Below, one piece after another: positions 1 through 63,737 of a DNA stretch of 63,737 nt (its first letter is position 1; each line of letters opens with the position of its first letter). This DNA is from Rhodothermales bacterium (GTDB lineage Bacteria; Bacteroidota; Rhodothermia; Rhodothermales; UBA10348), in assembly GCA_024711125.1 (NCBI GenBank), contig JANJTM010000053.1, forward strand, positions 1-63,737. Direction: 5' to 3'. The notes below the pieces were generated by a model, which was given only the letters and a program-made list of their open reading frames with translations, had not been told where the DNA came from and ran no database searches. The position numbers and the translations under genes are program-made.

Positions 1-136
1 GGATCGCGTTCCCCGCCACGCGCTTCGCCAGCACCTGCGTGATCGCCGCCGTCAGCGTCGTCTTGCCGTGGTCCACGTGACCGATCGTGCCCACGTTCAC
101 GTGGGGCTTGTTTCGCTGGAATGTCTCCTTGGCCAT
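1..136 (-). CDS. tuf: Elongation factor Tu, N-terminal fragment (cut by window edge)
   Basis: Translation GTPase that delivers aminoacyl-tRNA to the ribosome. Only the first 45 residues are present. They begin [20 protein letters not shown] and include the complete P-loop GHVDHGKT at residues 19-26, which is diagnostic of EF-Tu. The gene runs off the left edge. It follows fusA after 42 bases on the same strand, which is the normal str-operon order rpsL-rpsG-fusA-tuf. The ATG at 134-136 gives the family's usual N-terminus. Confidence 0.97.
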
Positions 137-178
137 GGTCTTAGCTCGTACTGCTCTGGAATTGCTGGATGGGCGACG

Positions 179-2272
179 TCAGACCTTCGCTCCCGTGGCC
201 GCGGCGATCACCTCGTCGGCGACGCTCTTCGGAACCTGGGCGTAGTGGTCGAACTGCATGCTGTAAATCGCTCGGCCCTGCGTGATCGAACGCATGTCGG
301 TCGAGTACCCGAACATGTTCGACAGCGGGACCTTGGCCTTGATGACCTGGGCGTCCTGGCGCTGCCCCATGCTCTCGATCCGGCCGCGCCGGCTGTTCAG
401 GTCGCCGATCACGTCGCCCATGTACTCTTCGGGGGTCACGACCTCGACGGCCATGATCGGCTCCATGAGAATGGGCTGGGAACGCCGCGCCGCCTCACGG
501 AAGGCCATGCGGCCCGCGATCTCGAACGACATCTGGTCCGAGTCGACGTTGTGGAACTTGCCGTCGTAGAGCTTGGCCTTGACGCCCTCGACCGGGTAGC
601 CGGCCAGCGGGCCCTGCGACAGGGCCGACTTGATGCCCTTCTCGACCGACGGGATGAACTCGCGCGGAATGGAACCGCCGACGATGGCGTTCTCGAACTC
701 GAAACCGATCCCGGACTCGTTCGGGCCGATCTCGACCCAGACCTCGGCGAACTGGCCGCGGCCGCCCGTCTGCTTCTTGTGGGAGTAGCGCTCGTCGACC
801 AGGTTCTGCAGCGCCTCGCGATAGGCGACCTGCGGCTTGCCGACGTTCGCCTCGACCTTGAATTCGCGCTTCAGGCGGTCGACGATGATCTCGAGGTGCA
901 GCTCGCCCATGCCGGCGATGATGGTCTGCCCCGTTTCGTGGTCGACGTTGACCTTGAAGGTCGGATCTTCCTCGGCGAGCTTCTGCAGGCCCATGCCCAG
1001 CTTGTCGCTGTCGGCCTTGGTCTTCGGCTCGATCGCGATCCGGATGACCGGCTCGGGGAAGTCCATCTGCTCGAGGATGATCGGCTTGTCCGGGTCGCAG
1101 AGCGTATCGCCCGTGTAGACCTCCTTGAGTCCGACCGCCGCCGCGATGTCGCCGGCGCGCACGCTTTCGACGTCCTCGCGCGAATTCGCGTGCATGAAGA
1201 GGATGCGGCCGATGCGCTCCTTCTTGCCCGTCGACGAATTCAGGACCTGGCTACCCTTGTCCAGCGATCCGGAATAGACGCGGAAGAAGGTGAGCTTGCC
1301 GACGTACGGGTCGGTCATGATCTTGAACGCGATCGCAGAGAACGGACCCGACGGGTCGGGATGACGGGCGTCTGCCTGGTCCGTGGAGGGGACGACGCCC
1401 TCGATCGCCTCGATGTCCAGCGGGCTGGGCAGGTAGTCGATCACGCCGTCGAGCATGCGCTGAACGCCCTTGTTCTTGAACGCGGAGCCGCAGAAAACCG
1501 GCGTGATGTCCATGGCGAGCGTAGCCTCGCGCACGACGGCCTTCAGTTCCTCGGGGGTGATTTCACCACCCTCGAGATACTTCATCAGGAGCTCGTCGTT
1601 GTGCTCTGCGACCGCCTCGAGCAGGTGGATACGCCAATGGCGGGCATCCTTCTGCAGATCGGCGGGAATGTCGATCTCGTCCCAGGTGGAACCCTGCGTC
1701 TCGTCGTGCCAGATGATGGCCTTGTTGCGGATCAGGTCGATTACACCGCGGAACAGGGCGCCCTCGCCGATCGGCACCTGGACGGGGATCGGATTCGCCT
1801 TCAGGCGCTCCCGCATCTGGTTGATCGCCGCTTCGAAGTCGGCTCCCGTGCGATCCATCTTGTTGATGAACGCGATGCGGGGGACCTTGTACTTGTTGGC
1901 CTGGCGCCACACCGTCTCCGACTGGGGCTCCACGCCGCCGACGGCACAGAAGAGCGCCACGGCTCCGTCCAGGACGCGGAGCGACCGCTCGACCTCGACC
2001 GTGAAGTCGACGTGGCCGGGCGTGTCGATGATGTTGATCCGGTGGTCCTTCCAGAAGCAGGTGGTCGCGGCCGAGGTGATCGTGATACCGCGTTCCTTCT
2101 CCTGCTCCATCCAGTCCATGGTGGCGCCGCCTTCGTGCACCTCGCCCATGCGATGGAGTTTGCCGGTGTAGAAGAGGATACGCTCGGTGGTCGTCGTCTT
2201 GCCGGCATCGATGTGGGCCATGATGCCGATGTTGCGCGTACGGTCGAGCGCGAATCCGTTGGGAGAAGCCAT
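179..2272 (-). CDS. fusA: Elongation factor G
   Basis: Ribosomal translocase GTPase of 697 residues, the normal length for bacterial EF-G. The N-terminus carries the P-loop [13 protein letters not shown] at about residues 19-31. It is followed by the switch and G3 motif DTPGHVDFT and the G4 motif NKMDR. Domains II to V follow without interruption to a C-terminus ending near [12 protein letters not shown]. The start ATG lies 32 bases after the rpsG stop, so co-transcription with rpsL, rpsG and tuf is expected. A single EF-G copy is seen here; whether a paralogue exists elsewhere cannot be told. Confidence 0.98.
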
Positions 2273-2304
2273 GACTGCTGGAATCGATCGTGCTGGGCCG
2301 GATC

Positions 2305-2772
2305 CTAGAACCGGAAGTGGGAGAAGGCCTTGTTCGCTTCCGCCATGCGGTGCGTGTCGTCCTTCTTCTTGATGGCGCCACCCTCACCCTTGGCCGCGGC
2401 GACGAGCTCGGCCGCCAGGCGGTTGGCCATGCTCTTGTCGTTGCGGGTACGGGCGTACTGGATGAGCCAGCGGAACGCGAGCGCGATCCGACGGTCGGGA
2501 CGCACTTCGACCGGCACCTGGTACGTGGCGCCGCCTACGCGGCGGCTGCGCACCTCCACGAGAGGAGCGACGTTGTTCACGGCCTTGCGGAACACCTCGA
2601 CCCCCTCCTCCTTGGCGCGCTCTTCGGCCAGGTCGAGGGCGTTGTAGACGAGGCGCCTGGCCACGTCCTTCTTTCCGCTCTCCATGACGGCATTCACGAA
2701 CCGGGATACCAGGACGTCGCCGTATACAGGATCGGGGGACGACAGTCTCCGTTCCGCTTTCTTCTTACGCAT
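2305..2772 (-). CDS. rpsG: 30S ribosomal protein S7
   Basis: Primary 16S rRNA-binding protein that nucleates assembly of the 30S head. It has 155 residues, the usual size. It begins [19 protein letters not shown] and carries the typical core [20 protein letters not shown] and the motif [19 protein letters not shown]. It lies between rpsL and fusA in the conserved str operon. S7 autoregulates this operon in some bacteria; no specific S7 operator is claimed here. Confidence 0.98.
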
Positions 2773-2853
2773 GGTGTCGCTTTCGTCCGATGGAATTCAG
2801 ACCCGATGACGGGTCCGAGGACCGACGCGGCGTTCGGCGCCGCGCGAATGGGC

Positions 2854-3264
2854 TTACTTCTTCTTCTTGCCGGCGGCCGCGGCGGCGGCGCCCTTCTTGG
2901 GACGCTTGGCGCCGTACTTCGAGCGGCTCTTGCGCCGGTCGTCGACACCCGAGGTGTCGAGCGCGCCGCGCACGATGTGGTACTTGACGCCGGGGAGGTC
3001 CTTCACGCGACCGCCGCGTACGAGCACGATCGAGTGCTCCTGAAGGTTGTGGCCCTCACCCGGGATGTAGGCGATGACCTCGACGCCATTGGTGAGACGC
3101 ACCTTGGCGACCTTGCGGAGCGCGGAGTTCGGCTTCTTGGGCGTCGTCGTGTAGACACGCGTGCAAACTCCCCGCCGCTGCGGGCACTCGACCAGGGCCG
3201 GCGACTTCGTCTTCCGAACCTTGGGGTGCCGCCCCTTGCGGACTAACTGCTGAATCGTGGGCAC
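2854..3264 (-). CDS. rpsL: 30S ribosomal protein S12 (GTG start)
   Basis: Decoding-centre protein of the small subunit, 136 residues. The chosen GTG at 3262-3264 gives the canonical N-terminus (M)[11 protein letters not shown] and lies 6 bases after an AGGAAA ribosome-binding site. The longer upstream reading (16 more residues) is not family-like. The streptomycin-determining lysine segment [12 protein letters not shown] looks wild type. The C-terminus is extended by an alanine/lysine-rich tail (from KRPKKG to the last four lysines), longer than the roughly 124-residue E. coli protein. It is the first gene of the str operon. Confidence 0.96.
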
Positions 3265-3464
3265 GAGCGCTTTCCTGTTGACCAGGTCGTTGGTTGAGCA
3301 CAAACCCGTGGCCACGCAGCCGCGGGTTCAGTCTTTCAATATACACAGACTCAACCCCGCGCTGCCACTTTCAAAATGAAGAAAGCTTCAGGATCGTGCC
3401 GTTTGCGCCCGTTTCCGTGCCTGTTGGAGGCTTCGCGGACCCCTACAGTGGTATACCGATATAG

Positions 3465-3485
3465 CGCCCCATACCAGTTGGGGCG
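3465..3485 (-). terminator. Weak hairpin downstream of ftsH
   Basis: The arms CGCCCC (3465-3470) and GGGGCG (3480-3485) flank a 9-base loop, 19 bases after the ftsH stop codon. No T-tract follows on the minus strand. This could end ftsH transcription before the str operon, but the short stem makes it tentative. The rest of the 239-base gap between ftsH and rpsL should hold the str promoter. A TATATTG element at 3343-3337 on the minus strand is the only candidate seen. Confidence 0.3.
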
Positions 3486-3503
3486 AGTCGGCGTCTTCGA
3501 GCG

Positions 3504-5549
<2,046 letters not shown>

Positions 5550-5702
5550 GATGCTTCGGTAATTGTCGCCGTCCTGCGGATCACGGGGCGACCCGCCGCC
5601 GCGGCAGAATTCGGACGACGCGGTACCCCGGGTTGCGGCCGGGGTTCCTTCCCCGCCGCCGTATCCACGGTCCCTCAACGATCTTCGGCCTGCGCCGACC
5701 TG

Positions 5703-8700
5703 CTACTCCAGCGTCAGGACGTGAAGCAGCCACGCGGTCGACGGCACGGCCCAGCCGGCCCGCTCGGCTGCCGCTTCGGCTTCCTCGCGGGTTTCGAACC
5801 GACCGAGCGCGATGTGGATGACCGCCCTGCCCTGTTCCTCCCCCATGAGGATTTCGGTCGTCCCGTATTCCCGCAGGCGCATCTCGTACCGCTCCCGCAC
5901 GGCCGGGGCCAGGACCAGGTCGTCCAGTTCCTGCAGCACGATCATCCAACCCGTCCACTCTCCCGCCACGTCGTCCAACGGCCGGATGAGCGCGCTCTCC
6001 TTCGTGACCCACGGCTCCCGCACCCCGTCGGGACCGACCTCGGGAACCGCGGACATCGCGGCATCCACGAGCGAATCGGCGACCTGCGCATCCGGAGGGC
6101 TGACGCCGCCGGAAGACAGCGAATCGGCGCGAGCGAGGGAGTCTGCCGGCAGCGCCAGCGAGTCTGCGGTTGCGACGGACGGGTCCGGAACGGCGGTCGA
6201 GTCCGTCGCTGACGACGAGTCCGGCACGGCGGGCTTCAGCAGTTCCTCCACCGCCGCGGCCATCGCGCCGGCCCGTTCCGCGTGCGGCGTGCCGCGGAAG
6301 AGGGAACCGACCGTCGTCAGCAGCTTCCTGACGTCGATGCGCCGCCACGCGAGGCTGTCGACCTCCACGACCCGCGCAGCCGTCGTCGCCGGTCGGTCGG
6401 GCGGTTCGGCGCGCACGGCGAGCGAATCCGCCCGCGACGACCCCGGTGCGGCCGACGAGGTGGAGTCTGCATCGACGGCCACGGAGTCTGCGACCGCGGT
6501 CGAATCCGCTATGGTCCCGGGCGGCTGCGCCCGGGTCCCCAGCGAATCCACGACCGTCGAAATCGAATCGGTTTCCGCTGCCCGGCGAGGCCGCTTGATT
6601 ACCACAGGGGCCGACGGCGCGCCGGCACCGTCCGCCGAATCCGCGACGGCGACCGACGGATTCGCATCGACCGGAGGGGCCGACACCACGCCCGTGCGTC
6701 CGGGCGGGGCGGCAATCCCGGACCGCACGAGTACCGAATCCGCGACGCCCATCGGGATCGGCCGATCGAGGGCGAGAGAATCCGACACCGACCAGTCGAT
6801 GAACACCGAGCCGACCGCCAGCAGGGATCGGGGGCGCACCACGGAAGCCGGGTAGTCCGATGCCACCGTGAGCAGCGAATCGATCGCATCGGTCCACCGA
6901 CGCTCAGACCAGAGTGCGTACGCCTTTGCATAGGCCGCCTCCGCGAGCGCCGCGGTATCCGCGGCCGCCACGATCCGGGGGGGAAGCCCGAGCCTGGTAC
7001 GCCCGAGGTCGGCGAATTCGCTGTCGGGCGTCTCGTCGACAATGCGGCGGAATATGCCCTGGGCGGCGGCTTCATCGCCCAGGGCCTGCTGGACCTCGGC
7101 GAGCGCATACAGGGCCCGTTGCGCCACGGGCTCCCGCGGGGTCTCCTCCAGGATCATCCGGTACCAGGCGGCCGCCGAATCGGGCCGGGAGATCGCAAGA
7201 AAGAGCGTGTTGGCCAGTTCGTACCGCGCCCGCGCGAGTTCCGCCACCATGCGTGCCTGCGATGTCGAATCCCGCGGAATCGCACTCTCGTCGACCTCCG
7301 GAAGTTCGTTTTCCCCCGTCTCGGTCCCGTCGGAAAACTCGTCCGGCGCCTCCGGGTCCAGTCCCTCGGCGAGCGCGAGGGTCACGGCCTCGATGCGTCT
7401 CCAGTTGCGGACGAGCGGCCGATCCCCCCACTTCTGGCGGAACGCCGCCATGCCCTCCTCGGCCCGCGCGGCATCCTTGTGGAACAGGAAGCCGGCCTGG
7501 TTCGACGGGTCGTTGGCGAAATTGCCGGCCCCGCCCGACGGCGGCGCGTTCGGATTGAAACCTCCGTCCCCGCCCGTGGCCGCCGAGCGTGCGAAGGCAG
7601 CCTGGACCTGGCGCGCTTCCTGGAGGCGGCGCTGCTCCTCTGCCTCCCGGGCCAGTTGTTGGCGTATCTCCAGGATCCGCACGGCGTAGGCCTCGTCGTC
7701 GAGGCGGCCGAGGGCCAGCAGCGAGTCCATGCGGGCCACGTCGGTCCAGACCTTCGCGTACGCTCCGAACGCCTCCTTCTGCTCGTCTCCGTCCACGATC
7801 GCCTCCGGAGCCAGGCGCGGATCCGCCGCCGCACCGGCCGTATTCGCCCCCGAAACCGGTCTTCCCGGTGCGCCCATGGCCTGCAGGCCCGAAGACAACT
7901 GGGTGCGCAACTGGGCCGAGGCGGTGTCGAAATGCGCCGCCGCGCGCACGAAGTCCCGGTCCAGGTCCCGGTACAGTTCCCCGAGGGCGTAGTGGATGCG
8001 ACCCCGGAGGTCGTTCACCAGCGAAGCGAACAGCGGGTCGTAGAGCAGTTCGTCATAGATCTGCCACGCGTCGTCGGCACGTCCCTGGGCCTGGAGGACG
8101 CGGCCCCTCAGGTACGCCAGCTCGGCCCTGTACCCGAAATGCTTGCCGTCGCGCTCGAGCCGGCGAATCTCGCGCAACGCGGCCGCCTCGTCCACGTGCA
8201 GACCCTGGACCCGCACGGCGCTGTACCTCGCCGCATACGACAGTTCGTACGGGGGGGTGAACGAATCCACTCGCCGATACGCCCTGACCGATTCCTCGTA
8301 CCTGCCGAGGCGTTCGAGTACCTGGCCGAGCAGGAACTGCGCCCGGGCACCCACCTCGCGATCGTTCACCCTCTCGAGCCCGGCACCGAGATCTTCGGCC
8401 GCACGCTCGAAGTCCTGTTCGCGCACCCGCAGTTCGCCGAGGGCGAGACGCAGCATGGCTTCCCACTTCCGGTCCAGCCCTTCCTCGGCCAGGGATTCGC
8501 CGATCGCTCCCTCGGCCGCCTCGAGCGACCCCGCCGCGATGAGCGTGCGGGCCAGCCAGAACCGCCCTTCCGCCTCCAGCGAAGTCCCCAGGTCGATGAC
8601 TTCGCGGAATTTCTGCTCCGCGCCGACGAAGTTGCGCTGTTGGAAATACGACTGGCCGATCAACAGCAGTGCATCGTCCACCCATTTCGACTCGGGGTGA

Positions 8701-9020
8701 TCCCGAAGCACGTCGGCGCTCTTGCGGATGGCATTCTCGAAGTCGCGACCGGATTGCGGACCGGACACCGTCGAGAAGATCTCCATGAACCGCAGGCGAT
8801 CGACCTTTCGATCGTCGGCCTGCGTCGACTTCACGCCGTTCTCGTACGCCTTGCGCGCGTTGTAGAACGTGTTGTAGTACGCGGTGAAGTTGTCGACCCG
8901 CCGCCGGACGAAATCGGGAGGCTTGCAGGCCGACCCGGCGACCAGGACCAGTAACAGGACGCCGAACAGGCGCGGCGTGAGGTGCGCGCGGAACGCGGAA
9001 GTGGGAAACCGTTCGGCCAC
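5703..9020 (-). CDS. Large TPR lipoprotein with C-terminal SPOR domain (PorW/SprE-like)
   Basis: A 1105-residue predicted outer-membrane lipoprotein. The signal peptide ends in a lipobox with Cys32 (AGSAC). The mature N-terminus FTAYYNTFYNARKAYENG resembles the start of the PorW/SprE TPR lipoproteins linked to type IX secretion and gliding in Bacteroidota. TPR-like helical repeats run from about 60 to 470 and again from about 600 to 760. A long disordered stretch, roughly residues 770-1010, is filled with ADS, DSLA and similar Ser/Asp/Ala motifs. The last 80 residues (from WTGWMIVLQELDD) look like a SPOR peptidoglycan-binding fold. The family assignment rests on sequence appearance; the SPOR tail is not typical of PorW, so another TPR-scaffold role is possible. 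Confidence 0.7.
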   Translation of the reverse strand: MAERFPTSAFRAHLTPRLFGVLLLVLVAGSACKPPDFVRRRVDNFTAYYNTFYNARKAYENGVKSTQADDRKVDRLRFMEIFSTVSGPQSGRDFENAIRKSADVLRDHPESKWVDDALLLIGQSYFQQRNFVGAEQKFREVIDLGTSLEAEGRFWLARTLIAAGSLEAAEGAIGESLAEEGLDRKWEAMLRLALGELRVREQDFERAAEDLGAGLERVNDREVGARAQFLLGQVLERLGRYEESVRAYRRVDSFTPPYELSYAARYSAVRVQGLHVDEAAALREIRRLERDGKHFGYRAELAYLRGRVLQAQGRADDAWQIYDELLYDPLFASLVNDLRGRIHYALGELYRDLDRDFVRAAAHFDTASAQLRTQLSSGLQAMGAPGRPVSGANTAGAAADPRLAPEAIVDGDEQKEAFGAYAKVWTDVARMDSLLALGRLDDEAYAVRILEIRQQLAREAEEQRRLQEARQVQAAFARSAATGGDGGFNPNAPPSGGAGNFANDPSNQAGFLFHKDAARAEEGMAAFRQKWGDRPLVRNWRRIEAVTLALAEGLDPEAPDEFSDGTETGENELPEVDESAIPRDSTSQARMVAELARARYELANTLFLAISRPDSAAAWYRMILEETPREPVAQRALYALAEVQQALGDEAAAQGIFRRIVDETPDSEFADLGRTRLGLPPRIVAAADTAALAEAAYAKAYALWSERRWTDAIDSLLTVASDYPASVVRPRSLLAVGSVFIDWSVSDSLALDRPIPMGVADSVLVRSGIAAPPGRTGVVSAPPVDANPSVAVADSADGAGAPSAPVVIKRPRRAAETDSISTVVDSLGTRAQPPGTIADSTAVADSVAVDADSTSSAAPGSSRADSLAVRAEPPDRPATTAARVVEVDSLAWRRIDVRKLLTTVGSLFRGTPHAERAGAMAAAVEELLKPAVPDSSSATDSTAVPDPSVATADSLALPADSLARADSLSSGGVSPPDAQVADSLVDAAMSAVPEVGPDGVREPWVTKESALIRPLDDVAGEWTGWMIVLQELDDLVLAPAVRERYEMRLREYGTTEILMGEEQGRAVIHIALGRFETREEAEAAAERAGWAVPSTAWLLHVLTLE

Positions 9021-9102
9021 GGATCGTTGCGGATCGCCTTCGCTGGTTGAGAAGCCGTGGTAGCGGTCGCCTATGCTCGTTCCGGGTTATGCGCGGGCCG
9101 GA

Positions 9103-10518
9103 TTACAGGCGGCCTACGTGCAGCATGTTGGTCCTTCCTCGCGCCGGTAGCGGCATGCCGGCCACTACGACCACCATGTCGCCCGCCCGGGCGAGCCCCT
9201 GCTCCCTCAGTATCGACTGGACAACGCCGATACCGTGGTCGGTGTCGTGCTGATAGGGAATCGGGACTCCTTTTGTTCCCCACGTGAGCAGAAGACGGCG
9301 CACCACGCCGGGATCGTCGGTGAACCCGTACACCGGGATTTCGGGACGATGGCGTGCAATCGCACGCGCGGTCGTGCCGGTGGCCGTCAGGCACGCTATG
9401 GCCGAAGCCTCGACCTCCCCGGCCAATCGGACCGCGGTACGCGAGATCGCCTCGGTAACGTCGAAAGCCGATCGCTCGTCCGGCGCCGTGATCCCGGACT
9501 CCCGGTAGTGGCGTTCCGCCTCCTCCACGATGGATGCCATGACCTCCACCACCCGGACCGGGTCCCGGCCGACGGCCGTCTCGCCGGACAGCATCACGGC
9601 GTCGGTCCCGTCGAGTACGGCATTGGCCACGTCACTGACCTCTGCCCGGGTCGGACGGGGATTCTCGATCATGCTCTCGAGCATCTGCGTGGCCGTGATC
9701 ACCGGCTTGGCCGCAACCTGGCACTTGCGGATGATGCGTTTCTGCGTTCCCGGCACACGCGAGAGCCGCATTTCGATGCCCAGGTCCCCGCGCGCGACCA
9801 TGATGCCGTCGGAGCGCGCGAGAATCGCGTCGACCCTCTCCACGGCCTCCGGCTTCTCGATCTTCGCGATGACCCCGGCCTTGGATCCTGCCTCGCGCAC
9901 CCGTTGGACGAGGTCGGCCACGTCGGTTTCGTCGCGAACGAACGACAGGGCGACGAAATCGACGCCGACGTCGAGTCCGAACGCGAGATCCGAAAGGTCT
10001 TTTTCCGTAAGGGCCGGGGTGGAGGTCCGGATATTCGGCAGGTTCACGCCCTTTCTCGACCGGAGCGGTCCGCCCGTGATCACCTCGGTGACGACGTCAC
10101 CGTTCACCACGTCCAGGATCCGGAGCTCCAACCGACCGTCGTCGAGCAGCACGGTCGAACCCGCCTCGACGTCGTCGGCCAAGGTCGGGTAATTCACGTG
10201 GACGCGGTCCGGTCCCGACGCTTCGATCGGTCGGGCCGTGAGCGTGACGCGGGAGCCGGTGCGCAGCACCACCTCGTCGCCCTCCATGCGGCCGACCCTG
10301 AGCTTGGGTCCCTGCAGGTCGAGCAGGATCGCGACCTCCCGCCCCACCGACGCGGCCGCCTCGCGCACGGTGTGCACGGCGCGGCGATGCTCCTCCTGCG
10401 TACCGTGCGACAGGTTCAGCCGGGCGACATCCATGCCGGCCACGACCAGGCCCCGCAGTACGTCGGGCGTGACGGAGGCGGGACCGAGCGTGCAGACGAT
10501 CTTGGTTCTACGGGCCAT
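9103..10518 (-). CDS. pyk: Pyruvate kinase
   Basis: Glycolytic enzyme converting phosphoenolpyruvate and ADP to pyruvate and ATP. The 471 residues match the usual length. Diagnostic motifs are TKIVCTLGPAS near the N-terminus, the substrate-loop MDVARLNLSHG, the active-site signature IAKIEKPEAVERVDAI (catalytic Lys), the metal-binding GDLGIEM, and TATQMLESMI. The C-terminal regulatory domain is complete, ending in a short tail after GDMVVVVAGMP. It stands alone on the minus strand, 82 bases upstream of the TPR-SPOR gene. Confidence 0.97.
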   Translation of the reverse strand: MARRTKIVCTLGPASVTPDVLRGLVVAGMDVARLNLSHGTQEEHRRAVHTVREAAASVGREVAILLDLQGPKLRVGRMEGDEVVLRTGSRVTLTARPIEASGPDRVHVNYPTLADDVEAGSTVLLDDGRLELRILDVVNGDVVTEVITGGPLRSRKGVNLPNIRTSTPALTEKDLSDLAFGLDVGVDFVALSFVRDETDVADLVQRVREAGSKAGVIAKIEKPEAVERVDAILARSDGIMVARGDLGIEMRLSRVPGTQKRIIRKCQVAAKPVITATQMLESMIENPRPTRAEVSDVANAVLDGTDAVMLSGETAVGRDPVRVVEVMASIVEEAERHYRESGITAPDERSAFDVTEAISRTAVRLAGEVEASAIACLTATGTTARAIARHRPEIPVYGFTDDPGVVRRLLLTWGTKGVPIPYQHDTDHGIGVVQSILREQGLARAGDMVVVVAGMPLPARGRTNMLHVGRL

Positions 10519-10563
10519 GCAGGCGGTTTCCGTTGGGGAACGCCTGCGAAGGTACGAACCGGG

Positions 10564-11322
10564 TCAACGCCAGTACGGCCGGGTCACGTAGGTCGTGGCC
10601 GTGTCGAACAGGGCCGGGTCGATGTCCACGTCTGCACGGATGCTGTCGTAGTACTCTTCCTGGTACAGCCGGCCGTCCACGTACATGACGATCGAATCCT
10701 CCTGGTAGTACCCGTCCATCGCGCGGTGTCCCACCACCCGTGCGTCGAATATCGCGGTGCCGCCGCCCACGGGCTGGAGTACGCGCAGCGTGAGGAGGCG
10801 CTCTTTCTCCACCCAGAACTGCATCGTGCGCTCATCCCCTTCGGCCGCGCCCACCACCCAGACCGGACGCCCTTCCCACTCGGCCTCGCGGATCGTCCCC
10901 AGGTCCACGCCCAGCGAATCGAGCGTATCGATGGTCAAGGAAGGATCGAACTGGTAGACATCCATCAGCAGCAACAGCAGCGGGTTGACCTCGGCGCGCC
11001 GCGCCACCACCTTTCCTCCGCTGCGCACGAAGAGTTCGCCGTCACGGTAGATGGCCCCGTTGCCCGCCTCGACGGGCGCGAAATCGATACGCAGTCGCCC
11101 GGGCACCGCCGCCTCGTACCACGTCGTCGTATCGGCCTCGGCCCCCGGTCGGTGCATCACGGTCGTCTGCACGAACGTGATCGAGCCCGGCCGGATGCCT
11201 GTATAGCGAGCGTGCATCGCTTCGATGAGAGCACGGGCGTCCATGGGCCTTTCGGAGGGCGTGCAGGCCCCCGCCGCGAGGGCGACAACGACGACGACGG
11301 GCAGGATTCGGGAGACGCGCAT
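10564..11322 (-). CDS. LolA/LolB-like lipoprotein
   Basis: A 252-residue predicted lipoprotein with signal peptide MRVSRILPVVVVVALAAGAC (lipobox Cys20). The mature part has the texture of an outer-membrane lipoprotein-sorting fold. It begins with a helix (DARALIEAMHARYTG), followed by alternating beta strands such as ITFVQTTVMHRPG, GRLRIDFAP and MQFWVEKERLLTLRV. Similar proteins are common in Bacteroidota and are usually annotated as LolA-like or of unknown function. It starts 115 bases from the divergent rrf2 gene, so the two may share a regulatory region. Confidence 0.6.
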   Translation of the reverse strand: MRVSRILPVVVVVALAAGACTPSERPMDARALIEAMHARYTGIRPGSITFVQTTVMHRPGAEADTTTWYEAAVPGRLRIDFAPVEAGNGAIYRDGELFVRSGGKVVARRAEVNPLLLLLMDVYQFDPSLTIDTLDSLGVDLGTIREAEWEGRPVWVVGAAEGDERTMQFWVEKERLLTLRVLQPVGGGTAIFDARVVGHRAMDGYYQEDSIVMYVDGRLYQEEYYDSIRADVDIDPALFDTATTYVTRPYWR

Positions 11323-11387
11323 GGGGTACCCGGTCAGGAAGGGGGTGATCCGGGCTATACGCCCCGACGCGCGGCAGGATGCAACCG

Positions 11388-11417
11388 TTGAAGTTTGTCA
11401 ACCCCGGCGGCTATTTT
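11388..11417 (+). promoter_or_regulatory. Promoter of rrf2-1 with overlapping dyad
   Basis: TTGAAG (11388-11393), 18-base spacer and TATTTT (11412-11417) form a good promoter 21 bases before the rrf2-1 ATG. An inverted repeat GTTGA-N6-TCAAC at 11387-11402 overlaps the -35 box and contains the core GTTTGTC (11393-11399). The same core lies in the promoter of the paralogous rrf2-2. The position suggests autoregulation; binding is inferred. Confidence 0.5.
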
Positions 11418-11437
11418 GCGGAACTCGAATCCCTGAC

Positions 11438-11881
11438 ATGCTCTCCTCCTCCTGTTCGTACGGGCTGCGCGCCGTGGTCTTCCTCGCGGCCCATTCGTCT
11501 GAAGCTTTCGTACCCGTTCGACGCATCGCAGACGCGCTCGCCATTTCTCCGACCTTTCTGTCCAAGGTCTTCCACGGGTTGGCGGCGGCCGGACTCGTCG
11601 ACACCTATAGAGGCCCGAACGGGGGCGTGCGCCTTGCCCGGCCGGCCGGCTCCATTTCGGTCCGGGATGTAGTGACGGCGCTGGACGGCCCGGGGCTCTT
11701 CACCGAGTGCGTGCTGGGACTGCCGGGATGCGGAGAACAGAAACCCTGCCCGATGCACGCGAAATGGGCCGAGATCCGGGCCCGCATCGAGTGGTCCATG
11801 CAGGACGAGTCGATCGAATCGCTCGCCGAAGGCTATCGGACCGGGGACCGTCGCCTGGGGCCGGAAACGGTGCTACCCTAG
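11438..11881 (+). CDS. Rrf2-family Fe-S transcriptional regulator (NsrR/IscR-like), copy 1
   Basis: A 147-residue DNA-binding regulator. The winged helix-turn-helix spans about residues 1-75 (YGLRAVVFLA, VRRIADALAISPTFLSKVFHGL, YRGPNGGVRLARP). A cysteine cluster follows: C-x6-C-x5-C-x2-H in the segment ECVLGLPGCGEQKPCPMH. This spacing closely resembles the Cys3-His ligands of IscR and the NO-sensing cluster of NsrR. The ATG at 11438 gives the usual short N-terminus; upstream reading is not family-like. It faces the nos operon, its last 4 bases overlapping the nosY stop. A role in sensing NO, O2 or Fe-S status for N2O respiration is inferred from context. Confidence 0.88.
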   Translation: MLSSSCSYGLRAVVFLAAHSSEAFVPVRRIADALAISPTFLSKVFHGLAAAGLVDTYRGPNGGVRLARPAGSISVRDVVTALDGPGLFTECVLGLPGCGEQKPCPMHAKWAEIRARIEWSMQDESIESLAEGYRTGDRRLGPETVLP

Positions 11882-12669
11882 AAATCGCGGGTCACGAACG
11901 CCTTTCGCGCCGCGAGCCACGGCGCCAGCGTCCAGAGCCCCAGGGCCGCCACCGACACGGAGAGGCCCGCCACCGATCCGAAAAACCGCGAGAAGACCGC
12001 GCCGGTGTACCCCATGAGCGCGGCGGCATCCAGGAGCATGAGCAGGAGCACGCGGGCGAGGTCGACCGGGTTCAGGAAGACGGCGACCAGCATCGGGCGC
12101 TCCAGCGGGTACTGGGCGAAGGCGGTGACGACGAGCAGCACGACCGCGTCGAACGCCAGCGCGAACCCGATCCAGGTCACGAGCGCCAGCCCGATACCCT
12201 TCACGCGGTCGGCCTGGCGTACCGCCACGAGGAACGCGACGGCGGTGAAGACGAGCGTCAGCGCCACGCCGCAGCCCACGAGTGCCGCGACACGCACCCC
12301 GGTCTCGCCCCCCAGCGCCCCGTGCACGAGGAACGGCACGAGGATGCCCGCCGCGAACGTGACCGCGAGCGGAACGGCAAGCCCCAGGTAGAGTCCGCCG
12401 AAGAGCGCGCTGCGCCTCACCGGCTGCGTGAGGAGCGTCAGGACGAAATCCCGTGCGTCGTAGAGTCGCATGACCCCGAAAACGAGGCTCACCAGCGGTA
12501 CGAGCAGCAGCACGACGTTCACGAGGCCGACGACAGCCTTGACCGATGCACCGCCCGTCAGCAGCATTCCCTCGGTCACCGCGAGGTAGGCGAGGAAATG
12601 AAGGACGATCCAGCGGCTGCGCAGGGCGTCCCGGGCCTGGTAGAGGGCGATCCGTTGCGTGGTGTTCAT
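11878..12669 (-). CDS. nosY: NosY-type ABC transporter permease
   Basis: A 263-residue integral membrane protein with about six hydrophobic segments. These include YLAVTEGMLL, GLVNVVLLLVPLVSLVFGV, FAAGILVPFLVHG, LTLVFTAVAFLVAV, FALAFDAVVLLVVTAFA and a C-terminal pair. It matches the ABC-2 permease partner of NosF, which together with NosD supports maturation of the CuZ sulfide-bridged copper centre of nitrous oxide reductase. The start overlaps the nosF stop by 4 bases (ATGA type), showing coupled translation. It is the last gene of the nos operon. Confidence 0.9.
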   Translation of the reverse strand: MNTTQRIALYQARDALRSRWIVLHFLAYLAVTEGMLLTGGASVKAVVGLVNVVLLLVPLVSLVFGVMRLYDARDFVLTLLTQPVRRSALFGGLYLGLAVPLAVTFAAGILVPFLVHGALGGETGVRVAALVGCGVALTLVFTAVAFLVAVRQADRVKGIGLALVTWIGFALAFDAVVLLVVTAFAQYPLERPMLVAVFLNPVDLARVLLLMLLDAAALMGYTGAVFSRFFGSVAGLSVSVAALGLWTLAPWLAARKAFVTRDF

Positions 12670-13412
12670 GCGGCCTCGCGGGAAATCAGGGTCGAAATGG
12701 CGCGTTCCAGGGCCCGTTGGCCGGTCTCGTCGCGCAGGCGGTCGAGCGTTCCGTCGAAGCGGATCCGTCCGTCGAGCAGGAAGAGCACCCGGTCGCAGAG
12801 CGCCTCGAGGTCGCTCATGACATGCGACGTGAGCAGGATGCCGGCGCCCCGGTCCTTCGAATGGCGAAGGTGATCCTTGAAGGCGGCTGCCGAAACCGGG
12901 TCGAGTCCCGCCGTCGGTTCGTCGAGCACGAGCAGGGTCGGATCGAAGAGGAACGCCACGGCAGCGCTCAGCTTCTGGCGCGTTCCGCCCGACAGGGTGC
13001 GAACAGGCTTGTCGAGCTCACCCTCGAGGCCGAGCAGCCGTCGGATGGACGGGTCCCCGGGCTCCTCGCCCCCACGCACCTCGCGGAGGAGGTCGATCAC
13101 CTCCCGACCCGTGAGATTGTCCGGAAAACTCGGGTTCTGCGGCATGTACCCTATGCGGCGCCGGTATTCGCCGTCCGGATCGACGGTACGCCCTTCGACC
13201 TCGATCCGGCCGCGATCGGCCCGTGACAGGCCGAGCAGGCACTTGATGAGGGTCGTCTTGCCCGCCCCGTTCGGACCCACGAGCGCGGTGATCTCGCCGC
13301 GATGCAGATCGACGTCCACCCCCGCAAGGACGCGGTGGTTGCCGAAGGACTTCTCGATGCCGTCCATCCGTACGAGCGGCGATTCGGCTTCGTGTGCAGG
13401 AACAAGCATCAT
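12666..13412 (-). CDS. nosF: NosF ABC transporter ATPase
   Basis: A 248-residue cytoplasmic ATPase energising NosY. Walker A is GPNGAGKTT at about residues 39-47, the Q-loop follows in YMPQNP, the signature is LSGGTRQKLS, and Walker B is TLLVLDEPTAGLDP. It overlaps nosD upstream by 4 bases and nosY downstream by 4 bases. The three genes therefore form a tightly coupled nosDFY unit needed for assembly of N2O reductase. Confidence 0.93.
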   Translation of the reverse strand: MMLVPAHEAESPLVRMDGIEKSFGNHRVLAGVDVDLHRGEITALVGPNGAGKTTLIKCLLGLSRADRGRIEVEGRTVDPDGEYRRRIGYMPQNPSFPDNLTGREVIDLLREVRGGEEPGDPSIRRLLGLEGELDKPVRTLSGGTRQKLSAAVAFLFDPTLLVLDEPTAGLDPVSAAAFKDHLRHSKDRGAGILLTSHVMSDLEALCDRVLFLLDGRIRFDGTLDRLRDETGQRALERAISTLISREAA

Positions 13413-14695
13413 GGCCGTTCGATTCGTTGCGCAAGCGGGGTGCGTGGGTCCGATCGCGTGGCGTGTACCGCCGGCTCGGTCATCAGCGGAGCTTCGTCGA
13501 CCAGGTTGTCCGGGGTCAGGACGGGCAGAAACCGCTCGGCCACGTCGAGAGCGTCGACGAGCACCGAACGAAGCAGCATGAGCGCGGGCTCGTTGCGTTC
13601 GACGAGCAGCGAGAAGAGACGCACCGGGCGGAACGGCACGTCGCCCGTCCCGTCGCGGTCCAGGTCGTACCCGCGGTAGCGGTCCCAGAAATTGCCCTCG
13701 AAACGGCTGTAGGCGCGCCGCGAATTGGTCGCCACGTCGAACGTATTGTTGCGGAAGACATTGCGTTCGAAGCGGTTGTCGCCGGCATTCGCCATGAGCT
13801 TGACGGCCCAGCCGTTTCCGTCGAACGCATTGCGCTGGAAGCGGCTGCGGTCGGTTCCCTCGACGAGGAGCGCCACGGAGTTGGCCTCGAACCGGTTGTC
13901 TTCCACGACGGCATCCTTCAGCTCCTTGAGCAGCAGCCCGTAGGCCGACGGTCCCCAGGCCCCGGCAAACCGGTTCCGTCGCATCTCGATCTCGTGGGCA
14001 TACATCACGGCCACGCCGGCCGCGTTGGACTCAAAACGGTTGTCCTCGTACCGACAGCGGTCCGAGAACATGAAATGGAGCCCGTATCGCAGGTTTCGGC
14101 GGGACGTGTTGCCCATGACCAGCGCGTCGGTCGTGAACTCCAGGTAGATGCCGTCCCGGAAGCCTTCCATGCGGTTGTTCCTCACCTCCAAGTCGGTCGA
14201 GTGCCAGGAATGCACGGCGTTTCCGCCGTCGGTCTCCTTTTCGGAATGCGAAACGAACGTGTTGTCCTCGACCACGCACCGGCGGCTTCGCGCCAGGTAG
14301 ATACCGAAGAAGACGTCGTCGAACCGGTTGTCCACGATGCGGCATCCGGATGCCTCCTTCACGCGGATGGCGGCCCGATCTTCCACGAACGACCTCCGGA
14401 CGCCGCGAAACGCGAGGCCCCGGACCTCGACGTCGTCAGACTCGATTCGCAGCAGCTCGTGATCGCCCGATCCGCCGTCGAGAACCGGTCTCCCCGAACC
14501 GAGGATGACGAGCGGCTTGTCGATGACCACGGTGGGCCAGGCATACACGCCTGCGGGCACCCGCACCGTATCCCCGGGCTGGGCCGTGGCGACGGCGGCC
14601 ACGAGGTCGAAGACCTGCCGGGCGCACGCGTCCGTGGGGACAGCGCATACGATCGACGCCAGGAGGGACAGTATCGGGAAGACCGAACGGGGCAC
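13409..14695 (-). CDS. nosD: NosD periplasmic copper-site maturation protein
   Basis: A 428-residue right-handed beta-helix protein of the NosD/CASH family. It begins with a signal peptide (PILSLLASIVCAVPTDACA). Repeated parallel beta-helix rungs follow, such as DNRFDDVFFGIYLARS, RNNRMEGFRDGIYLEF and SDRCRYEDNRFESNAAGVAV. The GTG at 14693-14695 is chosen because no in-frame ATG precedes the signal peptide and it starts 8 bases after the upstream stop. The upstream in-frame extension is antisense to the NosL gene and was rejected. NosD works with NosFY in forming the CuZ centre. Confidence 0.9.
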   Translation of the reverse strand: MPRSVFPILSLLASIVCAVPTDACARQVFDLVAAVATAQPGDTVRVPAGVYAWPTVVIDKPLVILGSGRPVLDGGSGDHELLRIESDDVEVRGLAFRGVRRSFVEDRAAIRVKEASGCRIVDNRFDDVFFGIYLARSRRCVVEDNTFVSHSEKETDGGNAVHSWHSTDLEVRNNRMEGFRDGIYLEFTTDALVMGNTSRRNLRYGLHFMFSDRCRYEDNRFESNAAGVAVMYAHEIEMRRNRFAGAWGPSAYGLLLKELKDAVVEDNRFEANSVALLVEGTDRSRFQRNAFDGNGWAVKLMANAGDNRFERNVFRNNTFDVATNSRRAYSRFEGNFWDRYRGYDLDRDGTGDVPFRPVRLFSLLVERNEPALMLLRSVLVDALDVAERFLPVLTPDNLVDEAPLMTEPAVHATRSDPRTPLAQRIERP

Positions 14696-14703
14696 GGCAG
14701 CGC

Positions 14704-15738
14704 TCAGTGGTGGGAACCGGAATTCGCGGAGGAAGCCGACAGGAGGGCAAGCGTACCCTCCCAGTCCAAACGCTGCACCTCGGCCCAGGCGTCGGGAATC
14801 GGCGCGCCGGCGCGAACCGCCGCGAGGCCTCCACCCATGGGCGAGGAGATGGCCGCCCCGTACAGGATATCGGCCTCGTTCGCGGGCACGACCGTGCCCG
14901 GTTCGTCGAAGAGGCTTACCCAGACGCCGTGGACGGCGTCCGGCTCCACCAGGTCGGCCTGCAGGTAGCGGCCCATGCATTCGATGGAGTCGAACTTGAG
15001 CACCTTGCCCGTATTCAGCACGACCTGTCCGGCGAAGCGCTCGTCGCTGATCGACATGCGGCAGAATTCGTCCCGGTCGATACCGAATCGGAACGGCTCC
15101 GGTGCCGGTGTGCAGCCTGCAAGGACCGCCAGCGCGAGGACGGCGGCAACCGGGGCGCCGGACGCACGACGGCGCAGCGACTGCCGTGACAGCAGCACAC
15201 CCACGCCGGCGGCCAGCATGGTCGTCCACCCGCCGATGTCGGGCCAGGAGTGCGCCGTGAAGTTCAGCAGTTTCTTGGACCCGATGAGCGGCGGCTGGTA
15301 GCTCATGCCGGGGACCTTGATGGCCGCGTGTTCGAGGTCGAGGTCATGGCCGTAGTCGTACTCCCACAGCCAGAAATCGACCAGGCCGGCGACCGCGAGC
15401 ACGAGGAAGATCCCTGTCCAGGCATACAGGAGGCCCGGTTTCCCGGAAGCGGCCGCCACGAGACCGAATGCGATCAGGAAGGCGATCGCCCACGGCATGA
15501 TGCGCAGCTCCGGGATCGCGTCCGGCTCGATGCGCTTCATGCCGATGTAGTGGTTCAGGTTGTTGATGTTGTTGAGGTCCTGGGGCTTCTGCCCCTTGAC
15601 CGTGTTCAGCATGATGCGCAGGCCGAGTCCTTCGGGATACTGCGGAGCCTCGAGCTCGATACGCCACAGCGGGGTGAAATACGTCACCACCAGCGACAGC
15701 GAAACGACGGCGAGGAGAATGCGGGAGCGCGTGGTCAT
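14704..15738 (-). CDS. nosL: Membrane protein fused to a NosL copper chaperone domain
   Basis: A 344-residue protein with two parts. Residues 1-200 contain about four membrane segments (LAVVSLSLVVTYFTPLW, IAFLIAFGLVAAAS, YAWTGIFLVLAVAGLVDF, MLAAGVGVLL) and resemble the membrane protein found between nosZ and nosD in Bacteroidota. Residues 205-344 are NosL: a lipobox-like LAGC at 206-209, then RDEFCRMSISDERF with the Cys-x-Met copper-binding pair at about 226-228, and FDSIECMGRY. The two are in one frame with no stop. Internal ATG and GTG codons around residues 174-181 precede a plausible signal peptide, so NosL may also be made separately. NosL delivers copper to NosZ. Confidence 0.85.
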   Translation of the reverse strand: MTTRSRILLAVVSLSLVVTYFTPLWRIELEAPQYPEGLGLRIMLNTVKGQKPQDLNNINNLNHYIGMKRIEPDAIPELRIMPWAIAFLIAFGLVAAASGKPGLLYAWTGIFLVLAVAGLVDFWLWEYDYGHDLDLEHAAIKVPGMSYQPPLIGSKKLLNFTAHSWPDIGGWTTMLAAGVGVLLSRQSLRRRASGAPVAAVLALAVLAGCTPAPEPFRFGIDRDEFCRMSISDERFAGQVVLNTGKVLKFDSIECMGRYLQADLVEPDAVHGVWVSLFDEPGTVVPANEADILYGAAISSPMGGGLAAVRAGAPIPDAWAEVQRLDWEGTLALLSASSANSGSHH

Positions 15739-15808
15739 GGTACGTGCCGCCTGCGGGGCGGCGAGGGTCCGGGGCACGCCGCGCGGCCTGCCCCGGACCC
15801 GCCTGTTG

Positions 15809-17764
15809 TCAGTTTCCGCCCGTGGAAAACGAGATCGGGACGTTCGAACCCTTCGGGGAGACCCGCAGGTATCCCTGCATCTCCTGGTGGAGGGCCGAAC
15901 AGAAGTCGGTGCAGTAGAAGGGGTACACGCCCGGCCGGTCGGCCTTCCAGACGATCGTGCGCGTGTCGCCCGGCATGACGAGCAGTTCCGACGTGTTGGC
16001 GCCCGTGATCGCGAACCCGTGCGGCACGTCCCAGTCCTGCTCGAGGTTGGTGACGTGGAAGTGCACCTCGTCGCCGACCTGGATGCCCTCGATGTTGTCC
16101 GGCTTGAAGTGCGAGCGGATCGACGACATGTAGACGTGGACCACGCCCCCCTCCCGCTCGACGCGGGCTTCGGCCTCGCTGCGGATGGCGTACGGGTTGC
16201 CGTTCTCCTGCAACTGGAAGAACTTGACCTCGCGTCCCATCACGAGGTCGGCCGCAATAGCCTGCGCGTAATGCGGCTCGCCCATCGTCGGAAAGTCGAG
16301 CAGCAGTTTCATCTTGTCGCCCGAGATGTCGATGAGCTGCGCCGAATGCGCCAGCTCCGGCCCGGTGGGCAGGTAGCGATCCTTCGTGATCTTGTTCATC
16401 GCCACGAGGTACTTGCCCCACGGCTGGCGGCTGTCCCCGCCCGGAATCATGAGGTGGCCGACCGAATAGTAGACGGGGATGCGGTCGACGACCTCCCAGG
16501 TTCCGAGCTTCCACTTGGTGACCTCGGACGAGAGGAAGTTGGTCGTATACGCGTTGCCCTTTCCGTCGAACTCGGTGTGGAGCGGCCCGAGACCGATGTT
16601 CTCCACCTCGGCCGCGATCACTGCGTCGTAGCGGATGACCGGGATTCCGTCGACCGTGCTTTCGAAGGCCTGGTCGGCTATCGCCTGCTTCATCTTCGTG
16701 AACGAGTGGACCGGGAGCGCGGTCGCCAGCTTGCCGCCCGCGACGATGTATTCGCCCGACGGGTCGACGTCCACGCCGTGCGGCGACTTCGGCGTGGGCA
16801 GGAAGTAGACCAGGCCTTCGCAATCCTCGGGGAAGAGCACCTTGACGCCCTCCTTTACCGTGGAGACACCGACACGGGCCTCGTTCATGTGGTTGTGATA
16901 GTACCGGCCCGGGAAGTCGCGGGCCTTGCCCTCGGCCACGCACGCTTCGCCCCGCTGCCAGTTGACCGCGGCGACGAAGTCCTTGTCGGCCTGGGAGGCG
17001 TTCACTTCGAGCAGCGTATTCGCCTGCTCGGTGTTGTAGGTCGAGAAGAATACCCAACCGTGCGAGGGTCCCTTGCCCGCATGCGACACGTCGTAGTCGA
17101 AGCCGGGCATCATGATCTGGAACGCCACGTCCATTTCGCCCGGGCGGTCGGCGCGCACGAAGGAAATCGTGCCCTTGAACTGCGCCTTGTACTCGGAAAT
17201 CGAGATGTCGGCCTGCGGAATCGGCACCGAGAAGCGCGTCGAGGCGACGATGTACTCCGAGTTTTCCGTGATGAAGGGCGATGCGTGGTTGCCCGCCGAA
17301 TTCGGAATCTCGAGGATCTCTTCGGTCTCGAAGCTCCCGAGATCCACCCGGGCGACGCGCGGCGTGTTGTTGCCGTTGATGAAGACCCACCGCCCGTCCG
17401 GCACGCCGGCCGTCTGGGACAACTGGGGATGGTGCGCGTCGTCCCACGGGATGAACCCGTAGGTCGTCTGCAGCATGGGCTTGGTTTCCTCGGAATACCC
17501 GTACCCGTTCTCGGGGAACTGGGAGAAGACGGCGACCGTCTTCAGGAGGCGTCCCGAAGGCAGGCCCATGACGGTCAACTGCCCCGAGTAACCGCCCGAC
17601 ATGAAGGCGTAGAATTCGTCGTACGTGCCGGGCGCCACGTACACGGCCTGCGCGGCGTCGGCCGTGCCCGACGCGTCCGGGGTGGAGCAGCCGTTGGCCA
17701 CGACGGCGATCACTGCGATCACCGAAGCGACAGCCAGCAGGTTCTTGAGGAGAGGACGTTTCAT
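15809..17764 (-). CDS. nosZ: Nitrous-oxide reductase, Sec-dependent (clade II)
   Basis: Copper enzyme reducing N2O to N2 as the last step of denitrification. The start at 17764 gives 651 residues with a Sec-type, lipoprotein-like signal (MKRPLLKNLLA, Cys in VVANGCS) and no twin arginine, which marks clade II (atypical) NosZ. The N-terminal seven-bladed propeller carries the CuZ histidines, for example in WDDAHHPQ. The C-terminal cupredoxin has the CuA motif C-x3-C-x3-H-x2-M in YCTDFCSALHQEMQ. It lies between a cytochrome c lipoprotein and the NosL fusion, and 26 bases separate it from the cytochrome gene. Confidence 0.97.
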   Translation of the reverse strand: MKRPLLKNLLAVASVIAVIAVVANGCSTPDASGTADAAQAVYVAPGTYDEFYAFMSGGYSGQLTVMGLPSGRLLKTVAVFSQFPENGYGYSEETKPMLQTTYGFIPWDDAHHPQLSQTAGVPDGRWVFINGNNTPRVARVDLGSFETEEILEIPNSAGNHASPFITENSEYIVASTRFSVPIPQADISISEYKAQFKGTISFVRADRPGEMDVAFQIMMPGFDYDVSHAGKGPSHGWVFFSTYNTEQANTLLEVNASQADKDFVAAVNWQRGEACVAEGKARDFPGRYYHNHMNEARVGVSTVKEGVKVLFPEDCEGLVYFLPTPKSPHGVDVDPSGEYIVAGGKLATALPVHSFTKMKQAIADQAFESTVDGIPVIRYDAVIAAEVENIGLGPLHTEFDGKGNAYTTNFLSSEVTKWKLGTWEVVDRIPVYYSVGHLMIPGGDSRQPWGKYLVAMNKITKDRYLPTGPELAHSAQLIDISGDKMKLLLDFPTMGEPHYAQAIAADLVMGREVKFFQLQENGNPYAIRSEAEARVEREGGVVHVYMSSIRSHFKPDNIEGIQVGDEVHFHVTNLEQDWDVPHGFAITGANTSELLVMPGDTRTIVWKADRPGVYPFYCTDFCSALHQEMQGYLRVSPKGSNVPISFSTGGN

Positions 17765-17790
17765 GGTGTTCTGCGGAGTTGAGTGGGGAT

Positions 17791-18237
17791 TCACTGTGCC
17801 GGGGCCTGCGTGCGGAGGTACTCGAGTACGGCCCGCGCTTCTTCCTCGGTCAGGTTCTGGTTGGCCATCGGGGTCATGAATTCGGCCAGGAGCTTCTTCG
17901 CCTCGGGATGGCGCTTGATCATCTCTTCCGGGTTCAGGATCATGTTCATGACGAAGGCCGGGGTCCGCCGCACGGTCACGTCGCCGAGAGCGGGGCCGAC
18001 GTAGCGCTCGGTCATCTTGTGGCATGCCGAGCACTTGACGGTGAAGAGTTCCTCACCGGCGGCTGCCAGCGCCGCATCGACGGGACCGAGCGTGATCGAG
18101 CGGACCGGTCCGATGCCGTCGGCGATCTGCCCGGGGGTCAGGGCGTCAGGGTCGGCAGACGTCGCGGTTTGCTCCTGGGAACCTCCGCACGCAGCCAGGG
18201 CGAGCGCGAGAAGCGAGGCGAAAAGGATGTTCTTCAT
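17791..18237 (-). CDS. Monohaem cytochrome c lipoprotein of the nos operon
   Basis: A 148-residue lipoprotein with signal peptide MKNILFASLLALALAACGG (lipobox Cys17). A single class I cytochrome c domain carries the haem motif CSACH near residue 69 and a distal Met in EFMTPMANQNL. Cytochromes at this position in clade II nos clusters are taken as the electron donor to NosZ, and that is the most likely role here. It is the second gene of the operon, 41 bases after rrf2-2. Confidence 0.9.
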   Translation of the reverse strand: MKNILFASLLALALAACGGSQEQTATSADPDALTPGQIADGIGPVRSITLGPVDAALAAAGEELFTVKCSACHKMTERYVGPALGDVTVRRTPAFVMNMILNPEEMIKRHPEAKKLLAEFMTPMANQNLTEEEARAVLEYLRTQAPAQ

Positions 18238-18278
18238 GGTCTTGGGGTAGGTGGATATGCAGGTCCGCCATCCGGCGG

Positions 18279-18722
18279 TCAGTGTTCCGGGTCGAGCGAC
18301 GACAGGCGCAGGGACTCGGTGTCGAGACGTGCCGCCAGCGCGCCCACGGTCGTGTCATCCAGCAAGCGCGACACGTTGGCCCGCACCGCAGACCACGCGT
18401 CGTGCATCGGGCAGGGCCGATTCTCGCCGCAGCCGGGCAGACCGAGCACGCAGCACTCGACGGGCGTGGAGCCGTCAATGGCCCGGACGACGTCCCGCAC
18501 GTGGATCTGCATGGGGTCGCGGGCCAGGGCGACACCGCCGTTGGGCCCCCGGTACGATTTCACGAGCCCGGCCCGGGCCAGCGGGCCCACGGTCTTTGCG
18601 AGAAAATGCGCCGACAGGCCGAGGCCGGCGGCCGCCTCGTGCACCGGCTCGAACCGTCCTCCCTCGCCGTGCGCGAGGTGAACGAGGAGCAGGATTCCGT
18701 ATTGGCAGGCCCGGCTGAGCAT
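18279..18722 (-). CDS. Rrf2-family Fe-S transcriptional regulator, copy 2 (first gene of nos operon)
   Basis: A 147-residue paralogue of the regulator at 11438, identical in length. It has the same winged helix (YGILLLVHLAHG, AAGLGLSAHFLAKTVGPLARAG, YRGPNGGVALARD) and the cysteine cluster ECCVLGLPGCGENRPCPMH. The C-x6-C-x5-C-x2-H spacing is shared, with one extra adjacent Cys. The ATG at 18720-18722 is chosen because it fits the family and lies just downstream of a clear promoter and dyad. Being first in the operon, it is likely an autoregulated repressor or sensor for nos expression, probably responding to NO or redox state through an Fe-S cluster. Confidence 0.88.
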   Translation of the reverse strand: MLSRACQYGILLLVHLAHGEGGRFEPVHEAAAGLGLSAHFLAKTVGPLARAGLVKSYRGPNGGVALARDPMQIHVRDVVRAIDGSTPVECCVLGLPGCGENRPCPMHDAWSAVRANVSRLLDDTTVGALAARLDTESLRLSSLDPEH

Positions 18723-18735
18723 TATTGCTGTTTTG

Positions 18736-18780
18736 AGACTCGTTTGTCTAGAATGTAGCATCGCGTGCCGCGACGAACAA
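18736..18780 (-). promoter_or_regulatory. nos operon promoter with operator dyad
   Basis: On the minus strand TTGTTC (18780-18775), a 17-base spacer and TACATT (18757-18752) form a near-consensus promoter. A dyad AGAC-N6-GTCT (18736-18749) lies immediately downstream of the -10 box, over the expected transcription start, the classic place for a repressor. On the plus strand it contains GTTTGTC (18742-18748), also present at the rrf2-1 promoter. Confidence 0.55.
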
Positions 18781-18866
18781 GTCACGGGCCCCACATTCAG
18801 GATTCCTTCATCCGAATTGTCACCGCGGGGCGGACCGTATCTTCCCCGCCACACGAGATTCGAACC

Positions 18867-19361
18867 ATGCAGACGCACGCTCACCGGGACCGGATCGTCC
18901 CACGCATTCTCCTATCTGCGTCCGTCGCGCTGTTCGGTTCGGCCGGTTGCGCAACGAAGATCGATCTCGACCCCGCGGACGAATTGCAGGCCGACATGGA
19001 GATCGGCTCCCTCATTCGCCAGGCCCAGGATGCGTGGAACACGGGCGACGCCGAAGCCTGGACCGCGCTGTTCGCCGACGAATTCGTGTACCTGCCTCCC
19101 GGCGCACCGGCTGTCCGTGACCCCGATTCCCTCGCCGCCGCATTCGTTTCCCGGCTCGACGATCGCCGTTGGGAGGTCATGGTCCTTCCGGAGGACTTCG
19201 AGGTCGACCGTGACCGCGCGGTAGCCCATCTCGAAGTCCGCGGCTTCTCGGTGGGGGCCGCGGGCGACTCGACCGTCGTGGACGGGAAGCAGCTCGCCGT
19301 GTTCGACCGCACGCCCTTCGGTTGGCGCATCGCGATGCTCATGGCCAACGAGAACCGCTGA
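18867..19361 (+). CDS. Lipoprotein with SnoaL/DUF4440-like (NTF2-fold) domain
   Basis: A 164-residue predicted lipoprotein. The signal peptide ends in FGSAGC. The mature domain has the typical NTF2-like start IRQAQDAWNTGDAEAWTALFADEFVYLPPG and a last strand GWRIAMLMANENR, as in DUF4440/SnoaL proteins with ketosteroid-isomerase fold. Many such proteins have no known substrate. The ATG at 18867 places the signal peptide at the N-terminus; a longer reading from 18765 would run across the divergent rrf2-2 promoter region. Confidence 0.75.
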   Translation: MQTHAHRDRIVPRILLSASVALFGSAGCATKIDLDPADELQADMEIGSLIRQAQDAWNTGDAEAWTALFADEFVYLPPGAPAVRDPDSLAAAFVSRLDDRRWEVMVLPEDFEVDRDRAVAHLEVRGFSVGAAGDSTVVDGKQLAVFDRTPFGWRIAMLMANENR

Positions 19362-19381
19362 GCGCGGGCGGGAACGCCCGT

Positions 19382-19456
19382 GCGGCGGCCGGCTCGAAGC
19401 CGACCGCCGCGTCGGGCCGAACCCGTACCCCGCCGGAACGACGCTTGCCCAAGCGT
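19382..19456. terminator. Two hairpins between convergent genes
   Basis: The first hairpin pairs 19382-19393 with 19399-19410 (11 of 12 positions plus one G-T pair, loop TCGAA). The second pairs ACGCTT (19441-19446) with AAGCGT (19451-19456). They lie between the 3' ends of two convergent genes and probably terminate transcription, although no long T-tract follows. Confidence 0.45.
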
Positions 19457-19470
19457 TCCCTGCCGGCCGT

Positions 19471-19884
19471 TCACCGTCTCGAACGCTCGTCGAGTTCCCT
19501 CGCGATCACCGCCAGTACACCCGCTTCGAAGGCAAGGAGCGCCAGCCCCCCGATCGCCAGTGCCGCGCGGGACCGCCCCTCGGGCGCCACGGCGCCCAGG
19601 GTCGCATCCCCGACACCCGCCAGCAGTCCGGCGGCGAGCACGAAGCCCGTGACACCGATCGTGACCAGGACGGCTCCGCGGGCGAAACGCAGTCCGGCCG
19701 CCGTTCCGGCGAGGACCCCCAGGCCGGCGGGCAGGAGGAGCAGCTGCGTGCCGAACTGCACGTCCCGCAGCACCAGCCACACCTTGACGGTTTCCACCAG
19801 ATCCACGGTTCCGAGCCCGACGAGAAGGAGCCCGACGGCGTATCGCATCACGCCGCGCATGGGAGAGGACAGGTTGTTCCTCAT
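19471..19884 (-). CDS. Small four-helix membrane protein, unknown function
   Basis: A 137-residue protein with about four membrane helices: YAVGLLLVGLGTVDLV, LLLLPAGLGVLAGTAA, VLVTIGVTGFVLAAGLLAG and LAIGGLALLAFEAGVLAVIA. I do not recognise a family. The ATG overlaps the stop of the upstream lipoprotein gene in a TGATG junction, so the two are translationally coupled and probably act together in the envelope. A longer in-frame reading from 19983 overlaps that gene fully and was rejected. Confidence 0.65.
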   Translation of the reverse strand: MRNNLSSPMRGVMRYAVGLLLVGLGTVDLVETVKVWLVLRDVQFGTQLLLLPAGLGVLAGTAAGLRFARGAVLVTIGVTGFVLAAGLLAGVGDATLGAVAPEGRSRAALAIGGLALLAFEAGVLAVIARELDERSRR

Positions 19885-20465
19885 CAGTAGAGCAGGGTTG
19901 AGGACGAACCGAGCCCCGGTTCCGGCGACACCGAGATCTCGCACTCGGCGATGCACCAGCAGGCATACACGGGGGCTTGCCACTTGAAGAAGTAGAAGTC
20001 GTACGTCTTGGAATCAGGGCACTGCCCCCATCCGAGGCACGACTCGCCGGGCGCGACGAAGATGATCTTGCAGCTGACTTCCGGGCCGACCTCCTTGCCG
20101 GCCTGGTCCGGATCCGCGACGCACGCCTGCGGCACTACGGCCGAGAAGATGCCGTCACCCGCCATGGCGTCGGCGCCGACGCCGTCATCGCTGACGACGA
20201 TCGGCTCGCCCCCTTCGACGGGTGGCATGACCGCAAGGGACTTCGGCAGCCGGAGGCCCTCCGCCCGGGAATCGAAGGACACCTCCAGTCGATACTCGGG
20301 CCGCCCTTCGGCATCCACGGTTTCGAGCCGGGTGGCCTTTGCCTCCCGGTATGCGGCGCGCACCGCTGCCCTGGCTTCCTCGGCCGTCGTAGTTTCCATG
20401 GCGTTGTCACAGCCCACCGCGACGATCGCAAGGCCTAGCAGAAGGAGAAGGGACAGAGTTCTCAT
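19884..20465 (-). CDS. Cysteine-containing lipoprotein, unknown function
   Basis: A 193-residue predicted lipoprotein with signal MRTLSLLLLLGLAIVAVGC. It has a helical N-terminal part (EEARAAVRAAYREAKATRLE). The segment DDGVGADAMAGDGIFSAVVP resembles the calcium-loop-like DDG...GDGIYS motif of some secreted beta-sandwich domains. The second half has several cysteines (QACVAD, VSCKII, SCLGWGQC, YACWCIAEC) that probably form disulfides outside the cytoplasm. It is coupled by a 1-base stop/start overlap to the small membrane protein downstream. Confidence 0.65.
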   Translation of the reverse strand: MRTLSLLLLLGLAIVAVGCDNAMETTTAEEARAAVRAAYREAKATRLETVDAEGRPEYRLEVSFDSRAEGLRLPKSLAVMPPVEGGEPIVVSDDGVGADAMAGDGIFSAVVPQACVADPDQAGKEVGPEVSCKIIFVAPGESCLGWGQCPDSKTYDFYFFKWQAPVYACWCIAECEISVSPEPGLGSSSTLLY

Positions 20466-20567
20466 GGGTTATCTCTCGCTGGGTTTGAACGTGTATGGAT
20501 TCGGTGGGCGAACCCAAGACGCCCGGGACCCACCCGCATAACCTCCATCCCGACATTTCTTCTGCCC

Positions 20568-21248
20568 GTGCCGGAACGCGCGTTCTATCTGAAGCTGCTG
20601 GCCGCCGTGTACGGCGCATGGCTGGCCATCTTCGAGGCCGTAGGGCGGTATGCCGCCACGCTCGATACCGTCGACCTCACCACCGCGCTCGATCGGCTCA
20701 TCCCGGTCGTACCGGAGGCGGTATGGCTGTACGATTTCTGTTTCCTGCTCCCGCTCGTCGCCGTGTTCGTCGTTCGTGACGGACACACGCTGAACCGGGC
20801 CGTCATCGCCATCTTCGTGAGCACGATCACGGCCTGCGCCGTCTACCTGCTGGTTCCGGTCGCCTACCCGCTGCCGGAACTCGGCACGTCGCTGTCAGAC
20901 CGCCTGCTCGCCTGGCACTACCGGCTCGATTTTCGACCGGGTGCCAACAAGTTGCCGAGCCTGCACGTCGCCAACTCCTTCCTCCTCTGGTTGACGGTTC
21001 GCCACGTCTCGAAGACCACCGACCGGACCTTCCTGGCGCTCGCGATCGGCATTTCGATCTCCACCCTCCTGGTCAAGCAGCACATCGTACCCGACGTCGT
21101 CCTCGGGGCGGCCTGGGCTTTCCCGAGCTGGTGGATCGCCGGTATCCTGTATGCACGCATGAACCGCCACGGCCGGTCGAGCGCCGACACGGTGCGGGCC
21201 CTGTGGACCCCTGGCCTGCGCTTCCGAACCCCCGAACCCCTGCCCTGA
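20568..21248 (+). CDS. PAP2-superfamily membrane phosphatase/transferase
   Basis: A 226-residue membrane protein starting with GTG at 20568. About six membrane helices are visible, for example LLAAVYGAWLAIFEAVG, FCFLLPLVAVFVV and VIAIFVSTITACAVYLLVPV. The PAP2 catalytic signature appears as NKLPSLHVANSFL (with the SxHV segment) and, after two helices, VKQHIVPDVVLGA (distal His and Asp). Families with this pattern include lipid phosphatases and inositol-phosphorylceramide-synthase-like phosphotransferases. The substrate cannot be told. The next gene starts one base after its stop, so the two form an operon. Confidence 0.8.
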   Translation: MPERAFYLKLLAAVYGAWLAIFEAVGRYAATLDTVDLTTALDRLIPVVPEAVWLYDFCFLLPLVAVFVVRDGHTLNRAVIAIFVSTITACAVYLLVPVAYPLPELGTSLSDRLLAWHYRLDFRPGANKLPSLHVANSFLLWLTVRHVSKTTDRTFLALAIGISISTLLVKQHIVPDVVLGAAWAFPSWWIAGILYARMNRHGRSSADTVRALWTPGLRFRTPEPLP

Positions 21249-21249
21249 G

Positions 21250-22134
21250 ATGCCCACGCGCCCGCTTCTCCTCGCCTGCTTCGCCGTCGTGCTCGCCATG
21301 GGCTCGGAGGCCCGTGCGCAGGCTCCCGCACGCCTCTCGGGGGTCGACGACCTCCTGCGCCTCGGCCCTTCGGCACGGGGGTCGGCCCTGGGCGGACTCG
21401 CCACCCTCGACCGGATCGGGGGCTCGCTGGGCGGCAGGGATTCCGACGTCTCGTGGGAACAGCCCGGAGCGCTCGTCGGAGCGACCGGCATGTCACTGGG
21501 ACTCCTGCGAACCGCCGACGACGCAACGGCGGTAGTCGCATCGGCCGCAAGGACTTTCGCCGGCGGACACCTCGGCGTCGGCCTCCGGGCATTGGCGTCG
21601 GACCGAAGCGCCCTGGTCGGGTCGCTGACCTACGCCCGCCGTCTTCTCGGATTCGGCCTCGGCGGCTCGGTCAAGTACATCGAGGAGAGGCGGGGAACGG
21701 AGAGCGCCTCGGTGATGGCAGCCGACGTGGGCCTGTCGCACGACGTAGCCTTCCTGACCCTGTCACTGGCCGCGCGCAACCTGGGCCCGGATCCCGGTTT
21801 CCGGAGTACCACCACCCGTCTGCCCCGCGACGTGACGTTCGAACTGGCCACCGAAAGCGCGCAGGTCGGGCCGCTCGACGTGGCGGGGGGCGCCCGGGTC
21901 ATGCGCCGCCGGGACGGAGCGTGGGTCCCGGGAGCGGGTCTCGAGCTTGCCTGGTGGCCGATCATCGGCCGCACGTTCACGGTCCGCGGCGGGCTGCAGC
22001 GGGAGCCCGATCACGGGTTCTCTGTGTTGTCGATCGGCGTCGGGTATTCGAACGACACGCTCGCGCTCGACTATGCCTTCGTGCCCGGTGACCGGTTCGA
22101 GGACGGCCACCGGATCGGCATCGCGTGGCGATGA
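21250..22134 (+). CDS. PorV/PorQ-like outer-membrane beta-barrel protein
   Basis: A 294-residue protein with signal peptide MPTRPLLLACFAVVLAMGSEARAQ. Many amphipathic beta strands follow, and the last strand ends in IGIAWR, as in outer-membrane barrels. The early segment LLRLGPSARGSALGGLATLD resembles the GARAxGMGGA start of PorV/PorQ and UPF0164 proteins, which act in the type IX secretion attachment complex. Family membership is inferred from this pattern. It is co-transcribed with the PAP2 gene. Confidence 0.65.
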   Translation: MPTRPLLLACFAVVLAMGSEARAQAPARLSGVDDLLRLGPSARGSALGGLATLDRIGGSLGGRDSDVSWEQPGALVGATGMSLGLLRTADDATAVVASAARTFAGGHLGVGLRALASDRSALVGSLTYARRLLGFGLGGSVKYIEERRGTESASVMAADVGLSHDVAFLTLSLAARNLGPDPGFRSTTTRLPRDVTFELATESAQVGPLDVAGGARVMRRRDGAWVPGAGLELAWWPIIGRTFTVRGGLQREPDHGFSVLSIGVGYSNDTLALDYAFVPGDRFEDGHRIGIAWR

Positions 22135-22153
22135 CGTCGGCCCGGGCGGCGAA

Positions 22154-24013
22154 TCACCGACCGAGGTCGATCCGGGCCGAGAGGTAACCCGCCGGCAGGC
22201 GCGAGAACCCGACCTCATCAAGCGCGATGCTGCCCGCCGGGGAACGGTCGAAGACGAACCCGATCGAACGCACGGTTCCCGCATCGAACCCGGGCGCTTC
22301 GCGGGCGAGGTCCGAGAGCGGAATCGTGAAGCCCTGGAGCACGATCTCGTGGTCGGCACCCACGCGGGCCTTCTCGATTTCCTTGCGCCGCAGGAGGCTG
22401 ATACGGAGCGGGCGCCGTACCGGGCCGTAGCGGGAAACGGGTACCCTGGCGACACGACCCGCTCCGTCGGATACCTCGACGGAAAGATCTGTCCGAGCGT
22501 CGTCGTCCGAGAGCGAATCCGGTTTGACGGACGTCGCCGCCAGCAGGAAATCGAGCGTCCAGGTCGAATCCACACCCCACGACGCGGCCAACGAATCCGG
22601 GAGGTCGATCCGGAAGGAGCCGGGCACTCCCGCCGAGTCGGTACCGGCCGCTCGCGCCTTCCACTCCAGCCAGACCGCCTGGTTGACCTGGGATGCCGAG
22701 GTGGACGCCCGGTTGCGCGAACGCAGGTCCAGGCGCTTCTCGGCCCAGGATGCCACCGAGTCGGCGGCCAGGACCACGCCCGGCACCGAGCCCGTGGTCA
22801 CGTCGATATCCTCCTCGAAGTCGGCAACCGCCCGGAATCCCGCCGCCCGGAATCTCGTGACGAACAACGTGGGCGGAAGCCACCGTCCCACGGTCCGATG
22901 GTCCACGAAGATCGGGCGGTACCGGTCGTCGTCGCGGAGGGTGGCCTCGAGGAAAGCCGCGATGTAGAGTTTCCCGAACCTGCGCTGGTCTTCCCCGTCC
23001 ACGAGCTCGTCGAGGTCCAGTATTCGCGGCGACCGTGGACCGTTGTCGTTCGCGTTCCAGACCGTGTTCCACTGGCCGTGGTTGGCCCGGTACATGTAGA
23101 CCGCCGCCTTGAATCGGTCGACGGCCCCCGTGAACGACACCCGCTGGTACTGCCGCAACCCGTGGAAACTCGACACATCCCCGTCGTGCGACCCATGGAA
23201 TACCAGGTAGTTGACGTCGGAAAGCGGCGTGGGGCGCCCGGTCGGCAGATACTGGCCGTCCACCGGCGCGATCGCCACGAGGGACCGGATGCCGAACCCG
23301 AAATCGAACCGCACCGTTGCGTCGTCGGGATAGTGGGACAGTCCGTTGAAGGCCGCCGCGACGGCCACTGCCTCCCCACCCCGCGAGTGACCGATGAGCG
23401 CCACGCGGTCGAGGTCCACCTTTCCGCGGAAAATGCCCGCCGAATCGGCGTCGAAAACGCGCCAGGCCTCGAGGTGCCGGAGCAGCATCCATCCGCGGGC
23501 GTCGTTCTCCTCCTGGATGTTGCCGTTGAGGAAATTCTCGTCCACGCTCACCGTGATGAAGCCGCGACTGGCCAGCAACTCCCCGAGGTAGGCATACCCG
23601 GGGTCGGAAAAGTCCTTCATGTCGTGGTTGCCGTGCACCACGAGCACCAGCGGAAAACGCCCCGGGGCATCGGGATACCAGGCCCGACCGTTCACGGGGA
23701 ATGCGTCCGGCCCGAATCCCCAGTACCGCTTGCGTGACGCGGCCGACGCGCCCAGCGATACCAGTTTCGAGGCGTCCACCGTCGCGGTCTTCAGGGTCAC
23801 CGAATCCCGGAACTCGACCCGGCGCCGATCGGTGCCGCTGCCGTAGTACAGGCGGGCCACCGGGTAAGGCCCCGGCTCCGCCGGATTCGGGGCCTCCAGC
23901 GCCAGGTGGGCCAGCACCGTGTCGGCGTCGCTGCGGGTGAGCGGCGGTCCTTGGGCACATCCGGCCGCCACGAGTGCGAGAGCGGCAAACCCGGACAGGC
24001 GTCGAAGCTTCAT
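22154..24013 (-). CDS. Alpha/beta-hydrolase lipoprotein with C-terminal beta domain
   Basis: A 619-residue predicted lipoprotein (MKLRRLSGFAALALVAAGC, lipobox Cys19). Residues about 105-430 are an alpha/beta hydrolase: oxyanion-hole segment LVVHGNHDM near 126-132, then the nucleophile elbow LIGHSRGG with Ser210, and VVAIAPVDGQYLP, which is typical of chlorophyllase- or PET-hydrolase-like secreted esterases. The remaining 190 residues look like a beta-sandwich accessory domain. The substrate is unknown. The ATG at 24013 is preferred over a GTG three codons upstream. It is transcribed divergently from the antiporter gene with a 70-base gap. Confidence 0.8.
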   Translation of the reverse strand: MKLRRLSGFAALALVAAGCAQGPPLTRSDADTVLAHLALEAPNPAEPGPYPVARLYYGSGTDRRRVEFRDSVTLKTATVDASKLVSLGASAASRKRYWGFGPDAFPVNGRAWYPDAPGRFPLVLVVHGNHDMKDFSDPGYAYLGELLASRGFITVSVDENFLNGNIQEENDARGWMLLRHLEAWRVFDADSAGIFRGKVDLDRVALIGHSRGGEAVAVAAAFNGLSHYPDDATVRFDFGFGIRSLVAIAPVDGQYLPTGRPTPLSDVNYLVFHGSHDGDVSSFHGLRQYQRVSFTGAVDRFKAAVYMYRANHGQWNTVWNANDNGPRSPRILDLDELVDGEDQRRFGKLYIAAFLEATLRDDDRYRPIFVDHRTVGRWLPPTLFVTRFRAAGFRAVADFEEDIDVTTGSVPGVVLAADSVASWAEKRLDLRSRNRASTSASQVNQAVWLEWKARAAGTDSAGVPGSFRIDLPDSLAASWGVDSTWTLDFLLAATSVKPDSLSDDDARTDLSVEVSDGAGRVARVPVSRYGPVRRPLRISLLRRKEIEKARVGADHEIVLQGFTIPLSDLAREAPGFDAGTVRSIGFVFDRSPAGSIALDEVGFSRLPAGYLSARIDLGR

Positions 24014-24083
24014 GGACGGCACGAGGGCGGTTGACGTACGGGGCGTAGATTACGCCGCATTCGGTCAATCCACGAATGGACCC

Positions 24084-26111
24084 GTGTCCGTGATCGCCGT
24101 CGGTCTGCCGTTCCTTGGCGAATTGGTGGTGCTCTTCGTCGTGAGCGTCGCCATCGCGTATGCCTGCTATCGGCTGCGCATCGTGCCCATCGTCGGGTTC
24201 CTGCTGGCGGGTGTCGCGATCGGCCCGAGCGCGCTCGGTCTCGTGCGCAATGGCGCGCTCGTCGACATGCTGGCCGAGATCGGCGTGATCCTCCTGCTCT
24301 TCACGATCGGCGTGGAGTTCAGCCTCCAGAAACTGGCGCGAATCGGCCGGGCCATCTTCGTGGGCGGAACGATCCAGGTCGTCACGTCGGTCGTCCTCGT
24401 CGCGGCCATCCTCGGCGTCCTGGGCGTGGACTGGAAGGTGGGCGTCTACACCGGCTGCCTCGTGGCATTGTCCTCGACGGCGCTCGTGCTGGGCCTGCTG
24501 GCCGAGCGCGACGAAACCGATTCGCCGGCCGGCCGCATCTCGCTCGCGATCCTGATCTTCCAGGATCTCGCGATCGTGCTCATGGTGCTGCTCGTGCCGG
24601 TCCTGGCGGGCACCGCCACCTCGGTCCCGGAGGTGCTCACGATCCTCGCCAAGGCGACCGGGCTCATCGCGGCCGTCCTGCTGCTGGCCCGGCGCATCGT
24701 CCCGTGGATCCTCGAGCAGGTCGTGCGCACGCGCCGGCAGGAGCTATTCCTGCTCTCCGTCGTCGCGATCTGTTTCGGCACCGCGGGCGCCTCGGCCGCC
24801 GTCGGCGTCAGCCTGGCGCTCGGGGCCTTCCTGGCGGGGCTCGTCGTCAGCGAGAGCCACTACAGCGACCAGGCGTTGGGGGAGATCCTTCCGCTCAAGA
24901 CGATCTTCAACGCGGTCTTCTTCGTGTCGGTGGGCATGCTGCTCGACGTGCGGTTTCTCGCGGCCAACCCGACACTCGTGTTCGCCGCCGCCGCCGCCGT
25001 GGTCGCACTCAAGGTTCTGACGAGCGTACTCGGCGTCGCGGCACTCGGCTATCCACCGCGCATCTCGGCCGCCGTGGGCATCATGCTCGCGCAGGTGGGC
25101 GAATTCTCGTTCGTGCTCGAGCGCGCGGGACGCGCCGCCGGCCTGTCCCCCGCCGGCATGGGCGAAGCCGGCGCCCAGACCTTCATCGCGGCGAGCGTGC
25201 TGCTGCTTCTCCTTACCCCGTGGCAGGTGCAGGGGGCGGCTCCCATCGCCAACCGGCTGGGCCGGTTGCTGCCCGCCCGTCTGCGCCGCGGGGACGACGG
25301 GGAAACACCCACCTCGAAGTACGGACCCCGGGAGGACCACGTGATCGTGGTCGGATACGGCCCTGCCGGCCGCCGGCTCATCCAGGTCCTGCGCGAACGA
25401 TCGATCCCCTTCGTCGTCATCGAGATGAACCCGGTATCGATGGCCGAAATGCGCCGGGATGGCATTCCGGCGGTCTTCGGAGACGCGTCACGGTCGATCA
25501 TCCTCGAATCGGCCGGCGTGCACGAGGCGAAACTCTGCGTCATCGTCGTCAACGACCCCGGAATCTCGCCGCGCATCATCCGCCAGGCCCGGTTCCAGAA
25601 CCCCACGCTCCAGATCATCGCGCGCACGCGGCGCCTGCACGAGATGGAGATCCTGCAGGCAGCGGGCGCCGACATCGTGGTGCCCGAGGAGATGGAGACG
25701 ACCGTTCGCATCTTTTCGCACGTGCTCGGGGCGTATCTCATTCCGCCCGACGAGATCGACCGGCACGTGCGCCTGATCCGCTCGGACGACTACGGGGTGA
25801 TGCGCGGAAGCATCCAGGAGGCCCACCTGATGGTCCTGCAGGGCCTCGACGAGGACGGAATGCATACGCGGGCGGTCGCGATCCGCGACGCCGCCCCGGC
25901 CGCCGGGCGTACGCTGTCGGAACTCGCCCTGCGCCGTACGCACGGCCTGAGCGTACTCGCCGTCAGGCGCCGGGACCGCACGATCGCCAACCCGGCGGGC
26001 GATTTCACGGTCGAAGCCGGAGACCGGCTCGTCATGGTAGGCACGGCCGACCGGTTCGCGGCGTGCGCAGACCTCTTCCGCCGGCCCGTGGACCGGCCGG
26101 CCGAAACCTGA
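24084..26111 (+). CDS. Kef-type monovalent cation/proton antiporter with RCK domains
   Basis: A membrane antiporter of about 675 residues. The N-terminal 390 residues form a CPA2 Na+/H+ exchanger domain with about 12 helices, including the motif LLAGVAIGPSALG, IGVILLLFTIGVEF and the ion-binding region around FQDLAIV. A TrkA-N/RCK Rossmann domain follows (DHVIVVGYGPAGRRLIQVL, acidic end of strand 2 in VVIEMN). A TrkA-C domain is at the C-terminus (GRTLSELALRR to VMVGTADRFAACADLF). It is related to KefB/KefC and GerN. The start is uncertain: no in-frame ATG is near, and GTG codons at 24084 and 24090 fit best. It converges on the glyoxalase gene with 6 bases between stops. Confidence 0.9.
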   Translation: MSVIAVGLPFLGELVVLFVVSVAIAYACYRLRIVPIVGFLLAGVAIGPSALGLVRNGALVDMLAEIGVILLLFTIGVEFSLQKLARIGRAIFVGGTIQVVTSVVLVAAILGVLGVDWKVGVYTGCLVALSSTALVLGLLAERDETDSPAGRISLAILIFQDLAIVLMVLLVPVLAGTATSVPEVLTILAKATGLIAAVLLLARRIVPWILEQVVRTRRQELFLLSVVAICFGTAGASAAVGVSLALGAFLAGLVVSESHYSDQALGEILPLKTIFNAVFFVSVGMLLDVRFLAANPTLVFAAAAAVVALKVLTSVLGVAALGYPPRISAAVGIMLAQVGEFSFVLERAGRAAGLSPAGMGEAGAQTFIAASVLLLLLTPWQVQGAAPIANRLGRLLPARLRRGDDGETPTSKYGPREDHVIVVGYGPAGRRLIQVLRERSIPFVVIEMNPVSMAEMRRDGIPAVFGDASRSIILESAGVHEAKLCVIVVNDPGISPRIIRQARFQNPTLQIIARTRRLHEMEILQAAGADIVVPEEMETTVRIFSHVLGAYLIPPDEIDRHVRLIRSDDYGVMRGSIQEAHLMVLQGLDEDGMHTRAVAIRDAAPAAGRTLSELALRRTHGLSVLAVRRRDRTIANPAGDFTVEAGDRLVMVGTADRFAACADLFRRPVDRPAET

Positions 26112-26117
26112 CGGGCG

Positions 26118-26909
26118 TCAGGAGGCCATCGGGACGTAGGCCGCGATCCACAGCATCGCGCCCGTCGGATCGGCCAGCTCGGCGATACGCCCGACACCGG
26201 GCACGTCCATCGCCGGCACGACCACGCTCCCGCCGCCCTTCACCGCCCTTTCGAGGGTCTCGTCCACGTCGGCGACCGTGACGAACGCCGTCCAGTGCGG
26301 AGGAAACTCGGGCGCCGCAACGGGAATGATGCCCCCGATGCCCTCCCCCGCCACGACGATGGTCCGGTACGGTCCGCCCGGCATCGTGTCCCTGCGGATG
26401 TGCCACCCGAGCAGATCCTGGTAAAACGCGGCCGACGCCTCCACGTCCCGCGCGTTCACGTGGTACCACGAGAAAGCGCCCGGCGTGGCGAATCCGTCGG
26501 CGAAGCTCGATTCGGGAGCCCCGGTACCATCGGGCGCCGACTCGTACTCCATCAGGTTGAAGTGCGCCCCCTGCGGATCGGCGAAACCCGCCATGCGGCC
26601 GACGCCCGGCACCGTCACGGGATCATAGGTCTCCGTCGCGCCGAGTTCGAGCGCCCGGGCGCGGGTCGCGTCGAGGTCGCTCACGGTCACGTAGAACGTC
26701 CAGCAGTCCGGAACCGACGGATCGGGCAGATCCATGATGCCGGCGACGGGGCCCGCCTTGGTCGACTGCAGGTGATAATCACCCTGCGGGATGGGCATGA
26801 CCTCCCCGGTCCAGCCGAAGAGATCGGCATAGAACGGGCCGACCCGGGCGGGATCGGAGCTCATCAGTTCGTTCCAGGAGATGGCGCCGTGGGTGGATCC
26901 GGGGTTCAT
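26118..26909 (-). CDS. Double glyoxalase/VOC-domain protein
   Basis: A 263-residue cytoplasmic protein made of two vicinal-oxygen-chelate modules. The first starts HGAISWNELMSSDPARVGPFYADLFGW at about residue 7 and ends ADPQGAHFNLMEYE. The second starts GAFSWYHVNARDVEASAAFYQDLLGW and ends ADPTGAMLWIAAY. Proteins of this arrangement are widespread and mostly without a known substrate; some act on hydroxythreonine-like or aromatic compounds. The ATG at 26909 is the family start. It lies 41 bases downstream of the neighbouring minus-strand gene. Confidence 0.85.
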   Translation of the reverse strand: MNPGSTHGAISWNELMSSDPARVGPFYADLFGWTGEVMPIPQGDYHLQSTKAGPVAGIMDLPDPSVPDCWTFYVTVSDLDATRARALELGATETYDPVTVPGVGRMAGFADPQGAHFNLMEYESAPDGTGAPESSFADGFATPGAFSWYHVNARDVEASAAFYQDLLGWHIRRDTMPGGPYRTIVVAGEGIGGIIPVAAPEFPPHWTAFVTVADVDETLERAVKGGGSVVVPAMDVPGVGRIAELADPTGAMLWIAAYVPMAS

Positions 26910-26950
26910 GGATTCGGACGGGTTGGGGGGTGGCAGGAGGCCGGGCGGCG

Positions 26951-27868
26951 CTATTTCGTGACCTGCCGCTCGTTGCGCAAGGTCATTTCGGAATCCCGTA
27001 CATCCGGGTCGCCGAAAACCGTACTCTCCTCGATCTCGAGCCGCGGACGCACGGGATCGGCCTCGCGTGCCGCCCCATCGGTCTGCGCCGGACTTACCAC
27101 GCCGCCGTGGACCGGGAATTCCGCTGCGGCGTCCCTGGCGGGTACCCGGGCGTCGACCCCGGGCTCGACCAGCATGCCCGCCACCGCCGAAACGGCGTTG
27201 TTCACATCCCTGAGCAGGCGTGCCCTCCACCGGCGATCCAGCACTTCGACGGTAGGTGCCGCCACGGCCAGCATGGCGAAAAAGCCGACCACGAAGGCCG
27301 TCGCGGACTGCAGCACGCCCGCAAGTATTCCGGCCGCCACGAGTGCGAATACCGCACCGTAGCCGATGCCTTCCACCCTCGGGCTGGCGAGGCCTACCCT
27401 CCGTTCGAAGCGTACGTGCTGGGCGCCGTCGATGGTCCGGACGGAAAACTCGCTCGTCACCCCGAGCCCGGACGTGTGCCGCCACGTGCGCATGCTGCCG
27501 ATCTGCTCCGTGGTGCCCGTCCCGAACATCTCGTTGCCCACCATCGCGCCGAGATCGCTGCCGTACCGGCGCCGCAGGAAGATCACCACGTTCTCCCAAT
27601 CGACCTCGGAGAGTTCACCCGGCACGACACGCTCGACCCAGACGTGGGTCTTCGTCTGGCCGGAGGCATCGTGTGCCCGGACGCCGAACGCCGACTCCCT
27701 CAGCGCGGCGCGCAGGAATTCGGGCGCGATGCCGGCTTCGGCCGCGGCATGCTCCATCTCGGCCACCGTCAGGCCGGGAGTGCGCTCGTCCGGCGCGTTG
27801 CGCTGCAGTTCGGCGGCGCGGCGCATGAGGTTGCGGATTTCGTCTTCCGAATAGATGCGGTCGCTCAT
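26951..27868 (-). CDS. Membrane protein with SHOCT-like N-terminal helix pair
   Basis: A 305-residue protein. The N-terminus (RIYSEDEIRNLMRRAAELQ, then GLTVAEMEHAAAEAGIAPEFL) is a helical module found at the start of many stress or signalling membrane proteins in Rhodothermota and Gemmatimonadota. The middle (about 70-165) is a START-like or beta-rich region (WVERVVPGELSEVDWENVV, GLGVTSEFSVRTIDG). Two adjacent membrane helices lie at about 172-205 (YGAVFALVAAGILAGVL, FVVGFFAMLAVAA). A disordered tail ends the protein. Function unknown. The start at 27868 is chosen; the upstream extension is low-complexity and antisense to the decarboxylase gene. Confidence 0.7.
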   Translation of the reverse strand: MSDRIYSEDEIRNLMRRAAELQRNAPDERTPGLTVAEMEHAAAEAGIAPEFLRAALRESAFGVRAHDASGQTKTHVWVERVVPGELSEVDWENVVIFLRRRYGSDLGAMVGNEMFGTGTTEQIGSMRTWRHTSGLGVTSEFSVRTIDGAQHVRFERRVGLASPRVEGIGYGAVFALVAAGILAGVLQSATAFVVGFFAMLAVAAPTVEVLDRRWRARLLRDVNNAVSAVAGMLVEPGVDARVPARDAAAEFPVHGGVVSPAQTDGAAREADPVRPRLEIEESTVFGDPDVRDSEMTLRNERQVTK

Positions 27869-28053
27869 GGGTCGGGAATACGGTTCAGCGGCGCCGGAAA
27901 TTAGGGCGCGATCTCCTGTCGGCGAATCATCTGCCCAACGGGCACGCGTTCGACCGGGATCCTGGCTCCGATTCCGCGTAGAACGCCCGCCCCGGCGCCC
28001 CCCGGGTCGCCTTTCGCCCTCTGCCTTTTCCGAACCCGAATCGCCGTCATCCC

Positions 28054-29241
28054 ATGAAGCCCTGGTGGACCACCGGCAGCCTGTACGCCGAAGACGGCGC
28101 GCTGCGCCTGGACGGCGTCGATCTGGCAGAGCTGGCCCGTCGACACGGCACTCCGCTCTACGCGTACTCGCGCACGACCATTCGCCGACAGCTCGCACGG
28201 ATGTCCGAGGCCCTCTCGGGTGCGGTCGGGCGGCACCGGATCTACTACGCGATGAAGTCCAACCGGAACGAGGACGTCCTGGCTGCCGTGCGGTCGGTTG
28301 CCGGCACGGGCGTCGACACGTGCTCGCCGCGCGAGATCACGTTGGCGCTGACGGCCGGCTTCACGCCGGAGGACCTCTCCTTCAACGCCGGGATGCTGTC
28401 GAACCGGGACCTTTCGGTCGTTGCGGGTTCGAGGGTACACGCGACGCTGGATACGCGGTCGTCCCTGCGCCGGTACGGAGCGATGGTACCGAGGGGTACG
28501 CCGGTGGGTCTCCGGTTTGATCCCGGCGTCGCGGCCTCGTACGGGCAGCATCCGCGCATGGTCTATGGACTGTCGAAGTTCGGCTTCGACTTCGAGGAGG
28601 CCGAAGACGCCGTGGCGAGCGCCCGCGCCGCGGGACTGGAGGTGGATTCGGTGGCCACCCACATCGGATGGGGCCTGCCGGAAGCGCATGCGGACCTCGT
28701 GGACCGTGCCTTCGCCCGGCTCGCGGCCGTGGCGGGACGGATCGAAGGGTTGCGCTCGGTGAACGTGGGCGGCGGCCTCGGGGGGCGCTACCGCGCCGAG
28801 GACCGCCCGATGCTCCTCGAAACCTGGGCCGGGCTCGTGGCGAAGCACTTCGGGCCGCTGGATGTCGAGGTCGTCTGTGAGCCGGGAACGTGGGTGGTCG
28901 GCCAGGCCGGGGTCCTCCTCGTCGAAGTGAACACGGTGGAGCAGCGACGGGGAGCGCGGTGGATCGGCGTGGACGCGGGGTATGCGATCAACGTGCTGCC
29001 CGCCCAGTACGACATTCCGCTCGAGATCATTCCGGTCGCGTATCCCGGGGCGCCCCCGATCGGTCCGGCGAACGTGGCAGGACACATCAACGAGGGAATC
29101 GACGTCTGGGCCCGGGATCGGCCCCTGCCCGATATCCGCGAGGGCGATCTGCTGGCGCTCTGGCCCGCCGGTGCCTACGGGTCGAGCATGGCGAGCGATC
29201 ACTGCCTTCGCGGATCCTGCACCGAGGTCGCCGTCGGTTGA
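28054..29241 (+). CDS. Diaminopimelate-decarboxylase-like PLP enzyme with altered active site
   Basis: A 395-residue fold-type III PLP decarboxylase relative. The PLP lysine is Lys68 in YYAMKSN. The phosphate-binding glycine segment VNVGGGLGGRY and the conserved EPGTWVVGQAG are present. The C-terminal beta domain contains GAYGSSMASDHCLRG. Two positions differ from true LysA: the substrate Arg of EPGR is Thr, and the CES(x)D catalytic segment is replaced by INEGID within AGHINEGIDVWA, so the usual catalytic Cys is missing. It is therefore likely to act on another amino acid, or on a carboxylated intermediate in lysine, polyamine or siderophore metabolism. No lysine genes adjoin it. Confidence 0.75.
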   Translation: MKPWWTTGSLYAEDGALRLDGVDLAELARRHGTPLYAYSRTTIRRQLARMSEALSGAVGRHRIYYAMKSNRNEDVLAAVRSVAGTGVDTCSPREITLALTAGFTPEDLSFNAGMLSNRDLSVVAGSRVHATLDTRSSLRRYGAMVPRGTPVGLRFDPGVAASYGQHPRMVYGLSKFGFDFEEAEDAVASARAAGLEVDSVATHIGWGLPEAHADLVDRAFARLAAVAGRIEGLRSVNVGGGLGGRYRAEDRPMLLETWAGLVAKHFGPLDVEVVCEPGTWVVGQAGVLLVEVNTVEQRRGARWIGVDAGYAINVLPAQYDIPLEIIPVAYPGAPPIGPANVAGHINEGIDVWARDRPLPDIREGDLLALWPAGAYGSSMASDHCLRGSCTEVAVG

Positions 29242-29278
29242 TCCCGCGATCGAGTCGGTCGACTCACCCAAGGTTCAC

Positions 29279-29308
29279 TTGACGGAGGTCGGCTGCGCGG
29301 CGTACATT
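29279..29308 (+). promoter_or_regulatory. Promoter of tRNA-Arg
   Basis: TTGACG at 29279-29284, an 18-base spacer, and TACATT at 29303-29308. The tRNA 5' end lies 23 bases further on. The match to a housekeeping promoter and its position before a stable RNA gene support the call. Confidence 0.55.
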
Positions 29309-29331
29309 TTCAGTCTGCCATGGAGCAGCAC

Positions 29332-29405
29332 GTGCCCGTAGCTCAGCTGGATAGAGCGGTTGACTACGGATCAACAGGTCAGGGGTTCAAATCCTCTCGG
29401 GCACG
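29332..29405 (+). tRNA. tRNA-Arg (anticodon ACG)
   Basis: A 74-base cloverleaf. The acceptor stem GTGCCCG (29332-29338) pairs fully with CGGGCAC (29398-29404), discriminator G at 29405. The D-arm is GCTCAGCTGGATAGAGC, the anticodon stem GTTGA/TCAAC encloses the loop CTACGGA with anticodon ACG, and the T-arm has TTCAAAT. ACG is read as ICG after deamination and decodes CGU/CGC/CGA arginine codons. CCA is not encoded. Confidence 0.95.
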
Positions 29406-29412
29406 CGGAAGG

Positions 29413-29443
29413 GAGCCCCGCAGGTCGTCGGCCTGCGGGGCTC
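29413..29443. terminator. Strong hairpin after tRNA-Arg
   Basis: A perfect 12-base-pair stem, GAGCCCCGCAGG (29413-29424) with CCTGCGGGGCTC (29432-29443), loop 7 bases. It lies between the tRNA and the convergent membrane-protein gene and can end both transcripts. No T-tract is seen. Confidence 0.65.
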
Positions 29444-29483
29444 TCCTGCGTCCGGCCGTGCCCAATCCCGGGCCTTCGCCGGT

Positions 29484-29918
29484 TCAGGCCAGTACCCCGG
29501 CGGCCGCCTGGCGCTTCGCGTAGACCCACAGCGCGACGGCTACCACGACGATGGTGATCGTCATCGCGAGCGCGATGCCTCCTCCCATGATCTCGATTCC
29601 GTCCGACAGCACGTAGTTGTAGATCATGGAAACGAACATGCAGACCATCGCGACGAGGAATACCTTTTCGGAGGTCCGCTTGCGGAAGAGCAGAAGGAGC
29701 GATCCTGCCACGCTCGCCCACACGGCCGTGGCCCAGAAGGCGACGGCCCAGGCGGGAAAACCGTAGAAATACTCCAGTTGCTCGGGCGTGAACTGGGCCA
29801 TGTAGACCTCGTTCTGCGTCTGGGTCATCAGGTAATCGTAGGCACCGAATGCGTTCCAGAGCAGCGAGAGGACGCCGACGACCCAGAGGTGCCACGGCGT
29901 ACGGGCGGATTCGGACAT
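29484..29918 (-). CDS. Four-helix membrane protein, unknown function
   Basis: A 144-residue protein starting MSESARTPWHLWVVGVLSLLWN. Four membrane helices are visible: WVVGVLSLLWNAFGAYDYL, AWAVAFWATAVWASVAGSLLLLF, VFLVAMVCMFVSMIYNYVL and IALAMTITIVVVAVALWVYA. The pattern HLWVVGVLSLLWNxxGAYDYL followed by an FTPEQLEYFYGFPAWAVAFWA segment is familiar from small uncharacterised proteobacterial and Rhodothermota membrane proteins. No enzymatic motif is seen. A second small membrane-protein gene lies 92 bases upstream on the same strand. Confidence 0.75.
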   Translation of the reverse strand: MSESARTPWHLWVVGVLSLLWNAFGAYDYLMTQTQNEVYMAQFTPEQLEYFYGFPAWAVAFWATAVWASVAGSLLLLFRKRTSEKVFLVAMVCMFVSMIYNYVLSDGIEIMGGGIALAMTITIVVVAVALWVYAKRQAAAGVLA

Positions 29919-30010
29919 GACGGTTCCGGCTGGGTGCACGCGGCGTTCGCCGGGGGGTCGGCGGACGTCGCAAGCGGAAGGAACCGAATTCCTGCCGTAC
30001 CGGCAAGTCG

Positions 30011-30466
30011 TCAGCCGTTTCGGCGCGGCCCCATGACCCCGGTGACCACCAGCATCCACGCGAGCAGGACCGGCAGGCCAACGTAGAACGGCAGGAAGAA
30101 GAGCCCGATGGCGTCGGTCGAGGACGAGGGGAAGTAGAGAATGCGGACGGTCATGGCGAAATGCACGACGCAGACGATCGCCGCGAGGGCGCCGAACAGG
30201 CGGGATCTGCCGGTACGCACCGTGGCGAGCGAAGCGGCCGCATACGGGGCGGCAGCGATCGCCGAGAAGACGAGCCCGCCGCCGAGCCGCAGGGCGAGAT
30301 CGAGGAAAAGCGTCCGCGGTCCCGCCTGGGCGATGACGGGGACCTCCACCACGACGCCGTAGATCACGGCAGCGTAGGTGAAAGCGAACATTCCCAGCCC
30401 CATGACATGCACGGCGCGAAGCCAGGGATCCTCGTTGACGAAGAAGCGCACGATTCTCAGCAGCAT
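30011..30466 (-). CDS. Small membrane protein, unknown function
   Basis: A 151-residue protein with four predicted membrane helices: VMGLGMFAFTYAAVIYGVVV, GGLVFSAIAAAPYAAASLATV, LFGALAAIVCVVHFAMTVRILYF and IGLFFLPFYVGLPVLLAWMLVVTGV. The ATG at 30466 is chosen; the upstream extension overlaps the terminator of the next gene. I do not recognise the family. It probably forms a transcription unit with the four-helix protein downstream. Confidence 0.65.
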   Translation of the reverse strand: MLLRIVRFFVNEDPWLRAVHVMGLGMFAFTYAAVIYGVVVEVPVIAQAGPRTLFLDLALRLGGGLVFSAIAAAPYAAASLATVRTGRSRLFGALAAIVCVVHFAMTVRILYFPSSSTDAIGLFFLPFYVGLPVLLAWMLVVTGVMGPRRNG

Positions 30467-30526
30467 GGCGGCACCCTCCCGGCATCCGTGAGGAACGGTA
30501 CGGCGACCGAAGGCATCAAACAAGAA

Positions 30527-30556
30527 AGGGCGGCCCGACACCGGTCGGACCGCCCT
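30527..30556 (-). terminator. Rho-independent terminator of the LVIVD-protein gene
   Basis: The arms 30527-30539 and 30544-30556 pair over 13 positions with one G-T wobble and a 4-base loop. On the minus strand the stem is followed by the T-rich run TTCTTGTTTGATG. It lies 24 bases after the stop codon at 30580. Confidence 0.75.
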
Positions 30557-30579
30557 CTCCGGGCAACTGCCTGGGGGGT

Positions 30580-32580
30580 TCAGGCGCCGGCGAGCGCCCG
30601 TACCGAAGCCGCCAACGCGCGCACCTTCGCGGCGTCGGAAGAGCCCGATACGAAACCGTCGATTTCGGACGCGAGACGGTTCAGCGCCGTGGCACGCGTC
30701 GCGCCGGAAGCCCGCTCTGCCGACGCGAGTGCCGCACGCGTGGAGGCGACCCGCTCGTTCGACAGCCCGGCGTGACGCTCCAGCTGATCGACGTACGCGC
30801 GCGACAGCGCGAACGACGGCGGGAAGTCATACTTCGGCTGGCCCTGCGCGTTGAGGTACGCCAGGCGCACCGTCTTCGCGGCGGCGATCTCGTTCGCCGA
30901 CAGGTGGGCCGACGGCGTGAGTTCGAAGATGTCGAGCCCGCGCGCGATCTCGGAGCTCACGATCAGCCCGTTGTACCAGTAGACCGACCAGCTTCCGCCC
31001 ATCACCATGCGATTCGGATCGACGGGACCGCGGTCGTGGTAGGCTATCTCGTACGCGTTCTTCGGATCGGTGAAGTCGAAGATCGAGATCCCGCCCTGGT
31101 ACCAGGCCTGCACCATGACGTCCCGGCCGGGGATCGGGATCAGCGAGCCGTTGTGCGCCACGCAGTTCTCCTCGTTCGTCTGCGGCGCCGAGAGCTTGTA
31201 GTACGACTCGAACGTCATCTTGCCGTTCCTGAGGGTGAACAGCGCGTTGGCGCCCCACTCCTTGGGATCGGTGGCGCGGCACTTGGGCTGTCCGCCTCCA
31301 CCCCACTCGTCGGTGAAGATGACCTTCGTGCCGTCGTTGTTGAACGTCGCCGAGTGCCAGTAGGCGAAGTTCGAGTCGGCCACGGCGTCGGTGCGCTTCG
31401 GATTGGCCGGGTCACGGATGTCGAGCAGGAGGCCGTAGCCTTCGCAGGCTCCGCCCGCGTAGCCGATCTCCGGGAACAGCGTGATGTCGTGGCACTGCGT
31501 GGGTCCGGGGCGAGGGCCGTCGCCGTCGCCGCCCTCCTCGATGCCGAAGCGCTGGCGCACGAGGGCCGGCAGCGCCTCGCGGAATGCGGCGCTGTCGGCC
31601 GCCGTCGCGGCCTCACGCCCCTGGGCGCGGACGAATTCGCCGAGCATCATCGCCGCGAATTCGTCGGGCATGACGAACGTCTGCCCCATGATCTCGACGA
31701 CGAACTTGCCGGCGGCCCGGGCGGCCTCGATTTCCGCGATGTCATCGGGCGCGAGTCCGTGCGTCGGCGGCTCTACGAGTCCCTCGAAGATGCGCGGCGA
31801 ACTGACGATTTCGGCCTTGGTCGGATCGGCCAGCGGGACCTTGATGACCTCGATGCGGAAAAGCGCCGAGTTCGGATCCTCGCCGGGGGCCGCTGCGGAG
31901 CATCCCGGAAGTTCGTCCTCCGGACGCACCGGGGCCGAACCCGACACGTATACGTACACGTTCTCGTCGTCACCCGGGTGCTTCAATACCGAGTGGGTGT
32001 GCGAGCCGCGGCAGGTCTGCACGTTCGATACGTAGGCCGGCTTGCGGATGTCGGTGATGTCGAAGATGCGGATGCCGCGCAGGCGGTCCGGGCTGACGGC
32101 CTCCTCGACGCCCTGGGTGCCGCAGTCGAGACGTCCTTCGAAGCCTTCACCCGAGACGAAGAGCAGGTTTCCGTACACCGAAACGTCGCTCTGGGAGGCC
32201 GGGCACAGGTACTCGGTGACCAACGACGGCTGGGCGGGGTTCGAAATGTCCCACACCATGATGCCGTTGTAGTTGCCCTGGATGGCGTAGTTGCCCTTGA
32301 ACGCCAGGTCAGAATTCGTCACGCCGACGAAAGCCTCCGGCGGAGCCGTCGCCGAGAGGAGGCGCAGGTTCCAGATCGCCTGTTCGGCGTCGAAGAGGCC
32401 GGCGCCGAGACCGACGCGCGGATCAGGGCTCGGGGCATTCGACGCGGCGACGTAGGGGGAGGCCGGCGAGCCGGCGATGCGGTCGGCCTGCTTCGGCGCG
32501 CATGCCGCGACGCCGAGCGCCAACACGAGCGCTGCGGCGGCCCACGGGCCCGGTCGGGAGTTTCTGGGGGTCATGTGCAT
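30580..32580 (-). CDS. LVIVD-repeat lipoprotein
   Basis: A 666-residue predicted lipoprotein (signal ending in LALGVAAC). It is built from LVIVD-type beta-propeller repeats: IMVWDISNPAQPSLVTEY, IRIFDITDIRKPAYVSNV, LLLDIRDPANPKRTDAV and ISIFDFTDPKNAYEIAYHD. A histidine-bearing segment, CRGSHTHSVLKH, and EWGGGGQPKC may bind metal. The C-terminal 90 residues are helical. The ATG at 32580 is supported by AAGGA seven bases upstream. LVIVD proteins are exported and of unknown function. The next gene upstream encodes a DUF305 lipoprotein 83 bases away, probably in the same operon. Confidence 0.85.
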   Translation of the reverse strand: MHMTPRNSRPGPWAAAALVLALGVAACAPKQADRIAGSPASPYVAASNAPSPDPRVGLGAGLFDAEQAIWNLRLLSATAPPEAFVGVTNSDLAFKGNYAIQGNYNGIMVWDISNPAQPSLVTEYLCPASQSDVSVYGNLLFVSGEGFEGRLDCGTQGVEEAVSPDRLRGIRIFDITDIRKPAYVSNVQTCRGSHTHSVLKHPGDDENVYVYVSGSAPVRPEDELPGCSAAAPGEDPNSALFRIEVIKVPLADPTKAEIVSSPRIFEGLVEPPTHGLAPDDIAEIEAARAAGKFVVEIMGQTFVMPDEFAAMMLGEFVRAQGREAATAADSAAFREALPALVRQRFGIEEGGDGDGPRPGPTQCHDITLFPEIGYAGGACEGYGLLLDIRDPANPKRTDAVADSNFAYWHSATFNNDGTKVIFTDEWGGGGQPKCRATDPKEWGANALFTLRNGKMTFESYYKLSAPQTNEENCVAHNGSLIPIPGRDVMVQAWYQGGISIFDFTDPKNAYEIAYHDRGPVDPNRMVMGGSWSVYWYNGLIVSSEIARGLDIFELTPSAHLSANEIAAAKTVRLAYLNAQGQPKYDFPPSFALSRAYVDQLERHAGLSNERVASTRAALASAERASGATRATALNRLASEIDGFVSGSSDAAKVRALAASVRALAGA

Positions 32581-32663
32581 GGGTGGTCCTTGGGTGGTTG
32601 GAGGTTTCCGGCGGGCCCGGGGAGGGGTCCCGACGGGAATTCGGTCTCGCGCGGAAGGCCGAC

Positions 32664-33374
32664 TCAGCGGGTGCCTTCCAGCGCGGCCAGCATCAACTCC
32701 ATGCGCGCGATCTCGGTGACCTGGTCTGCATGGATGTCGGCGGCGAGTTTGTAGGTCGCGTCGTCCTGGGCCGCGCCATCGGCTGCGAAGAGTTCGTCGA
32801 CCATGACGAGCGCGCCCTTGTGGTGCTGGATCATGTACCGGAGGAAGAGCCGGTCGAATTCGGAACCGCGGGCGGCGGCGAGTTCCTCGAGCTGGGCCTG
32901 CGTCAACATGCCCGGCATCATGCCGTGGTCGTGGCCATGGCCTCCCGCGCCGTGTATCATCAGGTTCAACCCGTCGATATGGATCTCGGGGACGGGTTGT
33001 CCGCGGTCCCGCAGCCAGGCCTGCATCGTCGCGATCTCGTCGTTCTGCGCGTTGATGATGCGGGCGCACAGCGTGGCGACCGACGGGCCGGCACCGTTCG
33101 TGGGAGCGAGCGCCGACATGACGAGGGCCTGCGCGTGGTGCGCGATCATTCCCGTCATGAAGTCGACATCGGCCTGGACGAAGCGCGTGGCCTGTTCCTG
33201 TTGGCGGGCCCAGAAACGACGCTCCAGGTCGGCGCTGGCACCGTCGATGCGGGACGCGGAAACCGGTGCCGCCGCATCGGCGACGACGCCCGGTGCGAGA
33301 GGGCGAGTGGACGAGCAGGCGGCGACGGTCCCGAGGACGAGGACCGGGGCGACGGCACGGAGGATGGAAGGCAT
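32664..33374 (-). CDS. DUF305 lipoprotein
   Basis: A 236-residue predicted lipoprotein (MPSILRAVAPVLVLGTVAAC). Two DUF305 four-helix modules carry the hallmark paired histidines: FMTGMIAHHAQALVMS at about residue 72 and FLRYMIQHHKGALVMVDEL near 175. A His/Gly/Met-rich loop, GAGGHGHDHGMMPGM, lies between them and suggests copper or another metal. DUF305 proteins occur near copper-handling genes. The ATG at 33374 gives the signal peptide at the N-terminus. Confidence 0.87.
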   Translation of the reverse strand: MPSILRAVAPVLVLGTVAACSSTRPLAPGVVADAAAPVSASRIDGASADLERRFWARQQEQATRFVQADVDFMTGMIAHHAQALVMSALAPTNGAGPSVATLCARIINAQNDEIATMQAWLRDRGQPVPEIHIDGLNLMIHGAGGHGHDHGMMPGMLTQAQLEELAAARGSEFDRLFLRYMIQHHKGALVMVDELFAADGAAQDDATYKLAADIHADQVTEIARMELMLAALEGTR

Positions 33375-33497
33375 GGGCCGGGCGTAACGACGACTTTCGG
33401 AACAGCCGTTTGATACGGAGGGATTCCGATTGGGTTCACGCCGTCCGCACAAATCCCCATATCGGGTCGAAGTGGCCCGTGAAGCCCGCGGGAGAGG

Positions 33498-34931
33498 TCA
33501 CTCCGGGGCCGGAATCACGTACGTACCCACCGCCCCCGGCTGCAGCGCCGAACGCCACGTCGAGCCCGGCAAGGCCAGGTTGAACGTGACCGGCGCGGAA
33601 CCGTCGTTGAGCACGATGACCACCGTGCGCCCGTCCGGCGTCTCGAAGGCCACGTTGGGCAGCCCGGCCGTTTCTTCCGACGCGATCCGAACCGACCCGG
33701 GGCGTACGTACTTCGCCGCGTGCGCGATGATGTAGTACGCCGGGTTGCGTACGACGGTATCGCCGGTGATGGTGACCGCACCGAGGCACTGCGTACAGCC
33801 CCCGGGAGTGTGCGGATCCTGGTTGGCGTCGGCCGCGAGGTTCCACTCGAGCACGATCCGGCTCCAGTTGCGCGTCGCGCCCACGATCAGTTCCCGGACG
33901 TGCCAGCGCAGGTCTCCGGCGAGGTTTCCCGGGGCGCCCACCCACTGCTCGGTGAAGTAGAGATGCTTGTCCGGGTGCCGGTTGTGCACCTGGGAGAGCG
34001 CCGAAATCTCCCCTCCGTACAGGTGGAAGGCACTTCCGTCCACGAAGATGCGCGCCGCGGGATCGTCGAGGATCGAGATCGGGTAGTCGGGTCGGTCGGC
34101 GTTGTGGTCGTAGATGACGATTTTCGTGTCGATGCCCGCGCGGTGGAACGCCGGGCCCAGCACCTTGACGAAGGCCGCCTGCTCGGGTGCCGTCATGAGC
34201 ATCGACGGATTGTTGCCCGGATGCAGGGGTTCGTTCTGCGGGGTGATCGCGTCGATCGTGATGCCTTCGGCGGCCATTCCCTGGACATACTTCACGAAGT
34301 AGGTCGCGTAGGCCTCGTAGTACTCGGGTTTCAGGCTTCCGCCCACGGACGAACCGTTGGTCTTCATCCAGGTCGGCGGAGACCAGGGCGAGCCCATGAT
34401 CCTGATGTCGGGGTTGATCGCCAGGATCTCCTTCAGGACCGGGATGAGGTGTTCGCGGTCCGGATCGAGCGAGAACCGATCCATCGCCGGATCGGTCTGG
34501 CCCGACGGCAGGTCGTTGTACGAGAACACCCGGGCGTCGAGGTCCGAGGCGCCGATCGACACGCGCAGGTAACTGGTTCCGATCTCGGTGCCCTCGGTGC
34601 CGAACAGTTCGCGGAGCAGCGCCGCGCGGGCCGGGGCCGACATGCGGTGGATGTGGTAGGCACTTCCCCCCGTGAGGGAGAATCCGAATCCGTCGATCTC
34701 CTGGTAGCGGGTACCCGGGGCGATGCGCACGGTCGGCGCCGAGGCAGCCTCTTCGTTCGAGAACCCGGTCGTCTGCTCGGCGAAACGGACGCCGCGGGCC
34801 GGATCGGTGAGCCAGAAATGCGGCTCGCGGTCGACCGGATCGGGGTCGACGGGTCCGTTGCGGTCGCAGCCCGGAGAGAAGCCGGCCGCGATGACGAGGA
34901 CGAGGGTCCACAACAGGTTGGAAAGTCGCAT
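33498..34931 (-). CDS. GH30-family glycoside hydrolase lipoprotein
   Basis: A 477-residue exported protein (MRLSNLLWTLVLVIAAGFSPGC, lipobox Cys22). It is a GH30 (beta/alpha)8 enzyme: conserved start YQEIDGFGFSLTGGSAYHIH, the substrate-loop IMGSPWSPPTWMKTN, the acid/base Glu in DAITPQNEPLHPGN, and the nucleophile Glu in LYFTEQWVG. The C-terminus is a beta-sandwich (YVRPGSVRIASEE to VGTYVIPA). GH30 members hydrolyse glucosylceramide, beta-1,6-glucans or xylans; PQNEP and the overall shape fit the glucosylceramidase/beta-1,6-glucanase group. It is not in a SusCD-type locus here. Confidence 0.9.
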   Translation of the reverse strand: MRLSNLLWTLVLVIAAGFSPGCDRNGPVDPDPVDREPHFWLTDPARGVRFAEQTTGFSNEEAASAPTVRIAPGTRYQEIDGFGFSLTGGSAYHIHRMSAPARAALLRELFGTEGTEIGTSYLRVSIGASDLDARVFSYNDLPSGQTDPAMDRFSLDPDREHLIPVLKEILAINPDIRIMGSPWSPPTWMKTNGSSVGGSLKPEYYEAYATYFVKYVQGMAAEGITIDAITPQNEPLHPGNNPSMLMTAPEQAAFVKVLGPAFHRAGIDTKIVIYDHNADRPDYPISILDDPAARIFVDGSAFHLYGGEISALSQVHNRHPDKHLYFTEQWVGAPGNLAGDLRWHVRELIVGATRNWSRIVLEWNLAADANQDPHTPGGCTQCLGAVTITGDTVVRNPAYYIIAHAAKYVRPGSVRIASEETAGLPNVAFETPDGRTVVIVLNDGSAPVTFNLALPGSTWRSALQPGAVGTYVIPAPE

Positions 34932-35095
34932 GGTTCTGGCCGGTTTGAGACCGAATATCGTGGAAGGCGGCGCCGGATCCCGGTCAGATTGTGTCAATTC
35001 GGTGGCCTCTGCCGCTTTGGACGCGGGCAGCGCGGCGGGCATTGAATTATCGGACCCTGCGGGCGATACTCCCGCGCCCCAACCCGGAGACTGCC

Positions 35096-35845
35096 ATGCC
35101 CAGGAACCTGCCGATCGCCGTCCTTTCGTTGACCTTGCTGCTGACCCTGCCGGTTTCGGCCCAGGGCTTCCGTTTTCCCGAGCAGGCCGCGAACCTGCGG
35201 GTACTTCCGAAGGACACGGGCGCCGAAGCGCTGCGCGGTGTCATGCAGGGCTTTACGCGGGCGCTCGGCGTGCGGTGCGCCCACTGCCACGTCGGTCCGG
35301 AGGGCGCTTCCATGGCCGAACTGGACTACGCCTCGGACGACAAGGCGCAGAAGGAGATCGCCCGCGTGATGATGCGCATGACGCGCAGCGTGAACGCCGA
35401 TTTCCTGGCCGCCCTCGAAGGCCGCACCGATCTGCTTCGGGTGACGTGCGAGACGTGCCACCGCGGCGCCCCGCGCCCGACGACGCTTGCCGACGAAATG
35501 ACGGCGGCATGGAAGACGGGCGGCGTGGCGGCCGCCATCGAACGGCACGGCGTGCTGCTCGAGCGTTTCGGCGGCGGCTACACGTACGACTTCCGTCCGG
35601 CGTCGCTGGACCGGTTCGGCGCGTGGCTGGTGGAGGCCGGCCATCCGGCGGATGCCATCGCGTTCTACCGCTTCGTGCTCGAACGGCACCCGACGTACGG
35701 CGAAGCCCACGTGGCGCTGGGGCAGATCGCGGTCTCGGCCGGCGACACGGCGACCGCGCGCGCCGAGTTCGAGGCCGCGCTCGCTCTCGACCCGCGCAAC
35801 CGGGCCGCACGCGCCGCGCTGGACCGTTTGGGCGGCGGAAACTGA
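35096..35845 (+). CDS. Dihaem c-type cytochrome with C-terminal TPR
   Basis: A 249-residue exported protein (signal MPRNLPIAVLSLTLLLTLPVSAQG). Two haem motifs, CAHCH at about residue 61 and CETCH near 121, lie in a domain resembling the reaction-centre cytochrome c subunit family found in many non-phototrophs (LRGVMQGFTRALGVRCAHCH). The last 80 residues form two TPRs (PADAIAFYRFVLERHPTYGEAHVALGQI and the next repeat). Its redox partner is unknown. It is divergent from the GH30 gene across a 164-base gap. Confidence 0.85.
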   Translation: MPRNLPIAVLSLTLLLTLPVSAQGFRFPEQAANLRVLPKDTGAEALRGVMQGFTRALGVRCAHCHVGPEGASMAELDYASDDKAQKEIARVMMRMTRSVNADFLAALEGRTDLLRVTCETCHRGAPRPTTLADEMTAAWKTGGVAAAIERHGVLLERFGGGYTYDFRPASLDRFGAWLVEAGHPADAIAFYRFVLERHPTYGEAHVALGQIAVSAGDTATARAEFEAALALDPRNRAARAALDRLGGGN

Positions 35846-35859
35846 GGTCGCCGGGCGAT

Positions 35860-37677
35860 TCAGAATCCGGCGGGACGTTCCATCCAGGCCGGAAACTCGC
35901 GCTCGAGCGCCAGGCCGACCCGAGCCACGGTGCCCTCGTCGAACAGGCGTCCGAGCAGCGTGACGCCGTGCGGGACCCGCCGCGGCGGGTCGAACGTCGG
36001 CAGCGGACGCTCCGGATCGGGTGCCCAGTCGCTGCGTGCCTTCGAGACCTCGACGAAACCGGTGCGCAGCGTAAGGGACGGATGCCCGGTGAAGTTTCCG
36101 ATCGTGAGCATCTCGTCCCGCAGCGACGGCACCAGCAGCACATCCACCTCCGAGAACACACGCGCCATCTCGAGGCAGACCAGGCGCCGCAGGCGGTCGG
36201 CCTGCACGAAATCGACCGCCGACAGGAAACGCGTCATGCGGAAGAGGTTGGGCCAGGCGTCCGGCACCTGCGCCGCAAGCGTGTCGTCGGCGCCCGAGAG
36301 CGTCAGGTCCTCGAACGCGGCGGCCGCCTCTGCGAACAGTACCGGGAACAGCGAGCCGTACGGCCAGTCGGGCAGCGACACCTCGACCGCCGACATGCCG
36401 AGACGGCCGACCGCATCCAGGGCCGCACGGTCCACGTCGGTCGCGGGCGCAGCCTCCATCCACGCGGGGACGAATCCCACGCGCAGGCCTCGGACCGGCC
36501 TTTCGGCCTCGAATTCCAGAGGAACGGACCGACCTGCAGGATCGCCCGCGTCGGCGCCGTCGATCACCCGCAGCACCAGCATTGCGTCCTCGACCGTGCG
36601 CGTCATGGGACCGAGCTTGTCGAGCGACCAGCAGAGCGTCATCGCGCCGGTGCGCGGAACGCGCCCGAACGTCGGGCGCAGGCCGGTCACTCCGCACCGC
36701 ATGGCGGGGCTGATGATGGAACCGCCCGTTTCGCTTCCGATCGTGAAGGCGACGAGCGCGGCGGCCATGGCGGCGCCCGGTCCGGCCGACGAGCCCGATG
36801 CGCCTTCCTCCGGCAGCCACGGATTCATGGTCTGCCCCCCGAACCAGATGTCGTTCAGGGCCATCGCGCCGAGGCTGAGTTTTGCGAGCAGCACGGCGCC
36901 GGCGTCCTTCAGACGCGCGACGACGGCCGAATCCGCCTCGGGGACGCGGTTCCTCCAGGGTTCGGCGCCGTACGTCGTCGCGATACCCGCCGTGTCGAGC
37001 AGGTCCTTCACCCCGTACGGGATGCCGTGCAGCGGTCCCCGGTATCGGCCGGCCGCGATTTCGGCGTCGGCCGCGCGCGCCGCTTCCAGGGCCTCTGCCT
37101 CGACCAGCGTGATCACGGAACGCAGCTGCCCGTCGAATCGCGCGATGCGGTCGAGGTAGATGCGCACGAGGCGCTCGCTCGTGAGGCGGCGCGCCCCGAT
37201 CCAGCGCGACAGTGTCGATACGGGCGCATAGGCGATATCCTCGTCGGCGTCGGGCAGCGGCGGCACACCCGACCGGGTCGGCACGAACCGGTCGGCGAGC
37301 CTCGGCACCTCCACGCCCGGAAGCACCGGGTTCCAGACGAAGCCGGGGTGCACGTCCGACCCGATCGCCACCGTGCGCGGTCCGACACGGCGCTCCATCA
37401 TGGCCGAGATCGACCGGTTCCACGCGCCGGCCATCTGCTCGCGCTCGGCGGGCGTGTGCGCGATCCGGACCAGCTTCTCGGCCTCCTCGAACGTTCGAGG
37501 CGAGACCGGAGGACCCGCCGTGGTCATGGTTCCGAACGTGGGCGGAGCCCCGGGCGTCGAGGAATCCTGGGCGGTGCCTCCGGGGCGATCGGGTGCGGCC
37601 CCGGGGTTACGGCAGGCGGCGGCGGCCCCGAGGGCCACGACCGGGGCCTTCAGCAGGAACTGGCGACGGGTATTCAT
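35860..37677 (-). CDS. Amidase-signature family enzyme, exported
   Basis: A 605-residue amidase. The N-terminus MNTRRQFLLKAPVVALGAAAAC has a Tat-like twin arginine and a possible lipobox. The Ser-cisSer-Lys triad is visible: Lys in GIPYGVKDLLDT, the cis-Ser and nucleophile Ser in the pair GASGSSAGPG and GSETGGSIISPA. Residues 30-180 are an N-terminal extension with GPRTVAIGSDVHPGFVWNPV. Substrate unknown; GatA is unlikely because of the export signal and the absence of gatB or gatC. It converges with the cytochrome gene. Confidence 0.88.
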   Translation of the reverse strand: MNTRRQFLLKAPVVALGAAAACRNPGAAPDRPGGTAQDSSTPGAPPTFGTMTTAGPPVSPRTFEEAEKLVRIAHTPAEREQMAGAWNRSISAMMERRVGPRTVAIGSDVHPGFVWNPVLPGVEVPRLADRFVPTRSGVPPLPDADEDIAYAPVSTLSRWIGARRLTSERLVRIYLDRIARFDGQLRSVITLVEAEALEAARAADAEIAAGRYRGPLHGIPYGVKDLLDTAGIATTYGAEPWRNRVPEADSAVVARLKDAGAVLLAKLSLGAMALNDIWFGGQTMNPWLPEEGASGSSAGPGAAMAAALVAFTIGSETGGSIISPAMRCGVTGLRPTFGRVPRTGAMTLCWSLDKLGPMTRTVEDAMLVLRVIDGADAGDPAGRSVPLEFEAERPVRGLRVGFVPAWMEAAPATDVDRAALDAVGRLGMSAVEVSLPDWPYGSLFPVLFAEAAAAFEDLTLSGADDTLAAQVPDAWPNLFRMTRFLSAVDFVQADRLRRLVCLEMARVFSEVDVLLVPSLRDEMLTIGNFTGHPSLTLRTGFVEVSKARSDWAPDPERPLPTFDPPRRVPHGVTLLGRLFDEGTVARVGLALEREFPAWMERPAGF

Positions 37678-37712
37678 GGCGAGCGGAACGGGCTTGACGG
37701 GCAAGGTAGCCG

Positions 37713-39104
37713 TCAGCCGGGCATCCGCGCCACGAGGTCGAGGATGCGTCGCAGATCGAAACCCACCACGTGGTCGGCGGCCTCGGCAACCTCCGGAGCC
37801 TTCGGATCGACCGCGATGCCGAGACCCGCTTCGCGCAGCATGCAGATGTCGGGAATGCCGTCGCCCGCCGCCAGGACGTGGGCCGGCCCGATGCCGTGGT
37901 GCCCGCAGAGTCGCTGGAGCGCGTTCCGCTTGCAGACGGGGTGTTCGGGACATCCGCCGTCGAGGATCATGGCCGGCGAGACCGTGATTTCTCCGGTCGC
38001 GACTCCGGCCCGGAACCGCATGAGATGGGCGACACTGAATTCCGCGAAGACCCGGCGGCGCACGATCTCGGTCGCCGTGTGGAAACTGTCGCTCACGATG
38101 CCCACCCGGAATCCGCGCCGGCGAAGTCCCACGACGGTGTCCACGGCCCCGGGAAGGAGCGGCATGAGCCGGGCGGTCTCCTCGAACACGGCTCGCGGCA
38201 CCCCCGAGAAGACCGACGCGATGCGACGTGAACGTTCCGAGGGATCGACGCCAGGGCGATCCAGCCACTCGTCGAGGCGATCGCGCACCCCGGAGCGTTC
38301 GGCCAGGTGGACGGCAAATCGCCCGTCCACGAGCGTCCCGTCCATGTCGAAGAGCGCAAGCCGCTCGACGGAGCGGTCCTCGACGGCGAAGAGCGCCATC
38401 TCGGCCCGCGCATGCCGTTCCTCCTCCTCGGCTTCGGTCATGTGCAGAAGATCGAGCCGGCCGCGGCGGGACGCCCGTCTGAGAATGGTCCGCACGACCT
38501 CCCGGGCCATGTCGCCGAGCACCTCGAGCGGATGGCTCGCATGCTCGATGAAACCGACATCCACCTGCTCGATGCGCGCACCGGCGGCGAGAGCGTCGAG
38601 CAGGAGGCCGACATCCACACCGTAATCCAGCTCGAGGGACATTTCGACGAGCAGGGACCGCCGTCCGGCGACGAGGCCGCCGAGGGGCTGCTCGATGCGG
38701 GCCAACTCGGGAAAGAAGGCGTCGAGGAGGGGTCGGGCCGTGAGGATCGTGACGCGGCCCGCCCGTCGTGAGAACCGTGCCTTCACGAAATCGGCCCGAT
38801 CCTCGAGAATCGGCTCAACCAGGCGCTCGACGAGGTCCGGGGCCAGTTCCGACAGGTCCCCGTCCAGGAAGGCCACCACGTCGTTCGTCGCCGCCCGGAT
38901 GCCGTCCTCCATCGAGGCTCCCTTGCCCAGCAGCGTACTGGTGATGACCCGCGCGCCGGCCTCCCGGGCGACGCGTGGCGTTCCGTCGATCGATCCGTCG
39001 TCCACCACGATCACCTCGGAAACGCTCGGAGAGGCGCGGGCCAACTCCACGACCGAACGGACGGTAGCCGATTCGTTGAGCACCGGAATGACGACACTGA
39101 CCAT
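37713..39104 (-). CDS. GpgS-like glycosyltransferase fused to HAD-IB phosphatase
   Basis: A 463-residue protein with two enzymes in one chain. Residues 1-235 are a GT2/GT81 glycosyltransferase (VSVVIPVLNESATVRSVV, VVDDGSIDGT, DGD metal site at 81-83). They strongly recall glucosyl-3-phosphoglycerate synthase (VKARFSRRAGRVTILTARPLL, FPELARIEQPLGGLVAGRR, YGVDVGLLLDAL). Residues 245-463 are a HAD-IB phosphatase: LFDMDGTLVD with Asp253 and Asp255, GIVSDSFH, CKRNAL (Lys) and GDGIPDI. A synthase plus phosphatase would make glucosylglycerate or mannosylglycerate, compatible solutes, in two steps. The fused function is inferred. The ATG at 39104 is the family start. Confidence 0.8.
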   Translation of the reverse strand: MVSVVIPVLNESATVRSVVELARASPSVSEVIVVDDGSIDGTPRVAREAGARVITSTLLGKGASMEDGIRAATNDVVAFLDGDLSELAPDLVERLVEPILEDRADFVKARFSRRAGRVTILTARPLLDAFFPELARIEQPLGGLVAGRRSLLVEMSLELDYGVDVGLLLDALAAGARIEQVDVGFIEHASHPLEVLGDMAREVVRTILRRASRRGRLDLLHMTEAEEEERHARAEMALFAVEDRSVERLALFDMDGTLVDGRFAVHLAERSGVRDRLDEWLDRPGVDPSERSRRIASVFSGVPRAVFEETARLMPLLPGAVDTVVGLRRRGFRVGIVSDSFHTATEIVRRRVFAEFSVAHLMRFRAGVATGEITVSPAMILDGGCPEHPVCKRNALQRLCGHHGIGPAHVLAAGDGIPDICMLREAGLGIAVDPKAPEVAEAADHVVGFDLRRILDLVARMPG

Positions 39105-39203
39105 GACCGCACCTCGAATCCCCGGGAAGGGTTGACGAGTACCCGGTCCCGGGGTTCCGACCGATTTCCGCAACGCCGAACGAAGGATTCGTGGGCGTCG
39201 GGT

Positions 39204-39653
39204 TCACTGGCCGGCGGCCGCGCGCAGTCGCGCCAGGAATCCCTCCGGATCGGCCGGGCTGACGAGCACCGAGAATCCCTCGTTCGTGGGCAATTCGACC
39301 ACGCGGTCGCGGGACGTCACCGCGAGCAGGGCCTTCGATCCGTCGGCCAGGCGGAACCACCCCACGGAATAGCCGGGAATGCCGAGACCGTTGGTGCGTG
39401 ACGTGGGTCGGCGCGGGAACGAGCGGTCCAGCGACACGATGGCGGCGCGCTCCAGGTCGATCCGTTCGACAGGTATCGAGCGGCCGTAGATGGGCACGCG
39501 AAGGACGAGGGCCCCGTCCTGCACGGAGACGGCCGAGCGGGAGGAGTACCAGGCGATCCAGCCGAAGAGGCCCGCGATCGTGAGGCAGAACACGACGACC
39601 AGGAGCGGGACGACGAAAGCCGAAGCCGAAACGCGCGTCAGTTCGAATTCCAT
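39204..39653 (-). CDS. Membrane-anchored PH-like domain protein
   Basis: A 149-residue protein with one or two N-terminal membrane helices (FVVPLLVVVFCLTIAGLFGWIAWY). A beta-rich domain follows (VSVQDGALVLRVPIYGRSIPVERIDLERAAIV, GWFRLADGSKALLAVTS), resembling the bacterial PH-like domain of YdbT/PF10882-type proteins. Function unknown. It ends 99 bases upstream of the glycosyltransferase fusion and may be transcribed with it. Confidence 0.65.
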   Translation of the reverse strand: MEFELTRVSASAFVVPLLVVVFCLTIAGLFGWIAWYSSRSAVSVQDGALVLRVPIYGRSIPVERIDLERAAIVSLDRSFPRRPTSRTNGLGIPGYSVGWFRLADGSKALLAVTSRDRVVELPTNEGFSVLVSPADPEGFLARLRAAAGQ

Positions 39654-39814
39654 GGCGTGCAGCGTGGGGGAACCGCGGAGAGTCGAGGCAGGGACCGTGG
39701 GGCGACGGAAAGCCCCGGGCGCAAGCTACGACGGGATCCTGTGCGGAAAACCCCGGTGGCATCGCAGTCCCGGCACGGTTACACTGCGCCAACCGCGAAA
39801 CCCTGGATACGAAC

Positions 39815-41185
39815 ATGCCATCCAACCTCACCCGCCGCCATTTCCTGCTGTCCTCGGCCGCCGCCGGAGCAGGGCTCGCCCTCGCCGGAATGCCCGTGGC
39901 ACGGGCAGCCAACCGTAATTCGAAGGTGCGCGTACTGAGTATCGGCGTCGTCGGCACCATCGGCGAGGACGATCGCAGGGAGGTGGCCGGCCACCCCATG
40001 GCCGAGATCGCGGGACTGTGCGACGTCGATGACGCCGCACTCGCGCAGGCTTCGGCAGAGCACCCGCAGGCGTTCACCTGCAAGGATTGGCGGGAGGCCT
40101 TCGCCCGCTACGGCGATCGGTTCGACGCGGTCATCGTCGCCGTGCCCGACCACTCTCACGCGCCCATCATGCTCACCGCGCTGGCGCACGACAAGCACGT
40201 CTACGGGCAGAAGCCGCTCGTGCACCAGCTCGAGGAAATCGTCATGATCGAGCGGGCCATGAAGGCGAAGCCGCACCTCGTGACGCAGGTGGGGAACCAG
40301 CGCATGGTCTACCCCGGGCGTCGGGCCGCCGTCGAAATCCTCCGTTCCGGCATTCTCGGGCCGGCGGTGGCCGGATACGCGTGGACCAGTTCCCCGGGCG
40401 GAAACTACTATTTCAACGAAGGCAATGTGCTGAGTGCGCCCGGCACGCCGCCGCCCGGCGTCGACTTCGATCTCTGGCTCGGTCCCGCCGAGGATCGCCC
40501 CTACCAGGAGTTCCTGGTCCCGCGCCAGTGGAGATCGTGGTGGGAATTCGGTACGGGCGGCCTCGGGGATTGGGGGGTGCACCTTCTGGACGTCATCCTC
40601 TACGGATTCGACGAACTCGGGTCGCCCATCTCGGTGAAGACACACGCGCCGCAGCCTGCCGACACCTTCCACACCTTCCCGTGCCAGTCGACGGTGACCT
40701 ACGCGGTGGATTCGCCGCGATTTGCCTCCCGGCGATTCCCCATCTACTACAACGACCGCGCCCAGGGCCCTTCGCGCGCCGCGCTGGGACTCGAGGGCGA
40801 TACCTGGGCCGACGGAAACATGACGGTCGTGTCCTGTGAAGGGGGCGTGCTCACCCTCACACCGGGCGGCGCGCTGGAGATCTGGCGCGACGGGAAGATG
40901 ACGCCGGGACTGGAGATGCCGGGGCTGCCGGATTTCCCCGTGCTCAACCACTGGCACGCGTGGATCGACAACATCGTCGGCACGAAGACCGAACTGCGGA
41001 CGCCCTTCACGCAGGGAACCCGCATCACGGAACCGACGCTGCTGGCCGTGAAGGCGAGCCGCTACCCGGGTGTCGAACTGCACTGGAACAAGGCGTCGCT
41101 CTCCTTCACGAACCACGCCGAAGCGACGGCCACCATCGTGAAACGCTCCTACCGCGAGGGTTTCGCCCCACCCGCCGTCGGCTGA
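39815..41185 (+). CDS. Gfo/Idh/MocA-family oxidoreductase, Tat-exported
   Basis: A 456-residue NAD(P)-binding oxidoreductase. The signal NLTRRHFLLSSAAAGAGLALAG has a twin arginine, so it is probably folded before export. The Rossmann motif SIGVVGTIGED is followed by GLCDVDD at the end of strand 2, then VIVAVPDHSHAPIM and GQKPLVHQLEE, with the conserved EKPL/QKPL lysine. The C-terminal domain contains GGLGDWGVHLLDVILYGF with the GDxxxHxxD motif. Many relatives act on sugars or glycans (GH109-like); substrate unknown. Confidence 0.88.
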   Translation: MPSNLTRRHFLLSSAAAGAGLALAGMPVARAANRNSKVRVLSIGVVGTIGEDDRREVAGHPMAEIAGLCDVDDAALAQASAEHPQAFTCKDWREAFARYGDRFDAVIVAVPDHSHAPIMLTALAHDKHVYGQKPLVHQLEEIVMIERAMKAKPHLVTQVGNQRMVYPGRRAAVEILRSGILGPAVAGYAWTSSPGGNYYFNEGNVLSAPGTPPPGVDFDLWLGPAEDRPYQEFLVPRQWRSWWEFGTGGLGDWGVHLLDVILYGFDELGSPISVKTHAPQPADTFHTFPCQSTVTYAVDSPRFASRRFPIYYNDRAQGPSRAALGLEGDTWADGNMTVVSCEGGVLTLTPGGALEIWRDGKMTPGLEMPGLPDFPVLNHWHAWIDNIVGTKTELRTPFTQGTRITEPTLLAVKASRYPGVELHWNKASLSFTNHAEATATIVKRSYREGFAPPAVG

Positions 41186-41244
41186 GCCGCCGCCGGGCCG
41201 GACGAAACCCCGTCCCGGGCTTCATCCCTTTGGAACGATGGCCG

Positions 41245-41275
41245 GTAGCCACGGACGACGAACGCCCGTGGCTAC
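41245..41275. terminator. Hairpin between convergent genes
   Basis: A perfect 10-base stem, GTAGCCACGG (41245-41254) with CCGTGGCTAC (41266-41275), loop 11 bases, between the stops of the oxidoreductase and the small lipoprotein gene. No T-tract is seen. Confidence 0.5.
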
Positions 41276-41300
41276 GGCACGACGGGCTGTGCCCGGCCGG

Positions 41301-41714
41301 TCAGTCGATGCGTGTGAACGTGAACGCCTCGCCCCACGAGAACGTGACGCCCAGCGTCGATTCGTCCACCGTGGCGGTCAGCGTACCGGTATCTCCGGTG
41401 ACCAGGTTCGTGCTCTGCAGCGACAGGACCCCGAACGACAGCGTGCCCTCCCAGAAGTGGTTTCCGGGCGTGGGCGGCGTGTGCGCCGGGTTCGAGCACT
41501 CGCAGAAGAGCATTGCGGTACAGGTGCCGTCCGTGTTTTCCACGACCTGGAGCACGTACCGCGTATTGTAGTCTCCCTCGGCATCGGTGCCGGCGTACAC
41601 CCATGGGGATACCCACCGTCCCGAGACATCGTCCACGAAATCGCGCGGCGGCACGTCCAGGGGCGTCGCATCGCAGGCCGCCAGCACGAGAGCAAGCGCG
41701 AGAAGACCTCGCAT
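41301..41714 (-). CDS. Small lipoprotein, unknown function
   Basis: A 137-residue predicted lipoprotein (MRGLLALALVLAAC, a very short signal, lipobox Cys14). The mature part is a beta-rich single domain (VSGRWVSPWVYAGTDAEGDYNTRY, LSFGVLSLQSTNLVTGDTGTLTATV) with a likely disulfide pair in TCTAMLFCEC. It may be a lipocalin-like or beta-sandwich envelope protein; I do not recognise a family. The ATG at 41714 is chosen because it places the lipobox correctly. Confidence 0.65.
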   Translation of the reverse strand: MRGLLALALVLAACDATPLDVPPRDFVDDVSGRWVSPWVYAGTDAEGDYNTRYVLQVVENTDGTCTAMLFCECSNPAHTPPTPGNHFWEGTLSFGVLSLQSTNLVTGDTGTLTATVDESTLGVTFSWGEAFTFTRID

Positions 41715-41948
41715 GGTGCCGTACCTCCGCCCGGAACGGCGTCCGGGCGCTGGTTCATGACCTGCCGCAATGTGCACAACGATCACGGATCCCGATAGCG
41801 GACCGCGCCGCTCCCTGTCGTAGGACGGGATCCCACCGGAGCGGCATTCGGCGGACCCTCCGCACGCGGTTTCCCTTACGGCGATCGTTCGTGGGGAGCG
41901 GCGAGGACGCGATTGTTCACACTGCTCCCGCATGATACCTTTGAGTCC

Positions 41949-42992
41949 ATGATGCGTGACATACTCCCTGCCATCCAGGACGCCCTCGAGCGACAACGGC
42001 CTTTCGCGTGGGCGCGCGTCGTTTCCACATGGGGATCGGCGCCACGGCGTCCCGGTGCCTGCATGATCGTCGCCGCGCCCGACGACTGGGCGGGTTCGGT
42101 GTCCGGGGGTTGCGTGGAGCACGCCGTGATCGACGAGGCGCTCGGATCGCTGGTGAGTTCCAGCCCACAGGTCGTCGACTACGGCGTGCGCGACGAAACG
42201 GCGTGGTCGGCGGGTCTGTCGTGCGGCGGGCGACTACGGGTACTGGTCGAGACCTTTCCCGCTTGTGCGCTCGATCCCGGCACGCGCGCCGTCGGTCGGG
42301 CGCTGCTCGACGCCCTGAACCGCGATACGCCCGTGGTTCTCGCCAGTCCGATGGATCCGGGCGTTCCGGGGCCGTTCCTCCTTGACGGCCACGGCGCTCC
42401 GGTCGCACCGGCCGGAAGGTCGGCCGATCCGGAGATCGCGGAATTGGCGGGAAGACTGCTCCGAGCGCGGGAGCCCGGGGTGTACGAGAACCCCGTCGGG
42501 CGGTGGTTCCTTCAGCCGTTCCCTCCACGCGATCGCCTGCTCGTGTTCGGCGGCGCCGAGATCGCCGTGCGCCTGATTCCCATGGCCCACGCCGTCGGCT
42601 TCGAGACGGTGCTCGTCGATCCCCGGCGGGTTCTGGCCGACGGTCGCCGATTCGTCGAGCGCCCGAGCCACCTGGTCACGGACGGGGTCGAAACCGCGTT
42701 GGCCCGGTACACGCCGAACGAGTCCACGTACGCTGTCCTGCTCTCCCACGAGCCGGCGTTGGACGACCCGGCGCTCAACGCCCTGCTGCGGTCGCCGGCG
42801 CGATACATCGGGGCGCTCGGCGGAGCCAGGACCCAGGAGGCGAGGCGGGAGCGACTTCGTGCCGCGGGGTTCGGTGACGACGCGATCGCACGCATCGACG
42901 GCCCGGTAGGGATGCCGATCGGCGCGGCCACGCCGGCCGAGATCGCCGTTTCCATCACGGCCCGCCTCGTGGAAGTCCGGCGCCGGTCGTGA
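41949..42992 (+). CDS. xdhC: XdhC/CoxI-family molybdenum hydroxylase maturation factor
   Basis: A 347-residue protein that inserts or sulfurates the molybdenum cofactor of xanthine-dehydrogenase-type enzymes. The N-terminal XdhC/CoxI domain shows FAWARVVSTWGSAPRRPGACMIV, SGGCVEHAVIDEA and SAGLSCGGRLRVLVE. The C-terminal Rossmann domain begins LLVFGGAEIAVRL and ends with RYIGALGGARTQEARRERL and GMPIGAATPAEIAVSI. The ATG pair at 41949 and 41952 fits the family; an upstream TTG is possible. It converges with the iorB-like gene, whose product is its likely client. Confidence 0.92.
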   Translation: MMRDILPAIQDALERQRPFAWARVVSTWGSAPRRPGACMIVAAPDDWAGSVSGGCVEHAVIDEALGSLVSSSPQVVDYGVRDETAWSAGLSCGGRLRVLVETFPACALDPGTRAVGRALLDALNRDTPVVLASPMDPGVPGPFLLDGHGAPVAPAGRSADPEIAELAGRLLRAREPGVYENPVGRWFLQPFPPRDRLLVFGGAEIAVRLIPMAHAVGFETVLVDPRRVLADGRRFVERPSHLVTDGVETALARYTPNESTYAVLLSHEPALDDPALNALLRSPARYIGALGGARTQEARRERLRAAGFGDDAIARIDGPVGMPIGAATPAEIAVSITARLVEVRRRS

Positions 42993-43026
42993 ACCCGCTC
43001 TCGGCGAACGCGCGGGGGTGCGCGGG

Positions 43027-45336
43027 TCAGCCGAGGCGGATCGGAAGCTCGCGCACCGGTCTGCCCGTGGCCGCCAGGACCGCGTTCGTGAGCGCCGGCA
43101 TCATGGGCGGAATGCCCGGTTCGCCCACGCCTCCCGGAGGCGCCGTCGATTCGACGATGTGCACGTGCGTTTCCGGCGTGTCCTTCAACGCGAGCAGGCG
43201 GAATTCGTCGTAATTGCCCGTCGTGACGGCCCCATCCCGCGCCAGCACCTCCCCGTAGAGCGCGTGCGAGAGCGAAAACACGACCGCCCCCTCCTGCTGG
43301 GCGCGTACGCGGTCGGGGTTCACGACCGTTCCGCAGTCGATCGACGCATCGACCCGGTGCACCCGTACTCGCGTTCCCTCGACCGAAGCGTGCACGACGA
43401 ACGCCGCGTAGCCCCAGAACGAGTAGTGCGCGGCCACGCCCATGCCGTGGCCCGCCGGCAGCCGCCGACCCCAGCCGGCCATCTCGGCCGCGAGCTCGAT
43501 CACGCGGCGCATGCGCCCCGAGTCGATCGGGTGCGTGGCGATCGGCTCTCCGTACGGCCCGCGGCCGTTCGTGAAAAGCTCCGTGACCGTGCGGTCCGGC
43601 CCGAGCAGCTCGAGCCACATCTCCACCTGGTCCTTCCCGAGCGCATGGGCCAGTTCGCCCACGAACGCGCCTATACCGAACCCGTGGTGCACCGCCATGA
43701 CGCTGCGCAGCCAGCCGATGCGCACGTGGGCCGGCGCGGGCCCGTTCTCGACACGCAGATTCGGCACCGCGAACAGTACCTCCTTGGAGCCCTGCGTGCC
43801 GCCGTACAGCTCACCCTCGGTGAACGTAGCCCCGATCGCCGGATAGCTCGAACGGTGCAGCCAGGCCGTGACCTTTCCGCCCGCGTCGATGCCGGCCTTC
43901 AGGTACTGCGCGGCCGGCGGATGGTAATAGCCGTGCCGCATGTCGTCCTCGCGCGTCCACTGCACGCAGACCGGGCCGTCGACCCGCTTCGCGACGAGCG
44001 CCGCCTCGGGTGCGAAATCGAGCAGCCCCTTGCGCCCGAACGCACCGCCCATGAGGGTCATGTGGAGCGTCAGGGACTCCTTCGGAATGCCGAACGCCTC
44101 GGCCGCGAGCGTGCGGGCCGACTGCGGATTCTGGGTCGAACACCACATTTCGGCCGAGCCGTCGGGCTTCAGCCACGCGACCGTCGCCGGCGGCTCGAGC
44201 TGGGCATGCGACAGCATGGCCGTGGTGTACGTCGCCTCGACCGTTCGCGCGGCGCCCGCGAACGCCGCGTCCACGTCGCCCTGGTCCCGCTCCACCCGAC
44301 CCGGCTTCGCGACGCTCTCGAGCAGCACGTCCTTGTACGTATCGGACGAATACACCGCGTTCGGCCCCGGATCCCAGACGATGCGCAATGCGTCCCTCCC
44401 CTTCATGGCCGCCCACGTGTTCGTGGCGACCACCGCGAAGCCCCCGAGGGCCTGGTTGCCCGGCGCCCCCTGGTATCGGGGCAGCTCGAAGACGTCCACG
44501 ACGCCCGGCACCGCGCGCGCGGCCGAATCGTCGAACGACCGCGCCGAGCCGCCGAGCACCGGCGGACGCGCCACGACCGCGTATTTCATGCCCGGAAGGC
44601 GCACATCGGCGCCGAACACGGCCTTTCCGCTCGCGATCGCCCGGTTGTCGACCCCGTGCAGCGGCTTGCCGATGTACCGCCACTCGGAGCGGTCCTTGAG
44701 CCGCGGCTCGGTGGGCACCGGCAGTGTCGCCGCCTTCGCGGCGAGTTCGCCGTATCCCAGCACGCGCCCGGTCGGCCTGTGGCGCACCGCGTGCATCACG
44801 GTCTCGCATTCGGCCTCGGACACGGCCCACGTCGCGGCGGCGGCCGAAACCAGCATCGCCCGCGCGGTAGCGCCCGCCTTTCGCCAGTCCTGCCAGTAGA
44901 GGCGCACCGACGTCGAGCCTCCCGTCGATTGCGGACCGTACCGCTCGTGCCCCTCGGCCTGCACGGGCCGTACGCGCGCCCAGTCGGCGTCCATTTCGTC
45001 GGCCAGCGTCGCGATCATGCCCGTCTTGGTGCCCTGGCCCATCTCGGCCCGGCTGTTGACGAGCCAGACCGTCCCGTCCGCGTCGAGCGCCACGAACACG
45101 TTCGGGCGGAAGGCGGCATCCGTCAGCCCCTCGGGCAGGGCCGCGGCGCCCTCGGCGCGTCGCACGCTCGTGATGCCCAGCACGAACACCGAGCCGGCCG
45201 CGAGCGCGGTGGTCTTGAGGAATCCGCGTCGGGAACAGTTCGACAGCGTGACCGCGGCCTCCTCGGACGCGCCGATCCCGTACAGCGCGCGCACTTCGGG
45301 CGGAAAGGCGCCCGGGTCGATTTCCACGTACGACAT
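43027..45336 (-). CDS. Molybdenum hydroxylase large subunit (IorB-like)
   Basis: A 769-residue molybdopterin-binding subunit of the xanthine-dehydrogenase family, most like isoquinoline 1-oxidoreductase beta subunit. A Tat signal (SRRGFLKTTALAAGS) starts near residue 35, so the enzyme works in the periplasm. Conserved segments include SRAEMGQGTKTGMIATLADEM, MGGAFGRKG and the catalytic-Glu segment GGVGEPGIPPMMPAL. No FAD subunit gene is present, as expected for the IorAB two-subunit type, which passes electrons to a cytochrome. The 2Fe-2S partner gene ends 3 bases upstream. Substrate unknown. Confidence 0.92.
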   Translation of the reverse strand: MSYVEIDPGAFPPEVRALYGIGASEEAAVTLSNCSRRGFLKTTALAAGSVFVLGITSVRRAEGAAALPEGLTDAAFRPNVFVALDADGTVWLVNSRAEMGQGTKTGMIATLADEMDADWARVRPVQAEGHERYGPQSTGGSTSVRLYWQDWRKAGATARAMLVSAAAATWAVSEAECETVMHAVRHRPTGRVLGYGELAAKAATLPVPTEPRLKDRSEWRYIGKPLHGVDNRAIASGKAVFGADVRLPGMKYAVVARPPVLGGSARSFDDSAARAVPGVVDVFELPRYQGAPGNQALGGFAVVATNTWAAMKGRDALRIVWDPGPNAVYSSDTYKDVLLESVAKPGRVERDQGDVDAAFAGAARTVEATYTTAMLSHAQLEPPATVAWLKPDGSAEMWCSTQNPQSARTLAAEAFGIPKESLTLHMTLMGGAFGRKGLLDFAPEAALVAKRVDGPVCVQWTREDDMRHGYYHPPAAQYLKAGIDAGGKVTAWLHRSSYPAIGATFTEGELYGGTQGSKEVLFAVPNLRVENGPAPAHVRIGWLRSVMAVHHGFGIGAFVGELAHALGKDQVEMWLELLGPDRTVTELFTNGRGPYGEPIATHPIDSGRMRRVIELAAEMAGWGRRLPAGHGMGVAAHYSFWGYAAFVVHASVEGTRVRVHRVDASIDCGTVVNPDRVRAQQEGAVVFSLSHALYGEVLARDGAVTTGNYDEFRLLALKDTPETHVHIVESTAPPGGVGEPGIPPMMPALTNAVLAATGRPVRELPIRLG

Positions 45337-45339
45337 GGC

Positions 45340-45801
45340 TTACCTCCGGTTTTCGGCCGCGCGCAGGATGCCGGCGCGGATGCGTTCGTAGGTGCCGCAG
45401 CGGCAGAGCACGTCCGATTGCAGCCGGTCCACGTCCTCGCGCGTCGGGTTCGGCGTGCGCTGCAGCCACGCTGCCGCCTCCATGATGTGCCCGGCCTGGC
45501 AGTAGCCGCACTGCGCCACGTCGAGTTCATCCCAGGCCTGCTGAAGCGGGTGGTCGGCCGCTTCCGAAAGACCCTCGATGGTGACGACCGAGCGCCCGGC
45601 GGCGTCGGCGACGGTCGTGTCGCACGATCGGACGGCCTCGCCGTCCAGGTGCACGGTGCAGGCGCCGCACAGCGCCTGACCGCACCCGTACTTGGTGCCC
45701 GTCAGGTCCAGGAGGTCCCGCAGGACCCATAACAGGGGCATGTCGGCCGGGGCATCGACCGACCGTTCCGCCCCGTTGACGGTGAGTTGGTAGCGCGGCA
45801 T
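45340..45801 (-). CDS. Two-[2Fe-2S] small subunit (IorA-like)
   Basis: A 153-residue electron-transfer subunit. The plant-type ferredoxin cluster is in [18 protein letters not shown]. The second cluster is in [11 protein letters not shown] and [10 protein letters not shown]. It has no signal peptide and should be carried out of the cell by the Tat signal of its partner. First gene of the two-gene unit with the IorB-like subunit, spacing 3 bases. Confidence 0.94.
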
Positions 45802-45960
45802 GGCATTCCGGAAAGATGGATCGCGGGGAGTCTACGGCGCGTTCGGGATTTCTCCTGTCGGATTTCCCCGGCGCTCCGGGTCGGCGGATACCCCACGCGG
45901 GCCCGCGCCCTTCACGCCAATCGATGCACGGTATATTGCGCGTCCACCTTCCATGGCGTC

Positions 45961-47070
45961 TTGGACCTTCGCTTCGACACGGTGATCGTCGGCGCCGGGC
46001 TCGCCGGCGCGTGTGCTGCGCGCATCCTGGCACGGGACCGCCGGGTCCTGCTGGCCGACGCCGGGGATCACGACGCGGCATCGCCGGCCGCCGTCGCCGC
46101 CCTGGCCAATCCGCTGATGGCGCAGAGAGCCCGGCCGGGCTGGCGCGTCATCGAGGCCGTGGCCGCCTACGAACGCCTCGTCCGGGACCTCGCCCCCCCC
46201 GACGCCACGGCCCTCGCCGGTCTTCTGCGCCCGGCCGCGACGTCGGTGCAGGCCGAGGAGTTCGCCCAGGTCGCCGAGGCGTGGCCCGACCTGGCGGCCT
46301 GGTGGTCGGCCGACGAGGTGCGACACCGCGCGGGATGGATCGAGGCTCCGCACGGAGCGCTGCGCGTGACCCGCGGAGGCGCGCTCTCGGTGCCGTCGCT
46401 GCTGGAATCGCTGCGCCGGAATGCCGCCGCCACCGGGGCCGAATGCCGGGGCTCCTGGCGGCTCGAGGGCTGGGACGGCGACGGGTCCACCGCGCTCGGT
46501 ACCCCGTCGAACCGACCCTTGGAGCCGTTCGAAGCCGTCTTCCGCACCGATGACGGCGCCGTACGGGTGATCACGCGACGGCTTGTACTGGCCACGGGAC
46601 CCGGCTTCGACCGGCTGCAGACCCTGCGCGGCGTCTCCCTGCACCGCGTGAAAGGACAGGTCGTGCGCGTGCTCCCCTCGTGGCGGCCCGACGCGCTTTT
46701 TCCGGTCTCCGGCCGGGGGTATGCCGCCCCGATGGACGACGGAACGGTGGTGATCGGAAGCTCCTACGAGCACGATTTCGACGATTCGGCCCCGACGCTC
46801 ATCCAGTCGCGGCGGCTCCTGGCGCGAATGGTCACCGCCCTGCCCTGGCTCCGGGACGCGGCGATCGTCTCGGAAGCCGCCGGACTCCGCGTGACCGTTC
46901 CCGGACGGCGGACCCCGATGGTGGGGCCGCTGCCGGGGCATCCGGGGGTGTGGATGCTCACCGGACTCGGATCCAAGGGCCTGCTCATGGCGCCCTACCT
47001 GGCCGAGGAGCTACCCGGCTGGCTCGACCGCCCGGACTCGCTTCCGCACGAACTCCGGGTCGTCGGCTGA
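45961..47070 (+). CDS. FAD-dependent oxidoreductase, DAO family
   Basis: A protein of about 369 residues with a dinucleotide-binding start FDTVIVGAGLAGACAARILARDRRVLLAD (GxGxxG then Asp). The DAO-family core contains HRVKGQVVRVLPSW, GYAAPMDDGTVVIGSSYEHDF and the C-terminal GVWMLTGLGSKGLLMAPYLAEEL. Related proteins include glycine oxidase ThiO and the C-terminal oxidase part of MnmC. The substrate is uncertain. No in-frame ATG precedes the Rossmann motif, so TTG at 45961 is the best start; a TATATTG promoter-like element lies about 25 bases before it. Confidence 0.8.
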   Translation: MDLRFDTVIVGAGLAGACAARILARDRRVLLADAGDHDAASPAAVAALANPLMAQRARPGWRVIEAVAAYERLVRDLAPPDATALAGLLRPAATSVQAEEFAQVAEAWPDLAAWWSADEVRHRAGWIEAPHGALRVTRGGALSVPSLLESLRRNAAATGAECRGSWRLEGWDGDGSTALGTPSNRPLEPFEAVFRTDDGAVRVITRRLVLATGPGFDRLQTLRGVSLHRVKGQVVRVLPSWRPDALFPVSGRGYAAPMDDGTVVIGSSYEHDFDDSAPTLIQSRRLLARMVTALPWLRDAAIVSEAAGLRVTVPGRRTPMVGPLPGHPGVWMLTGLGSKGLLMAPYLAEELPGWLDRPDSLPHELRVVG

Positions 47071-47140
47071 GCCTCCGACCGGGCCGGAGCACGGATCGTC
47101 GTGTCCGGAAGCGCTTCGCGCGCAGCGAATTGAATTCGTC

Positions 47141-47173
47141 TTGACGGAACGGACCCCGGGCGGTCTGTACCTT
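47141..47173 (+). promoter_or_regulatory. Candidate promoter of fbaB
   Basis: TTGACG (47141-47146) and TACCTT (47168-47173, followed by G) are separated by 21 bases. The spacing is long for a classic sigma-70 promoter but fits the TTG/TAnnTTTG arrangement of Bacteroidota. It lies about 95 bases before the start codon. Confidence 0.35.
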
Positions 47174-47268
47174 GACCCCGATCGGCGCCCCGCGCTCCGG
47201 TCGCCACCAGCCGCCGCCGCGGCACCCGCCGCCGGCCGACTTCCGAGAACCTACCGATCCAGACGATC

Positions 47269-48348
<1,080 letters not shown>

Positions 48349-48381
48349 CGAGGCGTTCCGCGCTGTGATGGCACGGTGATC

Positions 48382-48413
48382 GGGCGCGGCCTCCCTCCCG
48401 GGGGGCCGCGCCC
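48382..48413 (+). terminator. Terminator of fbaB
   Basis: GGGCGCGGCC (48382-48391) pairs perfectly with GGCCGCGCCC (48404-48413), loop 12 bases, followed by TGCATTT. It begins 34 bases after the fbaB stop. Confidence 0.7.
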
Positions 48414-48523
48414 TGCATTTCAGGGGTTATGCCGCGGCAGGTAGTTCGTCATGGGTAGGTCGCGGCCCGGAAGTCGGGCATGTCGACCACCTGGCCTTGA
48501 CGTGACCCCCTGGTGTTGGTATT

Positions 48524-48829
48524 ATGACCAACAGTCGAGCCGTGTTGCTCATGCGCGAGCGTATCGGGTTCTCGGAGACCGCATTTGCCGAGATGGTACT
48601 CTGGCGGGTCCCCGTGCCCGTTCGGGGTTCGGTGCACGAATTCAAGTACCGATTGGCCTTCGTGGTTGGTGGGGACTGCGTGGTCCGCTATGACAACGAG
48701 GCGGGCAAAGGGGACCATCGGCACTACGGCGCCCATGAAACCGCCTACCCGTTCACGACGCCGACGAGGTTGCTGGCTGATTTTCACCCGGACATCCGGA
48801 GGTGGCTGCATGCGAACGGTGATTCTTGA
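48524..48829 (+). CDS. TumE-like (DUF6516) toxin
   Basis: A 101-residue protein of the DUF6516/TumE toxin group. The typical order is LLMRERIGFSETAFAEMVLWRVP, then HEFKYRLAFVVGGDCVVRYDNEAGKGDHRH, with the conserved Arg-Tyr-Asp and DHRH residues likely at the active site, then LLADFHPDIRRW. Toxins of this family are paired with a small helix-turn-helix antitoxin. The downstream gene fits that and overlaps this one by 20 bases. Family recognition is by motif pattern. Confidence 0.8.
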   Translation: MTNSRAVLLMRERIGFSETAFAEMVLWRVPVPVRGSVHEFKYRLAFVVGGDCVVRYDNEAGKGDHRHYGAHETAYPFTTPTRLLADFHPDIRRWLHANGDS

Positions 48830-49154
48830 CGTGCGATCGTTCGACGACGTCGCCCAGGACTTCCTGGGGGCCTGGAAAACGGGCAGTGCGACAGGAGTCG
48901 AACGCTTCAGCTTCATTTCTCCCGAACTGCTGTGGAAGACCCTGACCGCGAAGCGCTGGCAGATCATCAAGGCGATGTGCGGAGCGGGCCGCATGCCGCT
49001 CCGGGAGCTTGCGCGCCGCCTCCAGCGAGACGTCAAGTCGGTACACGCAGATGTCACGGCTCTCGTAGACGCAGGCCTCGTCACCCGATCACCCCGGGGA
49101 ATCGAGTTCCCTTATGACGAGGTGCGGGTGGAATTCGTCCTGCGAGCGGCCTGA
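48810..49154 (+). CDS. TumA-like helix-turn-helix antitoxin
   Basis: A 114-residue DNA-binding protein. The N-terminus (TVILDVRSFDDVAQDFLGAW) probably binds the toxin. The C-terminal winged helix-turn-helix reads LTAKRWQIIKAMCGAG, MPLRELARRLQRDVKSVHADVTALVDAGLV and GIEFPYDEVRVEFVL, like the HVO_A0114-type antitoxins. The start ATG lies 20 bases inside the toxin gene, so the two are translated together. It should neutralise the toxin and repress the operon. Confidence 0.8.
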   Translation: MRTVILDVRSFDDVAQDFLGAWKTGSATGVERFSFISPELLWKTLTAKRWQIIKAMCGAGRMPLRELARRLQRDVKSVHADVTALVDAGLVTRSPRGIEFPYDEVRVEFVLRAA

Positions 49155-49210
49155 CGAGGTGTTCAGGGCGATCGCCGCCCTGCTCGGTCTGGTCGTAGCA
49201 CGAACGGTGA

Positions 49211-50773
49211 TCACCGCACCCGCTGCAGGTCCAGGTCCTGGAAGTCGTAGCTGAAATCGGTGGCGTCGCTCACCCACTCCATCCGGATGGAGCGCGCCGA
49301 ACCGTCCGGTCCCACGGTGAAAATGGCGTAGACGTCGGCGCGCAGCTCGCGGTCGTCCCACTTCGCGATGAAGGTGTCGCCATTCCACGGGACGAGATCC
49401 CCGACGAGCGACGGAGTGTGCTCGAAGCGGACGCGCAGCCCGGCTTCTCCGCGTTCGACGAACACCTGCCCGTACCACGCGTCGCGGTACGTTCCGGCAT
49501 AGGCCTCCAAACCGCGGGGCTCGACTGCGCCCTCAGGCCGATCCGGCCACGCGAAGGGATCGACGCCGGGCGCCGCCCCGTTCCGCCGCATCGCGGTGTC
49601 GTAGGCCGTGATCCAGTCGTACGGCTCCCCTCCGATGAAGTGGTCCATGACCCGGTAGGCGATCGCGTCGAAGGCCGCGCCCGACTCCTGGTTCGTCAGC
49701 ACTGCCACGCCGGCCTTCAGCTCGGGCAGCATCATGACGCGGGACACGAATCCCGGCAGACCTCCGGTGTGCGTCACGACGAATTGCCCGCGATAGTCCC
49801 GGACGTTGAGACCGAGCGCGTACCCGTTGAAATGGGCCTTCTGGCGCCGGAACTCGGGCCGGGGATTCCCGATCGGCATCGGGGTGACGAGCGTCCAGAG
49901 TTGACGCGTCGTGGCCGGCGAGTACAACCGGCGATCCGGAGCGACGCGTCCCGAGTCCATCTGCACGATGATCCACTTCGCCATGTCGGCGGCGCTGGCG
50001 TTGATTCCGCCCGCCGGATTCGTGTTGTCGCTCGCGAACGCGGCCACGCGGCGCACGACCCCGTCGATGGCGGCGTGGGGTTGCGCGGCGTTACCGCCGT
50101 GCCCGGCTTCGCTGTGGCGCGTATTGGAATCGGCCATCCCGACGACGTCGAGGATGCGGGTCTGCACGAAGTCCTCCCACGACAGGCCGCTAACGGTTTC
50201 TATCACCTCGCCGGCCACGGTGTAGAGCACGTTGTCGTAGGCATACGCGCTGCGGAAACCGGTGGCCGGCTTGATGTACTGGAGCCGCTCGGCGATCTGC
50301 CGGCGATCCAGGTTGGACGGCGGCCACCAGAGGAGATCACCCGCGCCGAGGCCCAGGCCCGAGCGGTGTACCAACAGGTCCCGCACCGTCAGTTCCCGCG
50401 TAACGAACGGGTCGTACATGCGGAACCACGGCAGGATCTCGATGACCCGCTGGTCCCAGCCGATCTTCCCTTCCTCGACGAGCAGGCCGAGCGCGGTCGC
50501 CGTGAAGACCTTCGTGTTGGAGGCGATGCCGAAGAGCGTGTGCCCGTCCACGGGCTCGCCGGTGTCCAGGTCGCGTACGCCGTAGCCCTTCGCCAGCACC
50601 ACGCGGCCGTCCTTCACGATCGCGACGCCGATGCCCGGAACGTCGAACGTCTCGAGAACGCGCGTGACGTAGGCGTCGAAATCGGGCGGCGGGCCGGCCT
50701 GGCGGGCATTCGCGGGCGACGCGGCGAGCAGCGCGGTGAGCGCGACACAGCGGAAGAATCGGGCGACGGACAT
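49211..50773 (-). CDS. Exported serine hydrolase, beta-lactamase (S12) family
   Basis: A 520-residue protein with signal peptide ending ANARQ. Class C-like penicillin-binding fold: SxxK as Ser85-Asn-Thr-Lys88 in FGIASNTKVF, a Tyr-x-Asn as YDN in SAYAYDNVLY, and HTGG in VVTHTGGLPGFVSR. The last 110 residues are a DUF3471-type lipocalin-like domain (GLEAYAGTYRDAWYGQVFVERGEAGLRVRFE). Such proteins are peptidases or esterases rather than true beta-lactamases. It follows the T9SS cargo gene by 12 bases and is probably co-transcribed. Confidence 0.88.
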   Translation of the reverse strand: MSVARFFRCVALTALLAASPANARQAGPPPDFDAYVTRVLETFDVPGIGVAIVKDGRVVLAKGYGVRDLDTGEPVDGHTLFGIASNTKVFTATALGLLVEEGKIGWDQRVIEILPWFRMYDPFVTRELTVRDLLVHRSGLGLGAGDLLWWPPSNLDRRQIAERLQYIKPATGFRSAYAYDNVLYTVAGEVIETVSGLSWEDFVQTRILDVVGMADSNTRHSEAGHGGNAAQPHAAIDGVVRRVAAFASDNTNPAGGINASAADMAKWIIVQMDSGRVAPDRRLYSPATTRQLWTLVTPMPIGNPRPEFRRQKAHFNGYALGLNVRDYRGQFVVTHTGGLPGFVSRVMMLPELKAGVAVLTNQESGAAFDAIAYRVMDHFIGGEPYDWITAYDTAMRRNGAAPGVDPFAWPDRPEGAVEPRGLEAYAGTYRDAWYGQVFVERGEAGLRVRFEHTPSLVGDLVPWNGDTFIAKWDDRELRADVYAIFTVGPDGSARSIRMEWVSDATDFSYDFQDLDLQRVR

Positions 50774-50785
50774 ACCGGAACGGAA

Positions 50786-53700
50786 TCAGCGGACCAGGAC
50801 GACCGGCCGGGACACGGAACGTCCGCCGGCCGTGAGACGGTAAACGTACGCACCGGACGGAAGCGAATCCGCCTCGAGCCGCACGGAGTGCCACCCCGGC
50901 GTCCGCACCCCGTCGACGAGCGTGCGCACCCGGCGACCCGACACGTCGAAGAGCTCGAGACGCACCGACCCGGCGGCGGGCAGACCGAAACGGAGGACCG
51001 TGGTCGGATTGAACGGATTCGGATACGCCCCGAGCAGCGTGACCTCCCGCGGAACCCCGTCCTCCTCCACACCGGTAAGGGCGCCCCGCTCGAAACGGAC
51101 GGCGACGACCGCCGAAACCACGTCGGCCTGCCCGTCGCGGGTGACGACCCGGTGGTAGGCATCGATCGCCGTTCCGACCGGCGTTCCCGGCGAGAAGAGC
51201 AGGCCGACGAGTTCGGCGTACGCGACGTCGACCGACGTTGCCGACCCGGCATCGATCGATGCCAACGGCGCGGAGAAAACCGGGTCGAGCGCCAGTTCCC
51301 ACCGATACTCGAGGGCATCCCCGTCCGGATCCACGCCCGGGGTCCACGAGGCGCGCAGCGTCGTCGCGGGATCTCCGGTCAGCAGGACCGTGCCGCCCCC
51401 CGCCGGTTCCGTCGGCTCTGCCGCCGTGGGCACCCGGTTGGCCTCGAGGTGCGTGGTGGATTCGGGAACGCCGTCGCGGTCGGCGTCCGTCTCGACGGTA
51501 AGCGACGAGCCCGCGGTCCAGTCGGGTTTGAGCGCCACAGCGGCACCGTCCGGCACCGGGACCCCCTCGACGCGCATCTCGTGCCCTTCGTCGTCGAGAA
51601 GCGCGACCGAAAACGAGGCGACGGGCCCCGTCGCCGTCACGACGACAGCGCCCCGGCCCGGGTCGGCCGTCATCTCCAGGTCTCCGTCCACGACGGCATC
51701 GGCCCTCAGCAGACTGCCCAGCGACGGCCAGATCGCCTCCACCGCAAGGGAATCGGACCCGTCTCCGGGCACGGACACGGAGAAGGCCCCGCCGTCCACG
51801 TTCACACGCAGCCCGGCGTTCGCAGCGCCTCTTCCCGACGCCCGGAACCACGTCGAGCCCCCGAGAACCGACGTCGACGCGCCTCCGCCGACCTCGATGC
51901 TCGTCGGTCCCTCCGGCACGAGGTAGCTCACGGGCGGCGCCGGTCCTCCGACGAAATTCGGAAGGATCTCGGCGCCGGCGAGCGTGGACGCGGCCGTCGA
52001 ACCGTCCCAGGTCACCGATCCTCCCACTCCGGAGATCGCGACGGTCTCGGCGTCGCCGGCCAGGATTTCGAGCATGCCCGCACCGGAGCGCTTCGGCGCG
52101 ATCTCCTGCGGAATCCGGGCGTACCAGGCATAGTCCGGGATCGGATCCAGCAGGAAGAGCCCGATCGTTCCGCCCCACACCGGGCTGAACCCGTCGTAGC
52201 TCCAGGTGTCGTTCGCGGTGTCGACGAGCACGAACGCATCGTCGTCGCCCGGCTTGTTCGGGTCGTAGATCAGGATCCGGTACCGACCGCCGCCCGCCGG
52301 GTCCGGTTCGACCCGGTACGGAACCACGACGTGCCCCCCCGCATCGCCCGGCGCCCGCATGGCGAGCGTGCGGTCGTCCGACGGATCGTCGCTCTCCAGC
52401 ATCGAACGGACCGCGTCGAGCGTGACCGTCGCGGTCTTGTCGCCCTTCGCGCGGATGTAGACCCGCACCCCCTCGCTGTACTGGTAGTTCTGCACCGCGT
52501 TGATGGCGGCGCGCAGATTCGTCGCGACGCGGGGGTCGGCACCCGATGCGTAGAGACTCGGGTAGTACCCGTAGCGGGGCGATGCACCGGCCGGATCGGC
52601 GAAGATCTGCATCGCCGACACGGCCATTCCGCCGCACGAGCCCTTCCAGGCACCGAGCCCGTCCCGGAGCGCCGCCCAGAAGCCCGCGAACCGCATCGAA
52701 TAATGACCGATGGACCGGTCCGCGTACGCCGTCTCCGGGCCGAACGCATCGACGAACGAGTTCCAGTCGGGAAAGAAATCCGGGCGGCCGGACGACGGCT
52801 CGCGGGTGAATGCCTCCGGAAACAGCAGCCCGGTGTAGGGGTCAATGCCTCCGTAATCGAATGCGCTCCACCAGGATGCCGGAAACAGGAACTGCTCGGT
52901 GTTGCTGAACCCCCACCCGTGCGCGCTCGGGCGGAAGGCCTCCAGCTCGCCCGCATCGCCGACCCGGGTGAGCTGGTAACCCTTCACGCTGAAGGGCTCG
53001 CCCCACGCGATCGGGGTACCGCCGGTGACGCGCAGCCCCACCCGGCACCGCGCACACACGAAGGCCTGGGACGGAATCGTAACCTCGAACCAACCCTCGC
53101 GGCGTTCGACGTTCGTGGCGACGAGCTCGACCGGGGCCGTGTCGGAGGCGCGGAACAACAGGTCGATCGTTCGCGAATTGCCGCCGTACCACGTGACGGT
53201 CTGGTTCACCCCGGGCTGCCACCGCGTGCCCGCCGTAGGGGCCATCGGCGTCGGCGGCTTCGGAGTCAGCACGGCCATCCAGGCTTCGGTTCGGCCGGCC
53301 GGGTTGGTCCCGTGGCCCACGATGACCGATCCGTCGCCGGAAATCGCCGCCGCCGCCGTGAGGGTCCAACCGGTGAGGTCGAACCCGTAATCGGTCTCGA
53401 GCACCGTCTTGAGGGCGCGCATGCCGCCCGCCTGGGTCCAGTGGAACGCCTCCGAGCCGGCCGCGCCCGCCCCGCTGCCGACGACGATCGTTCCGTCGCC
53501 CGAAACCGACTGCGCGATGCTGAAGAACGCTCCCCCGGGCAGATCGCCGAGGCCGGTCATCGTTCCGCCCGTCCAGCGGAACGCCTCGGTGCCCGACGCC
53601 GACGTGCTCGAACCCACCACCACCGAGCCGTCGAACGACGCGGCGAGCGCGGTGCTGGACGTGGCGCCCCCGGCCAGGTCCCCGAGCAGCGTCGGCGTTC

Positions 53701-54307
53701 CGCCGGACCAGGCGAACGCCAACGACGGCTCGCCCGTCGCCGTGCGCACCCCGACGACCGTCGCGCCGTCCCCCGAGATGCCGTAGCCGAACCCGGTGAA
53801 CCCCAGGGCCGTGAAGCCGCCGTCGACCGAAACGAACGGAAACGTGATGTTCTCGGCGAATCCGGTCCCCGCGCCGGAGCGTCCGTCCCACGACAGTCCG
53901 TACGCGCGTGCGGTCGCCTGGATGGGGCCGCCACCGAGGTCGACGACCGGGACCGAGAGCAGACCGTTCGTTCCCCCCTCGCGCGTGAACGCCTCGAACG
54001 GGCCCGAACCCACGCGCCGGTTTCCGAACAGCACCAGGCCCTCGGTGGAGGCCGCGCGCAATTCGCCCTCGATGCCGACCTGGTGGCCTCCCGGCGACGT
54101 CCAGCGGACGGCCTGGCGCACGCCGCCCCCGTCGACCGAGTAGCCGACGACCTCGAGCCCGTCGGGCGAGACCCCGAGCGCCCTCGTTTCGACGGTTCCG
54201 GCCGGGAATCCGAGCGGCTCGAAGAAGGCCTGCGCATGAACGGCGCACGGCAGGACAAGGCCGCACAGTGCGAGAAGCACCGGGGCGGCCGGGTTTCGAC
54301 GAATCAT
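50786..54307 (-). CDS. Large secreted protein with HAF repeats, papain-like segment and T9SS sorting domain
   Basis: A 1173-residue exported protein. Residues 1-26 are a signal peptide. Residues 40-345 are HAF-type extracellular repeats (LGVSPDGLEVVGYS, GISGDGATVVGVRT, SVSGDGTIVVGSG, AISGDGSVIVGHG). Residues 355-440 look like a beta-sandwich. Residues 460-740 contain GSCGGMAVSAM (Cys558), GGHVVVPYRV (His659) and ILIYDPNKPGDD (Asp682/Asn684), a Cys-His-Asn/Asp order seen in papain-like and transglutaminase-like folds. Beta-rich domains follow. The last 85 residues (YPNPFNPTTVLRFGLP, LFDVSGRRVRTL, YVYRLTAGG) are a type IX secretion sorting domain. Protease activity is inference only. Confidence 0.8.
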   Translation of the reverse strand: MIRRNPAAPVLLALCGLVLPCAVHAQAFFEPLGFPAGTVETRALGVSPDGLEVVGYSVDGGGVRQAVRWTSPGGHQVGIEGELRAASTEGLVLFGNRRVGSGPFEAFTREGGTNGLLSVPVVDLGGGPIQATARAYGLSWDGRSGAGTGFAENITFPFVSVDGGFTALGFTGFGYGISGDGATVVGVRTATGEPSLAFAWSGGTPTLLGDLAGGATSSTALAASFDGSVVVGSSTSASGTEAFRWTGGTMTGLGDLPGGAFFSIAQSVSGDGTIVVGSGAGAAGSEAFHWTQAGGMRALKTVLETDYGFDLTGWTLTAAAAISGDGSVIVGHGTNPAGRTEAWMAVLTPKPPTPMAPTAGTRWQPGVNQTVTWYGGNSRTIDLLFRASDTAPVELVATNVERREGWFEVTIPSQAFVCARCRVGLRVTGGTPIAWGEPFSVKGYQLTRVGDAGELEAFRPSAHGWGFSNTEQFLFPASWWSAFDYGGIDPYTGLLFPEAFTREPSSGRPDFFPDWNSFVDAFGPETAYADRSIGHYSMRFAGFWAALRDGLGAWKGSCGGMAVSAMQIFADPAGASPRYGYYPSLYASGADPRVATNLRAAINAVQNYQYSEGVRVYIRAKGDKTATVTLDAVRSMLESDDPSDDRTLAMRAPGDAGGHVVVPYRVEPDPAGGGRYRILIYDPNKPGDDDAFVLVDTANDTWSYDGFSPVWGGTIGLFLLDPIPDYAWYARIPQEIAPKRSGAGMLEILAGDAETVAISGVGGSVTWDGSTAASTLAGAEILPNFVGGPAPPVSYLVPEGPTSIEVGGGASTSVLGGSTWFRASGRGAANAGLRVNVDGGAFSVSVPGDGSDSLAVEAIWPSLGSLLRADAVVDGDLEMTADPGRGAVVVTATGPVASFSVALLDDEGHEMRVEGVPVPDGAAVALKPDWTAGSSLTVETDADRDGVPESTTHLEANRVPTAAEPTEPAGGGTVLLTGDPATTLRASWTPGVDPDGDALEYRWELALDPVFSAPLASIDAGSATSVDVAYAELVGLLFSPGTPVGTAIDAYHRVVTRDGQADVVSAVVAVRFERGALTGVEEDGVPREVTLLGAYPNPFNPTTVLRFGLPAAGSVRLELFDVSGRRVRTLVDGVRTPGWHSVRLEADSLPSGAYVYRLTAGGRSVSRPVVLVR

Positions 54308-54466
54308 GGCGGGTAGCTTCCGTGAATCGTTGACGCGCGGTGCCGCGCGCCCGGTACGGACGGGATGGTACGAAAGCCATCCGATTCGCGACACACCGGC
54401 CTGGTCGTCGCCGCGAAACCGGCGCGGGCAGTGCCGTATACTTGCGTTCCCAACGCATTCCGACCG

Positions 54467-56338
54467 ATGGAAGACCCGACGACGCCCTCCCCCGAACCGA
54501 CCCCGGACACCGCGACCACGGCCGCGCCCGCGCCCTCCCCCGAACCCGCGCCGGCCGACACGCCGTCGCTCGACGTCGAGAGCCCGGCCGCGCCGAGCCT
54601 GCTCGAGCAGTACACCGCGCACTACCCGGAGTGGGGCAAGGAATTCGCGCGCAAGTACCTGACGAAGACGCTCAACCAGTTCATCCTGTACGGGAGCGTG
54701 CGGGACCTCGTGCGCACGGTCGACGACGCCGGCAGACCCGACTACGTCTCGCTGCGCGATTTTCTCGTGCGCGACCTTTTCTCGGCGCGGGACATCATCG
54801 TCTTCTACGACCGTTCGTCGGGCATCCACTTTTCCGATCGCGAATCACAGATCGATTTCAACCGCGCGCTGTCGGGATACGACACGATTTTCGGAACCGA
54901 TTTCGCGAAGAAGCTGCCGCGCGATCCCGTGCGCGTGTTCTCGGTGCTCGAGAACTACTTCCGCCTGCGCCTCGCCGACGGCAAGCGCATCGCGTGCGTG
55001 ATGGACTACGCCGAGACCATCGTGCCGATGGCCGAGGCGTCGAGCTACTCGGCCGACGACCGCAACGCGATCGTCTTCCTGCAGAAGTGGGCGCACGATC
55101 CGCTCTTCCTCGAGAAGGATTTCACCGTGCTGCTGGTCGCCGAGAACCTGACCGAGCTGAACCAGCAGATCGTGCAGAGCGCCTACACGGCCGAGATCAA
55201 CATCCCGCTGCCGGCCGAGCCCGCCCGAGCCGACTTCGTGGCGTGGTACCTCGAGGGCAAGGAGGAGGCGTTCGGACTCCAGAGCCAGGTGAGCCCGCGT
55301 GCGCTGTCGGCCAATACCGCCGGCCTGGGGTTCATCCAGCTGCGCACGATCCTCGCCGACGTGCTCGAAAACCGCACCCGGCTCACGTTCGAGGCGCTCA
55401 GCGACCTCAAGAAGGAGTTCATCGAGGCCGAAGCCCACGGCATGCTCGAATTCGTCGAGACGGACTACACGCTCGACATGGTGGCCGGCCACAAGGAGGC
55501 CAAGACGCACCTGCGGCATGCCGCCATCGCGCTCAAGAACGGCCGCCCGGACGTCATGCCGATGGGCTACCTCGTTTCGGGGCCGGTCGGAACCGGCAAG
55601 ACCTTCGCCATCACGTGCTTCGCCGGTGAGATCGGGATCCCGATGGTGAAGCTCAAGAATTTCCGCTCGCAGTGGCAGGGGCGGACCGAAGCCAACCTCG
55701 AGCGCATCCTCGCGCTGCTGGAAGCGATGACGCCGGTGGCCGTGATGATCGACGAGGCCGATGCCGCGCTCGGCGACCGCGATTCGTCGGGGGATTCGGG
55801 CGTCTCGAAACGCGTGTTCGGACAGATCGCGAGCTTCATGTCGAACCCGAAGCACCGCGGACGCATCGTGTTCTTCCTGCTCACGGCGCGGCCGGATTAC
55901 ATGCCCGTCGACCTCAAGCGGCAGGGCCGGGCCGAGGAGCACATCGCGCTCTTCTACCCCTCCACGCGCGAGGAGCGGGAGGAACTGCTGCGCGTCATGC
56001 TGAAGCGCACGAAGGTCTCCATCTCGATGGACGACATTCCCGAGGCGCTGCTCAACGGCGAGCGTACGTTTTCCGGGGCCGACATGGAGGCGCTCATGAC
56101 GCGGGCCAAGTTCCGCGCCGCCGCCTCGTCCGACGGAACCGGGCAGGTGACGCGGGAGATCCTCGAGGACGTGGTCGACGATTTCATGCCGCCCACCTAT
56201 CCGCTCGAGGTCGAACTGCAGACGCTCGCGGCCGTGCTGGAATGCACGTCCCGCGTGCTCCTGCCCGAGAAATACCGCGAGATGGACCGCGAGACGATCG
56301 TGCGCAGGGTGGACGAACTGAAGAAGCTCGTCAAATGA
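54467..56338 (+). CDS. AAA-family ATPase with degenerate N-terminal ATPase-like module
   Basis: A 623-residue protein. Residues 1-45 are a Pro/Thr/Ala-rich linker. Residues 45-270 look like a degenerate ATPase module: a Walker-B-like strand ACVMDYAET at 176-184 and VLLVAENLTE, but no P-loop. Residues 330-560 are a canonical AAA domain: Walker A GPVGTGKT at 372-379, Walker B VAVMIDEAD at 424-432, sensor-1 VFFLLTARPDY, arginine-finger region LKRQGRAEEHIALFYP, and a C-terminal lid with FSGADMEALMTRAKF. Its stop overlaps the start of a EutN/CcmL shell-vertex gene (ATGA). The partner suggests a role in assembling or remodelling a protein shell, but no substrate is known. Confidence 0.85.
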   Translation: MEDPTTPSPEPTPDTATTAAPAPSPEPAPADTPSLDVESPAAPSLLEQYTAHYPEWGKEFARKYLTKTLNQFILYGSVRDLVRTVDDAGRPDYVSLRDFLVRDLFSARDIIVFYDRSSGIHFSDRESQIDFNRALSGYDTIFGTDFAKKLPRDPVRVFSVLENYFRLRLADGKRIACVMDYAETIVPMAEASSYSADDRNAIVFLQKWAHDPLFLEKDFTVLLVAENLTELNQQIVQSAYTAEINIPLPAEPARADFVAWYLEGKEEAFGLQSQVSPRALSANTAGLGFIQLRTILADVLENRTRLTFEALSDLKKEFIEAEAHGMLEFVETDYTLDMVAGHKEAKTHLRHAAIALKNGRPDVMPMGYLVSGPVGTGKTFAITCFAGEIGIPMVKLKNFRSQWQGRTEANLERILALLEAMTPVAVMIDEADAALGDRDSSGDSGVSKRVFGQIASFMSNPKHRGRIVFFLLTARPDYMPVDLKRQGRAEEHIALFYPSTREEREELLRVMLKRTKVSISMDDIPEALLNGERTFSGADMEALMTRAKFRAAASSDGTGQVTREILEDVVDDFMPPTYPLEVELQTLAAVLECTSRVLLPEKYREMDRETIVRRVDELKKLVK

Positions 56339-56616
56339 ACCTCTGCCGCGTCACCGGCACCGCCGTCGCCCCCGTCAAGGCCGACGCCTTCCGCGAGCAG
56401 AAGCTGCTGGTGGTGCGTGCGCTGCGGCTCGACGGTTCGCTCGCCGACGGGATCGACCAGCTCGCGCTCGACCCGGGATTCGGGGCGGGTCCGGGCGATA
56501 CCGTGCTCGTCACGAAGGAAGGCGGTGCCGTCAAGCAGCTGCTCGGACGGGACGACGCGCCGGCGAACGTCGTGATCGTGGGTATCGTGGACGACTGGAA
56601 CGTGGCGGAAGGCTGA
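56335..56616 (+). CDS. EutN/CcmL-family microcompartment vertex protein (BMC-P)
   Basis: A 93-residue protein with the size and pattern of pentameric bacterial-microcompartment vertex proteins. It begins MNLCRVTGTAVAPVKADAFREQ (family: start strand, GTVVAT, then KLLVV), continues KLLVVRALRLDG, has DPGFGAGPGDTVLVTKEGGAVKQLLG (the conserved GAGxGDxVLV), and ends APANVVIVGIVDDW (the AIVGIVD strand). Its ATG overlaps the ATPase stop by 4 bases, so the products are made together. No BMC-H/BMC-T hexamer gene or encapsulated enzyme is present in the window. Confidence 0.85.
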   Translation: MNLCRVTGTAVAPVKADAFREQKLLVVRALRLDGSLADGIDQLALDPGFGAGPGDTVLVTKEGGAVKQLLGRDDAPANVVIVGIVDDWNVAEG

Positions 56617-56726
56617 GCGGGCCGGGTGCCCGTGACCAAATCGGGATGGATCGGATTCGGGGCGCGCTGTATGTTTGTCGCCCTTCCGCTCCCCCAACGC
56701 GGCCCGGTCGCCGGGCCCCCGGACGC

Positions 56727-58160
56727 ATGCCCAGACGACTGACGGCCGCCCTGGCGGTGGCCCTCCTCGCGATCGCCCCGGTCGCGAAGGCGCAGAATTT
56801 CGGCGCCAGAGCCGCCGCGGAGCCGATTCCGACGGTGACCGGCACGCTCGCCATCACGAACGCGCGCATCGTGCGTGCCCCCGGCACGGTGCTCGAGCGT
56901 GCAACCGTCGTCGTTCGCGACGGCGTGATCACGGCCGTCGGGCCGGACGTCGCCGTGCCGTACGACGCCCGCGTGATCGCCGGCGACTCGCTCTGGGTCT
57001 TCCCGGGCTTCGTCGATGCCGCGTCGTACGCCGGCATCCCCGAGGAGGCCGCGGGCCAGCCGCAGCCGGTGGACGATCCCGACAACGCTCCGCCCGCCCG
57101 GGCCGGGTTCCAGCCCGATCGCGACGCGCGCACGCTCTACAAGGGCTCGGACGCGTCGGTCACGGCCCTGCGCGACCTCGGGTTCACGACGGCGCAGGTC
57201 TTTCCGAGGGGCGGAATGCTTCCGGGCGCGGGTGCCACCGTGCTGCTCGGTTCGGCTGCGGGCCCGGTCGTTCTGAAGTCGGGCGCGGCCCAGGGCGCGT
57301 CGTACGAGGCCGCGCGCGGCGTGGCCCCCGGCACGCCGATGGCCGTCACGGCCCGGTTCCGGCAGGTGCACCGGGAGGCCGCGCGCCGTGCGGCGCTCGC
57401 CGGGCGCTACGCGGCCGACCCGAGCGGCATGGCGCCCCCGCCGTGGGACGCCGCCCACGCGGCCTATGCGCCGGTCGCAGCGGGAGAGGTACCCCTCTAC
57501 TTCCACGTGAACACCGCGCTCGAAACCCACCGCGCGCTGTCGCTCTCGGCCGAACTGGGTTTCCGCATCACCCTCACGGGCGTCGGCGAGGGCTTCGAGC
57601 TGGCCGAGAAGCTCGCGCGGCTGAAGCCTGCGATGGCCCTCACGCTCGCGCTGCCCGAGGCTCCGGAATGGGCCGCGTCGTTGAAGGCCGACTCGCTCGA
57701 GGCGCTCATGGCCTCGTACGACCCGGCCGAGCGCGCGGCGGACTACCGCGACCAGGAGGCCGAACTCCAGAATCTTCGTTCCCGGCAGCTCCTGGCGCGC
57801 AAGGACTACGTCGCCAACGCCGCCACCCTGGCGAAGGCGGGCCTGCGCTTCGGGTTCGCGACGCGCGACGCCAAGGCCGAGGAACTCCGCAGGAACGTGC
57901 TCGCCATGGTCGAAGCCGGCCTTCCGGCCGACGCCGCGCTCGCGGCCCTCACGATCGACGGCGCGCGGCTCCTCGGCGTCGACGACGCGGTCGGAACGAT
58001 CGACCCCGGCAAGCTCGGCAACCTCGTCGTGACCGACGGGGACTGGTTCGCCGAAGAGACCCGCGTGCGCCACGTGGTCGTCGCGGGCGAGGTGTTCGAG
58101 CCGGCGGCGCGTACGGAGCGCGGCGCCTCGCGCGGCGGCTCCGACCGCCCGAGCCGGTGA
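56727..58160 (+). CDS. Exported amidohydrolase-like protein lacking the HxH metal motif (1 of 3)
   Basis: A 477-residue exported protein (MPRRLTAALAVALLAIAPVAKAQ). It has the composite beta-sandwich/TIM-barrel layout of amidohydrolases (LAITNARIVRAPGTVLERATVVV at the start, ALTIDGARLLGVDDAVGTIDPGKLGNLVV at the end). The strand-1 segment normally reading DxHxH is FPGFVDAASYAG, without histidines, so two metal ligands are missing. It may be catalytically altered or structural. A TATGTTTG promoter-like element lies at 56667-56674. It heads a run of three such genes. Confidence 0.8.
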   Translation: MPRRLTAALAVALLAIAPVAKAQNFGARAAAEPIPTVTGTLAITNARIVRAPGTVLERATVVVRDGVITAVGPDVAVPYDARVIAGDSLWVFPGFVDAASYAGIPEEAAGQPQPVDDPDNAPPARAGFQPDRDARTLYKGSDASVTALRDLGFTTAQVFPRGGMLPGAGATVLLGSAAGPVVLKSGAAQGASYEAARGVAPGTPMAVTARFRQVHREAARRAALAGRYAADPSGMAPPPWDAAHAAYAPVAAGEVPLYFHVNTALETHRALSLSAELGFRITLTGVGEGFELAEKLARLKPAMALTLALPEAPEWAASLKADSLEALMASYDPAERAADYRDQEAELQNLRSRQLLARKDYVANAATLAKAGLRFGFATRDAKAEELRRNVLAMVEAGLPADAALAALTIDGARLLGVDDAVGTIDPGKLGNLVVTDGDWFAEETRVRHVVVAGEVFEPAARTERGASRGGSDRPSR

Positions 58161-58213
58161 CCGCCATGACGCCGACCACCCATTCCGCACGACCCGACAT
58201 CCCGTTGTCGCCC

Positions 58214-59587
58214 ATGCGTTTCCGCACACTCCTCGCCGCCGTGGCGCTGCTCGCCGCGCTCGCCCCGACCACGCAAGCCCAGCCCCGGGGCTCGGTACTG
58301 CTGAAAGGCGCCACCGTGCTCACCGTATCCGGCGCCGGAACGCTGGAGAACACCGACGTCCTCGTCCAGGACGGCCGCATCGCCCGCATCGGGCGCGGTC
58401 TTCAGGCCCCGTCGGGCGTGGAAACCATCGACGTGACGGGGAAATTCGTCATGCCCGGCATCATCGACGCGCACTCGCACATCGCCCTCTCCAGCGTGAA
58501 CGAGGCCACGAGCCCCGTCACGAGCGAAGTCTCGATGGAGGACGTCGTGGATCCCTACGACATCGGCATCTACCGGGCCCTCGCGGGCGGCGTCACGACG
58601 TCGCACGTCATGCACGGCTCGGCCAACGTCATCGGCGGCCAGAACGAGACGATCAAACACCGCTGGGGCCAGACCGACCCCGACGCGCTCCGGTTCGCGG
58701 GCGCTCCGCGCACGATCAAGTTCGCGCTCGGCGAGAATCCGACCCGGGTGCACGGCAAGCGCGGCGGCGGCAGCGGGGCGCGCATCCGCCCGGCCAGCCG
58801 GATGGGCGTCGAGGCCGTGCTGCGCGAGACCTTCGCCGAGGGCAAACGCTACCTGGAGGCCCAGGACCGGTACGAGCGCGAGCGCCGGACCAACCCCCGC
58901 GCCGTTCCGCCCGAACACAGCGAGCGGCTCGAGGTCATCGCCGACATCCTGCGCGGCGAGGTCCTCATCCACTGCCACTCGTATCGCGCCGACGAAATCG
59001 ACATGCTGATGCGGGTGCTGGCCGATTTCGGCGTGAAGAACGTCACCTTCCAGCACGCCAACGAGGCCTTCAAGGTCGCGCCCGAGCTGGCCGCCTTCGG
59101 CGCTTCGGCCTCGGTCTTCGCCGACTGGTGGAGCTACAAGATGGAGGTCTATTACTCGACCGCCTACAACGCGACGATCCTGGTGCGCAACGGCATCAAC
59201 ACGTCGGTCAACTCGGATTCGGGCGAACTGAACCGCCACCTCTACCACGAGGCGGCCAAGACGCAGCGCTACGGCGACCTGACCGACGACGAGGCCCTCG
59301 CACTCATCACGATCAACCCGGCCCGGCAGCTCGGCATCGACGGCCGCACGGGATCCATCGAGGTCGGAAAGGACGCCGACCTCGCGGTCTTCGACGGCCA
59401 TCCGCTCTCGGTCTACGGCGTACCCGCCCTCACCTTCGTGGACGGCGTCAAGTATTTCGACCGCCTGAACGACCCCGACGACATGCGGCTGCGCGCCCAT
59501 CCGAACCGCGACGTGCAGGCCGGAACGGTCCTGACCCTCGACGACCACGACCGCTGCCTCGAGGGCGCGTTCGTCATCGAATACTGA
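58214..59587 (+). CDS. Exported metal-dependent amidohydrolase (2 of 3)
   Basis: A protein of about 457 residues with signal peptide MRFRTLLAAVALLAALAPTTQAQ. This member keeps the metal site: DAHSHI in VMPGIIDAHSHIALS, then VLIHCHSYRADEI and VTFQHANEA, and a final Asp in SVNSDSGE. It resembles imidazolonepropionase-like exported amidohydrolases. Alternative starts at 58166 (ATG) or 58157 (GTG, overlapping the previous stop) would add 16-19 residues before the signal peptide. It ends 4 bases before the third gene. Confidence 0.87.
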   Translation: MRFRTLLAAVALLAALAPTTQAQPRGSVLLKGATVLTVSGAGTLENTDVLVQDGRIARIGRGLQAPSGVETIDVTGKFVMPGIIDAHSHIALSSVNEATSPVTSEVSMEDVVDPYDIGIYRALAGGVTTSHVMHGSANVIGGQNETIKHRWGQTDPDALRFAGAPRTIKFALGENPTRVHGKRGGGSGARIRPASRMGVEAVLRETFAEGKRYLEAQDRYERERRTNPRAVPPEHSERLEVIADILRGEVLIHCHSYRADEIDMLMRVLADFGVKNVTFQHANEAFKVAPELAAFGASASVFADWWSYKMEVYYSTAYNATILVRNGINTSVNSDSGELNRHLYHEAAKTQRYGDLTDDEALALITINPARQLGIDGRTGSIEVGKDADLAVFDGHPLSVYGVPALTFVDGVKYFDRLNDPDDMRLRAHPNRDVQAGTVLTLDDHDRCLEGAFVIEY

Positions 59588-59591
59588 CATT

Positions 59592-60932
59592 ATGCTCGCC
59601 ACCCTCCTCCTCGCGTTCGTCCTGCAGGTCCAGCCCCAGGACGCGCCCAAGCCGAAGCAGGGCGCCTACGCCGTCGTCAACGCGCGCATCGAGACCGTGA
59701 CCGGCGGGGTCATCGAGCGTGGAACCATCCTCGTCGAGCGCGACCGCATCGTCGCCGTCGGTGCGGACGTCACCATTCCGCCCGGTATCGAGATCGTGGA
59801 CGCGGCCGGCCTGCACGTGTACCCGGGATTGATCGACTCGGGCACGCGCCTCGGCCTGACCGAGATCGGATCGGTCGACGAGACGACCGACGCCGTCGAA
59901 CTGGGCGACATCACGCCCCAGATGGACGCGCTCTCGGCAATCAACCCCAATTCGGCGCTCATCCCCGTGACGCGTGTCGCGGGCGTCACGACCGTGCTCG
60001 CCGAGCCTTCGGGCGGAACGCTGCCCGGCATGGCCGCGATGATCAACCTCGTGGGCTACACCGCCGAGCAGATGGCGGCAGGCGCCCGGGTGATGGTCAT
60101 GGACTTCCCGACCTGGCCCTCGGCCCGGCCACGGTTCGGGGGCGGCGGGGCGCGTGGCGGCGCACAGGACGACCCCGAGAAGACCTTCCGCGACGCCCTG
60201 AAGCGGGTGGACGAGATCTTCGACCGGGCTGAACTGTACGCCCGCATCGACTCAACCTGGGCCGCCGGCAAGGGCGACCGCGAGCCCGAATTCGTGCCCG
60301 AGATGCGCGCCCTGCTGCCCGTCGTGCGCGGGCAGATGAAGCTCATGATCCGGGTGAACCAGGAAAAGGAGATCCGCGAGGCGCTCGCGTGGGTCTCCCG
60401 GCGCGGGTATCGCAACGTCGTCTTCTCCGGGCTCGCGGAAGGCTGGCGCGTCGCCGGCGAACTCGCGGCGGCCGGATTCCCCTGCATCGTGGGGCCGGTG
60501 CTCTCGGTCCCGACGCGCGAGAGCGACCGCTTCGACCGCGCCTACGCCAACGCCGGCCTGCTCGCGCAGGCGGGCGTCAAGGTCGCGATCCGCACCGGCG
60601 AGGCCGAAAACGTGCGCAATCTTCCCTTCAATGCCGGTTTCGCCGCCGCCTACGGACTCGGCCGCGAGGAGGCCTTGAAAGCCGTCACGATCCACGCCGC
60701 CGAGGCGTTCGGCATCGAGGGCGACTACGGGTCCATCGAGGTCGGCAAGAAGGCCAATTTCCTGGTCTCGACCGGCGACCCGTTCGAGACGGCCACCGAG
60801 ATCCGGGAGGTCTTCATCGACGGATTCCGCGTGCCGATCGACAGCCGCCAGATCCAGCTCTACCGCGAGTTCCTGGACCGGGACGAGGGGCGCGTGAAGG
60901 CCGTCGAGATCGTGCCGCCGGTGCGGAACTAG
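59592..60932 (+). CDS. Exported amidohydrolase-like protein lacking the HxH metal motif (3 of 3)
   Basis: A 446-residue protein with a short signal (MLATLLLAFVLQVQPQ). The amidohydrolase start and end modules are present (AYAVVNARIETVTGGVIERGTILVERDRIVAVG and SIEVGKKANFLVSTGDPF). The strand-1 segment reads YPGLIDSGTRLGLTEIG and lacks the HxH pair, as in the first gene. The run GTPARV-like core is replaced by ITPQMDALSAINPNSALIPV. It may pair with the active middle protein. It is transcribed with the two upstream genes. Confidence 0.82.
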   Translation: MLATLLLAFVLQVQPQDAPKPKQGAYAVVNARIETVTGGVIERGTILVERDRIVAVGADVTIPPGIEIVDAAGLHVYPGLIDSGTRLGLTEIGSVDETTDAVELGDITPQMDALSAINPNSALIPVTRVAGVTTVLAEPSGGTLPGMAAMINLVGYTAEQMAAGARVMVMDFPTWPSARPRFGGGGARGGAQDDPEKTFRDALKRVDEIFDRAELYARIDSTWAAGKGDREPEFVPEMRALLPVVRGQMKLMIRVNQEKEIREALAWVSRRGYRNVVFSGLAEGWRVAGELAAAGFPCIVGPVLSVPTRESDRFDRAYANAGLLAQAGVKVAIRTGEAENVRNLPFNAGFAAAYGLGREEALKAVTIHAAEAFGIEGDYGSIEVGKKANFLVSTGDPFETATEIREVFIDGFRVPIDSRQIQLYREFLDRDEGRVKAVEIVPPVRN

Positions 60933-61071
60933 GCGCGTGTTTCCCGGGGTGGGAGGCCGCGGCTGGGTGGCTGGGGGGCGCCGGGTGCGGGCGGGGGTGC
61001 CGCGGGGCGCCGGGCCGTCGTTGCGTGCCCGGCAGGGCGTGTCCTTCACGAGGCGGGAGGCTCTCGCCGAG

Positions 61072-61122
61072 TTGCCGTGGGGCGCCAAATTGCCGGTGGG
61101 GCGCACTTGCCGCGGGTGCGCA
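61072..61122. repeat. Three imperfect 16-18 base tandem repeats
   Basis: Copies at 61072-61089, 61090-61106 and 61107-61122 all follow TTGCCG(n)GGGGCGCA with one or two changes each. They lie outside any supported gene. Confidence 0.7.
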
Positions 61123-61149
61123 ATGTGGAAATATGGCCGATAATCGATG

Positions 61150-61209
61150 TATTCGGGCCGTATTCGGGTCAATTATGTCGACTTTCGGCCCATTGTCGAC
61201 ATATTCGGG
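61150..61209. repeat. TATTCGGG repeats with a 9-base inverted repeat
   Basis: TATTCGGG occurs at 61150-61157, 61161-61168 and 61202-61209. TATGTCGAC (61174-61182) pairs perfectly with GTCGACATA (61195-61203) around a 12-base loop. The element may be a terminator, a small RNA structure or the relic of an intergenic repeat family. Confidence 0.6.
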
Positions 61210-61359
61210 CCCAAAACGGGGCGAATATGTGGGATTCGGCCTCAAATCCCAGTTCCGCAGTCACGCCTTGCCGCCGAACCGGCCGCAACTCGGTCACGGC
61301 AGCCTCCTCAGCCGCTCCGGACGAGGTCCCTGTCGACGCGGGCGCGGTGCGGCCGCGGG

Positions 61360-62178
61360 TCACCCCTCCCGCTCGTTCGCCTTTGCTTCGTCCCAGTATC
61401 GGTCCATCTCGGCGAGGTCGACGTCGGCGAAGGCCCTGCCCTGCTCCCGCAGCCGGTCCTCGATGTGGCGGAAGCGCCGGATGAACTTGTCGTTCGTGCG
61501 GCGCAGGGCGTTTTCCGGGTTCAGGTCGCGCTTGCGGGCGTAGTTGACGAGCGCAAAGAGCAGGTCGCCGAGTTCCTTTTCCACCTCGGCCGGGTCGGCG
61601 CCCGACTCCACGAGTTCCTCGAACTCGTGGATTTCCTCCTTCACTTTCCCGAATGCCTCCATCGAGTCGGGAAAGTCGAATCCGACACCGGCCGCCTTTT
61701 CCTGCACGCGGTACGCGCGCAAGAGCGCCGGCAGGTGGGTGGGAACGCCGTCGAGCGTGGACTTGCGTCCGCCTTCCTTCAACTTGATCTGCTCCCAGTT
61801 CTGGAGCACCTGGCCGACGCCGTCGACCGCGACGTCCCCAAACACGTGCGGGTGCCGCCGCACCAGCTTCTCCGTCTCGGTCTCGATCACCTCCTTCATG
61901 GAGAAGCGGCCGTCCCCCTCGGCGATCACCGCGTGGAAGACCACGTGCAGCAGCAGGTCGCCGAGTTCCTTGCGCAATTCGGGCCAGTTCTCCGTGTCGA
62001 TCGCCTCGAGCGTCTCGTAGGCTTCCTCGATCAGCAGGTGCTTGACCGACTCGTGGGTCTGCACCTTGTCCCACGGGCAGTCGCGGCGCAGCTGGCGCAC
62101 GATGGCGACGAAGTCGGCGTAGGCCTCCACGGCGCCGGGCGCCTCGGTGAAGACGGGATCGAAGATCTTGTCGGGCAT
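61360..62178 (-). CDS. mazG: Nucleoside triphosphate pyrophosphohydrolase MazG
   Basis: A 272-residue protein that hydrolyses (d)NTPs to monophosphates. Both MazG modules are present: the first with CPWDKVQTHESVKHLLIEEAYE and ELGDLLLHVVFHA, the second with KVKEEIHEFEELV and EKELGDLLFALVNYARK, carrying the metal-binding ExxE...ExxD residues. The connecting segment HPHVFGDVAVDGVGQVLQNWEQIK is typical. The ATG at 62178 is the family start; an upstream in-frame extension was rejected. It converges on the amidohydrolase run and is divergent from ssb. Confidence 0.95.
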   Translation of the reverse strand: MPDKIFDPVFTEAPGAVEAYADFVAIVRQLRRDCPWDKVQTHESVKHLLIEEAYETLEAIDTENWPELRKELGDLLLHVVFHAVIAEGDGRFSMKEVIETETEKLVRRHPHVFGDVAVDGVGQVLQNWEQIKLKEGGRKSTLDGVPTHLPALLRAYRVQEKAAGVGFDFPDSMEAFGKVKEEIHEFEELVESGADPAEVEKELGDLLFALVNYARKRDLNPENALRRTNDKFIRRFRHIEDRLREQGRAFADVDLAEMDRYWDEAKANEREG

Positions 62179-62487
62179 GGGGTTCGGGCGGAATCGGCTC
62201 CCGCGATGGCGTGCGCGCGGGCTCCTTCCGAACGACCCGGACGGGGAAAGGTTTGGCGCCGCCGGGCCCGGTACGGGACGAGTTGTCAACAATGACACGA
62301 GGCTGTCACCGGCCCTCCGTATCATCGGTCACCGTTGCATTCCGACGCCCATTCTCCTCCATACGGGAGAAAGCGGCGCCCGGAGCACGGGCATGCTTTT
62401 ACATCTCCTGGAGATTCGTGCGGACGAGCCGGCGCGGCCGGTGGACTCATGTAATCGCCAGGGGCAACACACACAGACAACCACGTC
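62179..62487. promoter_or_regulatory. Divergent mazG-ssb intergenic region with dyads
   Basis: No coding sequence is supported in this 300-base gap. It contains a dyad TGACA-N6-TGTCA at 62293-62308 and a short perfect palindrome ATCTCC-T-GGAGAT at 62403-62415. Either could be a protein-binding site or leader structure for ssb. No clear promoter boxes were identified. Confidence 0.4.
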
Positions 62488-62495
62488 AGGAGGTG
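62488..62495 (+). promoter_or_regulatory. Strong ribosome-binding site of ssb
   Basis: AGGAGGTG lies 6 bases before the ssb ATG. It is a near-perfect Shine-Dalgarno sequence and stands out, because most genes in this window have weak or no such site. It implies high translation and fixes the ssb start. Confidence 0.85.
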
Positions 62496-62501
62496 TAAAC
62501 C

Positions 62502-63002
62502 ATGGCACGAGGAGTCAACAAGGTCATTCTCATCGGCAACCTCGGACAGGATCCCGAACTGCGCTACACGGGCGGCGGCACCGCCGTCTGCAACCTGCGC
62601 GTCGCCACCAACGAGTCCTACAAGGACACGAACGGCGAGTGGATCGAAAAGACCGAGTGGCACAGCGTCGTCGCGTGGGGCCGCCTGGCCGAGATCTGCG
62701 GCGAGTACCTCAAGAAGGGCTCGCAGGCGTATTTCGAGGGCTCGCTCCAGACGCGCACCTACGACGACAAGGACGGCAACACGAAGTACGTCACCGAGAT
62801 CAAGGCGCGCGAGATGATGATCCTCAGCGGCCGCGGCGAAGAGGGAGGCTTCTCGGGCGGCGGCGCTTCGGGCGCGTCCCGCGGCGGCTCGGCTCCGCGC
62901 CCGGCCTCGCGTCCGCCCGCGGCGAAGGCGCCTCAGGGCGGCCAGGCCGCGGCCGAGGGGGACGACTACACGTTCGATCCGAACGACGACCTGCCGTTCT
63001 GA
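62502..63002 (+). CDS. ssb: Single-stranded DNA-binding protein
   Basis: A 166-residue SSB. The OB-fold occupies residues 1-110 ([64 protein letters not shown], then [10 protein letters not shown] and [11 protein letters not shown]). A Gly/Ser/Ala/Pro-rich linker follows. The acidic tail ends FDPNDDLPF, the protein-interaction tip that recruits repair and replication partners. A strong ribosome-binding site precedes it and a terminator follows. Confidence 0.97.
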
Positions 63003-63022
63003 AGCGGGCTTGCGCCAGACGC

Positions 63023-63055
63023 AAAGGCCGCGTCCCGAACAGGGGCGCGGCCTTT
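63023..63055 (+). terminator. Rho-independent terminator of ssb
   Basis: AAAGGCCGCGTCCC (63023-63036) pairs with GGGGCGCGGCCTTT (63042-63055) over 13 of 14 positions plus a G-T pair, loop 5 bases, ending in CCTTT. It begins 20 bases after the ssb stop. Confidence 0.8.
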
Positions 63056-63106
63056 CCCGTTTCGTGCCCCTCGCGTATCCTGCGCCCACCGCTACCCCCA
63101 CGAGCC

Positions 63107-63737
63107 ATGCCCCTCATGTCCCGCCGCGAATTCGCCCGTCGTACCGCACTCGCGGCCGGTGCGGCCGTCGCCCTTCCGAACCGCGCGCTGCACGTCCTGA
63201 CCCCGACGCCGAAACGTGGCGAGATCATCGGCCACGGCGACTTCCGCTACCGGGTGGACACGTCGTGGGGCGTGCTCGACCCCGCCGTCACCCCGGTCAA
63301 TAACTGCCACGAGATGGTGCAGGACCGTCGCGGGCGCCTCATCATGCTCGGCGACGAGACGCGCAACAACGTTCTCATCTACGACCGCTCGGGCAAGCTC
63401 CTGTCGACCTGGGGCAACACGTTCCCGGCCGGCCATGGCCTTACGCGGTGGGAAGCCGGGGACGAGGAGTTCCTCTTCCTCTGCGACAACGGCTTCGACG
63501 GCAACCCGCAGGTCGTGAAAACCACCCTCGACGGACGCGAGGTGCTGCGCCTCCCCCACCCCAAGGACATCGGGGTCTACGAGGCCGACTGGCGGTACCA
63601 TCCGACCGAAACCGCGATCGGCCCGAACGGCGACATTTACGTGGCCGACGGATACGGTTCGCAGTGGATCCTGCAGTTCGACCTGGACGGACGGTTCATC
63701 CGCCGGTTCGGCGGCCCCGGGGACGCCGAGCACCAGT
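63107..63737 (+). CDS. Tat-exported beta-propeller (NHL-like) protein, 3' end cut by window
   Basis: The first 210 residues of a protein that continues past the right edge. It begins MPLMSRREFARRTALAAGAAVA, a Tat signal with twin arginine. Propeller-like repeats follow: DRRGRLIMLGDETRNNVLIYDRSGKLLSTWG, EEFLFLCDNG with TTLDGREVLRL, and GPNGDIYVADGYGSQWILQFDLDGRFIRRFG, the last a classic NHL/six-bladed-propeller blade. The ATG at 63107 is chosen; a second ATG 9 bases downstream is also possible. Function unknown. Confidence 0.82.
   Translation, partial: MPLMSRREFARRTALAAGAAVALPNRALHVLTPTPKRGEIIGHGDFRYRVDTSWGVLDPAVTPVNNCHEMVQDRRGRLIMLGDETRNNVLIYDRSGKLLSTWGNTFPAGHGLTRWEAGDEEFLFLCDNGFDGNPQVVKTTLDGREVLRLPHPKDIGVYEADWRYHPTETAIGPNGDIYVADGYGSQWILQFDLDGRFIRRFGGPGDAEHQ

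Follow-up and report, generated by a model that had tools for sequence, protein, structure and literature searches.

A Rhodothermales vertex protein gene overlapping a Cdc48-like AAA ATPase gene encodes the third BMC-P of a probable dispersed microcompartment with a predicted role in deoxyribose-phosphate metabolism

The window (the whole 63,737-nt stretch of DNA analysed here) encodes a EutN/CcmL-type vertex protein, one of three BMC-P paralogues in its genome and probably part of a dispersed microcompartment (BMC). We regard it as likely that this compartment is of the FRAG type, and that the Cdc48-like AAA ATPase encoded directly upstream has a separate role, the vertex gene occupying the adjoining slot. 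According to this proposal, the shell would be formed by two BMC-H proteins (contig C70), its vertices being closed by pentamers of three BMC-P proteins, two of them encoded on contig C78 and one in the window. The AAA protein would be a conserved two-module ATPase with a cellular role of its own, probably the unfolding or remodelling of proteins via the ring pore, and the vertex gene would sit in a chromosomal slot beside it, just as the other shell and cargo genes sit beside other genes. New here is the observation that an acylating aldehyde dehydrogenase (AldDH) with a C-terminal tail and a DeoC with an N-terminal extension accompany the scattered shell in the same 18 genomes.

The features of the window are as follows:

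54467-56338, plus strand: AAA ATPase gene, 623 aa, Cdc48-like, with a degenerate N-terminal AAA module and an intact C-terminal module
55580-55603, plus strand: Walker A of the C-terminal module, GPVGTGKT, residues 372-379
55736-55762, plus strand: Walker B of the C-terminal module, VAVMIDEAD, residues 424-432 (AVMIDE, residues 425-430)
56335-56338, plus strand: ATGA, in which the vertex start codon and the AAA stop codon overlap (4 bases shared by the two genes)
56335-56616, plus strand: third BMC-P (EutN/CcmL vertex protein), 93 aa, PF03319

The 93-residue protein matches EutN_CcmL (PF03319) with 62.6 bits (E 5.2e-17, cut-off 25), and its best phmmer match is CcmL (4n8x, 6.1e-9). The model of the monomer is too weak to carry an argument (pLDDT 62.5): its top seven Foldseek matches are BMC vertex proteins or a BMC particle, but with a best E of 2.6e-3 and a TM of about 0.32. 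By sequence, the family assignment and the 4-base overlap of the original prediction are both confirmed.

For the AAA gene the start is ambiguous, since an in-frame ATG is also present at 54365. The protein belongs to Pfam PF00004 (E 1.5e-20, residues 369-494), and the pattern G-x4-GK[ST] occurs in it only once, at residues 372-379. Its predicted model (mean pLDDT 79.7) has its best PDB matches in Rix7 and p97/Cdc48, AAA ATPases with two rings, the alignments spanning about 600 columns with TM-scores of about 0.35 to 0.55. The N-terminal half is therefore most likely an AAA module that has degenerated; the two-module architecture with intact C-terminal Walker A and B motifs, as read earlier from the sequence, agrees with both the motifs and the model. 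In an alignment of 18 AAA proteins of the class (mean column identity 70%), most residues of the Walker A and B motifs, Trp 403 (FRSQWQG) and a TARPD..P.DLKRQGR stretch are invariant. We take W403 to lie at the position of the pore loops in Cdc48-type rings, and the latter stretch is presumably the second region of homology. NCBIfam matches at E 0.001 comprised CDC48, FtsH, PAN, CdvC and IteA models, all far under their cut-offs, with no CbbQ or MoxR model among them. Cdc48/p97 proper has two active modules and an N domain; the window protein, with its single Walker A and 77 bits against the Cdc48 model TIGR01243 (cut-off 803), falls outside that group.

No PF00936 (BMC-H) match is present within the 63,737 nt of the window, as had been noted before. 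The genome to which the window belongs (3.79 Mb, 81 contigs, 99.3% complete) encodes two BMC-H and three BMC-P proteins according to a whole-genome search, and its shell and enzyme genes are spread over contigs C24 (third BMC-P, BMC-P3), C61, C70, C71 and C78:

C70, 53790-54314: tandem pair of BMC-H genes (PF00936)
C78, 56642-57153: tandem pair of BMC-P genes (PF03319), directly behind deoB
C61, 57674-58999, minus strand: AldDH (profile match, TIGR02518)
C71, 46627-47505, minus strand: DeoC, 292 aa

The vertex protein is therefore "lone", as it had been called, within the window, but not in the genome, which holds two BMC-H and two further BMC-P genes. Of the two explanations offered originally, a dispersed locus with hexamers elsewhere is the one borne out by the two BMC-H genes on C70. 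In genome G030, assembled as one contig, the AldDH gene is found at 1.39 Mb, the BMC-P pair at 3.55, DeoC at 4.02, BMC-P3 at 4.27 and BMC-H at 4.33 Mb; the dispersal is therefore not an artefact of contig breaks. The least distance seen between BMC-H and BMC-P genes in the class is about 54 kb (G296).

Profile searches of 117 genomes of the class Rhodothermia identified PF00936 in 18, always in two copies, and each of these same 18 carries three copies of PF03319. Neither BMC-H nor BMC-P was found in 98 genomes, and the remaining one (G291) has a single partial BMC-P and no BMC-H. From this gene content we infer that a shell assembles in the 18 shell-bearing genomes. The other original explanation, a shell-independent use in which the pentamer adapts or caps the AAA ring and is unrelated to compartments, appeals to the gene overlap and to the lack of BMC-H in the window. 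It is hardly credible now: an intact PF03319 protein without BMC-H occurs in none of the 117 class genomes, and the AAA family and this vertex type are each abundant without the other, the AAA in 94 of the 99 class genomes without a full shell set and the vertex type without the AAA in 18 of 19 genomes searched outside the class.

The shell genes also appear to come and go together. On a 65-row tree of AAA proteins, which covers 65 of the 112 class genomes that carry the AAA gene, five changes of shell state are seen, and four of them are forced by starred branches. Each affects three separate loci together, while the AAA gene remains; most simply these would be losses. The independent changes are few: they give four pairs, with AldDH concordant in almost all pairings and p 0.125 in a sign test.

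The AAA gene itself is present in 112 of the 117 class genomes, among them every shell-bearing one. A search of the phylum at E 1e-30 detected it in 62 of 247 genomes, each of which belongs to the class. It is a class-wide gene, probably no dedicated shell component and probably one with an ordinary housekeeping function. BMC-P3 lies downstream of it on the same strand in 17 of the 18 shell-bearing genomes; only in G030 are the two far apart. A scan of named genomes carrying the third BMC-P, which overlaps in part with the class set, gave 57 loci, of which 36 have the AAA upstream of BMC-P3 on the same strand. These 36 include all 15 loci named Rhodothermales, Rhodothermia, Rhodothermaceae, Rubricoccaceae or Rubrivirga. 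A lack of conserved linkage, which had been named at the outset as a ground for refutation, is not observed: the two genes are genuinely linked, the linkage is conserved, and in the loci surveyed it does not extend beyond the class. In the other 21 loci no AAA of the window's family was found in the flank, which is short in some of them. They derive from Ignavibacteria, Chlorobi, Acidobacteriota, Planctomycetota, one Roseovarius, three Bacteroidetes/Bacteroidia and one unnamed source, and have a GlmM gene near the vertex gene in 15 and a DprA gene in 13 cases (each family checked on one member). For 19 of these 21 the genome was searched as well. BMC-H was found in 18 of the 19, and the AAA family was absent at E 1e-20 from 18, of which 17 have BMC-H. 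The sole exception is a planctomycete, in which the two matches and the BMC-H genes are located on different contigs. Adjacency is hence not something that the two genes mutually require.

The distance between AAA and BMC-P3 varies from -4 to 1126 bp over 43 loci (L092 appears twice in this list, and L081 and L096 represent the same contig). The pair is separated in 31 of the 43 by an opposite-strand gene that resembles Phd/YefM-type antitoxins (PF02604, checked on one member); the same kind of gene is also found 3' of the AAA gene in 11 of 46 genomes without BMC. The window lacks this separator, and its overlap is the only one among the 43 loci. Translational coupling of the two genes, which had been deduced from the overlap, can therefore not be upheld as a property of the pair; in the window genome, with the separator missing, the overlap may couple AAA and vertex expression. 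Gaps of at most 15 bp occur in six of the 43 loci, the window included, and none of the six has the separator. Such short gaps may reflect plain deletion or selection for joint expression.

A functional bond between the two proteins has to be weighed against this background. The AAA ring might have a second job in Rhodothermales, binding the third vertex pentamer and removing or inserting it with ATP, so that shells are remodelled or recycled, with linkage, and in the window genome the overlap, keeping the two proteins in proportion. The linkage in 17 of the 18 shell-bearing class genomes and in all 15 of the named Rhodothermia-type loci argues for such a role, as do its retention where outer neighbours have changed, the six gaps of at most 15 bp and the invariant W403 at the pore-loop position of Cdc48-type rings. 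The CsoCbbQ ATPase is a component of the alpha-carboxysome shell according to its description (PMC4633670), so ATPases can join shells. We nonetheless consider the second job improbable: the AAA persists in 94 of 99 genomes without a full shell set, was not found in 18 of the 19 genomes searched outside the class that share this vertex type (BMC-H being present in 17 of these 18), is separated from the vertex gene by an opposite-strand gene in 31 of 43 loci, and has no N-terminal motif dividing the 18 proteins of shell-bearing genomes from 46 of BMC-less ones. For the same lack of a dividing motif we rejected the AAA protein as encapsulated cargo; a "PSLL" stretch before the AAA domain is found in several members of the window's own family and not in other shell-bearing genomes. 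Quite improbable, in our estimate, is a reading in which Rhodothermales have co-opted a general Cdc48-like ring to remodel vertices at the expense of ATP: it would recognise BMC-P3 and extract or load its pentamers in a dispersed deoxyribose-phosphate metabolosome, which would make shell opening active and regulated. Such a role would predict that the two genes stay linked, as they do in 17 of 18 genomes, and that they are tightly joined at separator-free loci.

The other loci of the dispersed set provide a control, as the BMC-P3-AAA locus is one of four such chromosomal slots. A YbbR-like gene adjoins the BMC-H pair or lies within about 2 kb of it in all 18 shell-bearing genomes (Pfam assigned all 11 members that were scanned to YbbR with E-values of 1 or better, the best at 7.1e-11, the window genome's member only at 0.14). 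deoB is located at most 7 kb from the BMC-P pair in 16 of the 18 (in G235 there are partial matches at a contig end), and a diadenylate cyclase gene is near this pair in 14 (family checked on one member). The AldDH gene is found in 15 of the 18 near genes that we presume to be efp-, accB/accC- or guaA-like. If linkage to a conserved gene meant function, these other slots would need the same explanation. The AAA-vertex pair is thus largely explained by a conserved neighbourhood plus local joining. Its persistence at loci with changed outer neighbours (e.g. L086 and L092) is not readily explained by gene-order drift and counts against an account based on neighbourhood only; the short gaps, possibly selected for co-expression, weigh in the same direction.

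With regard to the cargo, TIGR02518 (EutE-type acetaldehyde dehydrogenase) scores 512-552 bits in exactly the 18 shell-bearing genomes, 465 and 452 bits in two genomes without BMC, and at most 55 bits in all other matches listed; the curated cut-off of 620 bits is reached by no AldDH. For the protein of the window genome it is the best NCBIfam model (517 bits). All 18 AldDHs of shell-bearing genomes possess a variable linker followed by a conserved short C-terminal tail, and the two from BMC-less genomes end before it. Likewise, all 18 DeoCs of shell-bearing genomes, that of the window genome included, share one type of N-terminal extension, in which a short charged segment is followed by a linker and then by a "GA.R.G ... 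AC.LA..(L/I)AR" stretch. This extension is intact in none of the 20 BMC-less DeoCs examined (out of 99 BMC-less genomes). The DeoC of G291, the genome with the partial BMC-P, retains a remnant of it; the DeoC frame of G292 lacks the aldolase start and was not scorable. At least five of the 20 (G211, G253, G256, G270 and G299) bear unrelated N-terminal extensions.

Judged by their sequences, the AldDH tail and the DeoC extension are encapsulation-peptide-like and may be putative targeting tags; tags of this kind steer cargo into many BMCs according to the 2021 catalogue (PMC8217296). Since none of 14 sample peptides from tails and extensions exceeded its shuffles in hydrophobic moment at the 5% level, we do not claim amphipathicity. 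For SPU compartments, the proposed pathway as published leads from deoxyribose-5-phosphate via acetaldehyde to acetyl-CoA (PMC4207490, PMC8217296). From the restriction of the tail and of the intact extension to shell-bearing genomes among the homologues examined, together with this pathway, we infer that AldDH and DeoC would be encapsulated with deoxyribose-5-phosphate as substrate, and predict a dispersed deoxyribose-phosphate metabolosome.

The enzymes as such are more widespread. DeoC exceeds its cut-off in 112 and DeoB in 84 of the 117 class genomes, and neither can be regarded as a BMC-only enzyme; for DeoC the extension alone is particular to shell-bearing genomes. Two of the latter (G030 and G274) have no deoB-type match above 26 bits. 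That DeoC and DeoB are not limited to shell-bearing genomes counts against the preferred reading, as do AldDH scores below the curated cut-off, the unexceptional hydrophobic moments, the small number of independent shell changes and the absence of PduL. The wide distribution of DeoC and DeoB would fit a real dispersed shell whose cargo belongs to one or more other aldehyde pathways, DeoC serving general nucleoside salvage, and the catalogue indeed assigns no signature enzyme to FRAG BMCs (PMC8217296). We view this as unlikely, given the specific DeoC extension in 18 of 18 shell-bearing genomes and its intact form in none of the 20 others examined, the proximity of deoB to the BMC-P pair (no more than 7 kb in 16 of 18), and an AldDH that scores best with acetaldehyde dehydrogenase models, acetaldehyde being the product of DeoC.

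Among described systems, FRAG BMCs come closest to the preferred reading, a scattered shell with a third BMC-P beside an independent ATPase gene. In the catalogue their shell genes are spread over as many as six sites, most of them far from any known enzyme, and include a BMC-P triplet in which two members come from two fixed clades, one from each, and the third from a different clade; they are described as having no obvious signature enzyme, with Ignavibacteriae and related phyla among their hosts (PMC8217296). The set described here resembles them in its distant shell loci, with BMC-H and BMC-P not clustered (on separate contigs in the window genome), in the number of its BMC-P proteins, which is three, and in an AldDH encoded somewhere in the genome. 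It differs in that the catalogue's account of FRAG BMCs assigns them no function (PMC8217296; the string "Rhodotherm" is absent from its main text), whereas two terminal extensions lead us to propose a cargo here.

SPU compartments are similar in chemistry: a DeoC-type aldolase yields acetaldehyde and glyceraldehyde-3-phosphate, and an AldDH possibly forms acetyl-CoA, as described in both surveys (PMC8217296, PMC4207490). As reported there, however, SPU loci are clusters sharing RpiB and, in the 2014 set, mostly PduL (PMC4207490, PMC8217296). Here the genes occupy five contigs and PduL (PF06130) was found in none of the 117 class genomes, which places them outside the clustered SPU type; the scattered set would work like SPU, yet is not an SPU locus. 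A close precedent is provided by the HO BMC of Haliangium ochraceum, which likewise has a BMC-P triplet and for which, according to the catalogue, a pfam01791 aldolase is encoded at another site in some genomes, in part with an N-terminal extension resembling an EP (PMC8217296). HO has a main shell locus in the same source (PMC8217296), whereas BMC-H and BMC-P lie apart in our case.

As a BMC-associated AAA+ ATPase, the CsoCbbQ of alpha-carboxysomes is the obvious comparison; it was termed the first BMC-associated ATPase activity, and is described as a shell component with one AAA+ domain, a CbbQ-specific C-terminal domain and an interaction with CbbO (PMC4633670). The window AAA, by contrast, is two-module and Cdc48-like and occurs mostly in genomes without a shell. 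Other BMC-linked ATPases exist, for example ParA-type positioning proteins. Among the open-access literature matches listed (titles and abstract openings), there was no report of the AAA-vertex pair or of a function for a FRAG BMC.

The main interest of these findings lies in the scattered compartment with a proposed function rather than in the AAA-vertex pair. A convincing-looking operon, such as an AAA gene overlapping a vertex gene, can be the local joining of genes with separate histories. FRAG BMCs were called "enigmatic" in the 2021 catalogue (PMC8217296), and the present set gives one compartment of this probable type a testable candidate job, the catabolism of DNA sugar. That the genes appear and disappear together at separate places suggests that the genes of an organelle can persist as a unit without adjacency.

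In many relatives, an aldolase gene of the DeoC/LacD family (PF01791, an assignment resting on one member) precedes the gene of the Cdc48-like AAA ATPase. In the window, the end of this aldolase lies about 6 kb upstream of the ATPase gene, and minus-strand genes intervene:

Window 48001-48345 and 49211-54300: aldolase and intervening minus-strand genes

On the other side of the ATPase gene, 31 of 43 loci carry a Phd/YefM-like antitoxin gene on the opposite strand, which separates it from the gene of the third vertex protein, BMC-P3. The antitoxin-like gene is strongly conserved, often with a Lys-rich tail, and is also found behind the ATPase gene in 11/46 class genomes lacking the full shell set (BMC-less). 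An example is:

L070:7463-7744, minus strand: Phd/YefM-like antitoxin gene

On the single contig JAJCYR010000091.1, the block of ATPase and BMC-P3 genes occurs twice (L081 and L096), about 55 kb apart and in opposite orientation; the two copies have similar scores and a similar gap, and the duplication is possibly an assembly artefact. Among the 19 out-of-class genomes searched, the only relatives of the ATPase were two in the planctomycete G319, a strong match of 697 bits, which contains a single in-frame TAA, and a weaker match of 250 bits; contamination may be their source:

G319 C184:63926-65662 and C53:28934-30253: relatives of the AAA ATPase

The genome G291 (loci L151 and L261), of 92% completeness, has a single partial BMC-P, and its DeoC bears a degenerate remnant of the N-terminal extension; matches to neither BMC-H nor the ATPase were found in this genome. 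Perhaps its compartment is in decay, or else there is an assembly gap.

In 16 of the 18 class genomes with two BMC-H and three BMC-P genes (BMC+), deoB (phosphopentomutase) lies just upstream of the BMC-P pair or within 7 kb of it. In the window's genome its position is:

G000:C78:55450-56559: deoB

Elsewhere, YbbR/CdaR-like, diadenylate cyclase and GlmM genes make up the c-di-AMP operon. A YbbR/CdaR-like gene lies beside the BMC-H pair in all 18 BMC+ class genomes, and of the 18 out-of-class genomes that have BMC-H, 7 also show one within the short flanks covered:

L006:8713-10594 (G000 C70): YbbR/CdaR-like gene and BMC-H pair, window's genome
L178, L179, L183-L187: out-of-class loci with a YbbR/CdaR-like gene near BMC-H

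A diadenylate cyclase gene is near the BMC-P pair in 14/18 BMC+ genomes, and at 15 of the 21 out-of-class loci a GlmM gene lies close to BMC-P3. Pieces of the dispersed shell lie next to genes of the c-di-AMP operon type.
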